64,000 bases of DNA from Quercus robur (Eukaryota > Streptophyta > Magnoliopsida > Fagales > Fagaceae): the NCBI RefSeq assembly GCF_932294415.1, contig NC_065545.1:19038857-19102856 (forward strand), read 5' to 3'. Shown one piece after another: positions 1-64,000 of this stretch. The number at the start of each line of letters is the position of its first letter. Positions within the stretch are counted from its first letter, which is position 1. The position numbers and the translations under genes were made by a program. Below the pieces are notes generated by a model. The model worked only from the letters and a program-made list of their open reading frames with translations. It was not told the origin of the DNA and did not search any database.

Positions 1-519
1 CCAAAATTTCATATTGACAGAAAAATCCTTGTCCCTACGCAAATTTCCGAAGTTACAATTAAATTTCAATTGCTAATTTGTATTGCTCACAGTAATACTA
101 ACCATGTATACTAATAATTTGTGTAAAATTGAATTCTTCCAGAACTGCTAGGGAACAAAAAAATTATATTCAGAACCAAATTTTAGGCAGTTTAGCAATG
201 AATTTCATAGACGAGAGCACAACTTCTGACACAGTGAACATGAAATCACATAACTACACTTCTGTGGAAGCCAAAGGTAGCTGCTATGAGTCATGTTATA
301 AAAATGATTTCAATTACACATCCAGTTCAGCATGTATAAACAGTAGTTGTAAACATAAAAACATAAAAGATAAAATACGATCTCTAATGCTATAGTTCTT
401 TCCATTAGTACAACTAATTGACTTGTGTAAGTTGAGCACTTTTTTTATCACCATTTCATACATGATAAGATCAAATATAATTCCACCCTCAGTAATCAAT
501 ATATCGAAAACAAAACTAC
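1..519 (-). other. Intron of the aldo/keto reductase gene (partial)
   Basis: The exon at 520-584 ends in a good donor (GAGAG|GTAGTT on the minus strand). The remaining C-terminal reductase motifs are not found in bases 1-519, so this stretch is read as intron continuing outside the window. It is AT-rich with no supported coding sequence. Confidence 0.6.
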
Positions 520-3341
520 CTCTCATGGTGACAGCACTCAGCCATTCCAGAATCAAAAGTTCGACAAAGCAAGCTGTATGAGTTCTATCACAAAGACAAT
601 GAGTTGTACATGAGCCTTGCAACCAATAAAGTAGAGAGAGAGAGAGAGAGATGTGAAAAAAAAATGCTAAAGAAAAACAGGAAGCCTTGCAGCTATGAAG
701 CAGAAAACCTCATACAACCTGCACTGATACTATCTTAGGATGGCCAGGAACTCGTTTGGCAATCTGAATGAATTTCATGACGCCATATGGTGTTTCATTA
801 CTGAGACCAACGTATCTGATCTATGAACAAAGTTTTTCATTATAACTGGAAATTCCATGTTATCCAGAGATTTATTATAGAGGCAAACCCAATGATAACA
901 TCACTCACCTTTCCAGCATCAATGGCTCTACCAAGAGTGTCAAGTTGTTCCTCTATATCAACCGAACTGAACTGTCGAGTTGGATCATATTCAGTTTCCC
1001 CAAACATGGGCACATAGCTACAAAATCAGCTATGAATTACTTCAAGAGAACAATTTTGGGTTGGTGTCAAAGAAAACAAATGATCAAGAAGTTTCATCCC
1101 CCCCCCCCCCCCAACCCACCCAGGATATATCCCAAAAATCATGCTTAGCAATGAGCTACTTTGATATCTACAATATCCCAGAACACTTGATTTAGGATCC
1201 ACATACAAACCGATCTGGCCAATGAATTTGATAAAGATCAATGTAGTCAGTTTGCATTCGCAGCAAGCTGCATCAATTCAATAAATAACCCATTAGAGCA
1301 TAATACAAATTTCTTAACTGAATGATCATACATCTCATCCTTTTGGGTTTCCTCTTTTTTTTTTTTAATAAGTAAATAATTTCATCGAAGAATAAGGTGC
1401 TACTCCAGTAGTACGAGCTGTATATATAGAGAAACACAAAACAGAAAAGGATCAAAAAGGAGTTCAGAAATAAATATATGTGTGTGTGTTAATGTTTCTA
1501 AAACGAAAAAACCCTACAATATGCTATAACTGTTATAGTATAACAATTCCCATTATACAAAACCATGTGTTGTAACTCTTGGGTAAAATCATTTTTCAGT
1601 TGGGTAATATCGTGGTAACACCAAACACAACATTGTATAACTTGTTCTTGATGCTTGTTCTCTCATGGAAACCCAAGGCAATGGCCATTGACACTAGCCC
1701 AGGTGGCACAGATATCCTTTTAAAGGGTAAAACCAAGTTCAAAGATGGTCAAACAGAAACTTACACTAAGATGAATACATAATCACCATCCAGTAGGATT
1801 TACATGTACCTAGGGGCTAGGGCATTCTTACATAGGGCCATCCTGTTTTAATAATGTTAATGTAACAAAAGTTAAATATACCACAAAGACATAGCCTACA
1901 AATCTAATGTATAAACAAACATGCAAAGACTAAATGAGAAATCGTGAGAGATTATCTTCTACATACAAGTGGCAAACTAAAAGAAAGCAATTTATCCCAA
2001 ATGGAAAACGAGAGAGAGAGAGAGAGGATTAATAGATGGCTCAAAATACGAAGAGAATAAAAGATAAAAGAATATAGAACACTGGCCAGTACGTATAAGT
2101 ATAACAAATAGAATGCATATAAGATATAAACCATTTGGACTAATGAATCACACTATCTCAGTCACTTGATGATCTGATGAATACAAACTATGAAAGCCTG
2201 CAGTGACTAGACATAAACAGGTTTAAAAACTAACCTGTTGTCAATGGCTTCAGTAATATTCCTGTGATCCAAACACTTTGGCCCACCTCGAATCCAAGTC
2301 ATTTGCCCAGATGGTCCAGTAACCTAGATCCAAACAATACACAAAGAACTGAGCACAAATTTCAAATGAGTATTAAAAACTAATAATGTGACATTAGAAG
2401 GAATGGTTATTAAGCCTAAAAAAGATCTCAAACCGCGGACAACGGGACATTTTATTTTGGTACTATGTCCAAATAGTACAAAAAGGCTTATAACATATAC
2501 CGACCTTGAGCTATTACAAGAATAACTATATTATAAAGATAATATAGAAACAATAAAGATTCTGCATTCATATGTTTACCCACATTCATATGCTTATAGG
2601 GACTCTCCTTAATCTAGAAAATCTAGCCCAGTGTTTTACTTATAAACAGCCCCAAACAATCATCATGGAACTAAAACCAGATTCAACAAACAACTTCAGA
2701 TTCAAATGCCTTCACATTTGCCTAAAAGAACATGACAAACTATACCACTTCTATCAAAATAAAGTTTAAACAATCTTAATGTGCATGTCTAACCAAAAGC
2801 AAAATCATACGGAGCCAGAATTTTCATAAGAGACTACAATCAAAACCCCAAATAAGTTGACCATGTACTAGTTTTTTCATGCAGACAAAGGAACTCAAAA
2901 CAAGCACTGAATTCAAATCCACTGTCCTAATGCATGGTCAGAGATTTTTGGTTGTTTCACCTCAGCATACCACCCAAATGTTAATGCACATATTCATATT
3001 ATTACTATAGACCAATAAGACTTTTGAGCAATGTGGAAAACCAAATACTTGTGATTAACTAAAATGAATATCAATATATCATTCAAAGGTGAACCAAATA
3101 TTTGTAATTAACAGAAATGAATATCATTCAAAGGTGACATCTTTGAAGCCTTTCACATTCATAAACTATATATAAATGTAAAAGACTTCAAAGAGTTGAA
3201 TTGAGACCTTTGTGGCTAAAACGACGCGATCCCGGGAGATCTTCCTATCTCTAATCCAACGGCCCAGGTACTCCTCGCTCCTACCCTGAGTCTCAGCACG
3301 CTGAGGCACTGGGTACCTGAAGTTCCAAACATACAATTACT

Positions 3342-3381
<40 letters not shown>

Positions 3382-3767
3382 TTACAAACATGCCCAGAAG
3401 TTGAAAAAACTCAAAGGAAAACAAAACCCAGAAAGAAATCTCGAAAAAAAAAAGTTTTTACTACATAATTATACCCAGAAAGGAATTGCAAGGTTTAAAA
3501 ATTAAAGGTGTGTACATTTCTGCAGAGTCGAAGAAGTTGATTCCAGCACCGAAAGCTGCATCGAGGAGGCGAAATGACTGTGGAAGAGTGTTCTGCTCAC
3601 CAAAAGTCATGGTCCCTGAGACATAGAGAGAAGAGAGTAAGGTTGTGGGTTTGAAGGATTAGAGAGATGAAGTGAACATAGAAAAAGAGTTTGGGAGAGA
3701 AGTGAGAACCTAAGCAGAGCCTAGAAACTGTGAGGTCTGGAGCGAGGTTGAAGAGAGGAACGGACAT
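520..3767 (-). CDS. Aldo/keto reductase of the Tas type (5' seven exons; gene runs off the left edge)
   Basis: Predicted NAD(P)H-dependent oxidoreductase with a TIM-barrel fold, related to E. coli Tas and to the Arabidopsis At1g04420-type enzyme. Seven exons with GT/AG junctions and consistent phase can be read: 3710-3767, 3516-3615, 3208-3316, 2235-2323, 1211-1267, 909-1017, 719-820, followed by 520-584 as the eighth visible piece. Telling motifs in order are GTMTFGEQNT, INFFDSAEMYPVPQRAETQG, TWIRGGPK, DYIDLYQIHWPDRYVPMFGE and YVGLSNETPYGVMKF. The ATG at 3767 puts SRLCLGTMTFG about 20 residues from the start, so there is no room for a plastid transit peptide; this copy should be cytosolic unless a longer 5' exon exists. 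No stops or frameshifts interrupt the visible part. The last exons (the C-terminal third of the barrel) lie beyond base 1. The exact physiological substrate of this family is not known to me. Confidence 0.9.
3344..3377. repeat. (TA)n microsatellite in a reductase intron
   Basis: Uninterrupted TA dinucleotide run of about 17 units between reductase exons 2 and 3. Similar simple repeats in the same gene are a GA run near 631-651 and a C run near 1099-1112. Confidence 0.95.
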
Positions 3768-3883
3768 GAGAGCGTGCGTGTGTGTGTAATGTGTATAGTT
3801 CAAGTTTGGTGATGAGTACTGAGAAGTGAAGTGAAAAAAACTTGGGATAAGGAAGGAGCAAAAATGGAAAAATATGTATTGGA

Positions 3884-3956
3884 TGGAGATGCAGGGGATC
3901 GAACCCTGTACCTCTCGCATGCAAAGCGAGCGCTCTACCATTTGAGCTACATCCCC
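3884..3956 (-). tRNA. tRNA-Ala (anticodon UGC)
   Basis: On the minus strand the 73-nt sequence begins GGGGATGTAGCTCAAATGG and folds as a standard tRNA: 7-bp acceptor stem (one G:U), D arm with the TAGCTCAAATGGTAGAG box A sequence, anticodon stem CTCGC/GCGAG around loop TTTGCAT (anticodon TGC, alanine), T arm with box B GGTTCGATCCC, and discriminator A. There is no intron, and the CCA end is not encoded, as expected for a plant nuclear tRNA gene. It ends about 115 bp upstream of the reductase start codon, on the same strand. Confidence 0.97.
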
Positions 3957-4228
3957 GTTTGAAATTGAGTTCTTAATTATAATATCTTATATTAATAATA
4001 TTAAACGAACAGGATCTTTGTTAGCAATTAACTCTTGATCCCCTCCTTCAGCCTAAGACGTGAGACGTGTAGAGGCTTCGGGCTTCACTCCTAGCACGTT
4101 TGCGTTGCGCTTGAATAAAGCCGAAATGTGTTACATCCAATAGTCAATGGGAGAGACCAGTTAAAAAAAAAAAACATTTGGCCAAGTGTTCATTCTGAGC
4201 AGCATATTATGAAATTGGTACTTCATTG

Positions 4229-5990
4229 ATTTTTTTTTTTTTTTTTGGTAAATCGGATAATAACATTAACTAACAAAAAGCAAAAGAAGAGCGACAACGC
4301 TCATACATAGTCCCAGTGCATCAAAATTTACCTAAAGAGAAACATCAGCAGGAGGGAAATGAAAAATAACAAAATCTTGAGGCAACAAGGCGCCCCTTCT
4401 AGCAAGAGCATCGGCACACTTATTCGCCTCTCTGTAGCAATGTTGAACTCTAGTCCTTGGGATCTTTTGCAAACCTTCTAAACAGTCTGCAATAATCACA
4501 TCATTACCCGAAGGTCCATCACTACCTTTCTGCACCAGATTCACCACAAGCATAGCGTCTAATTCGAAAATGACATTGGTCAAATTTAGAGCAACGCAAA
4601 GGTTTATTCCATCTCGGAGAGCCCATAATTCAGCAGCTACGCTTGAGGTATGACCAATAGCACGTGCATAGCCACTTACCCATTCTCCACAGGAATTGCG
4701 GATAATACCACATCCACCAGCCCTACCAGGATTGCCCAATGAAGATCCATCAGAATTCAGCTTAAACCAATCATCTGGGGGGGATACCACTGCACCTGTA
4801 TGACAGCTAGCGTGCATTGGAGCATCTCATTCAAGCCGAGGAATGCAAATTCAGAAGCTTTGGCTAGAGTTTCCTCCTTTAAAGATTTTTGGACTTTTGC
4901 ATTTCTAAAAATCACTATGTTGCGTCTGAGCCAGAGGCACCACACTCCAAAAGGGAAGAGAATGCTCCGAGATATACCAGATACAGCCACCTGATAATTG
5001 GTACAATTTATTCGAAGCCAGTCCAATAGATTAGTACCATAGAATGTGCAAGAGTGGATCGGTATAGGAAAGGAATTCCAGAATTCTTTGGCAAGAGGAC
5101 AGTCACGTAAAATGTGAATAATTGATTCAACCTCCGCGTTGCACAGAGGACAAGAGATGGGAACAAGTCCCCTTGCGTCAAGCACTTCTCTAGCGGGAAT
5201 ACTTTTATGAATGCCCTGCCAAAGGAAGCACTTGATCTTGGGTAAAGCAATAGTTTTCCACACCCAATTACCCATAAAAGACTCATACAAATGGGAATCA
5301 TGAACTACACAAGCTAGATTATAAGCCTCCTTCAAATCAAACTCCCCATCAGGCGAAGAACACCATGAAATATGGTCTACACTTGTTGCTGCCATTGGAA
5401 TAGGAGTTGCTTTGATTCTCTGCCTTAGGGAATATGGAAAGGAAAAAGAAATATCTCCCAAGTTCCAAGAGTTATGCCGCATAACATCCCTAATAAGCAA
5501 AGTCTCCTCATTTCTCTACAAAGTACCTTCAATGAGGCTTCTAATGGTACCATCACTCAACCACTTATCATGCCAAAAAGATAAACTGCTATCTTTCCCC
5601 GCTATCCATTTTATACCCTTATTAAAAATAGGCTCACCTCTCTTGATTTCTGCCCAAGTGGGAGAACAAGATCTGAACTTATTTGGAGGCCACCTCCTAC
5701 AAGTGATGTATTTGTGAGATAGAACTCTAGCCCAAGGGGCATCCTTTTCTTGGTGAAAACACCAATTTAGCTTGGCAAGAAGAGCTGAATTCCTTTCCTT
5801 GGCTGATTGAAGGCCGAGACCACCATTGGCTTTGGGTTTTGTTATCTTTTCCCAGCTGATCAGGTGGAGTTTCTTCTTAGTTTCAGTAGTGCCCCACAAG
5901 TTGAGTACATTAAGGAGTTTCTTTTTGTTATCCACAAATTGAATGTTGGAAGACTTCAAAAAGAAAGAGAACAATCTGCAATCTAGCACT
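4229..5990 (-). mobile_element. 5'-truncated non-LTR retrotransposon (LINE), broken
   Basis: Read on the minus strand, this carries the end of a LINE reverse transcriptase ORF (motifs GGLGLQSAKERN, LLAKLNW), a zf-RVT zinc region (CPLCNAEVESIIHILRDCP), and an RNase H-like domain (KLNSDGSSLGNPGRAGGCG, ELWALRDGI, FELDAMLVV). The ORF ends at 4332 and a poly(A) tract (poly-T on plus, about 4230-4247) follows, as expected for a LINE 3' end. It is dead: there is an in-frame TAG at 5516-5518 and a frameshift near the C run at about 4778-4784, between the zinc region and RNase H. The 5' part, including endonuclease and most of the RT, is missing. I found no clear target-site duplication. Confidence 0.85.
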
Positions 5991-6529
5991 AATATGAAGA
6001 GTGAGACTACAGATACATAGCCTAACAGCCAAATGACAGTGCATATGTCTCAACAGCAGCCTAGAGAAGCCAATTTATCACTCACAGTGAGCTCCCTAAT
6101 GATAGCTAAAAGGTTTCATTTGCAAAGAAAAAGGTCATAAACACCAAATATCCATGTTTCTAGTTGTGAAAACTGAAAACTAGAACCTATAGATTCAGAA
6201 AGGTTAGAAAATATCCTCATTTCATCAAAACATTAAGAACAAATTAATAACTAATCACAAACACATGCCAAAACAATTCACTAGAATGAACCCAGCAAAA
6301 ACCAAAACATCATTTCATCCGTAATTCAGCTTAAACAATATAATATTCATTTCACACAGAAAATTGTAAAACATTAAATTATTATCCTTTATATTCAACC
6401 ACCAAAAATACCCAAATTAAGGGTTTACAAGGACCAAACAGATCAGAAAGCCCAAATGGGCACCCAACAAATCCCATCCTCGACCGTTTCTTAAATCTCA
6501 AACATCAAATTCCTCACCCAAAAAAAATC

Positions 6530-7333
6530 CTAAAACTCTTGCGATGCTGATCCAATATCACCTTTCCCTTTACCAATCTTCTTAGGCAACAAATTCTGAT
6601 GAATATTGGGCAAGACACCTCCATTAGCAATGGTGACCGTTCCCAAAAGCTTGCTCAACTCCTCATCATTTCGCACAGCAAGTTGTATGTGTCTTGGAAC
6701 AATACGATTCTTCTTGTTGTCTCTAGCAGCATTGCCAGCTAGCTCAAGAACCTGTAGAGAACCACATCAACCAAATAAATGAGACAACTCAAAATCACAT
6801 CAATAACCTCAATTAAGCCCAAATGGTTTATCACTACAAATGACAAATCTTACTGGTGCTTTCTTACAAACCAAACACAATTTCTATTAAATTTAGTATC
6901 TTTACAGTTTCTATCCAATATTTTCTCAGCAACCAAACAGAAAAGAGAAACTCAAAACCCAATACTAAACAAAGTCCCTAATTGCATAGATCCAAAGATC
7001 CAATACCCAAATCCATAAACTAACAGAGCAACGATCACAAAACACAAAATCAGCACACCCAGTTTCCCACATATTCTCGGCATCCAAACACCCCCACGAA
7101 ATGAACCTAAAAAAAAAAAATCAAAGACTAACCTCAGCAGCAAGGTATTCGAGCACGGCGGAGAGGTAAACCGGAGCTCCGGCACCGACACGCTCGGCGT
7201 ACTTGCCAGCTTTTAAGAACCGGGCGATACGACCCACAGGGAATTGAAGCCCAGCTTTCTGTGACCGAGAAACAGACTTCGAGGACTTTGGTTTGCCTCG
7301 GCCACCCTTGGTTGAAGCTCCTGTGGAACTCAT
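6530..7333 (-). CDS. Histone H2A.X (copy 1)
   Basis: Core nucleosome histone, 140 residues, in two exons (7133-7333 and 6530-6751) with a 381-bp intron at the position usual for plant H2A, just after LEYLAAE. The N-terminal tail is rich in Lys/Ser/Gly, followed by the H2A fold ([20 protein letters not shown]) and the acidic-patch segment NDEEL. The C-terminus is GSASQEF; the SQEF motif is the phosphorylation site that defines H2A.X, the variant phosphorylated by ATM/ATR kinases at DNA double-strand breaks. The reading frame is intact, and start and stop are clear. It has a TATA box, CCAAT box and histone-type element upstream, and a paralogue 4.4 kb further along on the same strand. Confidence 0.95.
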
Positions 7334-7444
7334 GGTTTTGCACTTTGGTTTTCCTGATCGGAGAAAAAAATGAATGTGATTTTTTTTGTTTGGGTCTGAT
7401 GATGATAATATAAGGGTTTGAGGGTGCGAAGGAGTTAAGGATAG

Positions 7445-7540
7445 TTTATATAGGAAGAGAAAGAATGCTGTGGTGGGTTTTGATTGGTGGGGATTAGTTA
7501 GGTGCGGATCGCCAACGTGGCATTGTGATTTTGCGGGAAT
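7445..7540 (-). promoter_or_regulatory. Histone-type promoter of H2A.X copy 1
   Basis: Reading away from the gene: a TATA box at 7445-7453 (TATATAAAC on minus), a CCAAT box at 7483-7487, and at 7503-7521 a sequence which on the minus strand reads CCACGTTGGCGATCCGC. The last closely matches the plant histone type I element (hexamer plus octamer, CCACGTCANCGATCCGCG). An E2F-like ATTCCCGC lies at 7533-7540. The order resembles the promoter of copy 2. Motif identity is seen in the sequence; S-phase activity is inferred from the known role of this element. Confidence 0.75.
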
Positions 7541-8144
7541 TTGAAATTTTTTTCATGGCAGGAAACGTGGGAAAGTGGAAATGTCTTTTTTACAAAGATT
7601 TCGATTTTTTAACTTTTTTCAGGGATGATGATGGGCTTTGAAGATGTTGATGAATTGAACAGGTTGTTGTCGTTGGCCCAATTCAAGGTAGTTCAAACTT
7701 GGCCCGAGTTGAATCCCATTGCTATTTTCATTTCAGTTAAGCTATAATATCTGGCTGTACTAAAAAAATAAATAAATAAATCTATCATTTTTGTTACTCA
7801 TTTTCCCATCACATATGCTTAAGGGTGCCAAATTGTCTCTAAGCAGAAGAATGGACACACGACAGCTTGGCCTGGACCTGGAAAAAAAAATAAAAATTAT
7901 ATATATGCATTTTTTTATATGATGATTTGTCTAACCTTAAAAATTTGTGAGTTTGTGACCACCCTAAATTTTTTTAGATCCCAACAAATTTTAAAAAAAA
8001 CTTTGGTCTTCTTAACAATATATTAGGCCCTCTCAAACAAAAAGAAAAAGCTCATGAAAATTTTATTGAACTCAAATTTGAAAGAGGTGTAGCTCGTAAT
8101 AGCATTAATAATGAGACTATCGTACAACAGTTTCAAAACATGAA

Positions 8145-8818
8145 TGTGGGGCCAGAGAATTTGTGACCCCAGCCCACCTTACATTAGGGCCCAAGACCCG
8201 AGCCAAGGAGAGAAATTGCCGAAGACATACAACGAAAGTCCAAATGGCCTAAAGATATAGCCGAGGACGATTCTGTCCTCGGCATCCCAAAGCGCTCCTA
8301 GGAGAAAGGGCGAGTACGGTATAGGAGCGGTTTATGGAAAAGCTAAACACCTCCGCATTGATGGGGAAAGGACTCCTGAACAGTGTGGCGACAAAGGACA
8401 AGGGAAAGGTTACCATTACTGCAGTTAAGTACTCTGCGCTTAACAGAGCAATTCTTTTCAGTTTTTACAACCACTCCCAACCACTTTGGGTATGGGCTGA
8501 TAGGACAAGTATCAGCTCTAGAAAGCTGAACCTACACGTGGACGTTGGAGGGAGGGTGAAGGCTAGTATTAAAAGGAGAAGGAAGCAAGCCAAAAAGAGG
8601 GGGGGAACTAGGATGAGGGCCAAGAACTAGAGCCTCCTAGGCCGTGCCGAGGAGAAAATCTTTTTGGACAAACTTAGTCCACCCCTGTGCGACCATCATG
8701 AACATCGTGACTAACAACTGTCCGGTGACCAAGGTCTAGCCTTTTAACCCACTCTCTACAAATTTATTGTTTGAACCTTTAACGTTCGAACCCAATAAGC
8801 CAATCTAGGGTCGTTACA
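8145..8818 (+). mobile_element. Probable solo or partial LTR
   Basis: A block denser in GC than its AT-rich surroundings starts TGTGGGGCCAGAG and ends GTCGTTACA. It contains paired phrases such as GAGGACGATTCTGTCCTCGG and TAGGCCGTGCCGAGGAG that resemble the LTR near 57240. A 98-codon open frame inside it (8334-8630) has no recognisable domain and is taken as chance. No matching flanking duplication was found, so it could be a truncated LTR and not a clean solo LTR. Confidence 0.45.
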
Positions 8819-11720
8819 AATTGAGTCTTTACAATGAAAACTCGTAAAAAAAAAAATTTTGTAAAACTTGATGAATTTGTGTTTTTTTTTTTCAATATAT
8901 AAAGTTTTATTTTTATTTGATTTTGTCTAATTTAAAGTTTTTTAATGGCCAACCTCAAGAAAATTTCTAGAACCGCCACTGTCCCTGGCTCTTGGTGGGT
9001 ACCCAAACCCTACCCAATTCAAACCAAGTTTTTTTTTTTTTTTAAGAACTACAAGGAAAAATGTTCTTCTTCATTTTTAAACCTAAAAATAATTTTTCTA
9101 TAGTTAATTTCAAACAATAGAGCTGAGACTTTTTTATTGAGTTTAATTTTGTCCTTTCTTTTATTTTCTTATGAAACAAATCAAAATTTTATTAGTTTAT
9201 AGGATTTAATGTACAATTTAGTAAATTTGTTACCAAATTTTTTTTTTTTTTTTTAAGGATTCAATTTGTTACAAAAATAAAAATAAAAAACGTATTTTCC
9301 ATTCCCCCATTTATGATCTACAAAGAATAAGAAACAAAGTGATCCAAAAGTATTTATAGTAGTAGAATATGTGAAAAAAAGTATATATGTTTTGCATACA
9401 ATAAATTAAAATTTTATAGACACTCACATTCGGGAAGGGACAACGCCCCTTGGCCAAAGAAAAACATGCGCTGAGGGGGATTCTTTTGTCATCCACGTTG
9501 AGATTTTAGAATCACACAATCAAATGAAATTGCTAATAAATTTAAATACTAAACACAAATTCTTCCCCCCAAATTTAAATCATATTCCACTGGAAAAGTT
9601 TTGTTTCAAAAGAGTGAGAAAGCTAACACAGCGATCGAAAGAGTTGGGAAACTTTATGAGAGAGAGAAGGAGCGCAAACAAAGTAGGCAAGTGAAGGTAG
9701 TCACAGTGGTGAGTAATAATAACAATAAGTCAGAGTGTACACATCTTCTGAGGTTCCAAACTTGAATGAGGGCGACTTGATGAAGAAAGCAAGAAAGGAG
9801 TTTTTGAATTGCCTAGAGGTGAAGAATGTTCAAGCTATCAACTTGCAAAGGAAATATCATTGTCACTGAGTTTGTCTGTGAGAAGATTTAGTAAATTTGC
9901 TCGGGTATTCTTTATTTTGTTAAGGTTTTTTTTCTCTGTTTTTGTTGGTCAAAGTGAGTTTGGCTGTTTGGGTTTTCATTAGAGAACATATTTGTAATTG
10001 TTGAAATTTATAATAGATTTGTTTTTCTTTATGGGTTCTCTCTCTCTCTCTCTAAATTTTGTTAGAGTATTATTTTCAATTGTCAAATTACAAATTAAGC
10101 CTGCCTACAATTAAAACATTCACAGGATAAAGTAAACATGTTCAAAATAAATTTGTGGAATCATCTTCCTTATGTTCCTTTTTATTTTTTGGGCATCTAC
10201 TTCCTTTTTTCTTCATTGCATTTTTACTGAAGACATAAAATCAGTCATAACTCCTAAGGATTTCACACTTTACCTGTTTTAAGAGCATGATCAGGTTAAT
10301 GTTCCGATGCAAAGTTAACATTAAAATTGAGATAGAAAATAAAAAAAGTTGTCCCCATTCCAAACAAGATTTCTTTTAGGAAAATTAGACAAAAAAGAAG
10401 TAAAATAACTATGGTTTCAGTTAATTCAACTGTTAATATTTCTTATGGTCAAATAAGAGATTTGTCTACAACAAAAACTAATTAGAATATTAGTCTAATG
10501 ATAAAATACAATTATCAAGAGTGAATGTCAAAAATTGAAACTATTTTTTAAAAAAATAAATAAAATAAAATAGTTTCAATCATTTAGAAGAGAAGTAAAT
10601 TAGTTCCCTTCTTTGTAAAAACTCTAAAAAATAGTACTAATATATATTTAATCCAACATCTTAAACTAATCAAACTCCACTCCTCGAATAACCTGAAGAT
10701 CTTATTAACGGAGCTTGTTCTATGTTGCTCGATCCAATTACCAATCAAATTTGTTACAAAAATAGTTATACATCACCAATTACACTTTTGGTTTCAATAG
10801 CGAAATAGACTAAATGTATACCCACAAATTTGACAACATGATCGACCACAACCCTAATAGCAATCAACATCACACAGCTAAGGTAATGTTTTTGCTAACT
10901 AGGGTAATTGCTAACATATTTACCACTATTTATAGTTTACAATATCAATATTGCAAAAGATGAGAGAAATTTTAAGGTTCTTCCTCCAAATTCCAATATA
11001 TTCAAGCTGAAAGAAACACTACTTTGATCACTTTTCCATCTTAAATGCTTGATTGAATTTTTAATTTCAAAAATTCCCAAATTTTAAAACAAAAATTAAC
11101 ATTTACAAAGATAAATTTTAGATGCAATTACCACTAAAATTAATAACAAATACAGTCATACAGTTATAGAATCTGCAATTGTAATTATATATTACATCTA
11201 ATGTGTTCACCGAATCAAAGATAATTGCTAACGTTTTACAAGATGATTTAAATTATTAACCCATATTTTTACTCCAAATTCAAATTACATTCAATATGAA
11301 AGTTTCAATTCCACAATCACTTTTCTTGTTATATTCTTGCCCTGAACCCAATATCCGATCCCATATTCAACCCACATCTCACTTTACATTTACAGAGAAC
11401 AATTTAAGATCCAATTACCACTAAAATTAGACAAGTGTAGTCACAGAATTAAAGATAATTACTCCAAATTCAAAACACATTCAATCTGAAACATTAAATT
11501 CAATAATCACATTTCCATGTTATGCGCTTAATTGAAATTCAGATTCCTATAATTTCCAAATTGTAAAACATAAGACACCATTCACATAACACAAATTGAA
11601 AATCTGAGATAAAACCCAATATTTCATTATCATTCAAGTGAAGCTTTACATAATAAAAAGCTACTTCATTACAAGGCTATCATATCCATAACCTAACGAA
11701 ACCCAACAAACCCAGTACAC
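8819..11720. other. AT-rich intergenic DNA, no gene recognised
   Basis: Long poly-A/poly-T runs and low-complexity sequence between the LTR block and the second H2A.X gene. The stretch 9620-9890 is less AT-biased but has stops in all frames and matches nothing I recognise. Several phrases around 10980-11540 (for example 'ccaaattcaaa...cattcaat..gaaa') recur imperfectly, as in old diverged repeats. Confidence 0.5.
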
Positions 11721-12238
11721 CTAAAATTCCTGAGAAGCAGACCCAATATCACCCTTTCCTTTCCCAGCTTTCTTGGGCAACAAATTCTGATGAATGTTAG
11801 GCAAAACTCCACCATTAGCAATGGTCACAGACCCCATAAGCCTGCTCAGCTCCTCGTCGTTCCTCACAGCAAGCTGAATGTGCCTTGGGATAATTCTGTT
11901 CTTCTTGTTGTCCCTCGCTGCATTCCCAGCCAACTCCAAAACCTGAACCAAGAAACAACCCAAAACAATCAGTAACCAAAAACCAAAACAAAAACCCAGA
12001 AAATGACAAACGAAACAGCGTTATTTCAACGAACCTCAGCAGCGAGGTATTCAAGGACGGCGGAGAGGTAGACTGGGGAGCCGGAGCCGACACGTTGGGC
12101 GTATCGGCCGGTTTTGAGGAACCGGGCGACACGGCCAACTGGGAATTGGAGACCGGCTTTGTGGGATCTAGAGACGGACTTTGTGGCTTTTGGCTTGCCT
12201 CTGCCGCCCTTTGTGGTGGTTTCTGCAGCGGAGCTCAT
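11721..12238 (-). CDS. Histone H2A.X (copy 2)
   Basis: A second H2A.X gene of 141 residues, in exons 12035-12238 and 11721-11942, with a short 92-bp intron at the same position as in copy 1. The fold motifs are [20 protein letters not shown] and [10 protein letters not shown], and the C-terminus is again GSASQEF with the H2A.X phosphorylation motif SQEF. It differs from copy 1 at scattered positions, for example Ala/Glu versus Ser/Gly in the tail, Thr-Gly-Arg versus Ala-Gly-Lys in the alpha1 region, and RLMGSV versus KLLGTV. The reading frame is intact. The same strand and close spacing suggest a tandem duplication. Both copies are likely to load onto chromatin and mark DNA damage; nothing here tells their roles apart. 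Confidence 0.95.
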
Positions 12239-12349
12239 TGTCGGTTTTGGGATTTGAGAGTTTTTGAGTGAGAGAAAGAGAGAGATTTGGAAATGTGTTT
12301 TGCACTTTTGCTTTTGAGATATTGAGTGTGATGGGTTCGGTGTGTTTTG

Positions 12350-12617
12350 GTTTATATAGAGAGGAAAGGAGGGTTTTGATTGGTTGGTTTTGGTTGTGCG
12401 CGGATTGCCAGCGTGGCTGGGAGATTTTTGAAATTTGAAGGTTTGAGAATTGAGAGAGTGTGTTTTTTTGATTGGTGGAAAGGGGTTTCACGCAGATTGC
12501 CAACGTGGGAGGGAAGGCTCTAAGGGTCTTTTTGGATTGGTGGAGTGGGGTTTCACACGGATCGCCAACGTGGCAAGAAGATTTATGTTTTTCGGATTGG
12601 TTTGAGGGGCGGGAAAA
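12350..12617 (-). promoter_or_regulatory. H2A.X copy 2 promoter with three type I-like elements
   Basis: The order moving away from the gene is a TATA box at 12350-12357, CCAAT at 12379-12383, a type I-like element at 12397-12416 (gcgcggattgccagcgtggc), and then two more at 12490-12509 and 12556-12575. The last two lie in a direct repeat with 65-bp period that starts at each GATTGGTGG (12470 and 12535), so each unit has its own CCAAT box. A further ATTGG (12595) is followed by GGGGCGGGAAAAG at 12606-12617, which on the minus strand contains TTTTCCCGCC, a good E2F site. Copy 1 has only one type I-like element. Confidence 0.75.
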
Positions 12618-12619
12618 GT

Positions 12620-13388
12620 TTTCAGTTTTGGCGCTGCGTTGTTACGACGTCGTTTTTTGGTTTTGGGAATAATGTAAATTATGCTCTTTTTATATTATTA
12701 AAGGATATAAAAATTTTACTCTTTAAAATATTATATTGGATATTTTAGTCAATCGAATTAGCTAGGTAGGTATTCACGTTCACATTAATTATAATCATTT
12801 TATTTACATGACTACAAACTATCGTTAATCACTACAAAATATTAAAAAAATATATAATTATTAAAATTTATTTTAAATAAAAAAATAAATTTTAAATTTT
12901 AAATAAAAAGGAAAAAAAGAAAAAGAAAAAAAGGCATAATCATAAATCATTCATAAAAAGAGTTCCAAATCACCTACGGCTAAAAACCCAAAACTTCACA
13001 AATTACAACCACTACAAAATTACAAATGTAAAATCAAACTCGCACTAGGGGAAGAATAACATTCATATTTCATAGCATTCGCTTTGTAGATTACACGCTT
13101 GTACCCAAGCTTCATTGCTATGGCTAACCTAATTGTCTTGAATTATGCTTTTAGTGAATTTTGATCTTGTGTCAACTTTGTCCATACAAAAATTACTTTT
13201 TTATTGTAATTTATTTCCTCCACTACTTTAAGAAACTCTTTTTGGGTGTGGTAGCTTTTCTCCCACTTTCATTTCCCATTTATTTAATTCTTCTTTACTA
13301 ATATACCTCCCTCTCTCAATTTCATGTGATAGCCCAATGTGGGAGAAAGGGGTTGGTGGTGATGCAATTTGGGTGTAATGAGTTTTTA
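12620..13388. other. AT-rich intergenic DNA, no gene recognised
   Basis: No supported ORF, RNA gene or repeat boundary. The segment ends where the first terminal inverted repeat of the nested transposon stack begins. Confidence 0.5.
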
Positions 13389-16300
13389 AGGCCTTGTTTG
13401 GTTCAAATGTTTTCATCACCCAATTTTCAGTTTTCATAACACATTTTCCAAATTTTGTGGGCCCCACATGAACTTGTTGTGTTTGGATCAGTTTCTTAAC
13501 TCAATTTTCATAACTTAATACTCAAAAATTAAGTTTGAGTTATGAAAACTGAAAACAATTTTTTGATGTTTTCAAGTTATGAGAATTGATTTACCGTGGC
13601 AGTTTTGTAAAAATAACCAACGTTTGGGACCCACACGGATGAGTTGTCTCTATCAGTATTTATTAAACTCCACTTTCTCTCTCTTGTCTTTCAAACAAAT
13701 CAAAACTCTCTCTTCTTCTTCTTTCTCTCTTTCTTTTGGCTCTTGCGACACAGTCTCTCATTTCTCTTTGATCTGATCTTGGCTCAACTGGCATATCATT
13801 TCTTTGTCCACAAACACAAACCCACAAACATTTGAGATGATATTTGATCAAACCCAATCACGGCAAACACAAACGAGAAAAAATGATCGATTCAAGCGAG
13901 ACAAGAATGGGCTATTGGTTTTGGAGAGAGAGAAAGGTTGTTGAGCAATGGAGCCTGGGTTCTTTATTCCCTTCCTTTGCTATTCTCTATGGTTGTGGAT
14001 AAGAGAAGAAAAAAAAAAAAAAAAAAGAGATTTGGAGTGGGGAAGAGAGAAAATCTGGGCTATGCTTAAGATTTCTTTTTTTTTTTTTGAGATTTGGAGG
14101 GGGAAGAGAGAAAATACGTGTTGTTGCTGTTATTAGTTGATCTAATAAGTGGGGAAGAACAAAACAGAGAAAATTGCAGAGAAAGAGGAGAGGTAAAGAC
14201 TGAAAACAAAGAGGAATGGAAAGGGAGAAAATAAAAGAGTTTACCGTTCTAATATGTGTCAGCATGTGGGGTCCACTAGTTCAGTAAAAATAGAGTTGTT
14301 TTAGATGAAAACTACACCCGAATTTTTGAGCCAAACGCTTATGGGATAGAGTTAAGAAAAGACGTAAATGCAAGTCCTTACATTTTAACTTTATTTCATT
14401 TTGGTCTCTACATTTTAATTTTACCACTTTTAGTCCCTAAACCAATTAATGCGTGTTATTTTCGTCCTTTCCGTCAGTCAACCAACGGAAATAGCTGAGG
14501 TGGCAGCTGAAGGAATTAAAATATTATAAAAAAAATGCCACATTACCCATGACACATCAACATATAAATTTAAAAAATTAATTTATTAATTTTAACTAGA
14601 TAATACAAAAAAAAAATAGAATTAAAAACTAAAATTCACATGAATTAAGATTGTTCTTCATGTTCTTCAAATTGTTCTTCATTTTACAACTTGTTCTTCA
14701 TATTCTTCCCAAATCAAACCCGGCAACCAAGAACTCAAACCCATCATAAAAACACAAACCCAGCAACCCAAGAACTCAAACCCAGATCACTAGGACATAA
14801 ATGAAAACAAGAAGAAAAAACCCAAATTCAACACCTTAGAGATCATCAAACCCAGCACCATCAGATCTACCACAAATCAAGATCATCAAATTCTTCATGT
14901 TCTTCCCCAAATTCTAACACAATCAACACCGAATTCTCAGTAAATCAAACCCATAAACTAGTTAACAAACCAACCCAAACTAAACCCAGATCAAGAAACC
15001 AATCATAACAAACCTAGGTCAACACAATCAAACCCAGATCCCACCACCAATGACCGACACAATCAAGCCACCACCACCCTGCCGATCAAAAACATTTCTT
15101 CATAACATGAACTTCAGCTCAAAAACTCACAAAAATTCCAGAACATGACCACCACTACCACTGAAAAAGTCACCAAACCCACTGATCAGTCAACAAACCC
15201 ACACCAAGACAGTGGCCAAGATCGGCGAGCCCATTGTGGCCAAGATCGGGACAAAGGCCGAGACCGACGAGCTCCATTGTGGCCAAGACCAGGACGAAGG
15301 CCGAGATCGGTGAGCATCTAAATTTTTTTTAAAAAAAATTATTATCTTTGTAACACTTTCCACCGTCCGTCTCCCAAACCCTGGAAATGAATAACAATAC
15401 CCAGAAATTAAAATCTGATCCACAGAGATGAACATCAAACCCACAAATTTACAACCCAGAAAGAAACAACAACACAGAGATGAAACAACAAACCCACTTA
15501 GATGAACAACCTATATATAACCCATAAGCAGCTCCTCAATTCTGTCTATCATTAACAAGCCCAGAAACCATAAACCCACCACTGTCCAATCACACAACGG
15601 GGCAAGCTCTAGGTCGCAATCAGTGAGTTCAAATTCACTAAAGATGTCTCTTCCACACCCACTCGCTGGTCCGCTGTTACAGCTGACCGCAACCGCTGCT
15701 TGTTCTAAAGAGGCAAAATGGGTGAACCTAAATCAAGCTATCTTGGTGTGATGTTTCAGATCTGGCCACCAACGAAACAGATAGTTAATTTGGGTGTGGG
15801 TGTGGGTTTGGGTTTGGTGAATCGGGATGGCTTTGTGTCTGAATTTGGCACAAGTACCATTTGGATTTGAATGGTCATAGTTGAAGTGGATCAGTTTCTC
15901 AGTTTGGCGGGTGATATAGAAGGAGGCTTGTGTCATTCAAATGAATTGGGTTTCTGGAATTTTTTGCGTTCATGGTTTAGTGTGAATTGTGAAGTGATTT
16001 TGGTTTTTAATTCTGTTTTTATTTTTTTTATTTAGTTAAAATTTATAAATTAATTTTTTTTAATTTATATGCTGATGTGTCATAGGTGATGTGGCATTTT
16101 TTATAATATTTTAAGTCCTCCGACTGACACCTTAGCTATTTTCGTCGGTTAACTGACGGAAAGGACGAAAATAATACGCGTTAATTGGTTTAGGGACTAA
16201 AAGTGGTAAAATTAAAATGTAGGGACTAAAATGGAAAAAAGTCAAAATGTAGGGACTAAAAGTGCATTTACGCCGAAAAGAAAAATATAGAACTGAGTTT

Positions 16301-16399
16301 TGAGACATGGATAAAAGTTTTGAGTGATGAGAAATGAATATTGAGAAAGGAATATTGAGAACTGAGTTTTGAGTCATCTTGAATCCAAACATGGCCTAA
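13389..16399. mobile_element. Non-autonomous inverted-repeat transposon carrying a nested one
   Basis: The left end AAGGCCTTGTTTGGTTCAAATG and the right end (reverse complement TAGGCCATGTTTGGATTCAAG) form imperfect terminal inverted repeats. Inside each end are repeated short phrases such as 'cagttttcataac' and 'gagttttgag'. The original body is about 13389-14360 plus 16275-16399, because a second element sits between. No transposase coding region is visible and I could not define a clean target-site duplication, so the superfamily is uncertain. Confidence 0.55.
14361..16274. mobile_element. Long-TIR (MULE-like) element nested in the previous one
   Basis: The left end starts GACGTAAATGC and the right end, read in reverse complement, starts GGCGTAAATGC. 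The inverted repeats stay alignable for roughly 290 bp, including CCTAAACCAATTAA and TTTCGTCCTTTCCGTCAGT. Long terminal inverted repeats without coding capacity suit a non-autonomous Mutator-like element. The central 14700-16000 region has different composition (runs such as 'aacccag' and 'gccgagatcgg'), which might be captured host sequence, but no gene is recognised. The flanks are A-rich and no exact 9-bp duplication was found. Confidence 0.6.
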
Positions 16400-18309
16400 G
16401 AGGTTGTTTGGATGTGATGGAAACTGAGTTATATAACTCAGTTTCCATCACCCATAATCCAAATATCGTGGGACCCACAGAAAAAAGAGTGTTTGGCTAG
16501 GTTTTTAAGTGTTGTTTCCACTTTCCATCACTCAAAACTCAAAAATTTGAGTTTGGGTGATGGAAATTGAGAACAAAAATTTTGTATTTCCAAAAGTTTA
16601 AAACTAATTTTCAGTGCCAGTTTGGTAAATAGAGTGACTTTGTGGGACCCATGTGTAGTGCATTGTCAAATCATCTTAAATCCTTTGATATTACTATTGC
16701 TTAGCTCCTCATTTCAGTTCATTTCTTCCCCATAATTTTCAGCAACACCTTCCCTCTCTCCGTCTCCTCTCACATTTCTCCTTCTTCATTTCTAGCGACA
16801 TTTGAGAATTTGAACCGAAGCACTAAAATCGCCTGAGATGAACATTTCGTGATTGAAGACAAAATATCGAGGAGTGTCAGAATCTTCTCCAGTGACATTG
16901 AGCTCTGTTACCATTAGTTGTCCTTAACGAGCCCTTATTTTTGTGATCTTCTCCTAGGTGCAAACTATCTCTCTCTCCCTCTCCATTTTCCATGTCAATT
17001 GTTATATTTGTTCATTTTAATTTATGTTTTATGAATTTTTTTTGGTATTCTACTTTGGATGTTAAATTGGGGTTTTCCCCATGGACTAATGTTGATGACC
17101 CTTTTAGTTTTTATTAGTAATTACTTGCTCCATACTATAAAGATTGCAAGGAAACCAAAGCTTACAACAGAAATTGACAAGTGAATACAACTAGTTATAT
17201 ATTCTAAAAGTATGAATTGTGACCAACCCCCATTTAAGAGTGAAGAATGTATATATTCGTAGGCATACACCCAAACTCAAACAACCAACATACCCATCCA
17301 AATTTATCTAACCCAAATAGCATACATTACATTAAACCCAAACTCAACAAAACCCATTGATTGCATAAATATTGTTGTGGAAAATGGGGTTAAACATTAC
17401 AAACCCAAAATCTCCTAATATTTTTTGAGGCAAAGTAGAGTAAATCTATTCCTTAAGTTTATTCAAAATCAAATCCAAACAGAGCTACAGAAATGGAGCT
17501 AAAGCCACATGAGGAAATTACCTTATACAATGGTTTTTTTGGTGTCAGCAACACCTATTCCAATCTTGATTTGTGCTCACTGACCCTAGGCGACAATCTG
17601 AGGTCAGATGAGGGAGAGGTGTGGAATGGGTTTCTGGGAAGAGAGGTGTTAAATGGGTATTGATGAAGAGAAAATGAAAGAAGATTAAAGAAGATAAGAA
17701 CCTGTTCTCGTTGTGCGTGTGCGTCGAAGTGGGAGGTGACTGCTTTGCTTTTGGCTTATGGGAAACTCTGCTTTTCTGGGTTATTTGATGGGAGAATATG
17801 AAAAAGGGGGAAGAGAAAATGGATGCGAGTAGCAACCATAAACCCATTGTGTAGTGTGAGTGGGGTGGACTCTACCATTTTGGCAAAAAGTGGACTTAAA
17901 AATTGAGATATGTGACTAGGTTTTGTAATCAAATAAATTTTTTGGAGTTTTTGAGTGATAGTGGGGTTTGGGTTATGAGTTATGAGTTATGAGTTTAAAT
18001 TATGAGTTATGAGTAGTGAGTTATGAAAACTGAGTGTGCGTTTTAATACCGCTTATTTTGCTGAAAACTAAAAACACTGTAGCAAAATAATTTTTAAATG
18101 TATGAATAGTGCCATGTGACTCATTTTTAATGAAAATTTTGTTGAAAAAAAAGATTTGTGGGTTTCGTGAACAGTGCACGGGACCCACAAAAAAGCTGAT
18201 ACGTGCTTCTCACAAAAAAATAAAAAAAATAAGGCAAACGCAGACGCGCATCCCAGAAACGCAATCCAAACGGAGCTTGAGTCATGTCCAAACCAAACAA
18301 GCCCTAAAA
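16400..18309. mobile_element. Second inverted-repeat transposon abutting the first
   Basis: It begins GAGGTTGTTTGGATGTGATGG directly after the right end of the previous element. It ends at 18309 with a sequence whose reverse complement is TTTTAGGGCTTGTTTGG. A perfect 36-nt palindrome lies at 16415-16450. The part 18030-18275 ('aaaacactgtagcaaaataa', 'gaacagtgcacgggaccc') looks like a further short MITE set inside the right end. No transposase ORF is visible. The 300-nt open frame at 17545-17847 has no domain and is treated as chance. Confidence 0.5.
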
Positions 18310-19286
18310 CCCTCCTTCACCAAAAATCCAAACACCATCCTTGACATCCACATTCTTTAGATGCTGCCATTTTGTGGTGGCATTTTTTTGATAACACAAT
18401 CTCATGGAGATGATAGGTGGTGACTCTGGGTTATGGTCGATTACAAATTTACAAGAGCTGATTAGGGTTTAAAATGGGACGATGATTAGGCTTTGTGGAT
18501 AATTAATGGCAGCTTCTACCATGGTATGTATTTAATGGGTTTGATCAATGGTTTAGGGTGTATGGTTTGCCTCTGACTTTTAAAAATCCTCCCCTACTCT
18601 CAATTTTTTTATTTAAATGAAGTTATATCTAACTTTTTGCTAATGCCCCATAGAACAAATTTTTTGCTTCACCACTATTGATAGTGGTTCAAAAAAAAAA
18701 AAATAAAATAAAGAAAGGAAAAAAAGAAAAAAAAAAGAAAGAAAGAAAGAAAGTGTTACTGACATGTATATTTGGTTATTTTAATTGGACTAGATGTCAC
18801 AATTGCAAGTTTAATTAACAATTAACAATTAACAATCATATCGCTTTCTCAAAAAAAAAAAAAAAAAAATCATATCACAAGTAGAGATAGATAAGAGGAT
18901 GAAATTGACATTGATGTCAAACTCAAAAACAAAAATGAGCAAATTTTAATGAGCTATTAAAAACAAGCAAATTTAAACATGAGTTATCAAAATAAAAATA
19001 CATCATTTTTATTTTTTGAGGACATATATCAAAATCAAAAGATCAAAAGTGTAAGCCTGACGGTAGTGTTCCTGTTACCCTGACGGCATCACGGCGGGCC
19101 CATGTGTAATATTTTAAGATAAAATTTATGTACAATAACTTAGATTCTTAGGTTCTCTTTTTAAAATTTTACTATGTGGCTATTTAATTTAAAAAATACA
19201 CTTCCATTAATGAGAAAAAAACCACATGGCAAAATTTTAAAAAATGAAACTAAAAAACAGCACCTAAGTACTGTACCTAATTCTTA
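18310..19286. other. Intergenic DNA with a diverged copy of the receptor-cluster spacer
   Basis: No gene is recognised. The stretch at about 18360-18560 shares phrases ('gattagg..ttgtgg', 'gatgataggtgg') with 24600-24780 and 26750-26900, so it is probably another diverged copy of the sequence that recurs around the TIR genes. Poly-A and GAAA runs lie at 18690-18760 and 18850-18868. Confidence 0.4.
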
Positions 19287-19800
19287 GGCTCCGCTTGGGA
19301 GGAGTGAATGAAAAGAAATGGAATGGAAAGGAATGAAAAGAATCATTTTAGAATATTATTTCTTTCCCTTGTTTGGGAGTTTTAATGAAGGGAATGAAAA
19401 GTCTATTCCCTTATTTGGGAGTTTAAGTAGAAGGGAATGAAATGGGTAGAAAGGAATACTCATTCTTCTTTATTCCCTTAAAACCTCAAATTTTCATTCC
19501 CTCCGAAATTGGGAGGGAATGAAATTAGATTTAATAATTTTTTTACTAAAACTCCCAAAATACCCCTGTATATTCAATTCTTTATTTTAAAATAGGGGTC
19601 TAATAGTAATATTGTCATAAAATGATTCCATTTCATTCATTCCATGTTGCTCCCAAACAAGATTACTTACATTCCATTCATTTTCATTCATTTCCATTAA
19701 TTTATTTTAAAACATCCAATTAAGGTTACTTAATTCCATTTCATTTCATTCCATTCTTTTTCATTTCTTTCTCTTACTTAAATATATTTCATTCCATTTC
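19287..19800. mobile_element. MITE-like element rich in 'ggaatgaa / ttcattcc'
   Basis: The left end GGCTCCGCTTGGGAGGAG and an inner right motif whose reverse complement is AATCTTGTTTGGGAGC (near 19645-19665) look like degenerate terminal inverted repeats. The interior and tail are made of repeated GGAATGAA/TTCATTCC words in both orientations. It ends almost at the stop codon of the neighbouring TIR gene (19807), so its insertion may have shaped that gene's 3' end. Confidence 0.45.
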
Positions 19801-19806
19801 ATTTCC

Positions 19807-20861
19807 TTATAAACTCGGAAACTGAGTCACTAGTTTATACATTCCATAGGCAAAAGCAACAAATATAATAAGAGGCACAACGTGTAAAACCAGGTACCAA
19901 ATAAAGAAACGCTTGACGTTTTCACTAAAAAAGCGAGCCCACTCAGAATTCTTTGACGAAGGGATATTGCGCACCACAATTGCTGCAGAGCCTTCAGGAA
20001 CATCAATCTGCCATGGATCCGTAGTTGATTCCCTATGTAGATTTTTTAAAATTATTTCAACAGTTTCCTTTATAAAGTCTGACTCTGGACTGCAATTAGA
20101 AGCGTAGCCAAAAAAAAATATAGAAAAATATTAATTAATCAAATAAGAAAAATATAAGATTATAATAAAGTATGAAAATATTTGGTTTTTACTATAAATG
20201 AAACTAAAATAAAATATTGGTCTTGATAATTTCATTATTGTCTATAGTAACACACTTGACACAATAATTAACAATTATACTATTGATAAGTGTATTAAAG
20301 TTTACTCAAATTTAAATTCCAGACCAATTAAAAAAAAAAAAAAAACCTAAACACATGATAAATGTTCATCAATATCAATAAGAGTACTAAAGCTCCATTA
20401 AGTTGAAATATTTTTAATTAGCATAATAAGAGAAACGTTAGTCATGTTTTTTGTATTTCAAAATATTTTATCTAATTAGGCATGCTAAACGTGATATCCT
20501 AATTTTGCTACATTCCAACTCTCATATGGTACCATATAAGAGTTATTGTTCATAAATGACAAACACAATAATGATCTCTACCTTCTAAGCATAAAATTAT
20601 GGGTCTCAATTCGGGTTAGCGTGTCGGGATCGTGTCGTGTCAAGGTAGGGATATTCGACTAAATGGCTCAACCCGAATCTGACCCATTTAATAATCGTGT
20701 CATGATCTTTCAACCCTAACCCGACCTGTTAATAAAGTGGGTTGACCTGACTCAACCCACTTGACATGCTTAATAAACGAGTTGTGTTGGGTTAACATAA
20801 ATGTGGCACAACTCATTTCAACCTACTTAATATTAAATATAAAATCCATCTAGAAATAATA

Positions 20862-20892
<31 letters not shown>

Positions 20893-22465
20893 TACATCCC
20901 AAAATTGTGCATGCACTTTAAGTCTTCAACCCATTTCAATTTCCAATTATATCCCTTTTAAGTTTTTGTAATTACCCACTTTTCTTTTTAAGTTTAAAAT
21001 ATAGGTTGGATAAAAAGTTATTTGACAAATCTAAAATAAAATGAATATTTATTTGTTATATAAGTTAAACAGCCTGTGTTAAATGTGTCATTTCAGGTTG
21101 ACATGAAATAAATTGGCATGTCAAACGTGTTTATTGTGGGTCACACAGGTTGATTCATTTATGACACGTTTCTTATTGTGTCGTGTTTGGGTTGACCTGT
21201 TTATGACCCAAACCCGCTAATGCCCAACTCTAACTTGCAAAAACCCGTGTTGGGTTTGTGTTGTGTTCGCGGGTTGGGTCGAACATTGACACCCCTACAT
21301 AAAATACACAACCATCTTTTTTAAAATTAAAAAAAAACTAAATAAGGCTTTTATTTAAAAAGATTCACTAGTATATTTATAGTAATATATATCTTTAATA
21401 TACTTTTGTTTAATGATCTATCTATACTTGTATAGTATTACAAGTAATAAAAGAAAAAAAAATCGATGCATTAGTAGTATCTTTTAAACTTTTATTTTTT
21501 TAGAAAAATATATGTATAATACACTTTGATTTAATGAGATAAGTGTAATAAAAATAACACAAAAAAGTACTAATCATTCATTTACATAAAATGTGGTACA
21601 AAATTTTCACCTACCTTCACCCCTAGTATAGTATAAATTAGAATACTCAAAACAAGACATAATTTTTTATTGATTAGGTTCAAGTGATAACTCATTGATA
21701 TTGACATATTTTGTAGTGATTCGTGTCTTTGATTCGAATCTCACATATTCCCTGCATCTCATATTAGAACCTTATTTCCTATACCTTATGCGTGTGTGTT
21801 TGTTTCCAAATTTTCTATACCTTATGCGTGTGTTTGTTTCCAAAAAAAAAAAAGGTAATAAAAATAAAGCATTTAATGCATTATGTTGACTATTTAGATA
21901 TGAGTATGACTATATTTTGGGATGTTTTATAATGGAAAAGATGACTAACAATATGTAACAAGTAGTATTACCGAAACGGTTTCAAATGCAAGCCCGATAA
22001 GTCTGCAATATCCTTCAAAGCAGCCTTCCAACTATTCACCATGACTTCGGGGCCATTAGGGAGTGCTTCCGCAAAATTCCCTTTTTGATCTCGCACCTCG
22101 GACGGAGACACATTATAGAAAATAGGTAGCACCCGTTGATTCAACACCCTTTTGCAGTCCATGATCTTCACCAGCTCATCTAGGCACCAATTCGAAGTAG
22201 CATAGTTTTTTGAGAACACAACAACTGCAATCCTTGACGTTTCGATTGCCTTCATCAGCTCAGTCCAAATAAATTCCCCTCTGGGAAGGTTTTTGTCATC
22301 TTTATACACACGAATCTTTTTGCCCTCTAAAGTAGTAATGAGATGGTCGGTAAAATTAGTGCGGGTATCTTCCCCTCGAAAACTAACAAAGACATCATAC
22401 TTATATGTCAATGTTGAGGTTGATAAGAAAGGAGCAAAGGTTTCTTGGTCTGCGGAATCAGCCAT
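19807..22465 (-). CDS. TIR-domain protein with C-terminal membrane segment (no NB-ARC, no LRR)
   Basis: Two exons, 21972-22465 and 19807-20089. The junction CG|GTAAT ... TTGCAG|T rebuilds an Arg codon and keeps frame, giving about 258 residues. Residues about 25-160 are a TIR domain: YDVFVSFRGEDTR, then TSNWCLDELVKIMDC, which keeps the Glu that acts in TIR NADases, and RVLPIFYNVSPSEVR. The usual TNL linker follows (PESDFIKETVEIILKNL). Instead of NB-ARC the protein continues about 50 residues and ends in a hydrophobic stretch, FFIWYLVLHVVPLIIFVAFAY, and a short tail. This predicts a TIR-only immune or signalling protein anchored to a membrane. The ATG at 22465 is the first in frame. The 1.9-kb intron holds a hAT-like element. 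Alternative: a truncated TNL whose exon 2 acquired a chance hydrophobic end. Confidence 0.75.
20598..21297. mobile_element. hAT-like non-autonomous element in the TIR gene intron
   Basis: A 700-bp element flanked by a perfect 8-bp duplication CATAAAAT (20590-20597 and 21298-21305). The ends TATGGGTCTCAATTCGGG and, in reverse complement, TAGGGGTGTCAATGTTCG are imperfect terminal inverted repeats. Subterminal words such as 'gtgtcgtgt', 'gggttgacc' and 'caacccac' recur. An 8-bp duplication is the hAT hallmark. No coding capacity. Confidence 0.8.
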
Positions 22466-22519
22466 GTTTGCAACACTCTGATCAATGTTATGGGCTAAAC
22501 TCAAGGGCAAAGGAGCAAG

Positions 22520-23080
22520 GACCTGTTGAGAAGAACAAAGAACTATATATATTTATAACTTCTTAAATTTTACATCCTTTTTTGAACCATTCCAACAGTT
22601 GTCCATCCATCCTTATTCCTTAACTTCTACGTATCTTTTATTGCTGTTTGACATTTCCCGTTACCTTCATTCATTAGAAAAAGTCAAAGGAAGAAATAGA
22701 AAGAAACCCAAAGTTGAAAGTTTGAGTTAATCCACGATCTATATGAGTAAGACACAATAAGTTGTGCTTTCACTTTCAGTCCAATTTCCCATTACCTTCA
22801 AGTTTGAATTAATCCACGATCAATGAGTAAGACACAATAAGTTGTGCTTTCACTTTCAGTCCAATTTCCCGTTACCTTTTTTTGACTGAAGAAGGTAGAA
22901 TTTCCCGTTACCTTCATTCATCAGAAAAAGTCAAATTAACACCACTCTCAAAAAAATTGCAGAAGATAATAATAATAAAAATAAAAATAAATAAATAAGT
23001 AAATAAAATCCCAAAAAATGCAATTTCGGGGAAATAACTGACATGGATAAGAGTATTTGACATTTTGACCGCTGTTGAGT
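22520..23080 (-). promoter_or_regulatory. Upstream region of the TIR gene, with W-boxes
   Basis: Several TTGAC cores are present, and a full W-box TTGACC sits at 23065-23070 within 'gtatttgacattttgaccgctgttg'. Part of the region is tandemly duplicated (about 22730-22800 and 22805-22875: 'ccacgat..atgagtaagacacaataagttgtgctttcactttcag'). The same block recurs at 25990-26500 and, more diverged, at 32690-33030. WRKY control is inferred from the motif and from its conservation among the copies. Confidence 0.55.
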
Positions 23081-23154
23081 GTAGAATTGCATGCAGTGGA
23101 ATTAATGGTTTAAAAATGGTGTAAAAATTAAGAAATTACATTAGGTGTAATTCA

Positions 23155-23795
23155 AACTAAGCTACAAAAAACTTGTCCTACAACAATGTTTTTTTCCTGG
23201 TAGTTTTGTAAACCTTCGCTATAAGAGACCTATAGCAGTGCTTTTAGAAACTTGTCCTACCAACGGTTTCTAAAAGCGCTGCTATAGGTTGACCTATTAC
23301 GACTGTTTAAAGTTGATGCTTTTTAAACTTCTATTATAGGTCTCCTATAGTGATGGTTTTCAAAACCACTAGTGTAGGTTGACCTATTACGATGTTTTAA
23401 AACTGCTACTATAGGAAAGAAATTTCAATTATTTTTATTTTTATTTTTTGTAAATAGCCTATTCCAGTAGTTTTAAAATCGTCGCTTTAGGGTTCTTCAT
23501 ATGTAAAACCTATTCTGGCGTTTTAAAACTACCACTATAGGTTTCTTCATTTTTTTTTAAAACTAACCTATTTCGGCGGTTTTAAAACCGCCGCTATAGG
23601 CTTCTTCATTTTTTGTTTTTAAACTAACCTATTCTAGTGGTTGTAAAACTGCTGTTTTAGGGTTCTTCATATGTGAAACCTATTCCGGCGGATTTAAAAC
23701 CGCCGCTATAGGCTTCTTCATTTCGAATACCTACTCTAGCGGTTTTAAAACCGTTGTTATAGGCTTCTTCATTTTGAATACCTATTTTGGTCGCC
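23155..23795. repeat. Array of palindromic 'cctatagcggcggttttaaaaccgccgctatagg' modules
   Basis: At least eight roughly 55-75 bp units each hold an imperfect palindrome centred on TTTTAAAA with arms like GGCGG/CCGCC and flanking CTATAGG, separated by 'ttcttcatttt'. Such clustered subterminal repeats are typical of CACTA (En/Spm) element ends, and the start 'gctacaaaaaacttg' is a weak match to a CACTA terminus. It is followed by a 19-G run at 23798-23816. Confidence 0.55.
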
Positions 23796-23819
23796 GCGGG
23801 GGGGGGGGGGGGGGGGATA

Positions 23820-25800
23820 GGTGCCCCTCCTGAACTTTAAATTTTTTTCACTAATAATATTATAATGACCTAAAATACCTTATTTTTCCCCTAACACAAA
23901 AGACAAAAAGAAAAAACAAAAAAAAGAATTCTCCATTGGGTCCCACTTAGTAATGATTAAAAAAAAAAATCTCTACATTGGTTCATTGAATAGTAGTTTG
24001 AACACAAAAGCTTGATGGACTAGACAAAGATGTACAACAAGTCTACAACTATAAAATAAAACCGTGGGTCCCACTTGGTATTGATTAAAAAAATAAAAAA
24101 TAACAACCTTGCTACACCTACACGAATAGGAATTAGTACTAGCATAGAACTCTGAAAAAAAAAATGTATATATAATGCAAACAAAGCACGCCTCCTATTA
24201 AAAAGAAAAAAATTTCTTTTCATACCAGTCTCTTTCAGTTTGGATCTCAGAAATTCTATGGAATTTTTAAAAGCATTCAAGTTGGGTTTTTAAGTCACAC
24301 GTTCAAATACTCACATGTGTGCATACTCTTAATACTTTTTCTTTGTTTATATTTAGAAAGATTTCTTGATTTGACTATTCTAAACCATAAATTTATAATT
24401 CAAATTATATGTTTAAACTATTTGCATTTATAATTATCTCTTAATTTGATTATTTTTAATCATAAATTGGTAATTTTTTTCTTTATTTTAATGTTATGAC
24501 ATATATATTTGTACTTAATTGAGTTTATGGAAAATCTCAATTAATTCAAATAGAAAAACAAATTTCAGTTAACTTAACTGATTAATACCTTGATTTGAAG
24601 GTAAGAATAATTATCATGAGCTTTGAAGGAGTGAATCATCACGTGTTTTAGCTTGATGATAAGAGTAATCATCCAGTTTTGGGCAGGGTCTATTTGGGGT
24701 TTAAAATGATGAGGTGATTAGCTTTATGGGTTGTTAGCTACAACTTTTATCATCTTTGAACACTTCCACTCTCTGTTCTCATAGAGGCAAAATGGTCAAC
24801 TTGGATTTGATTGTTTTATGTGTCTCATAATGATGTCTAGAATTAGAGATATGAATGTTTTGTTATTATTATTATTATTATTTTAGAATAAAGGACACAA
24901 TTGTCGATTTTAATTGCCTGGTCTAATTTAATTGATTTACAGTATTTCTAAGGCAATTATGAATGAGCGAACTAATTGAAAGTAACATCCAAAGATATAT
25001 ATATAAATAATGATTAGATTTTTGTTTCATAATATCATCGATCTGATATAATCGAAAACCAATTAATTAAATATTCAATAAATTTGAGTTTAAATATTTT
25101 GATTTATTGTAGATTTTTAAAGTAAATTATCAAACAAATTATTTAAAATCTCATATTATCATACTTTAAAATTATTTTTTATTTAATTAAAATTAAATAT
25201 ACATATAAACAGACTATATATGATTTTAAAATATGGCCATTAAATAATTATAGAAAAATATTAATAGATCAAATTAAAAGAAATGAAAAATAAGAATATT
25301 TACTATATATCATACTTGTACAAAAATATTTTAACTTGACTAAACTTTAATTATATTGACATTATAATTATTTATTGAGCCAGTGCATACGTTTTATTAA
25401 ACACGGCATAAAATTATGACTTTTGAATGGAGTTGTGGTGTGTCTTTGTGTTATAGCCATTTCCCCCTCTCTTGTATGTGTATGTTTATTTCTATAAAAA
25501 AAAAAAAAAATTTATACAAAAAATTGTTTTTCCAAAATAATTTATTTGACGAGAGTTTTCCTTATTAAGAAAGTCCCTATGACCTATGTGCATATAATAT
25601 GTTGCACCTTTTTTTTTTTTTTTGATAGAAATGTTGCACCTATTTGGTTAGGGTGTCCACAAATTATGGTGTCATCAGCCTATATATCACCATTTTTATT
25701 TCATCATATATACTACTAAATTAGTGTTGATAGATTCTCTAATTATTAGACAGGTTACCCATGGGCCATGGTATCATTATTTTGCTACATTCTCTAATTT
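23820..25800. other. AT-rich spacer inside the TIR cluster
   Basis: No supported gene. The segment 24600-24790 matches 26740-26900 in content and order ('gatgataagag..atcatc', 'ttgttagctacaacttttatcatctttgaacacttcca'), indicating duplication of the spacer along with the receptor promoters. Confidence 0.5.
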
Positions 25801-25819
25801 TTTTTTTTTTTTTTTGAAT

Positions 25820-26153
25820 CTTTTCCAACCGTTGTCAAACTTTTCTTGACTTCTTCGCTGTTCGACAGTGTCCATTCTTCTTAAGCAGAATACAGAATTA
25901 CTCTTACGGGGTTTTGTCTAGATTATAGAATAAAATATGTAGGCATATTTTATTTTAATAATACATAATCCAGTTTGCATTTATATAAAAATAAAAATAA
26001 ACGAAGTTGAAAGGAAGCCAGGAAGAAAAATAAGCTAATTAATCAACACAAGACTTGTAACCCCAAATATGATGTAGCGACCGATTGTAAAGTCAAAGGA
26101 AGAAATAGCTAGAAAGCTAGAAACCCAAAGTTGAAAGTTCGAATTAACTTTCT

Positions 26154-26188
<35 letters not shown>

Positions 26189-26510
26189 CGAATTAATCCA
26201 CGATCTATGAGTAAGACACAATAAGTTGCAATTTGAGTCCAATTTCCCGTTACCTTCATTCTTCAGAATTCAGAAAAAGTCAAATTAACACCACTCTTTA
26301 AAAAATTGCAGAAGATAATAATAATAAATAAATAAATAAGTAAAGAAAATCTCAAAAAAAGCAATTTCAGGGAATTAACTGACATGAATAAGAGTATTTG
26401 ACATTTTGACCGCTGTTGAATGTCGAATTGCATGCAGTGGAATTAATGGTTTAAAAGTGGTGTAAAAATTAAAAAATTACATTAGGTGTAATTCAAACTA
26501 ATATGAGTAC
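25820..26510 (-). repeat. Second copy of the TIR-gene promoter block, without a gene
   Basis: This aligns by eye with 22520-23170: 'gtcaaaggaagaaatag', 'aacccaaagttgaaagtt', 'gagtaagacacaataagttg', 'aactgacatg.ataagagtatttgacattttgaccgctgttgaatgt'. The W-box TTGACC is kept at 26406-26411. A poly-A insertion is at 26156-26185. No TIR coding sequence is found on its downstream (lower-coordinate) side. Confidence 0.65.
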
Positions 26511-29177
26511 ATTATTTAAATTCCCTGTTAAATTAGATTTATTCTTAAATTTTCACAATTTTTTTCTTTGGTTTTTTATTTCACTATTCGTGTTTGAACA
26601 TAACAAGCATCTATAATAATAATACTATTTTGAATACTTGGCATAGTGTACTCTGCTGTGTGCAATTTTCGCTCTATAACAAAAATCAATTATAATTTAA
26701 ATTGAAAAGTGAGTTCCAATTAGTTTAATTAATTAATATCTTGGTTTGATAATAAGAACAATTATCATATTATTACGTGTCTTGATTTGATGATAAGAAC
26801 ATTCATCGAGTTTTGGGCCAATAAATTTGGGGTTTTAGATTAGGCTTTGTGGGTGGTTAGCTACAGCGTTTATCATCTTTGAACACTTCCATTCCTTTCA
26901 TAGATTTTTTATTTGACAACAAGCAGTGGCAGAACCTATTTTATATGTCAATTTTGTACTCCACAAGAAACACTTGATTCAATACTTTCATTATACATGT
27001 TATTTCCCCATCTGTAATTGGTAAATAACTGGAAAAATATAGTATGTTGAAATTATTATTAAGTAGTTCAGAAACTGAAAACTGGAATTTTACAATACGA
27101 TTTCAAACACAAAATTTATAGGATCACAAACTTTTGGTAGTAATTACTACTTATGCCAAATACAATTTCAAACACAAAAATTATATGATCACAAATTTTT
27201 ATACAGTCTTTGCCACAACTATTTTATAAAATTATTGTGTATGATACATTGTCAGGTCCATATGAATGTGACAAACTTTAGACCAAATACAATTTAAAAC
27301 ACAAAAATTTTAGGACAACAAATTTTTACACAATCTTTGCCATAACTATTCTATAGAATTGATTGTGCATGATGGATGGTCGGATCATATAAAAGTGATA
27401 GGAAATTAGTCATAATCCGCCACATATTTGTGGTAAAAGTTGTGGTTCTACCGTTCTAGAATTACTCTCAAACAACATAATTACTTTTCAACTTAAAGAT
27501 AATACAAACATATACACACACACACACACACATACTAGCCTTTGAGCACATGCGTGAGGCTCTTCTATTTTTTTTTTGGTAAAAGTTAATAATTTGCATC
27601 TATTATAGTTTAGAAATATATTTTTTTTTTATTTTTCAAACAAATAAAAATGACTATTGTAGGGAAAAGACTTGGCTATAAGAAATTGTTATTAACGGAA
27701 GAAATGGGTTTATTTGACCATCGAATAAGTCCATTGTGAATTCCAATTGAGAAGACAAAAATCAAACCCACAAAAGTTACATGAGAATTAATTGGATTTT
27801 ATAGATCTAATGAAGAAGTTGTTTAGTGTTTGTCCCCGAAAAGCAAGTAAGAGGCGAAATTTAGGTGAACGGTGAACTTCACTCATGAAAAAAAATGAGG
27901 ACTTATAAATAAGGAAGAATCTCATTAGATGAAGAGAATAAATATTGCCTACATTCTTTTAAAGAATAAAGCTAGTTATATGAACAGGTTTTTTGAACAC
28001 GCTCCAAAACCAATTTTTTTTAAGATGCTGGAAGAAAGTTAAGTGAGGGTGGAAGCAGTTTTCCTCAATCTAATAGGTGGGAGAGAAACGTAAGTTGGAA
28101 ATAACTGTATTTGGGAAGGAGTAGGGGGTGGTGGTTTTATTTGTGTTTGTGGGATGAAAAGTTTTTTGTTTTTTAGAAATAGTGGAGAAGTTTGAATCTA
28201 TTTAGGACTCTAGTGGGAAGTTATATAGAGAATTATTTGGTAGTTTTTTTAGTTTTTTGATTTGAATTTGTCTATTGTTAGTGAGTTTACATAGGAAGGA
28301 ATTTTTAAGAAACTACTATAAAATTTAGGATTTGAAATGAAGTAAATTGCTGGTTTAGTGTTTGCTACTTTTTAGAAAAAAAAAAAGTATCAAATGTGTG
28401 TGAAATATATATAAATAGAGTGTGTGCTAAATTTTTAGGAAAAAAGCTTTTTATTTTTATTTTTATTTTTATTTTTTAGGAGGAGGAAAAAAGTTTCTTT
28501 GGTAGTTTTTTTTTTTTTTTTTTTTGAATTTTGTTGAATTACAATTTTAACTAGAAAAAGTAAAAAAAAGAGAGAGCTAGAAAAAGAATGAGAGAGTTGA
28601 AGAAAGTGAAAGTGAGATCCGTAATGAACTAGAAAAAGAAAAAGAAGGGTAGATAGAGATGGGAGTGGGATAGGTGTGTGGTGGGGAAAAAACCAAGAGA
28701 AAAAAAGAAAGAAAAGAAATGTATGGATGTAAGTAAGTTTGGAAAAAAAAAAGAAAAAAAGAAATTGCAATTAAGAAATGTTACCACAATATTTTCACAA
28801 TAAAATTTAAGTAATAGATTGTTATTAGCTAATATTAGTGAGTAAAAAAAAATTTCAGTGATGGTTCAAATTAGAACTAGTAACAACTTTCCACATAAGA
28901 TTTTGATGTGATTCTTGTGAAAGTATTGCGAAAAATATTGTGAATATAACATTTTTTTATTGAAAAATATAATTGTTGGGAATGAATATAGGAAGAATAA
29001 ATGATGATGAAAAAAGAATAAAGAATGAATGAAGAAATAATATTTAAATGAGATAGAGAAAAGGATAGAGAGTCTGTTGGAAAGTGTATTTGAAAAAGTA
29101 AGTAGGCAAAGATAAAATGAAATGTTCACTCTCCAAACAGTACAAAAATTTGAAGAGGCTGCTGGAGATGCTCTAAA
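26511..29177. other. AT-rich spacer, no gene recognised
   Basis: Contains a CA microsatellite (27510-27531), long A/T runs, and at about 29140-29177 the phrase 'gaagaggctgctggagatgctctaaa', which resembles the terminus of a known MITE type and marks where the neighbouring TIR fragment is cut off. I could not find the other end with confidence. Confidence 0.4.
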
Positions 29178-29305
29178 GCGGTCCGGAAATGAGCTGTAAA
29201 AGCTGTGCGGGTATTGAGGCCATGAAAACTAATGAAGACATGATATGTCGATGTTGGGGTCGATGAGGATGGAGTAGAGCTTCTTTGGCCCATGGGATGA
29301 GCCAT
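29178..29305 (-). pseudogene. TIR exon 1, truncated fragment
   Basis: On the minus strand an ATG at 29303-29305 starts MAHPMGQRSS, and after a Ser/Thr/Pro-rich leader the frame gives YHVFISFHGLNTRTAFTAH. This is the first part of a TIR domain (usual YDVFxSFRGEDTR), with Asp, Arg and Glu positions already changed. The frame is lost about 43 codons in, where a MITE-like end begins at 29177. Downstream TIR, NB-ARC and LRR parts are absent. It lies in the same orientation as the other TIR genes and is a remnant of a third receptor. Confidence 0.75.
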
Positions 29306-29352
29306 GGTCGCAACACACAGACCTAATTGAGGTAAGACCTGTCTGCTTGCAT

Positions 29353-30850
29353 CAGGGACGGAGCCAGAACTTAGAGTTAAGGGGGGCAGCTTCGTTGTTG
29401 GTTGTGTGCAGTGACTTCGGCCTTTAACTTTGTTGCTACTTAGTCGCTTAGCTGCTACTTGTTTAAAATTTTTTTTAAAGGGTCAAATTGTTTGTTTTAA
29501 CTAAAATTGGTTGACTAGGTTTAATTTTTTTTTTAGTTTATTGTTGATAATTTTTGTTGTTGTACTAATTTTTTTGGGTTTGTATATTTCTTTTTTAGAT
29601 TTTAGACTTATAAACATAGTTGTCAGTATCATACGATACGCGATACGTATCGTACGATACGTATCGAATCGTGTGTAAAAAGTTCCGTATCGTATTGACG
29701 TATCATAAGTGTTCATGAATCGTACGATACAATGTGTGTATCGTATGAATCGTATCGTATCGTAAAATTGTACGTATCGTATGATACATAAACAAATGTT
29801 TTGAAATGAGATTTTTTGTTAAAATTTGTACTTTTATTTGAATCTAACAAGTTGTTAGACTTGTTTTTAACACAAAATTATTAGTTTACTTAATTTAGCT
29901 TACTAAAATAACATATTCATAAGTTTTTTCCCCTCTCCTACAATTGCACTACAAAGTACATACTTACCTTTCATTTTAATATTTTAAAATTTATTTCAAA
30001 TTTTTTTTTTTTTTTTTATCGTTATTGTTTTAAGTCCAAGAAACTAGAATGCCAAATTTATTTTTTATGGAAATAGAAAGAACAAGAAGAGATAGTAAAT
30101 GTTAATAACGAATAACAATGAAGAAAATTTTAATGAAGAAATAAATTTGTAAAATTATAAATATGATGATAGCATTGACTTAGATGGGGTTGATTATGCA
30201 ATTTGATGAAGATGATGAAAATAAATTATTGTTTTTGACTCATTTGTAATATATTATCACTTTTGTATTTAAGTAATTTTAATGTGAATGTTATGAACAC
30301 ATGCTAGTTTGATTTATTTAGTTAGTTTGTTTAAGATTATTATATAAGGGATGAATAAATTAGTCATTAGTTGAATATATTTAAAATTTATAATAAATAT
30401 ATAATTTATATATGTATATTTATAATTTTTATAAATTTTATTAAGTGTTTGTGTATCTTACGATACACGATACGATACGATACACGATACGAAAAAATTA
30501 AAAATCAATTCACGATACGATTCACGGTTTGACAACTATGCTTATAAACATTTTTTAATGGTCTTTAAAATGTGGAAAATGTTTGAACTATAAACTTTTT
30601 TACAAATTGCTGATAATGTAATTGGTGAACCCAAATGTGAACCAATAAGAATTTGCTATCTTAACCGTTTGTAAAAATGTTATAGAAAAATTTGTGACTA
30701 TAACAATACTCCTAAAAGAATCAATAATATTTTTAAGGGATCAAAAGTGTAATTTTCTAAAACAAAATTGCTAAAATTAGTACCCATATATATAATAATA
30801 TATATATATTTTTTAAATTTGGGGGCCATTGCCCCCCAAGCCCAACCATG
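29353..30850. mobile_element. hAT-like element A, inserted just upstream of the TIR fragment
   Basis: Flanked by a perfect 8-bp duplication GCTTGCAT (29345-29352 and 30851-30858). The ends are CAGGGACGGAGCCAG and, in reverse complement, CATGGTTGGGCTTGGGGGGC, with 'aaggggggca' just inside the left end matching 'ttgggggggca' inside the right. No transposase ORF. It contains element B. Confidence 0.75.
29615..30540. mobile_element. hAT-like element B, nested in A
   Basis: Perfect 8-bp duplication CTTATAAA (29607-29614 and 30541-30548). The ends CATAGTTGTCA and, in reverse complement, CATAGTTGTCAAACC are matching inverted repeats. Both subterminal regions are packed with the word CGATACG/CGTATCG, a likely transposase-binding repeat, around an AT-rich centre. 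Nested insertion shows it is younger than A. Confidence 0.85.
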
Positions 30851-30858
30851 GCTTGCAT

Positions 30859-31034
30859 AAACTCAAGAGAAAAGGATACAGCTGAAACTCTCCATCATGA
30901 TGATAAGCAGGTAGTTTTCCACTCAACAAATAGCAGTAACATGGTCCGAATGAAAGCACAAGTGCCGAAATTATCAGGACAACGCTACTCATAGCTGAAC
31001 TGTTACGAGGAAACTTCTTTTCTTTGTGGATAAA
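30859..31034 (-). other. Small open frame with one hydrophobic segment, probably former 5' region of the TIR fragment
   Basis: On the minus strand the frame from the ATG near 30991 reads MSSVVLIISALVLSFGPCY, a plausible membrane segment, and continues into the transposon end. With element A removed, this sequence would run directly into the leader of the TIR fragment. I do not recognise it as a known protein; it may simply be 5' UTR. Confidence 0.25.
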
Positions 31035-31672
31035 GGCCAAAATGGCCCATTAGCATGTTTTTTTGAACTATTTAGCAACAGAGCACTGTTTCGGAACTAT
31101 ATAGCAATATACCACTTTTTCTGGTACTCGAGCTTGGTGAGCTCGAGTACCATGTTTTTTACTGGTCAAACATCTTCTAAAAAAAAAAAAAAACGCCGCT
31201 ATAGGGCCCGAAAACGTCACTATAGGGCTTAAAAACGCCACTATAGGGCCCCTTGAACCTGTTATGGGGCTTATAAAAAAATTTTGCAGTAAAACGCCGC
31301 TATAGGGCCCAAAAACGTCACTATAGGGCTTAAAAACGCCACTATAGGGCCCCTTGAACCTGTTATGGGGACTTATAAAAAAATTTTTGCAGGAAAACGC
31401 CGCTATAGGGCCCGAAAAAACGTCACTATAGGGCCCCTTAACCTGGTATGGGGGCTTAAAAACGCCGCTATAGGGTCCGAAAACGTCACTATAGGGCTTA
31501 AAAACGCCACTATAGAGCTCCTTGAATATGGGGCGACAGTGGATTAAAAAAACATGGTACTCGAGCTCACCAAACTCGAGTACCAGAAAAAGTGGTATAT
31601 TGCTATATAGTTCCGAAACAGTGCTCTGTTGCTAAATAGTTCAAAAAAACATGCTAATGGGCCATTTTGGCC
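31035..31672. mobile_element. Young MULE-type MITE with about 123-bp near-identical TIRs
   Basis: A 638-bp element starting GGCCAAAATGGCCCATTAGC and ending with its inverse, flanked by a perfect 9-bp duplication GTGGATAAA (31026-31034 and 31673-31681). The terminal inverted repeats match over about 123 bp with one visible mismatch. The middle is a tandem array of 'aaacgccgctatagggcccgaaaacgtcactatagggctt'-type units. A 9-bp duplication and long TIRs are the Mutator signature. No coding capacity, so it needs a transposase in trans. Confidence 0.9.
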
Positions 31673-31681
31673 GTGGATAAA

Positions 31682-34255
31682 TCTATTTATACTTTTAATC
31701 CATTTATTTTTTTATTTTAAAAAAATTATCTTAAATTTTACGCCCTTTTTTAACCTTTCGAACCGGAGACGGAGATATCAAGAGGCTCTTGAAAATTTTC
31801 AATATTATATAGTGCTTTATATTATTTTAAATTTTAATTAAATATCAAATTCATACTTTGGCATATATATGGCTTCCTACCTAAAACAATAACAAAATGA
31901 CATAGTTATCAAAACAAAAAAGGAAAAGAAAAAACAAAATGACATAGGCTTATGTATGGTTCTTAATTACAATACATTAAGTTTTTTTTAATCGAATTTA
32001 AATACATGAGAACATTTACAAATGAAGTGAAAACAATATTATCTCCTTTAGGGATAATTAAATTTAAATATATATAGCTATGTTTTTGAATTTAATTGAT
32101 GAATCTAATGTATTGTTGTAAGATAAAAGATAGTTGTTTTGTGAAATTTTATTACAAAATTAATGACATATGATTTTAGAATTTAAAAAAAGGTCAAGTT
32201 CCATTTTGATATATCCTTAATATTTGAGTTGAAATATATCAAGAAATTGTTATTTGCATCTTTTATTTTGTTACTATTTTGTTAAAACTGAACACACTAT
32301 TTTTTATTTTATTTTATTTTATGTATTAATAATTTAAATTTTAATGTATTTATTATTATTGAATGATTTTTTTTTTTGGCCCCTAAGGCAAATTCCCGAT
32401 TCCATCCAGATTCAACAGTTATCAAGCCATCCTCTTCACTCTTCAAATTCAAATTTCTTCTACAAAACTTCGAGAATTTATTTAATTATTTATTTTTATT
32501 GCTGTTTTTGACAGTGTCTTCTCTTCCTCGGCAGAACACTTTCTCTTTATCAAACAGTTTTGGGGTGTCCTACATTTCCTAGTTTGCTCAATTAAAACTT
32601 TAAAACGTAGAGAAGATACTCTTACCCCCTTTTGTCTAGCCCGATTCTAAAATATGCAGGCACTGTTTTTCATTTATTCGTATATAATCCAGTTTGCATA
32701 AATATATTAACAATCGAAGTTGAAATGAAGCCAGGAAGAAAAATAAGGCAATCACAATCACACAAATCGTAACCCCAAAAATGATCTACCGAAAGTAGTA
32801 AAAAAAAAAAAAAAACCCTCAAAAGTTGAAAGTTCGAATCCGGAATCCAAGAATAAAATTGTCAAATTTTTTTTTCAAGGAAAGTGAAATTGCCATGCCA
32901 TCTGCTTGCTACTGTGTGCACAAAGTAAATTGACAGTTAACACCACTTTATCTGAAATCCCAAACAAGGCAATTTCGGGGAATTAAGTGACATGTTTAAT
33001 AAAATTTGACCACCGTTGCTTGTAGTTATGAAAATTATATAAGTTGTAACTTAAACATAACCCAATTTTTAATTTAGTTTGGTTTATTATTAATATTTGC
33101 AAGTCACATGAAGTGAAACTTGAGGTGACTGAGAGATTTTTAGCTCCACCAATTGGTACTTTCTAGTGTTTTATCTAGAATTTAAATTGATACCATAAGC
33201 GATTTTAATCATTAATATTTAAAGTAATTGCTTTTAGTCTCTTACATGAAATAGCCAAATTAAAAATTGATACGTCATAATTCCGTAGGAACTAAAAATA
33301 GCCACTTTAAGGAGGCGTTTGGTTTGTGTTTTCAAACAACCATTTTCAGTTTTTAAACAACATTACACGTATTTCCACAAATGTTTTCAAACAACAATTT
33401 TCAGTTTTTAAACACATGTATCAAATGAGCCTTAAGTTTGTCAAGCCTAAAAATGAGCACTTTAAACTCATAACTCAAAATTAGAGACCAATATTGTATT
33501 TTCCTTTATTGTATATATCTTCTAATTAAGCACACCTCTAATCTATGATTCTATATCATCAATATCAACGATAGTGCTACGTATAAAGACAACAATTTCA
33601 TAATAAAAAAGTTCCTATATTTAATGGTTGTTAACCTTGGGCTTAACCAAAAGGTTATACTCATTGCACACAAGCTATTAACTACATCCCATTTTTTAAT
33701 TAATTCATGAATTGAAGCTATGATTTCCAAATTTAAAGGTCAAAATCGTGATTTCAAATTCCAGTTATATTTAAAAAATGGAGTTTATGTAACAATTTGT
33801 GTAATAAACACAAACCATCTAATTACTGTTGATCAATTAATTCGTTGATTAAGTTATTGGGGTCTAAGAGAAGCAACTTTTCACAAAGAGTGACAACTCT
33901 TCATGAAGACGTCAAATTGCTGATACTGGGTAATAAGAAACCACACGTAGACCAGAGGAGCCAACTGTCTGGCATGTCCTAATCCATAGGTGCAAAATTA
34001 ACAAAGCCGACGAAGCTTTCTGTAATCGAGTTATTTTATCCTTACCGCTCCTGCAATGGTTTGCTTACTTGACTGATATTGCCAACAACAAACCATACAT
34101 AGAGATTGAAGTTATCGTACAATTTATCTTTAAATAAAACTGGATATATCTATATGTAATTGAGTTTGAGATAAAATTATCAATTAAAAAAAAAAAAAAA
34201 AAAATCTTTCTACATCTTATGCCCTCAACTCACCAAAAGAAAAGAAAATTCCTGT
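31682..34255. other. Spacer containing a third, diverged TIR promoter copy
   Basis: No gene is recognised. Bases 32590-33030 align by eye with 25890-26430 ('atactcttac.cccttttgtcta', 'ataatccagtttgcat', 'gaagccaggaagaaaaataag', 'aatttcggggaattaa.tgacatg'), and a TTGACC W-box remains at 33006-33011. The rest is AT-rich. Confidence 0.5.
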
Positions 34256-35102
34256 CTAGGGAGCCCTGTTCTCAAAGAACATAGTCCCTTGCAGATTTTC
34301 ATGGAAGTAGGGTAAACCACGTCCCCAATCGGAAGGTTGATCCTACAAAATTAAGGGGAAGCAGAGAGAATATTAATTAGAACATAAAAACCACTTATGA
34401 AACTCTTTTACAATTGTAATATAAACAGGTCCTATTAGGTTGCATGAGAGTTATAAAATTCACCTGTAAATAGAAAATTTTGATTTTCTTATCACCAGCC
34501 AATAGTGCTTGATCTATTGAAGCAACTGCATCAAGAAAGTCATCCGTATGGGGCACGGGTACATTCTGGATCCTCGCTTTAAAATTGGATCGGCAATACT
34601 CCGTATCATTCCAATAAATCAGTTTGACCCCAAACTTCTTCAGTTGGAAGCTACCTCTAACTTGTATTGAGTACTCCACTACATCCCCAGCTTCCAACAT
34701 GCATACAATGTCATGTAGCGGTACAGAGTGCAACCACATATTTTCCTGACTTGGGTTTACTCGACAATTCCTTTTTTCATACTGCCACTCGATGCCCTTG
34801 GTATTATTTTTGAATTTACAGATGATATCAAATCCATGAATAGCATGAAATCGGGTTGCAAATACAACACATAAAAGCCAACCTTGGATCTCTTGCTTAA
34901 ACGGTGGGGGTACAACAACAAAAGATAAAATTGATCCCGTACTAATGTTGTCAAACCACTCTGGAATCTCACCCCGAGATAGGAAGCAGCTAATACTGAC
35001 GGTTGCAATCAATTCCTATTACATTACATCATGAGTAGCGAGTTATGGTCCAAAATCCCAGTTCAATCAAACTAGAAATTAAAGAGAGAGAGAGAGACAG
35101 AC

Positions 35103-35575
35103 CTCGAAAAGCTTTGTAGAACTCTCCTTTAATAGTTCAGAGTAATTTACAAATATCCATTTCAAGAACGTGGCAAATTTTTCATGTATCGCTTCTAAAC
35201 CTTTTGAAAGCTGCTTTATTAGAAGTGTTCTGCATGAGCTAGATTCAAGCTTGAGTTCATCAATGAAATTTATAACAACTGATAAATGAAATCGAGCGAT
35301 GTTGCATTTGACATTGTTAGAATGGGTCTCAGGAATGATCTTTGAATTCTGAGGTCCTTAACTAGTACGCCTGGTGAAAGTTGTAATCGTGGGAGTGGGA
35401 GTGGGGTCCCAGTCATTAGACCATGTCTAGCTCCGAATTGAATTCTTTCTAGAAGTCTTGCATAGTTTACGAGATCCTCCACCGCGAGATTGGTGAATCT
35501 TGAGAAAAAATCATGTTTTCTCTCTAGGGAATGCAAATGGCTGATAGTAAACATTTTCTGAATCTGTTCTCCCAC
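35103..35575 (-). other. Unrecognised exon-like frames where the LRRs should be
   Basis: Two overlapping open frames occupy the gap between NB-ARC and C-JID. One (35270-35575) reads SLERKHDFFSRFTNLAVEDL and onward. The other (35103 to about 35320) includes SVVINFIDELKLESS and IHEKFATFLKWIFVNYSELL and ends at a donor that splices in phase to the C-JID exon. Both predict helices and not leucine-rich repeats. I do not recognise either. Confidence 0.35.
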
Positions 35576-36916
35576 CCAAAAGAAAAGTACTGAATTAACA
35601 TCCCATTGAATTCAACATATCCAAACTATCCAAGCCTAGAAAGATGAAAACAAATGCTTGCATACCTTGAATTGTCTGACTCTTCTCATATACTGGAGAG
35701 CCAAACCCTCTAGTTCCCTTTCAAAGGTTGTATTCAGAACATTTACATCAACCTCTACATAATATATTACTTCCTTTGATAACTCTACATAATTTTCCAA
35801 GCCTTGAATTTTTTCAATGCATCTTTCCATTCAGTTGTGCTCATGTCGGACAAAAAAGAACCTAAAACTTTGAGTGTCAGTGGAAGCCCCCTAGCATAAT
35901 ATATTACTTCCTTTGATAACTCTACATAATTTTCCTTAGGTTCGTCTTTCCCAAATGCATGCCAACTCAAGAGCTGAATTGACTCATGGTAATCCAGTGC
36001 TAGTGGCGTATATATTTCATTAATCTCATCCAATTTGAGTATAGACTTATCTCTTGTTGTAATGATAATTATACTACCTGGTTGAAAATGACCACGCATA
36101 ATAGCCAGTTTATCTCATTGGTCCTAGTGATCCACATCATCAAGAACAACAAGAACCCTTTTACACCATGCTCTATTTTTTATTACGGTAGTTCCTTTAT
36201 CAACAACTTCCACTTTACTATTGTCATTTACATGGACGCTGGAGAGAATCTGGTTCTGTAAATAAATCAAACCTTGTGATTGCTTAGCAATTTCTCCTAC
36301 ATTTTCAAGAAAGTAACTTGATTCGAACCTTCTTTGTAGTTGGTTATAGATAGCTTTGGCAGTTGTTGTTTTACCAATGCCGCCAATCCTCCAAATCCCA
36401 ACCATACAAACATCACTGGAATGTTTGTTTAATAACTTATTGAGTTCCTGCATTCGAGACTCAATTCCAACTGGGTGGGATGCAACCGTAAGGTGTGCGA
36501 ACTCATTTAGTTTGCCGGAAATGTCTTCAATAATTTTCCGTATAAATTTTGACTCAAAACTGCCAGTTGTATCCGCAGTAAAAATATAAATCAGTGATAA
36601 TGTAATATAAGATAAAATTAACCTCGAAAATTATAGCAAAATCCCGCGAAAATATAATTGATTCCGTACATGTATTTTTTCGGATAAAATGAATAAACTA
36701 CTTCAAAAGTGATAGTAGTAGCCAATATCAGAAGAGAGGAATTTCCCATTGGAAACTCCAGTGATACAGTTCTACATCTATATTCTATAATAATGGAGTA
36801 GAGCCACAAACAATTTTACGAAGTTTCTATAAACTGCCGATGTGGAATGGCCCTTAGAAAAAATGAAATGCACATCATATATTAGAACTAAAATTTCATT
36901 AAATGCACTCTCTCTC

Positions 36917-36918
<2 letters not shown>

Positions 36919-36955
<37 letters not shown>

Positions 36956-36958
36956 TAT
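36919..36958. repeat. Poly-A plus (AT)n microsatellite in the TNL intron
   Basis: A run of As passes directly into about 14 AT units within the 1.57-kb intron between the TIR and NB-ARC exons. Confidence 0.9.
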
Positions 36959-37118
36959 TAAATGGCTTTCTAAAAAATAAAATAAAATAAAATCAACTAT
37001 CTCCCTTCCTTCCCCTTTTGCAGTTTTCTTTTTTATGAATACAGAGGGATATCAGATTTAGCTTCATTAAAAATTGCTGCACTACACAGAAACTCCTAAA
37101 GCCAAACGAAATATATTT

Positions 37119-37808
37119 TTAAGGCTTGTTTGGTTAAAAGAGTGGTAAAGTGAAAGTATAGGACGAGGATAGAAAAGTGAGAGGATAAATTATTTTTTAG
37201 ATTTTCATCCTATGCTTGGTTTGAGAGTAAAAAATAGTAGAGAAATAGAAAATATAATTTATATAAATTTACTTATAAGTTTTTAATAGATAAAAGAAAT
37301 AACAGATTAAAAAAAACAAATGAATAAAAAAATAAAAACACCAAAAGTGTAAAGAGATGGACGAAAAAAAGCTAAAGAAGGAAATTTATAAAAAAGAAAG
37401 AAAAAGAAAACGACAAAAATAATTAAAGGAGATTAAAAAAAGGGACAAAAAAACTAAAAAAGGAAATTTATAAAAAAAGAAACAGATGACACGTAATAAA
37501 AAGTCAACGTGTAAAAAAAATTGACAAAACGGAGAAAAAAAAAAAAAAAAAAGCAGGAAAGCAAAGAAAAAGAGACTGTGAACAGTAGCAGAGTTTTTTT
37601 TTTTTTTGGGTTCCAAACATTCTCTCTTTTGATTTCTCTTTACTTTGAAGAGAAAAATTTTTGGTGAGCGAAAACACCCAGATTTACCAATTATTTTTCT
37701 TTCTCCTCCCTCACCTTTCTAAACACATTCTAAAAAGATTTTGCATCTTATTTTCTCTTCAAAATTTTTCATCCAACCCATATCACCTTCAAACAAATCC
37801 ACCCTAAA
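37119..37808. mobile_element. Probable inverted-repeat element in the TNL intron
   Basis: The left end TTTAAGGCTTGTTTGGTTAAAAG and the right end (reverse complement TTTAGGGTGGATTTGTTTGAAGG) are imperfect inverted repeats of the same general type as the elements at 13389-18309. The interior is A-rich. No clean target-site duplication was identified. Confidence 0.4.
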
Positions 37809-39146
37809 GTTTCAAAGAAAATGGCCTTCTGGCCCACCGACCCAAAACACCACCGTAGCCGTACGGTCCATAGTCTCACAAACCCCCCATACTTAACGTC
37901 TTTGAAAAACACGTTGATGCTATTAAAAACACAAAAAGCCAAAGAAAATTACCAATGATGGGAGGGAGAGAGATGGGCGTGTAAGCCAACAAAAAATTGT
38001 GGATTATTTGATTGGCAGTTCAATTTATAAAAAAATATATTTTTACTTAATTCATATCAATTTTTTTTTAAAGAATTTTATAAAATTGTTTACTGCTCTA
38101 ATAATAATAGATTGAGCAAGAAAATGAATTACCGATTTTCATCATCTTTCGAGTCCCACCCGGACAAGTTTGCAGCCTCAGTCAAAGCATCTCTCCACCT
38201 CTTCACCTCGTCTACCTCAAAACACCCCTCATGACTGACAAACGCTTTTTCCAAACTCCCCTTTTGACTTTGAATGTGGGAAGGACTAACCTCGTAGAAA
38301 ACGGGCAGCACAATTTGTTGCAAGTTTTGTTTGCATTCCATTATCTTCGCCAGCTCTCTGAGACACCATTCCGAATCAGCGTAGTTTTCTGAGAACACTA
38401 TAACGGCAATCCTGGACTTCTGAATTGCCTTCTCAAGCTCGGTCCAGATATCTTTCCCTCTCTCAAGCTTTCTGTTATCGTCAAAGCTGTGAATCCCGCT
38501 CCGGTCCAACGCAGCAAAGAGGTGATCGGTAAACTTGTAGCGGGTATCTTTGCCACGGAAACTAACAAAGACATCGTAACTCCATGTTTGGTTGGATGAG
38601 GATGAGGATGGGGATGAAGAAGAAGAACAGGTTTCTTGGGCCATGATGGATGAAAGCATAGCAAATTGACAAAAATCAGTGCACCGTGTTTGGGGGACAT
38701 ATAATACTTGTATAGCCTATAGACTTGGTGGGTGATCTTATATTTATGTGATTGCAGCAAAGAGGAGAGGAAGGAGGAAATGATGGAAAGGGGTTGGAAA
38801 AAATGGGGCAGTGAAGACTGAGTTGTCTGAGGCTTCCTGTGCAGGCGTGGACTCTTTCACTATTGGCGTTGCAGCTAACGCGTCTGCTTTTCTTTATTTT
38901 GTCGGGTCTTAAATTTTTTTTTTCCGTTTCAAAGAATGACATTGCATTTGTGGACATTTACGAAAATGCCATGCTTGTGTAATTAATTAGTGATTCAGAA
39001 TAAGTGATAGTACCCTGTACCTACTACCTAATTTATACTTAGCATAGTTTGTTCCCTCTTTGCCCTTTTCTTCCTTTTCTTTTGCCAATAAAATTACATT
39101 AATGAAATATTTTTAAAAATAAATTAAATCAATAATTACCTTTTGC

Positions 39147-40137
39147 TTAAGAGCATAAGCACCCGAAAATACTATCTCCTCTCATTTTACCATTCTAAAA
39201 AGTTACTTTATCAAATATACCATACTATTTTACAACACACCTAATATTCCAAAATTCTATTTTTTCCCCATTTTATTTAAATATTCTATTTTATTCTTTT
39301 TTTACTATTTCTCTCTCTTTTTCTCTTTTCCTTTTTGTCTCTCTCCCTTAACCTCTAGCACAAGAACAGATAAGAAAAAAAAAAAAAAAAACCAGTAAGG
39401 TCTCTCTAGGTCTAAAACATCACCACCACCGTAACCCTCACGACAAAACCACACCATAACTCCCACGGTAAAACCACCACATCAGCCACCTACTGATCTA
39501 AACAAACCTAATCAGCACCCATAGCACGCCACAGAGAGATTGGCTCCATCGCAAAGGCTCTGCATGCCATGGAGAGATTGGCTCGTGTCGCTCCAAGCAT
39601 CGGCGATCTGCACGGACTCAATGGCGGTGACGGACCGAAATCCACGTCTGGTTTTTGAACCTTGCATTGGAGACTTGACACCAGAGATTTCCACACAGAT
39701 GTTGCGCTCACCGTCCCGGTTGTCTCGGTTGAGTTCGTATCTAAGAAAGTGTGATAGAGAAAGTGTGAGCTCCGATCCGGCGTGAGCTCCGATCTGGTGC
39801 ATGATGCCCAACGCCATGTAGTATCTGAGAAAGTGTGATAAAGAAGAGGGAAAAAGAGAGGAAAGGGAGTGAGAGACAGAGAAAGACAGAGAGAGATGAG
39901 AGATGAGAGAGAAAAGTATGAATAAAATATTAATATTATTTTTGGCATAGTGCTACAGTGCCATCTTACATGTAAGATGGCATTGTAGCACTATGTAAGA
40001 TGGCATTGTAGCACTATGCCAAAATTTTTTTGCACTTTCCCACTTTTAGCCTTCCAGCTGCTGAGCATATTTTGGGCCTAAATGCCAAATGCTGCTTACA
40101 TTTGACATTTCCAAGGCTGGCTGGGGAGGCTCTAAGT
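39147..40137. mobile_element. MITE-like element containing a strong hairpin
   Basis: The left end TTAAGAGCATAAGCACC and the right end (reverse complement ACTTAGAGCCTCCCCAGCC) are weak inverted repeats of the 'agagcat' MITE type. Inside, 39946-39970 and 39971-39995 are 25-nt arms with one mismatch, and the right arm is repeated at 39996-40020. The 146-codon open frame on the minus strand (39508-39948) has no domain and overlaps low-complexity sequence. Confidence 0.45.
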
Positions 40138-41698
40138 TTTGGTTTTTGATATTCGTTGCTACTCCAGATTCCATTCTATATTTCAAATAAGATATTTTAT
40201 AAATTTGAATGTTAATCCAATGCCACATTATTTAAAACTAGTGTGTAGCTTCGCATGGGTGCAATTAAAAATAATCACAATTATACGGTTCAATTATACA
40301 TTTTTTTTAAGGAGAAGTTTCAAATTATATATAATATTAGTTTACTTTTTTTTTTAAACCATACATTTCTAAAATATATTCTGATTTTTCTATATATATA
40401 TATATATATATATAATATTTAGAATTTATTTAGTTTTAGATTCTTCAATTTTTACCCCCAGTAATTCATTTGCCACAAAAATTAAAAATTTAGATGGACA
40501 TATGGTGGAAAATTGGACTCCAATTTAAAATCTAATTGAATTTGGACTATTTGATTTTTACACTCAATAAATTACTTGGCATAAAATTAAAAATTAAAGA
40601 GGACACGTGGTGTAAAAATTGAGAATCCAATTAAATTTTAATTGTATTTTCTCTAAACTTTGGCTATTAATATATATATAGATTATGTGGTAGTAAATAC
40701 ATGGTCAAATCCAACAAAAATAAAATCTTAATATTGAAATGGAAGAGAATTTCATTTTAAGAGCGTTTTTCTTTCTTTTTACTATTTCTATTTTCTTAAG
40801 ATCTGTCATTCATGCCTCAAAAAGTTGTACTAAATAGTCTGCCTAAAATAATAGCATACGTATTGATATTGTATAAACTTAGTGAAAGTTCAAATATGTG
40901 TATAAACACCCTTGAACGTTTAGACCTCCAATTTTATAAATTAACCAATTCAAGCCTTATGTCAAACAACTAGTGTGCGGAAAATGAACATAAGCTATAA
41001 TATAGAATAAGAAAAACTATCTAAGCCAAATTAAAATCACAACCCACAACAGATAATAAAAGGCGAAGATAAAAGGGAAGGAAGATGCAAACACAAAGAC
41101 AACACGCGATGTGTTATCGAAGAGGAAACCGAAACCCTTGGCGTAAAACCTCTCCACCGCCCTCCTAGCGGTAAACAATCCACTAGAAAATGTAGTTGGG
41201 ATACATGGACAGCAATAGACCCTCCAAGCCTAATCTACCCAGTGCACCTAAGCCCTCTAAGTTTCTTGCTTCAACGAGGTTGCGCCGAACTTTTTTCTTT
41301 TTTAGCTTCCCGGATTCCGCTACTAGACCGTAGCATCAACCAAGAATGGAGAGGAAACTCAAGGGTGACATTGACTTGATTTTTAAAGTTAATAGATTAA
41401 ATAAACGTAGTTAATAGTTGATAGACTCATCCATGTTTTGGCCTAATTGTAAAGAGAGATTATTATAGAACAAATGTTATAAGTTTCAAATTCTATTGAA
41501 TCTATAAAAAAGAAAATAGTAGAAAGACCAAATTAAACTTTGTTCAATACTTAGAGTGACCAAATTAGTAATTTAATTATTTGTTTATATGTGCTTAACC
41601 AAATAGGTCAAGTTCAAATATAATAATATACTTATTACTAGTTCAAGAATATATATGTGTGTGTGCGAGCGCGCTCTTTTTACTAACTTCGTATATAA
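40138..41698. other. AT-rich spacer with an unassigned retroelement-like block
   Basis: Mostly AT-rich with a TA microsatellite near 40393-40414. The block 40860-41340 ('gtgttatcgaagaggaaaccgaaacccttggcgtaaaacctctccaccgccctcctagcgg') is GC-richer and reads like a piece of an LTR retrotransposon, but no domain or boundary supports an assignment. Confidence 0.3.
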
Positions 41699-41703
41699 AA
41701 ATC

Positions 41704-42927
41704 TGTTGAGGTCTAAAAAAGCACAGTAAAATAAGCCCAAGAAAGAATAAGCTAAAGCCCAAGAAAGAGTGAGTTAAGCCCAGAAGAAAAATAGACCAAG
41801 TCCAAAGGGATTATACAAAAGGCCCTGAGGATCCCGAAGCCCAGAAAAGGAAAAGCAACCAAAAAAGAAAAAGAGAGAACATCACAGCAAAGTATAAGGC
41901 GCAAGGATCCTCGGGCACCATCAATGAGCGCGAAGAAACAAAAAAAAACCAGGACAGATCGATAGAAAGAAAAACAAGAAAAAAACAAAAGGACGCAAGC
42001 GACCCTTCATGGCACAGACAGAAAAGGCGTCGGGGAACCAAAACAAGGAAGAAGAATGTTAACAAAACGATTTCAAAAGAGCAGAATAGGATTCCGCCCA
42101 AATAGGAAAGAAACGGAGAAGTAAAAGACACCAGAAGTGAGGATGCCGAGAAGGGCATACCTCAGCACATCCCAAAGAGGATGGCCAACCAGAAACTTTC
42201 GAAGGAATCAGAACCAAGAGAAGGAAAGAATGAGAGAAAACGGAAAAGGGGACTTACCAAGATGATGAGGACAGAACATACTCTGTTTACAAAAGACCAA
42301 AACAGGGGAACCAACGGTTCCCCAAGACGCCCAGAAAACTCCACTATAAAAGGAGAGGATGGGTTGTGAAGAAAAGCAGCGAGAAAAAAAGGAAAGAAAC
42401 ACAATAGAAAGAAGAGATTCTCTAGAAAATTATCAGAAAGTTTAGGCAGAAAGAAAATACCAAGGGAAAACAAATACTGCTTCCCGATATCCTGTAAAAG
42501 CAACTATGGCACATACTCGGATCCAACGAGAATCAAACTTCGCAAGTTTTGAAGGCTGAAATAGCCATTCAAGGCTGCAATTTTTGAGCTTGATTGGACC
42601 TTGTATCACGTCCTAGTAAGCTTGCTGTGATCGAATAGATAATGCTTTGATTAAATATTGTTCCCAGGATCCCCACAGTACTTCTCTTTTATTGTCTTGC
42701 TAATCCTGCTTTTCTTTTTTTCTGAGCTTACGTTGTTAATTTCTGGCACTCCTCGATATCCTTGTTTGTCATTTTTGTGTGTTGTCACAGAGTATTCTCT
42801 GCATTCACTTGATTCTTAAACAGCCATTTAGCTGCGGTGAGTCAAGGCCCAGTCCACCAAATCCTTTCTTTTCATTCAGGTCCGGGATCCTTGGGCCTGA
42901 GTATCCCGAGAAAAAAGCACTCTCACA
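41704..42927 (+). repeat. 5' LTR
   Basis: 1224 bp beginning TGTTGAGG and ending CTCTCACA. A TATA box (TATAAAA) at 42345-42351 is the likely promoter of the element. A 113-codon antisense open frame inside is shared with the other LTR and is probably chance. Confidence 0.95.
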
Positions 42928-42930
42928 TTT

Positions 42931-42950
42931 TGGCGACTCCACTGGGGACT
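42931..42950 (+). promoter_or_regulatory. Primer-binding site
   Basis: TGGCGACTCCACTGGGGA lies three bases inside the 5' LTR. It is complementary to a tRNA 3' end ...TCCCCAGTGGAGTCG-CCA, which from memory is the end of a plant tRNA-Arg; Ogre-type elements are primed by tRNA-Arg. Confidence 0.7.
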
Positions 42951-42988
42951 GGGCAAAGAAGAAGGAAGAAACAATCCCTTCGCAGAGA

Positions 42989-43912
42989 ATGCCTCCAAGA
43001 CAAAGAAACAGCAAAGGAACTAACGTGCCACCTACGGCTTCCGAGCCTGTAGGAGAAAACGAGGAAGTCTCCAGACAAGGAGGTGAGATACCCTTGGTAG
43101 AACAGGAGGTTGTGTCAGAACAAAGACACGCAAGACAGGAACCAGACCTAATGGCCAGGATGACAGCAATGTTAAAGGATTTGGAGCAAGAAGTTCGTCT
43201 TCTCAAAGAAGGCAGGACACAGGAAGTCAGAGACAACATTCCCCCTACTGGCCACCAAGATGGGACCCAGCCAGAAGGAGGGTCAGCGGTAGGAGGAAGA
43301 GCCAACCCTCAGTATTTGACACTGGCAGACGTCAATGCCCTCTTGGAGCAAGAAAGGGAAAAACTCTCAGGGATCCCCAAGCAATTCTCTCGGGATCCCC
43401 CGTTCCCTCCAGAACTCCTTGGCAAACCATATCCTAAGGGATACGAACCCCCAAAGTTCCATCCTTTTGATGGGAGGAATGGAAGTGCCGTGGAACATGT
43501 GAGCAGGTTTGTCCACACTATGGGCCCTTATGCAGGAGATAAAGAATTATGTCTAAGGGAATTTGCCAAATCTTTGGTAGATAGGGCATACACCTGGTAC
43601 ACCACGCTGAGACCCGGGTCCATCAAGACCTGGGATGAGATGATGGAAAAATTCTGCGCCAAATATTACCCTGGTGAAGACAAAATTACTTTCCAGAACC
43701 TGCAGATGGTGAGGCAGAGACCTGGAGAAGATCCTGTTCAGTTTATTAAAAGATTCGAAGATGTGTCTCTAGACTGCTATGGAGACCATGAAGAAAAGGA
43801 GCTCGTGGAAACCTGTATAGCCAACATGCTTTTTGATTACAGGCTCAACCTTGAAAATTTATGTATCACACAGTTTGCTGACCTGCTACAGAGAACCAGA
43901 AGGACAGCGTAA
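42989..43912 (+). CDS. Gag (capsid) of the Tat-type element
   Basis: 307 codons from the ATG at 42989. The N-terminal part is charged with a coiled-coil-like segment (MLKDLEQEVRLLKE). From about residue 155 comes a retrotransposon gag domain (YEPPKFHPFDG, FAKSLVDRAYTWYTTL, FCAKYYPGED, VRQRPGEDPVQFIKRF). The frame stops at TAA (43910-43912) and continues open in the same frame after it. No CCHC knuckle is visible before the stop. It would assemble the virus-like particle. The stop could be a simple CAA-to-TAA change. Confidence 0.9.
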   Translation: MPPRQRNSKGTNVPPTASEPVGENEEVSRQGGEIPLVEQEVVSEQRHARQEPDLMARMTAMLKDLEQEVRLLKEGRTQEVRDNIPPTGHQDGTQPEGGSAVGGRANPQYLTLADVNALLEQEREKLSGIPKQFSRDPPFPPELLGKPYPKGYEPPKFHPFDGRNGSAVEHVSRFVHTMGPYAGDKELCLREFAKSLVDRAYTWYTTLRPGSIKTWDEMMEKFCAKYYPGEDKITFQNLQMVRQRPGEDPVQFIKRFEDVSLDCYGDHEEKELVETCIANMLFDYRLNLENLCITQFADLLQRTRRTA

Positions 43913-45214
43913 ACTATGAGAACAAAAAGGCTGCCCGCATCCCAAGCTATGACAGCATCAGCAGGAGAGAAAAGGAAGAGGCCAAATGGGAAGGTGTTTG
44001 AGGAACCGCCAGTGATCCCATGCACAGCTGAGGAGCTAAGCCATGTCCTAGACAAATGGATTGGAGATGGGGTTGTCAGGCCATTCACTGTGTCCAGGCC
44101 GCCAACCGAGGAAGAAAGGAAGAATCCTTTATTTTGCAGAATCCATAATTATGTGAAGCACTCCACTAAGGACTGCTGGACCCTTCGCAGGCTCTTCCAC
44201 AAAAAGTTGAGGGAAGGAACCTTGGAACTCACTCAGAAGGAACCAGAAGTGCAGAGGAACCCCTTACCTAACCACAAAGGAAAAGGGGTGGTAGCAGTAG
44301 TAATACATGGGAACCCAGCAGAGGCAGGAGAATCTGAAGGATCCTTCCACCCGAGTACAGTCAAGACCCTCCAGAAGAATCCTAAGTTCAGGTCACTATT
44401 CAATCAACTAGGATTCGGACCAGAAGCAAGAAGAGTAGCCACAGAGTCTCTCATGAGTATAGCAGCAGATTCAGGGATGGAATGTTTTACAGCTGAGTCA
44501 CATGCTAGTCGAGCTTTCCTGGAGACAACCAATGCAATAACTTTCACTGATGAGGATATGGAGATTGAGCACCCAGACCACCGTAGACCCCTTTATCTAA
44601 TGGCCACCATAAATGGCGTTCAAGTCAGGAGAGCACTGGTGGATACAGGGGCGTCACTCAATCTCATAGCCTTAAGTACCTTGGAAGCTGTTGGCTTAGC
44701 TGACAGAAGGATCCTGGGGACCCCCATGGAAATAACAGGATTTGGAGGATCGGTGGAAGCAACAGAAGGATACGTGCAGCTAGCCTTAAGAGTAGGGCCA
44801 ATAGTAGCTTTGACAAGGTTTCATGTGATTAATGCAGAAGTTTCTTATCACGTGCTGCTGGGACGCCCGTGGCTTCATAAACATCGCCTTATTCCATCCA
44901 CGTTCCATCAATGCATTAAAGGGAGACTGAATGGGAGGCCCATAAGGATCCCTGCCAATCATAATCCTTTCAGCCAGGGAGAAGTGAACTTTGCAGAAAC
45001 AATGTTTTATGATGAGTTGGAGCCAGATGATGAGAACCCCACCCCAGGGACCCCGGGGGCACCTATCCTAGAAGAAGAAGAAGGAGGAAGGGGCACCCGT
45101 GACCTGAGAAACCTTTTAGAAAGAAAAAGACAGAAGAGGGAGCCCAGCTCTTCAGGATCCCGAGAATGTGTGGTGGTGCGGGAACCTGGGGGAAGGCTAA
45201 TTTATCGTTTGTGA
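43913..45214 (+). CDS. Gag C-terminal region and aspartic protease
   Basis: Same frame as gag, with an ATG at 43916. After a basic region containing CRIHNYVKHSTKDC (a Cys/His cluster), a retropepsin-like domain has its active site VDTGASLNLI around residue 242 of the frame and VLLGRPWLHKHRLIP near its end. An acidic/Arg-rich tail leads to a TGA at 45212-45214. In Ogre elements a stop and an intron separate protease from RT. Here the frame simply resumes after the TGA, and a short GT...AG interval at the junction is too GC-rich to call an intron. Confidence 0.87.
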   Translation, partial: TMRTKRLPASQAMTASAGEKRKRPNGKVFEEPPVIPCTAEELSHVLDKWIGDGVVRPFTVSRPPTEEERKNPLFCRIHNYVKHSTKDCWTLRRLFHKKLREGTLELTQKEPEVQRNPLPNHKGKGVVAVVIHGNPAEAGESEGSFHPSTVKTLQKNPKFRSLFNQLGFGPEARRVATESLMSIAADSGMECFTAESHASRAFLETTNAITFTDEDMEIEHPDHRRPLYLMATINGVQVRRALVDTGASLNLIALSTLEAVGLADRRILGTPMEITGFGGSVEATEGYVQLALRVGPIVALTRFHVINAEVSYHVLLGRPWLHKHRLIPSTFHQCIKGRLNGRPIRIPANHNPFSQGEVNFAETMFYDELEPDDENPTPGTPGAPILEEEEGGRGTRDLRNLLERKRQKREPSSSGSRECVVVREPGGRLIYRL

Positions 45215-47428
45215 AGGTGCGCGGGACCCGAATGCATTGTCCAGGAAGGTCCCGGACCACCAAGCTGCATGATGGCCCAAGAAGAAATCCCAGAAGAACC
45301 AGTTAAGGAGGCCCAGATTCAGCCCGAGGAAGAACTGAAGGAAGTAGACCTGGGAACAGAACCAGGATCCCGGAAACCTGTTTTCATTAGCAGTCAATTG
45401 GTGGCTCAAGAAAGAGAACAACTGGTAGCCTTACTTCAAAAATACAGAGATGTGTTTGCATGGACTTATGATGAGATGCCTGGTCTAGACCCGGAGTTGG
45501 TAGTCCATTCTCTTAATGTGGAACCAGGGGTGAGGCCAGTAGTCCAACCAGCCAGGGTCTTCCACACTGAGGTAGAAGCTCAAATAGTCCAAGAAGTCAA
45601 GAAATTACTAGCAGCTGGTTTTATCAAACCCATCCAACACCCAAAATGGCTGTCCAACATTGTACCTGTGAAGAAGAAGAATGGTCAAATCCGCTGCTGT
45701 GTAGACTTTCGCAACTTGAACAAGGCATGTCCTAAAGATGAGTTCCCCTTGCCCAATATCGATCTCCTTGTAGATTCAGCTGCAGGAAACTCAATGTTCT
45801 CATTTATGGATGGGTACAGTGGGTACAATCAAATTCGCATGGCAACCAAAGATGCAGAAAAGACGGCATTCAGAACTCCGATTGGGAACTTTTACTACAC
45901 TGTAATGCCCTTTGGCCTCAAGAATGCGGGGGCTACGTATCAACGGACCATGACAGCCATTTTCCATGACATGATGCATGAGGAGATGGAGGATTATGTA
46001 GATGATATTGTGGTCAAGTCAAAAACCAGAACAGGACATTTCCAAGTACTTGAGCAAGTCTTTGAAAGATGCAGGAAATACAAGTTACGTATGAACCCCA
46101 TGAAGTGCGCCTTTGGAGTGTCTGCTGGAAAGTTCCTTGGGTTCCTGGTACATCACAAAGGCATAAGCGTGGATCCAGCCAAGGCCACAGCTATTGCCAC
46201 GATGAGAAGACCAACTACTGTTAGAGAACTCAAAAGCTTCCTGGGAAGGGTCTCCTATATCAGGAGGTTTGTGCCTGGTTTAGCCTCAGCTACGGCAGGC
46301 TTATCAAAATTACTGAAAAAGGGAAATGAATTCACCTGGGGAACAGAGCAGCAGGAAGCTTTTCAAAGAATTCAAAGCATTATGAACCATCTGCCCACCC
46401 TCCAGGCACCAGTACGTGGGCGACCTCTGTTGCTATACTTAGCATCGAACTCTCAGGCAATAGGAGCTTTACTGGCACAAGAAGATGACCAAGGAAATGA
46501 GCAGCCCATATACTATGTAAGCAGAACACTCAAGGATACCGAAACCAGGTACCCCAGAATAGAGAAAGCCTGCCTAGTAATCGTTTATGCATCCCAAAGA
46601 TTGAAGAGGTACTTCTCAGCTCACCAAATCCTCTTGGTAACCAAGTCACACCCCATAAAAGCACTACTGCACCAGCCCCTCCTCACGGGAAGGATGGCAC
46701 AATGGCTAGTATTGCTCTCACAATATGATATAGGCACAAGAACTCCCAAGGCTGTAAAGAGCCAGGCCATAGCAGATTTGCTAGCCCAATTCCCAGGGAA
46801 GGAAGAAGGCCCGCTCAGCGAAGAAATCCCTGGTGAGGTAGCAGTGATGGAGATCCCAGGAAAGAAATGGACCATGAGGTTCGACGGGTCAGCTACAGCA
46901 ACTTCAAATGGGGTAGGAATTGTGCTAAGCTGTGAAAATGGGGATGTCATGCCCCTGTCTTTTAAGCTTGGTTTCTCGTGTTCTAATAATGCAGCTGAGT
47001 ATGAGGCGTACTTGACCGGGTTGGCTATAGCACTCAGCATAGGAGTGAGACACATGAGAGTGCTGGGAGATTCTAATCTTGTAGTCTCCCAAGTGAAAGG
47101 TGACTTTGCATTACGGGAACAAAGCTTAGCAGCCTACAGGACTTGGGCACAAAGACTGGAAATGGAATTTCAAACCTTCAGCATAGAATACACTCAAAGG
47201 AGCGAAAACAGGTTCGCAGATGCTCTCGCCACCCTGGGATCCCAAATACCATTTGATGAGAAAGATACACTGATAAGAATAGGAAGGCAGGAACATTCTA
47301 TTGTGAGGATCTTCCAAGGAATGTACCCAGGGGAATCCAAGCAGTGGGACTGGAGGGACGAAGTCAAAGAAAGGATGAAAGAAGTAAATCCTAGGGGGAG
47401 CATCAAAGAGCTAATGGATTACGCTTAG
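45215..47428 (+). CDS. Reverse transcriptase and dual RNase H
   Basis: From the ATG pair at 45269 the frame encodes an RT (WLSNIVPVKKKNGQIRCCVD, FPLPNIDLLVD, FSFMDGYSGYNQI, active site YVDDIVVKS at residue about 243). Next is a gypsy-type RNase H (LLLYLASNSQAIGALLAQ, YYVSRTL), then a second, RVT_3-like RNase H (MRFDGSATATSNGVGIVL, NNAAEYEAYLTGL, VLGDSNLVV). Dual RNase H is a mark of the Tat lineage. The frame ends at TAG 47426-47428 and continues open in the same frame. Confidence 0.92.
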   Translation, partial: RCAGPECIVQEGPGPPSCMMAQEEIPEEPVKEAQIQPEEELKEVDLGTEPGSRKPVFISSQLVAQEREQLVALLQKYRDVFAWTYDEMPGLDPELVVHSLNVEPGVRPVVQPARVFHTEVEAQIVQEVKKLLAAGFIKPIQHPKWLSNIVPVKKKNGQIRCCVDFRNLNKACPKDEFPLPNIDLLVDSAAGNSMFSFMDGYSGYNQIRMATKDAEKTAFRTPIGNFYYTVMPFGLKNAGATYQRTMTAIFHDMMHEEMEDYVDDIVVKSKTRTGHFQVLEQVFERCRKYKLRMNPMKCAFGVSAGKFLGFLVHHKGISVDPAKATAIATMRRPTTVRELKSFLGRVSYIRRFVPGLASATAGLSKLLKKGNEFTWGTEQQEAFQRIQSIMNHLPTLQAPVRGRPLLLYLASNSQAIGALLAQEDDQGNEQPIYYVSRTLKDTETRYPRIEKACLVIVYASQRLKRYFSAHQILLVTKSHPIKALLHQPLLTGRMAQWLVLLSQYDIGTRTPKAVKSQAIADLLAQFPGKEEGPLSEEIPGEVAVMEIPGKKWTMRFDGSATATSNGVGIVLSCENGDVMPLSFKLGFSCSNNAAEYEAYLTGLAIALSIGVRHMRVLGDSNLVVSQVKGDFALREQSLAAYRTWAQRLEMEFQTFSIEYTQRSENRFADALATLGSQIPFDEKDTLIRIGRQEHSIVRIFQGMYPGESKQWDWRDEVKERMKEVNPRGSIKELMDYA

Positions 47429-48934
47429 ATAGAAGGAGAATTGTACAGAAGACTGCCAGGAGGAATACTGTCCAGATGTATCACCGAGAAGGAAGGGAAG
47501 TTGAAATTAGAAGAATTACACGCCCAAACATGTGGAGTTGCAGAAAAAGTCAGCCTATACAGGAGGATGCAACGCATGGGGTACTACTGGCCAGACATGG
47601 ACAAGGAAGCAGCAGTCATACAGGGGAAATGTAAAGAATGTCGTTTGGCAATCGATAAAGAAGAAAGCTACGCTGTGTTTGTTATGGAAGATTGGCGGGT
47701 TCCTTTCATAGGATACCTGGCTCAGGGTATCCTGCCAACCGACAAGGAGCCGGCCCATAAGCTCAAGAAACTGGCGTGCAGGTATTTCTTGCAGAATAAT
47801 ATTTTGTTCAAAAAAGGATACCACGGGGATCCCCTCAGGTGCCTGGGACCAAAGGAAGCCAGAGAAGTACACTCTGGAGATTGCGGAAGTCACCCAGGAA
47901 AGAGAAGGCTGCACAAGCAGTTACTGTTGTTGGGGTATTACTGGCCAACGATGAAAAGAGACTCTGAGGAGCTGGTCAGAACATGTCATGCTTGCCAAGT
48001 CCTAGGAGATGCGATTCACACTCACCCAAATGTCCTACAGGATATGACGACACCATGGCCTTTTCATACTTGGGGGTTCGATCTCATAGGGCCCATAAAT
48101 CCTCCATCCAATGGTTACATATGGATCCTGGCAGCCACGGAGTACTTTACAAAATGGGTAGAGGCCATCCCTTTGAAAAAAGCTACTGGAGCAGCTGTAG
48201 CAAATTTCATTCGAGACCACATCATCACAAGATTCGGGATCCCCAGAAGATTGATCAGCGATAATGGAACCCCATTCATAAACAAAGATGTGAAGGGATT
48301 AACTGAAGCATACCACATCAAGCAGGGAAGATCTACCCCATACTACCCACAAGGAAACGGCCAAGCTGAAGCTACTAACAGGGTAATATTAAAAATCCTT
48401 AAGAAAATGAAGCATGAGTATGGAGGAAAATGGAGTGACCATTTGGCAGATGTGCTTTGGGCATGTAGGAGCTCTGTAAAGACAGCCACGGGATTCTCCC
48501 CATTCTCCCTGGTTTATGGAACCGAGGCCATCAGCCCTGTGGAGTTAATCATTCCTACACCAAGGGTAGTTCTTGAGGAAAATCAGGGAGAAAGTGACGA
48601 CGCAAGCAATGAAAAGAGATTAGTAGATCTGGAAGGAGTAGAAGAAGAAAGGGAACTGGCCAAGAAAAGAAGCCAAAGATACCAGCAAAGAATGACCAGA
48701 GCATATGCACAAGCAGTACGCCCAAGAGTGTTCACCAAAGGGCAACTAGTGCTAAGGATGGCGGAGCACGTGAGGAGGAACCTGCCAGGGCCTTCCAAGT
48801 TCACCCCAAAATGGGAAGGACCCTACATCATCAACACAGCTCATGAAAGTGGATATTATTACCTTGCCAAAGAAGATGGAACAGTCCTGACAGAACCCAT
48901 AAATGGGAAGTGGCTGAAGCAATATTATGCATGA
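47429..48934 (+). CDS. Integrase, with a duplicated zinc-binding module
   Basis: There is no ATG near the start: the open frame follows the TAG directly, and the first Met is deep inside, so it needs readthrough or an unmutated parent. Two zinc-module-like segments occur in tandem, one with GYYWPDMDKEA and CKECR, the other with HSGDCGSHPGKRRLHKQL, GYYWPTMKRD and CHACQ. The catalytic core shows the D, D, E positions in FDLIGP, SDNGTPF and GQAEATN, followed by GKWSDHLADVLWACR and the C-terminal part ending near KWEGPYII. It would insert the cDNA into the chromosome. The first zinc module lacks the second His (CGVAEK where the other has CGSHPGK). Confidence 0.9.
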   Translation: MEGELYRRLPGGILSRCITEKEGKLKLEELHAQTCGVAEKVSLYRRMQRMGYYWPDMDKEAAVIQGKCKECRLAIDKEESYAVFVMEDWRVPFIGYLAQGILPTDKEPAHKLKKLACRYFLQNNILFKKGYHGDPLRCLGPKEAREVHSGDCGSHPGKRRLHKQLLLLGYYWPTMKRDSEELVRTCHACQVLGDAIHTHPNVLQDMTTPWPFHTWGFDLIGPINPPSNGYIWILAATEYFTKWVEAIPLKKATGAAVANFIRDHIITRFGIPRRLISDNGTPFINKDVKGLTEAYHIKQGRSTPYYPQGNGQAEATNRVILKILKKMKHEYGGKWSDHLADVLWACRSSVKTATGFSPFSLVYGTEAISPVELIIPTPRVVLEENQGESDDASNEKRLVDLEGVEEERELAKKRSQRYQQRMTRAYAQAVRPRVFTKGQLVLRMAEHVRRNLPGPSKFTPKWEGPYIINTAHESGYYYLAKEDGTVLTEPINGKWLKQYYA

Positions 48935-49719
48935 GGACAAGGGGATCCCCAGTACCTCAGGGTCCTTTCACCAACTTCACTATCTGCTAAGTTCCTTTTA
49001 TTTTGTCTTTTTATTTTTTTTTAGCCTTTATCAAAATTCTAGCCTAAGATAATTTTGTTCAGGAACATGTGATAGATTGACACTTTGTGGTCAATGCTGC
49101 ACCAAAAGACTTTTGCTTTGTTCCAAAAAAAAAATGATTATGTTTTAACGAAATTCCTGTTTCTTCAAAGTTTAAATTTTCTTATTGCAAAGACCAAATT
49201 TGGATAAATTTAAGGAAGGATACCTGAGTCAAAAAAAAAAGAGGAGAATATGTAATACCCCTTTTTACATATGGCCCAGGATCCACCACACAAATAATTT
49301 CGGATATCCCACAAACAGTCCCAAGTGCATAGGTCTAGGATCACAGAATAAAAGAAAATATCTAGGATACCTAGCCTAGCACTTGGCAAAAGGGGAACCT
49401 GTCAAAGTTCATGAACTGGGACCGTATCTAAAAAAAAAAACATACATAGAGAAGGATACTAGTGTACCCAGCTCAGTACTTGCACAATAAGTCACCAAGT
49501 ACCTGGACCAGAACTTACAGTGAAACCTGTGAAAACCATGGTCCAGGACTCAGGAAAGAAAAGAATCACAAGAAAGTAAAGACAATATATATACATCCAA
49601 GGAAAAAGGCAGATTCACATACCAAGAAATAAGAAGCAGTTTTGAAGCACAAAAGAGAAAGAGCAGAGCAATGTTTAAAAAAAATTATACAACCCCAAAT
49701 TGTTCATATAAAAAAAAAA
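48935..49719. other. Spacer between integrase and the antisense gene
   Basis: No coding sequence on either strand; both genes end into it. It is probably the shared 3' UTR zone of the convergent transcripts. Confidence 0.5.
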
Positions 49720-52700
49720 CTAAGGAATGAGGCCGGCCAACAGAGAAGCATCTGGAGAAATAGCAGGAACAGCCAAAGAAGAAAGGATCCTCTGCCGCTT
49801 GACTTTCAAATCTTGTAGAACTTTGTGAGCATGAGCCAAAGCTTTCTCAGCAACAGCTATCTCAGTGTCTATACTCTTGAATGATTGCCTTTGAAACAGC
49901 ATATGAGCCAGCAGACGCAAGTGATCCAGCAGGAAAGACAAATTAAACTTGGCCTCTAGAAGATCCTGCACCACCCCTCTCCATTCCAGAAGCTTTTCTT
50001 CAGACAACGAATCAACGGAGGAATTCTTTAGAGAAATCAACACAGCACACAGCAACTCCATCAAAATATTGCCTAGAAAAATGCCTCCCCTGAAGCCACT
50101 GGTAAAATCCCCGTGACTCTTGAGCAGGCTCTCTAGCAGTGGCAAGCCCTCCACAGGAACAGAGAAGCGCAGGAAGCTGCCATAAGAAGACCCAAAGACA
50201 TGAAAGTGGCTGGCAGGAAGACTGTTGAATTCCAAAAGATCGAAGCGAGCCAGGAAAGAAGAAAGCTTTGAATCAAGATCTGAGGCAGCCACCTTCGAGG
50301 CATCCCCCATCACCGCGTCACCACTTGTAGAAACCTGAGGACTTGCAGCCTGTTGCTCTGGATGAAGATCAGCAACTTCAACAGGTCTCACAATTCCTTC
50401 AGGGATAGCAGGCTCAGAACCTGCAAAGCCTGTATCAATATTCAAAAAAAAAAAAGAGAAGAAAAAGAAAAGGAAGAACAGATTTAGAAGAAACAAACCG
50501 GTTCCAGTTTCTTGAGGCAGAACCTCTTCTTCCTGATCTCCTGACGTCCCCGAGGATTCTGGGAAAGAACATAAGGCAAGTTGAAGAAAAGGTGAAGGAC
50601 CGATGGCAAACTGGCTAAAGGAAGGGATAGATGCAGGGGGCTTCGCCATACATATAAAAAAGAGAAAAAGGGGGGGGGGGAAAGGAAAAGGAAAACACGA
50701 TGGAACAGCTTGCACTCACCTTCTGAGCTCTCTGATTCTAAAGAAGAGGCAACACTGGGAGCGGGTTTCTCACTGGTTTGACCTAAAAGGAAAAGAAGGA
50801 ACTCAAGAGAAAACTGGGAAAGAGAGTGAAACATAACGTTATTTCAAAAGAAACAAGCTTTACCTGTTTGTTTGGATAAATGAGTGTCTCCCAAAGCACC
50901 TTTATCTGACAAGGACTGAGGAAACACAGTTTTGATAGGACTGGGAGTGCGTTCGAGATGGGGACTTCGAGATGATGGGATCCTAGAAGCTTTGGGATCC
51001 TGAGAGTCCTGGGAACCTTGCATCGGCTGCCCAATTTCCTCAACAGGGTCATCAGTAGGAGGCTCCTCCCCCATAACAGGAAAAATGACAGAAAGAGCTG
51101 TGATAGTTTCCTCCCCCAGAGCCTTGCCAGTCGTAGGAGGGGATACCTCCACCTAAAGAAAGGAGAAGCAGAGAAGGCAATACTAAGTAAAAAAAAAAAG
51201 AAGAAAACAGCAGGAATGCTAGCAACACAGAAAGAACAGAAGAAGGGGGAACACACGTACCACGTCGTCTCCAGAAGATTGACTTTTACCCTTCTTATAA
51301 TCAGACTTGCGCTTGGACTGCAAAGAAAATCACCACTCGTCAGCAAAGATAGAAAATGAATGCAACAAAAAAAAAAAAGAGAGAAGAAGGAAAGAAGTCT
51401 TGCCCTTCTCTCTCTCTCTACAGATTCTCTGGAAGTCTTTTGCTTACTACGAGTACGCCCAGAGGGTCCTAAAGGAGGCTGGGATACCAAACCAGAGGAT
51501 CCTAAAGAACCATGGACTGAAGCAGTCACAGGAACCTGGGGAAAAGAAGACTCTACCTTGGTCTTCTTCCGGGTCCTTGAAACTAAAGGTTCCTTGACAT
51601 CCTTGCCTTCGTGAGATGCCAAGTGTGCTTGAGATTTCCCCGTTTTCCTTCTTTTTGCTTCAGAGCCTATCTCCACACCCCCTGCACTTTCGCCAACATC
51701 AGCAGCTTTCATTTTCTTCAACTTAACATCCTTACCTTTAGCAGTAGCAGCACTAATTGTCTCTGTTGCACCCTTTTTGATGGGCACCCCAGAGGAGGTA
51801 CCAATGATAAGACTATCACCCAGCCAGGCCTCAGGAAGATCCTGTCCATAAGTCACCCAACCTCCCCTGGAGGAATGCCACTCTGCGAACCCAGTCTTGC
51901 TGCTTGCAGCAGCAGAAACAATCCCAGCAGTAGGAAGGGATAAACGTCTATTAGCTGTCGGAGCAGAAACAATGCTAGAGTTCGGGACTTCCCGAATTGT
52001 ACCAGTGCCAACATAGTCAACAAAAGATTTCTGTACTCTTCTCCAATAACCGGTATAGCCACTGGAAGCAAAGACTCCTCTCTGGGAGTTAGGCACCACG
52101 AACTGGGGGCTCCTCCGAGACCAATAAGAAAAGGCCTGCAGCTTCAAGAAAGGATCCAAGGAAGGAAGGGATGGCACCACATCCTTGAAAACTGGCGGGA
52201 TATCTTGATCAAAACCAAACTGTCGAAGCACCCGGTGTGCTGAATAATGAGTGTACTTTGGGCCACTTGAAGAAGGCACGGGAAGCCAGGAGGGGCTAAT
52301 GCAGGCAAGGTAAGCCAGACTGCCCTCATCACCACTGCGCAAGTCGAAGGTATTACCTGTTGAAGATAAAAAAGAAGACAACACAGAATCACACGCGAAG
52401 CCAGGACCAAACTCACGAGGGGATCTCCAACATAAGCTCCCTGCTTGGTCAAACAACTCCACAAGATTGAGGCCACCACCTTTTAAGCTAATCCAATGAA
52501 AAATAATGGGAAAGGCATCAGTAGAATTGCCACAAAGACCCTTCACTATGTCGGGGGATCCTTGGAACTTGTCCTTCACAAACTTCAAATTTCTGCACTT
52601 AGCCAAAGTGGCTGCAGAACGGTCCCACATAAAAATCTGAAGAATGGCACAATGAAGAGATGAAGTAATCACATAGCAAGAGTCACCCTCAGCCTCATCT

Positions 52701-53614
52701 CCATGAAGCTGGTCCAGTTGAGAATAAACGTGACCCAAAAACAGAGGGGCCAAAGGATATTGAGTACCTCGGGCCAACTTGATAGCCAACGGAAAAAGCG
52801 AAGACTTAACTCCGTACCCAGGGAACTCGCTAAACAAAAATTTACTAAGCCAGAAAGCCAGGAAACCAGCCCACCTTACTTCCTTATCCTTTTCACGAGA
52901 GAGGGTCATCACCCATCTCCCCATCCTAGCCGGCTTACCACCAGGAGAGGCGGAGCGACCACCAAAATGACCAAATAATTTCTCTTCTACCACAAGATCC
53001 TCACCAGAAAGGTCAATATCAAAGGGATTCTCTTCACCAAACACTGGGAGGAGGAAGTTGTTAACCACATCCTCCAAGGTGATTGTCAATTCACCAGTAG
53101 AAAAGAAAAAAGTATGAAGGGAAGGGCACCAACGACGTACCAGATGCCTGAGCCCTTTGGCGTCTCTGAAACCCTCAAGGTTTCTGGAAATAGCCACTGC
53201 CTTTAGGATGCCGGCGCGCTCCAAACGACCCACAAACTCAGCATCAGACAGTTCCTTGTCTACCCATATGGGCCAACCCTGAATCTTCCCCGCCACAAAA
53301 TCAAAGAAAATAGGAACCGCCTCTCGGATTCCTTGTCTGATCTGGAGATCGAAAACCTCTCTAGGGTCAGGAACCTGGGCGGAACCAGCGAAACCCGCTT
53401 GGCCAGAAAATAGCCAAACGTGAGGGGATGGAGGAGCCTCACCATGAGAAATATGAGGAAAAAATAAACTGGGAGAATACCAAGGATCCCGTAGAGGGAA
53501 GGCTGGACGCTCGACAACCTCATGAGAATCGCTCGGAGCAGAACCAGAAGAACCTTCACCCTCAGAAGGACCAGGAGTACGCTCTCTCCTCTTTCGATAA
53601 GAAGAAGAAGCCAT
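49720..53614 (-). CDS. Antisense plant-mobile-domain gene inside the retrotransposon, six exons
   Basis: From ATG 53614 the exons are 51422-53614, 51261-51317, 50864-51152, 50720-50782, 50499-50558 and 49720-50429. All introns are GT/AG and the phases fit throughout, giving 1123 residues with no internal stop. The N-terminal half is an aminotransferase-like plant mobile domain (PMD): HLVRRWCPSLHTFFF, GELTITLEDVVNNFLLPVFG, then KEVRWAGFLAFWLSKFLF. A Lys/Ser-rich, probably nuclear-targeting stretch follows (residues about 620-830). The C-terminal exon is helical, ending in a coiled-coil-like segment around AVAEKALAHAHKVLQDL. PMD proteins of the MAIN/MAIL1 type act in transposon silencing and development; whether this copy helps or counters silencing is unknown. 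Coding integrity in a young element suggests selection. Confidence 0.85.
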
Positions 53615-54113
53615 GGAAACACACTATGGAGAAGAAAAGAGATTGAAGGTGCGAAAAAGGAAGACCAGAGTAACAGAGAAGAAGAGGAAAAGAAAGAGAA
53701 ACACAGAGAGCGAAATAACCCAGAGAAGCAAAGTGATAAGATGAAACGGCTACAATAAAGGCGCAAATAGCAGTTGGGGAAAACAGTTTATGAAAAGACG
53801 CGCCAGTTGCCAAAGAATTTAATTTGAAGTAGGGGTTACAGCAGTTATTAATGAGAAATAACGGGAAACGAGGAAAGTGGGTAGAGGAGTTTCACCTCAA
53901 ATATCCAACTGCCACGTCCCGTATAAAGAGGAAGCTGCGAAAGAATAAGGGAATACAACACGCAAAAAAGAGGCGAATAGAAGCAGCAGAAAAGAGCCGG
54001 GATCCCAAGTAAATAGGAAGGGAACCCAGTAAAAGTTGAAAAAAAGGGGATACCACAAGAACCTAAGGAAACCTAAATCACTCACGCGTGGGCTTCAGGC
54101 AACCCACGAGCTC
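53615..54113 (-). other. Presumed promoter/5' region of the antisense gene
   Basis: About 500 bp between the antisense start codon and the polypurine tract, with no ORF of its own. No convincing TATA box was found; transcription could also start antisense inside the 3' LTR. Confidence 0.35.
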
Positions 54114-54124
54114 GGGGGGCTAAA
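54114..54124 (+). promoter_or_regulatory. Polypurine tract
   Basis: GGGGGGCTAAA directly before the TG of the 3' LTR, in the place where plus-strand DNA synthesis is primed. Confidence 0.75.
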
Positions 54125-55349
54125 TGTTGAGGTCTAAAAAAGCACAGTAAAATAAGCCCAAGAAAGAATAAGCTAAAGCCCAAGAAAGAGTGAGTTAAGC
54201 CCAGAAGAAAAATAGACCAAGTCCAAAGGGATTATACAAAAGGCCCTGAGGATCCCGAAGCCCAGAAAAGGAAAAGCAACCAAAAAAGAAAAAGAGAGAA
54301 CATCACAGCAAAGTATAAGGCGCAAGGATCCTCGGGCACCATCAATGAGCGCGAAGAAAAAAAAAGAAGACCAGGACAGATCGATAGAAAGAAAAACAAG
54401 AAAAAAACAAAAGGACGCAAGCGACCTTTCATGGCACAGACAGAAAAGGCGTCGGGGAACCAAAACAAGGAAGAAGAATGTTAACAAAACGATTTCAAAA
54501 GAGCAGAACAGGATTCCGCCCAAATAGGAAAGAAACGGAGAAGTAAAAGACACCAGAAGTGAGGATGCCGAGAAGGGCATACCTCAGCACATCCCAAAGA
54601 GGATGGCCAACCAGAAACTTTCGAAGGAATCAGAACCAAGAGAAGGAAAGAATGAGAGAAAACGGAAAAGGGGACTTACCAAGATGATGAGGACAGAACA
54701 TACTCTGTTTACAAAAGACCAAAACAGGGGAACCAACGGTTCCCCAAGACGCCCAGAAAACTCCACTATAAAAGGAGAGGATGGGTTGTGAAGAAAAGCA
54801 GCGAGAAAAAAAGGAAAGAAACACAATAGAAAGAAGAGATTCTCTAGAAAATTATCAGAAAGTTTAGGCAGAAAGAAAATACCAAGGGAAAACAAATACT
54901 GCTTCCCGATATCCTGTAAAAGCAACTATGGCACATACTCGGATCCAACGAGAATCAAACTTCGCAAGTTTTGAAGGCTGAAATAGCCATTCAAGGCTGC
55001 AATTTTTGAGCTTGATTGGACCTTGTATCACGTCCTAGTAAGCTTGCTGTGATCGAATAGATAATGCTTTGATTAAATATTGTTCCCAGGATCCCCACAG
55101 TACTTCTCTTTTATTGTCTTGCTAATCCTGCTTTTCTTTTTTTCTGAGCTTACGTTGTTAATTTCTGGCACTCCTCGATATCCTTGTTTGTCATTTTTGT
55201 GTGTTGTCACAGAGTATTCTCTGCATTCACTTGATTCTTAAACAGCCATTTAGCTGCGGTGAGTCAAGGCCCAGTCCACCAAATCCTTTCTTTTCATTCA
55301 GGTCCGGGATCCTTGGGCCTGAGTATCCCGAGAAAAAAGCACTCTCACA
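54125..55349 (+). repeat. 3' LTR
   Basis: 1225 bp, nearly identical to the 5' LTR. Visible differences include an A-rich indel region near 54356-54371 and C/T changes near 54427 and 54508. The TATA box is at 54767-54773. Confidence 0.95.
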
Positions 55350-55444
55350 AAATCATACATAACTTTTAATACAAAATATAATAATTACATTATCAATATA
55401 ATAATAATAATAATAAGGACACGTTTTGCAGCCCAAGCCCAAGA

Positions 55445-57367
55445 TGTATGAGACTTTGGCCCAATGAGCCCAGTACAATAAATTTGTAGAAAGTGGGTTA
55501 AAGAACTAGGTCTTAATGAGTTGAACAACGGCTAATACTGAATTAAATGACAATAATATACAAATAAGAGATTTTGATATTAATGGACTTACAGTCCGAG
55601 GAAGTCACCCTTTTATAAATTGATCACAATTGGGTACAAGAACAATTTAGATTGCTACAGTATTTTCTCTCTCTATTTTTCCGATCCTCTTCTCATGGAG
55701 GGTCTCTCACATTATATATCTCTCTTTGGACCATCTTGATCCTACACTTGTTGATCATCTGAGCCTAGGCCTCGTCAACGAGCCGGGCTGGGCCAACCCG
55801 GCCCGTTTTTACTTGGCCCATGGGTCTAATGGGCTGGGCTTAACGGGCTGTTGACTAGTCAATGGGCTGGGTCGGGCCGGGCTGGATGGAAAAACCTAGC
55901 CCATGGCCCTACCCATGGGCAATGCCCACTTGGGCTTTAGCGGGCTGGGCTAGTGAGATGGGTTTAATGGGCTACCCATGGGCATTTTTAACAGGTCTTC
56001 AATGGAGTATATAACTATAAGAGGGCAAAAATAATAAGAGATGAAAAATTGAGAATAGTCTAGGGAAAGTTTGAATTTGAGAGATTTTTTGTGAGTAAAA
56101 TGAGAGAAATGGCATAGTATTTATAGATTGCATACTTGAACACACACACACACACACAAAAAAAAAAAAAAAAAGGAGAACTGACTTTTGTATTGTTCAA
56201 ACGGTAAGCATTTTTAAAGGAAATTTCCTTTAAGAATGCTTACCGTTTGAACAATATTTGATTCTTCAAATATTTAAATATTTGAAGAATCAAATATCAA
56301 TTCTTAAAGGAAATATTTGAAGAATAAAATATCAATTCTTAAAGGAAATATATGAAGAATCAAATATCAACTCATTAAGGAAAGAATTTCTTCCAACCAA
56401 CGGTAAGCTTTTTTTTTTTTTTTTTTTAAAGGAATTTCTTCTATAATTGTAACTTGTAAGGAAAGAATTGGAATTTATCAAAGGAAAGAATGACTTTCTT
56501 TCCAGAGGCACAGAGATAGGGCAACAGTCATCTTAGTAACTTTGTTTTAAAAATCAAAGCTACTAGACTAATACAAAAAAATATATATTTATTACGCATA
56601 TTGTATCACAATCATTCCAAGTATTTAGTGGTTAGGTGTGTGGTCTTAAAGTTTTTATAATGTCTAAAGTTCAATCCCTCACCCACCCAACCCCCAAATT
56701 ATTTTGTTATAAATTTTGGGCAACGGGTCGGGCTAATGGGCTGGGCTAACGGGCTAGGCTAACGGGCCAGCCCACCGGGCGCCCATGGGTAAAGAAACCA
56801 ACCCATAGCCTGTCCCATTGGGCTACTGGGCTGCCCACGGGCTTCAATATTACCGGGCTGGGCCACCCATTAGCCTGGTGGGCTAGCGGGCTACTGGGCC
56901 AGCCCATGGGTCATGGGCTATTTGATGACCCTTACCTGAGCCCTTACTTGAGTACCTGTCCCATCAGACATCCTCTTTGGCTTTTTGTGAGTTGTGGTAA
57001 CCAAGGCAGTACTGTTCAGAGGTCTTCTCTACATAAATGCGGCCAGAAAAGTAGCTGCAGTGTATTTAATACAGTGGTAGCAGCTTTCCCTTAGATATTT
57101 TTGGGTTTCCTTCCTTCTCGTATGTTCATAAGGCATGTCCCTATCATTGGAGTTTCTTGAAGGGTCACTCTAACTGTTGGAATACATACTTGAGCTGCAT
57201 TCATCATATCCGAGGAAGAGTTCCTCCTCGGACCAGCTTCCATTCGTTCCTTTCTCATGAGAATTTAAATTGGAACCCCTAATAACTATTTGTCCCTCCT
57301 CAGACCATTCAACGTTCTCGAACAAAGCCCAAGGCCCAATATATGATTTTGGGCCCTTATCCCTACA
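55445..57367 (-). repeat. 3' LTR of a second, opposite-facing Tat-type element
   Basis: On the minus strand it starts TGTAGGGATAAGGGCCC right after a polypurine-like GAGGGGCTAT (57368-57377) and plausibly ends TCTCATACA at 55445. Without the nested element at 55767-56935 it is about 750 bp. The left boundary is inferred only from the TG...CA rule. It has words (CCGAGGA/TCCTCGG) in common with the LTR-like block at 8145-8818. Confidence 0.55.
55767..56935. mobile_element. hAT-like element nested in the LTR
   Basis: Flanked by near-perfect 8-bp duplications CTGAGCCT (55759-55766) and CTGAGCCC (56936-56943). The ends AGGCCTCGTCAACGAGCC and, in reverse complement, GTAAGGGTCATCAAATAGCC are imperfect inverted repeats. 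Subterminal arrays of GGGCTGGGC/GCCCAGCCC words fill both ends. It contains two adjoining hairpins and tandem 'ttcttaaaggaaatatttgaagaat' units. Confidence 0.75.
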
Positions 57368-57936
57368 ATAGCCCCTCAAAACTCCAGTTTTTCCCTCTCA
57401 TCCGAGGAGAAAAAGTGGGGTTTTGATTTTTAAAAAAAAGACCAACTGATTCCTTGATTCACACGTGTGGGAGTGCCGTTTTATGCGCCTCATAATTATT
57501 ACTAACGTTTCGAACCTACGAAGCATCATTAATTACTCCAGGCGGTGTTTTGTCCCCCACATTCAATGGTGACATGCAGATCCAACGGTTAACATTTCTT
57601 CTAGAATTTTTAGCAGGATTATTCCCACTCATTTTCTCCCTCTATATAAAGCCTTGAGGGGACTCGTTTTCTTCTTTATTTCACAAATCTTCAAGTGCTT
57701 CAGAGAATCCAAGCATTCAAATTCACAGAGCGCTTTAAATCACTAAACTTCCCACACCTTTTCCTTAAGAGATCCTTGAAAATCTTCCTAAAAGTTTCAG
57801 GGACTAATACACATCTTAGTTCTTGTAAGTTTTTATTTCTTTAAACTTTTCTTTTTCTCCTCGGCCAATCTCCTCAGCCTTCCCGTTCTTATTTCTTCAT
57901 TTTCCAATCTCAGTTGTTTCCTTTTAGCTTGTCTAG

Positions 57937-60523
57937 ATGGGTAGATTTAAGCACCTAGTAGACTCCCCTGCCATAGAGGCCTTTAAGGATAAATATCACA
58001 TACCCCAAGGAGTTGCCCTACGATATTGTTCCCCAGAACAAATAGTGACACATAGAGAAAGGGGGGAAGTCATCATCCCTATGATAGCTTTCATAGAAGG
58101 GGGGATGACTCTCCCTATGGGTATGATAACACGGGATTACCTCCTCAATCATAGGATATGCCTCCACCAATGTGCGCCCAACCTATTTAGGGTCCTAGGT
58201 AGTGTTGATGCTCTCAACAAGCATCTGCGCTTGGGGCTCACCGACATGATGTGGTCTATATGTACAAGTGCCACTCCCTTAAAAAGGCGGGATATTACCT
58301 CAAGTCCCGATCTGACGTTGTCAGATTAGTATCATGTCTACCTAAATCTAACAAGGGTATGAAAGACGACTATCTGATAGTTTCGGGAGCGTGGCATGAT
58401 GGCCTTCACTGCCCCATCCGAGAGGGAAAGCTAGGTGGGATACCTTAGTGTTAGGTTCTATAGCAAAAGATCTAGATTCTTTGACCCCGACCATGTCATT
58501 ATTTCTTTTTCATCCTACTTTCTTTTGATGATGGATTTTAGCTTTCTAACTATGTTTTGTTTCTCGGCTACCTTTGCAGATAAGAGGCACATGGCACCTA
58601 GACTCAGCTTTACCAACGTTGCCACTCTCAATTACTTGTTGAGATCCAAGATTTTTGTATGTGAGGATAGCCAGCTGCAAGCCGTCCATCTAATTTTGGA
58701 CTTTGAGCCAATCTCGGAGGTATACCAAGATATTGGCAACGCTATAAGGGCAGGTGACCCACGGCTGGCTCGTATTGACGTGTCATTGCCAAGTTTCTTA
58801 GCTCGCGACGCCCTTCCACCGGTTGCACCGCCACTCCAACAGAACCCTCCTCTGATTGTATAACCAGTCCATCAGGTTCTACCTGAAGCAGTAGTAGCGA
58901 GGGAAGAGATCGCCTCCTCAAACTCCTCGCTTGAAGAAAAAATTGACAAGTTTCATTTTGAAGAGGAGGAGAGCCAAGGAGTACAAGTAATCCCTATCTC
59001 GGACACCGAGGGCGAACCAGACAGGCATTCAAGTGTCCAAGCTCCGGTTCTAGTAGTTGCTCGTCTGGACAGCTCATCAGAGGAAGAAGAGGACGAAATG
59101 GCCTTGAACCGGGGGAACAAGAGCTTAAGAGACCTCATGGCTTCCAGGAGCAAGGTGTCAACTTCGAAAGAAGCCACCAAGTCCCAAGTTCCTACTAATC
59201 TTCCCCCTCCTTCTTCTTAGATCTCCACTGACTTCGAATTGAAGCCAATTCCTAATTTGAAGAAGAAAATGCCAATTGAGGTGCTTGAGGAATGTGAGGT
59301 GGTTCCTTAGAAGGGGACAAAACAACAGAAAGTGGCCAAAGATGCCCGGGACAAGAGGTCCCACTCTGTGGACAGCCGAGAGCAGGAAAATAGGACTGAC
59401 GTGTGCATGACGCAACAAACCTGGTCTCCTCGGTTGGAGGTGGATGGGACTCCCATCCCTTGGAACGCCTCAGTCCTAGAATTTCAAAGGGGTCGTGCGG
59501 GATACATTGCTGAAGCCCTGGAGCGGCCTTTACTCCTTTCGAAGGATATGGAAGCTTATAGGCATTTCAAGCAGAATGACCTTTTCCTGTCCTTGAAGAG
59601 AGACCTTGTTATGGTAAGCAATCTATCATATCCGTGAATTTGAATGCTAAGCTGTATTTTCGTTCTTTCTTTACTTTTTAACTCGTGATTTTTCCATTGT
59701 CTTTGGGCAGATTGTTCAGCAAGTTTTCGTGGCCAAGGAGTGGGTTCGTGACGCTCAAAATGAGGCCAAGGCTGAGGCCTTCTCCAGTGCTGATGTTGAA
59801 AAATCATTGGGGGCCTTCAAACAGGAGTAGGCTGAGATGTCCGAGAAGCTGAAAGCAGCGGACCAGGCTCGCCTGAGTGCTGAGGTGGGTCTAAAGACCG
59901 TAGAAAGGCAAGTTGAGGACCGGCGCCAAAAACTGCACTTGACCGAGATAGATCTAGCCACCTAGAGGCAATTGGTCGTTGATCTTAAGGTTGAGCTACA
60001 AAAGGCCATGGAGGCAGCTCAACTGGCCAAGGAAGTAGTTGAGGCTGAGAAGCAAGCATCTTATCTGCTAGGCATGGAGGAGACGCAGATTAGGCTTGTT
60101 GAGGAGCCTTCAGAGGTATGTAGGGATTACTACAATGCGACATGGGATAAGGCCCTTAGCATTGCAAGAGTCCCTGCAGACTCTGTTTGGAGGCAACCCG
60201 GGAGCATGTACTATCATCCGGATATCCGTGAAGTCCTAGGTGCCATCTCCTCTCCCTCTACCCTTGCTCTAGAGAATTCTGAGCAGCCCCCGGCTATCCA
60301 AGCTGCTCTCCCTCTCCCTGAGGCTTCGAAGGGATCCAGCCAAGCTGGCGATCAAGGCCAGAGGGCTGAGGGGGAGAAAGACAAGGGTAAGGGCAAGGGG
60401 AAAAAGCCTTCTGCAAAAGCCAAGGACATTGCCAAGGATAGGGAAGATGCAGCCAAGGTGAAGGAAGTAGAGATCAAGACCCAAGAAGTTGATCCTAATG
60501 TCAAGGACGCTCCTACCTCCCAG
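57937..60523 (+). pseudogene. Intron-containing 'putative plant transposon protein'-like gene antisense to the second element, decayed
   Basis: Three exons read in one scheme: 57937-58434, 58580-59613 and 59711-60523, with GT/AG junctions and consistent phase. The N-terminal part (IPQGVALRYCSPEQI, VIIPMIAFIEGGMTLPMG) resembles the domain of unknown function in plant transposon-associated proteins (Transposase_28-like; from memory). An acidic middle and a coiled-coil C-terminal half (AEMSEKLKAADQARLSAEV, KAMEAAQLAKEVVEAEKQA) follow, with a Lys-rich tail. It is broken by a frameshift near 58215-58250 and in-frame stops at 58861 (TAA), 59218, 59308, 59828 and 59963 (all TAG). It occupies the place that the PMD gene has in the intact element. 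A last donor at 60523 has no clear partner exon. Confidence 0.75.
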
Positions 60524-60849
60524 GTAAGCTAGAAAGAGGACCTTTCTTCTCCCAGGGCCAAAGCCTAGCACTTAGAATTTTCTTTGTAATTTTTTTTTAA
60601 TGACATTCTGTCAATGTATGTAATGTACTTTCTCTTTCATTTAATGATAATTTTTTTCTCTTCATTTCTTGCATTTTTTTTCTATGTGCTCCAAGTACCA
60701 CTATTATAAATAGGATTGAACTTTTGTTACTTTACCTTTAGTAAAAACCGATAACAATACACTGTTAACAATTTAAGGAGTTTAACACATACCTGTACTT
60801 TGAATTGACCATTTCAGAGCTACCAATCTGAGGAGTTGGTTATAATATT

Positions 60850-61715
60850 AGGTTTGTCTTGACAGTTAGTGAGAAACAAAAAAGATATCACAATGTGTTA
60901 ATTTTACCAAAGTATGTAGTCTGAGAAGCCTGACATAACTTAGGTTCTGTTTTCCACTTATATAAAGATGTTATAGAGTGTTAATTTCAATTAAGTATGT
61001 GGTCCGAAGAGCCTAACATAACTTAGGTTCTGTTTAATACTTATAAAAAATTGAATAGATGTCAGAGAGTGTTAATTTTGCCAAAGTATGTGGTCTGAAG
61101 GACCAGGTATAGCTAAGGTTTTGTTTAACACTTAGAAAAAATGAATAGATGTCAGAGAATTTTGCCAAAGTATGTGGTCCAAGGGACCAAGCATAGCTAA
61201 GATTCTGTTTAACACTGATAAAGATGTTATTAAGTGTTAATTTCACCCAAGTATTTGGTCCGAGAGACCTGAAATAACTTAGGATCTGTTTAACACTTAT
61301 AAAGATGTCATTAAGTGTTAATTTCACCCAAGTATGTGGTCCGAGAGACCTGACATAACTTAGGATCTGTTTAATACTTATAAAGATGTCATTGAGTGTT
61401 AATTTCACCCAAATATGTGGTCCGAGAGACTTGACATAGCTTAGGATCTGTTTAACACTTATAAAGATGCCATTGAGTGTTAATTTCACCCAAGTATGTG
61501 GTTCGAGAGACTTGACATAATTTAGGATTTGTTTAACACTTATAAAAATGCTATTGAGTGTTAATTTCACCCAAGTATGTTGTCTAAGAGACCTGACATA
61601 ACTTAGGATCTGTTTAACACTTATAAAGATGCCATTGAGTGTTAATTTCACCCAAGTATGTGATCCGAGAGACTAGCATAATTTAGGATTTGTTTAACAC
61701 TTATAAAGAACAAAT
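60850..61715. repeat. Tandem repeat, about 10 units of roughly 81 bp
   Basis: The unit reads like 'gttaatttcacccaagtatgtggtccgagagacctgacataacttaggatctgtttaacacttataaagatgtcattgagt'-type sequence. It is best conserved at 61210-61700 and more diverged towards 60850. The period is a multiple of three, so the minus strand (the sense strand of the retroelement) is open for 205 codons (61034-61651), giving peptide repeats such as VKLTLNDIFISVKQILSYV. This is probably not a protein; tandem arrays near the 3' side of pol are common in Tat elements. Confidence 0.85.
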
Positions 61716-61794
61716 AATGGGAAGTACAATGCCTTTATACAACAAATGAACATATTGACAAAGGAAACTTTCATTAATAATAATACATTTTCAG

Positions 61795-62212
61795 GTTGTT
61801 TACATTCCATAGGCGTGGTATTACATGTTCATCTAGGTCTTCAAGAAAGTATGCTCCTATACTAGCTACCGAGGTGACACAGTATGGCCCTTCCCAGTTA
61901 GGTCCAAGCTTTCCCTATGCTGGATTCTTTGTCGTACCTAGAACTTTTCTTAACACCAAGTCACCTGGCACTAATGGCATCAACTTTACGTTGGCATTGT
62001 AACCTTGCTTGAGTTTGTGTTGGTAGTACACCAATTGAACCATTGCACTCTCTCTTCTTTCTTCAATAAAATCTAAGCACTTTTCTAGCAACTCATTGTT
62101 ACTGCTCGGACTAAATGAGCTGGTCTTTAGCGTTGAGAAGCCAGTTTCTAAAGGAATAACAACCTCGGCTCTATAAGTCATTGAAAAGGGAGTCTCCCTG
62201 GTTGAACAGATT
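61795..62212 (-). pseudogene. Integrase C-terminal fragment of the second Tat-type element
   Basis: The minus strand reads PFSMTYRAEVVIPLETGF, EERRESAMVQLVYYQHKLKQ and VPGDLVLRKVLGTTKNPA. Then comes a TAG (61915-61917, in place of Trp) and, in the same frame, GKLGPNWEGPYCVTSV and onward to about 61795. This is the typical end of a gypsy integrase. The rest of pol upstream (above 62212) is gone, replaced by later repeats. Confidence 0.85.
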
Positions 62213-62445
62213 TTTTTTATGTGAACAGATTTTTTGTTAATGTTTCAAATCAAACCAACCAAACTAATTAAACTGAGCCGATCAAACCGCATTGCTATAG
62301 GTCGGAATACTGACCCTAATCGGTATGCATCGGTTTTAATAATTACAAAACCGATCCCTATCGGTTTGGTAACAAATTTGAAAAAAAACCGAGCTGACTG
62401 AACCGTGCACAACCGTAGTAGGAATAGAGGAAGTGCTCTACAACT

Positions 62446-62489
<44 letters not shown>

Positions 62490-62700
62490 TTAAATATATA
62501 ATATATTTTAAACATATATTAAAATATGGGTGGGTCGGGTCGGGTTTAGCAGGTTTAATTTTATGACCCAAACCCAACCCGACCCGCTAAAAAAAAAATT
62601 GTAACCCAACCCACCAAGCCCTAAAAACTGACTAAACTTAGCGGGTTGGATTGGGTCGGGTCGGGTTTGGTGGGTTTTATGCACACCCCTAATTTTTTAA
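62213..62700. mobile_element. Mosaic of short MITE-like remnants and a 39-nt poly-T run
   Basis: Two word types are seen: 'aaaccg..cggttt' phrases at 62240-62410, and 'gggtcgggtcgggtt / aacccaacccgaccc' inverted phrases at 62527-62690 ending TGCACACCCCTAA, which resembles the hAT-like end at 21290. A poly-T run lies at 62444-62482. Boundaries cannot be set. Confidence 0.45.
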
Positions 62701-62711
62701 TTCATAGAAAA

Positions 62712-62860
62712 GAGTGAATCCATGAATTTCGAGAAAGCGGCTTGCAAATGCAACACACAAAAACCATCCTCGGAGCATTTGCTTTTTTCTTAAATTGATC
62801 CGTGCGCTTGTAGTCAAAAGCAGTCTGGAAACTCTAGTAGCTGATAGTCCCGTAGAAGCA
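62712..62860 (-). pseudogene. C-JID fragment of a TIR-NLR receptor
   Basis: The minus strand gives QMLRGWFLCVAFASRFLEIH, which matches the TNL pseudogene's EIQGWLLCVVFATRFHAIH at 34850-34890 position by position. The frame is lost on both sides. It is a small dispersed remnant of a receptor C-terminal domain, 28 kb from the TIR cluster. Confidence 0.6.
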
Positions 62861-62931
62861 CAAGCCATTAGCCATATAGATTCTTTTGTTTATAAAGGTT
62901 GATTGATAACTTACACAACGCCTGATTCCTT

Positions 62932-64000
62932 TTTTTTTTTTTGAAACCAAAGCAAATTGCTGAATTCATTGCCAATAAGAAAAGAAAGTACAACAAGCTC
63001 CAGGAAAAAGCAGATTACAAACTATCTTCCTGAACAATTTGAAACAGCCAAGGAGGACCTACTCCTCTCCACACTTGAGATAATTCCTTTTGCCTTCCAA
63101 ACTGAGCCAACTCGTGAGCTGTCTTGTTGTATTCTCTTTTCACATGCTTGATTTTCCAGCTATTAAAAGAAGCAAGCAGACTATGAATTCCTTGATAAAT
63201 ATGGCCAAGACAGCCACCATTTCTAGCTGCTAAAACACTATTAACTACTACTAGAGCATTAGATTCCAAAATTATTTGGGAAAGCTTTTGCTCCTTGGCA
63301 AGAAGGAGACCACATTCCATCGCTAAAGCTTCAACTTCCTCCACTGAGTATTTGCCTTGTAGATATTTACAACAAGCAGCAACAATATTGCCAGCTGAGT
63401 CCCTAATTACAGCTCCCACACTAGAGTTCTTTTCACCATCCGAAGTAGGACCATCAACATTGATCTTGAATATACCTGGAGGAGGCGCTAGCCACTTACC
63501 TTCTGACCGGGACAAGCTTTGAGCACAAGCTTTTGAAGCATTTTTGAATTCAAAAATATATTTCTTTGCAAAGCTCCAAATATGATCAGGCATTTGACTT
63601 GAGAACTCATACACAATTCTATTTCTATTGCACCAAATTGCCCAAGCGGCCCTAAAGAAAATCTCCAAGTCACTGGATGAACCATATTCCAAAATCTCCA
63701 TAGCAATATCTACAATATTTCTATTTACATTCAATAACAAAACCGGACAGTCCAGCCAACAACTCCATACCCTCTTAGCCATTTCACATTTCACAAAGAC
63801 ATGACAACTTGTTTCAGGCTCCATGCCACAAACCGGGCAAACATCACAGGTATCAACACCTCTCTTATGCAGATTCACAAAAGTAGGAAGAGCATTCTTG
63901 CATAATCTCCAAGCAAAGATACGTACCTTAGGAGGAATGTTTAGGTGCCATAGCTTTTTCCATAGAGGACCTCTAGAATCACCAGTAGAACATTCGCCTA
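62932..64000 (-). mobile_element. LINE 3' end (runs off the window)
   Basis: The minus-strand frame is open from the window edge to the stop at 63015. It encodes the end of the RT linker (WKKLWHLNIPPKVRIFAWRL), a zf-RVT zinc region (CDVCPVCGMEPETSCHVFVKC) and an RNase H-like domain (FKINVDGPTSDGEKNSSVGA, EALAMECGLLLA). Poly(A) follows at 62932-62942. The third acidic motif reads LESNAL (Asn codon 63258-63260) where Asp is expected and where the 4.3-kb LINE has ELDA. No stop or frameshift is seen in this part. Confidence 0.85.

Follow-up and report, generated by a model that had tools for sequence, protein, structure and literature searches.

A predicted six-exon antisense gene for a plant mobile domain protein, under purifying selection in copies of a young Ty3/gypsy element of Quercus robur

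Extra genes of plant Ty3/gypsy elements and the oak element

Antisense extra open reading frames (ORFs) are a known feature of plant retrotransposons; their function is regarded as open, and a 2020 review called for a search of antisense and spliced transcripts (PMC7264820). Within the Tat clade of Ty3/gypsy elements, 57% of Ogre elements carry a plant mobile domain (PMD) in an extra ORF, and the classes distinguished include reverse-oriented ORFs in the 3' part (Neumann 2019, PMC6317226). The locus described here likewise has a PMD in a Tat-clade extra ORF. The Ogre survey, however, considered ORFs of at least 250 codons called with getorf, and its accessible text leaves the orientation of the PMD unstated (PMC6317226), whereas the present gene is predicted to have six exons with conserved splice sites and comes with measured selection. 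In Retand elements, antisense genes encoding TRP28 are nearly universal in young copies (Vicient 2025, PMC11963269). These genes, found in dicots and monocots, also lie antisense between pol and the 3' LTR and are possibly regulatory, but they carry a Transposase_28 domain instead of a PMD, were found with ORF Finder and have no introns described in the accessible text (PMC11963269). The antisense protein of gene23 in the maize element Grande is nuclear and has its own promoter according to a review, whose accessible part mentions neither a PMD nor introns; expression is reported for Grande, whereas the present gene is known from sequence alone (PMC7264820). A literature search, whose coverage largely excluded subscription papers, returned no description of an antisense PMD gene that has several introns and for which selection was measured. 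As far as searched, such a gene is new, while PMD-containing extra ORFs in Ogre and antisense extra ORFs are known already. Its small exons would be missed by ORF surveys limited to continuous frames.

The window, a stretch of 64,000 nt of Quercus robur DNA, contains a complete Ty3/gypsy LTR retrotransposon at positions 41704-55349. Its 5' LTR (41704-42927, plus strand) and 3' LTR (54125-55349, plus strand) are identical in 1220 of 1225 alignment columns, the remainder being 4 mismatches and 1 gap, and a 5-bp target-site duplication, AAATC, stands just before the former and just after the latter. The LTR divergence amounts to 0.0033 (4 substitutions over 1224 positions), a value whose conversion to a date is rate-dependent, and the element is young, as the original prediction had it. 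A putative primer-binding site starting with TGG (42931-42948, plus strand) is assigned from its position directly 3' of the 5' LTR. The LTRs, the target-site duplication and the gag-PR-RT-RH-INT order are those of a Ty3/gypsy LTR retrotransposon. Ogre/Retand elements are recognized by an additional RNase H domain (aRH) that separates RH from INT (Neumann 2019, PMC6317226). In the oak element, a PF13456 match at 556-673 follows the PF17917 match at 403-504, with the integrase in the next ORF, and judging from these profile matches, the criteria of that study put the element in the Ogre/Retand group of the Tat clade. Traits described for Ogre are a primer-binding site that matches tRNA-Arg, an interruption of pol (an intron in POL) that is spliced out, and a PMD in an extra ORF, the last of which is present in the oak element. 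The extra ORF described upstream of gag in Medicago-type Ogre is absent, with a gap of just 61 bp separating the end of the LTR (42927) from the first gag-frame ATG (42989). No match to the Retand TRP28 domain (PF04195) was found in antisense exons 1 and 6, the exons that were scanned.

Profile matches show that the sense frame encodes gag, protease, reverse transcriptase (RT), RNase H, a second RNase H and integrase. All on the plus strand, the gag and protease part from the first ATG (42989-45211; PF03732, PF13975) is followed by a TGA at the protease/RT boundary (45212-45214) and by RT, RNase H, the second RNase H (RVT_3) and integrase (45215-48934; PF00078, PF17917, PF13456, PF00665). Three stops had been predicted in this frame, and all of them exist: one in the gag and protease part (43910), one at the boundary (45212) and one in the downstream part (47426). 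They are, however, not all lesions of the window copy. The TGA at 45212 is shared by 20 of 20 other copies as a constitutive feature of the family, and only 43910 and 47426 are private, the former being found in 1 of 41 pattern-matched places, namely the window itself, and the latter in none of 20 other copies. Private stops of their own were seen in other copies in 3 of 20 pieces around 47426 and in 3 of 20 around 45212. The RNA structure around the constitutive TGA is nothing special (z 0.35).

Gene model and its conservation among copies

The antisense gene is located on the strand opposite to gag-pol, with pol on one side and the 3' LTR on the other. Its six exons (minus strand, 53614-49720) encode 1123 amino acids and are stop-free in the window copy. 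Exon 1 (51422-53614) accounts for residues 1-731, of which 136-524 form the PMD, has further basic motifs at 654 and 681, and is followed by exon 2 (51261-51317), exon 3 (50864-51152), exon 4 (50720-50782), exon 5 (50499-50558) and exon 6 (49720-50429), the last encoding the C-terminal part; the starts of exons 5 and 6 were set on AG. The PF10536 profile of the plant mobile domain matches exon 1 over profile positions 2-346 of 347 with 114.5 bits (E 8.1e-33), above the curated cut-off of 34.9 bits, so that the domain named in the original prediction and the profile check proposed for it are both confirmed. The basic motifs KRRK, TRKKTK and SKRKSDYKK are each unaltered in 27 of 28 distinct copies. 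Exon 6 (frame 49720-50433) has a weak match to PEARLI-4 (PF05278) of 27.6 bits, below the cut-off of 29.9. Solved structures gave no match to exon 1 at E-values up to 1, and single-sequence structure models of the PMD (pLDDT 35.9) and of exon 6 (pLDDT 48.9, two long helices) are too poor for a fold search.

Copies were collected by a DNA search of the window's assembly with a query blind to reading frame, in which at least 38 copies were scored from 477 first-look candidates. Full length was found for 36 scored copies, the window's own included, and the 30 most similar to the window were used; the sample thus represents the copies closest to the window element, and older history lies outside it. 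Rates were derived from 28 distinct copies, L029 and L038 being left out as the gene-identical tandem partners of L028 and L037. Exons 2, 4, 5 and 6 have a single length each in all 30 copies (57, 63, 60 and 710 bp), exon 3 measures 289 bp in 29 of 30 with 1 bp less in the remaining copy, and exon 1 is longer by 1 bp in 2 of 30. The introns, in contrast, vary in length, with 9, 11, 4, 16 and 14 different values for introns 1-5. Across the 28 distinct copies, 2 distinct indel events fall in 3372 bp of exon versus 53 in 523 bp of intron, a difference to which homopolymers of at least 6 may add (five in the intron and three in the exon sequence). GT donors of introns 1-5 are kept in 29, 30, 30, 30 and 29 of the 30 copies and AG acceptors in 30, 30, 30, 29 and 30, the losses concerning the intron 1 donor, the intron 4 acceptor and the intron 5 donor, each in 1 of the 28 distinct copies.

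None of the 30 copies has lost an intron, in agreement with the expectation that the introns survive transposition. An intron on the antisense strand is no intron in the genomic RNA and is hence carried along in transposition. The introns of this gene would persist in the same way, as the genomic RNA represents the other strand, on which they read CT...AC.

Of the 28 distinct copies, 13 have a broken antisense frame and 15 have one that is free of stops and frameshifts, although the intron 1 donor is missing in one of these 15. A search with the exon 1 protein, which favors intact copies, gave 46 stop-free matches among 61 scored (1542 candidates). An open frame is in itself easily obtained: an unconstrained splice search of the same DNA also yields open chains, the eight best of which had 16 exons, and these chains were dropped because the search ignores conservation. 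Since open chains are so easy to find, open phase alone says little in favor of the six-exon model, which is supported by the comparison of copies instead. The predicted six exons with GT/AG sites and 1123 stop-free residues are thereby borne out, as the exon lengths and splice sites of the copies agree with them. The ease of finding such chains also underlies the reading of the spliced frame as a chance open chain, the probability of which is practically negligible, as the PF10536 match (E 8.1e-33) and the frame-specific constraint given below refute it together with the exon and splice-site pattern of the copies.

Purifying selection on the antisense gene

The mean pairwise dN/dS of the whole antisense gene is 0.182 (28 distinct copies), which is well below 1 in the comparison among family copies proposed along with the original prediction. 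Among the segments computed, the ratio is lowest in the PMD (PF10536), at 0.084. Exon 1 as a whole has 0.131, residues 525-731 have 0.259, exons 2-5 have 0.333 and exon 6 has 0.261. The dS of the gene (0.070) is near the intron distance (0.059). The constraint is frame specific: the two alternative forward frames give ratios of 1.39 and 1.58 for exon 1, and of 0.974 and 0.633 for exon 6, whose true frame has 0.261. These values bear on the proposal that the antisense RNA is what matters and acts in regulation via double-stranded RNA. Such elements may supply small-RNA pathways with antisense transcripts (PMC7264820), and PMD genes yield phased siRNAs in tea (PMC10673657), but the constant exon lengths and the frame-specific dN/dS require a protein. 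RNA as the sole agent is therefore quite improbable, although it may act additionally.

Variants of the antisense gene that are seen in one copy (singletons) differ from those shared by at least two copies. The ratio of nonsynonymous to synonymous variants (N/S) is 1.51 with 13 nonsense changes among singletons and 0.42 with 1 nonsense change among shared variants (Fisher p 1.7e-13); in the PMD, the corresponding ratios are 1.37 and 0.15. The neutral expectation for N/S is 2.25 and 2.31 from two mutation spectra that ignore methylation context, and that for nonsense per synonymous change is 0.119 and 0.129 from the two spectra. Thus, about 20-22 shared nonsense sites are expected from 168 shared synonymous variants, where 1 is observed, and about 17-18 singleton nonsense changes from 139 singleton synonymous variants, where 13 are observed. 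As the singleton N/S of 1.51 is also lower than neutral, the split between private and inherited changes is not clean.

The few shared lesions were looked at individually. The shared nonsense at residue 326 (L010, L037) is likelier to be recurrent, because its carriers are not nearest relatives and their stop codons differ, and the same holds for the shared +1 in exon 1 (L019, L023), which lies within a T run in carriers that are again not nearest relatives; an inherited origin of both was set aside. All remaining shared lesions are confined to the tandem pairs L028/L029 and L037/L038, within each of which the genes are identical. The comparison of copies thus shows that the coding sequence and splice sites have been under purifying selection along the transposing lineage. 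Inserted copies decay much more freely, and what transposition passes on is screened for a working gene. Nonsense changes are nearly all private, so it is the transposing copies on which selection acts, and the sampled pol behaves likewise.

For the C-terminus of pol, N/S is 0.34 for shared and 1.74 for singleton variants. The dN/dS of pol is 0.168 for the C-terminus, and the pieces around 47426 and 45212 have 0.218 and 0.289, compared to 0.182 for the antisense gene. The 400-base piece around 45212 is less constrained by ratio than the other pol pieces owing to its low dS; the pol counts omit two copies with offset pieces (L066, L086), which were retained in the stop survey. In these samples, the C-terminal part of pol is as constrained as the antisense gene, and the sampled pol is not clearly less preserved across the family. 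The proposal that the gene is better preserved than the polyprotein of its element accordingly holds for the window copy, with no private lesion in the antisense gene and 2 in gag-pol, but does not extend to the sampled C-terminal pol. Codon-level selection, splice-site conservation and the near absence of inherited lesions together point to a used, spliced gene that is about as needed as the sampled pol. The antisense gene most likely benefits the element that carries it, either in cis or with few source copies; a cis benefit assumes several source copies, and very few sources would give the same pattern.

The intactness of the gene in the window copy would also fit a host gene that was domesticated, or recently captured by a single element. 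This is very improbable, as the gene is present in all 30 copies, is flanked by pol on one side and the LTR on the other in all 27 other distinct copies aligned (one of them, L020, with 453 gaps in the LTR part), and has private changes that are nearer neutral and shared changes that are constrained. Taken as a whole, the gene is probably accessory to a Ty3/gypsy family of the Tat clade (Ogre/Retand group).

Origin of the domain and possible role of the protein

A search of the same genome for the PMD family gave 182 matches, with 113 scored of 2377 candidates, and the eight best-scoring loci were compared with the element. The PMD of the element is 25-28% identical to these eight loci over about 370-450 residues, whereas these loci, taken irrespective of a position inside or outside elements, are 39-80% identical among themselves. 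A recent capture from any of these eight loci is excluded by this distance, and the description of the gene as captured, if meant as a recent event, finds no support in the comparison with these eight. Gypsy elements are known to encode PMDs, as this element does, and the PMD-A1 and PMD-A2 clades are reported exclusively from them (Ikeda 2017, PMC5418596). The identity of 25-28% to the eight best-scoring loci would be compatible with a PMD-A clade, and the low identity to other PMDs is no indication of mimicry.

In the proposed mechanism, the host would transcribe the antisense gene opposite to gag-pol and, as suggested by the selection on it, splice the transcript. The product would be a nuclear protein of 1123 residues in which a basic linker joins the PMD to a helical C-terminus. 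Its nuclear location is proposed because of the conserved basic motifs and because the antisense protein of Grande is reported to be nuclear. We tentatively prefer a role in which the protein interferes with the nuclear silencing of the element or with its chromatin control, because the host PMD proteins MAIN and MAIL1 act there, but this specific role is less likely than not. A direct tie of the antisense protein to MAIN or MAIL1 was not found in the sequence analyses.

A more specific form of this explanation casts the PMD protein as an anti-silencing factor in competition with the host MAIN/MAIL1 pathway or blocking it, and is doubtful. In its favor, dN/dS is lowest in the PF10536 domain among the computed segments, the host proteins MAIN and MAIL1 keep transposable elements silent, and captured PMDs have been suggested to work against silencing; the suggestion, however, concerns PMDs captured by DNA transposons (Ikeda 2017, PMC5418596), and the identity of the element PMD to the eight best-scoring loci is low. 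VANDAL elements are of the MULE class, unlike the Ty3/gypsy element studied here. Their VANC proteins are also transposon proteins that counter host silencing and may offer a parallel in function (PMC5735166, PMC10398659).

Alternatively, the protein could serve replication, such as nuclear entry, export of genomic RNA or the choice of integration sites, and have no part in silencing. Nuclear passage and RNA transport are discussed for antisense ORFs in general (PMC7264820), and both the resemblance of the constraint to that on sampled pol and the conserved basic motifs would fit. However, no motif or fold links the protein to such a step, the single-sequence model being unusable at a pLDDT of 35.9, and a replication role is possible at best.

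Returning to the preferred role in silencing or chromatin control, its most far-reaching version gives the family a complete nuclear gene on the strand opposite to its genome, equipped with a promoter, five introns and splicing, for a PMD anti-silencing factor of which each element needs its own intact copy in order to transpose. This is unlikely; if true, element PMDs would face the PMD silencing proteins in an arms race of long standing. The antisense gene makes the link between element PMDs and the PMD silencing proteins of the host testable. Upstream of the ATG, the region 53601-54000 has Jukes–Cantor (JC) distances of 0.054-0.077 and is no more conserved than the introns (0.059), so the promoter remains putative, and the adjoining stretch next to the LTR (54001-54100) has a JC distance of 0.023, lower than that of the introns.

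Synonymous divergence around the constitutive stop codon of pol

The stretch of pol at 45060-45407, surrounding the constitutive TGA (45212-45214) between the protease and the reverse transcriptase, has a dS of 0.024 (20 rows), compared to higher values in other pieces of pol, namely 0.056 around the stop at 47426, which is private to the window copy, and 0.078 in the pol C-terminus. This low synonymous divergence reads as if an extra signal were present in the DNA at this site. RNA folding around the constitutive TGA showed nothing unusual.

Paired element copies and other PMD loci

Several copies of the element occur as pairs spaced approximately 12.4-12.5 kb apart (L028/L029, L037/L038 and G000:C4:28999466 with 29011926), a distance of about one element minus one LTR, as in tandem elements with a common LTR or else in an assembly duplication. 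The genes are identical within L028/L029 and within L037/L038. In the antisense gene itself, the frame 49720-50433 of the C-terminal exon weakly matches PEARLI-4 (PF05278; 27.6 bits, below the cut-off of 29.9).

The profile search of the window's assembly, G000, also located at least 10 PF10536 matches within 249 kb (G000:C37:13170895-13419556), 8 of which span nearly the full domain with 320-396 bits, a predicted tandem cluster of PMD genes. Many other PMD matches are dispersed and split into profile parts of approximately 1-212 and 233-347, and this splitting, together with their near-identical scores, suggests other PMD-carrying repeat families.

Neighboring features in the window

Plus-strand ORFs lie at 57937-61709, and one of them matches Transposase_28 below threshold (E 0.051). 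An array of 81-base repeats follows these ORFs, which may be what is left of the region between pol and the 3' LTR of a Retand-type element. On the minus strand, a TIR domain (38132-38716; 180 bits) probably belongs to a TIR-type resistance gene.
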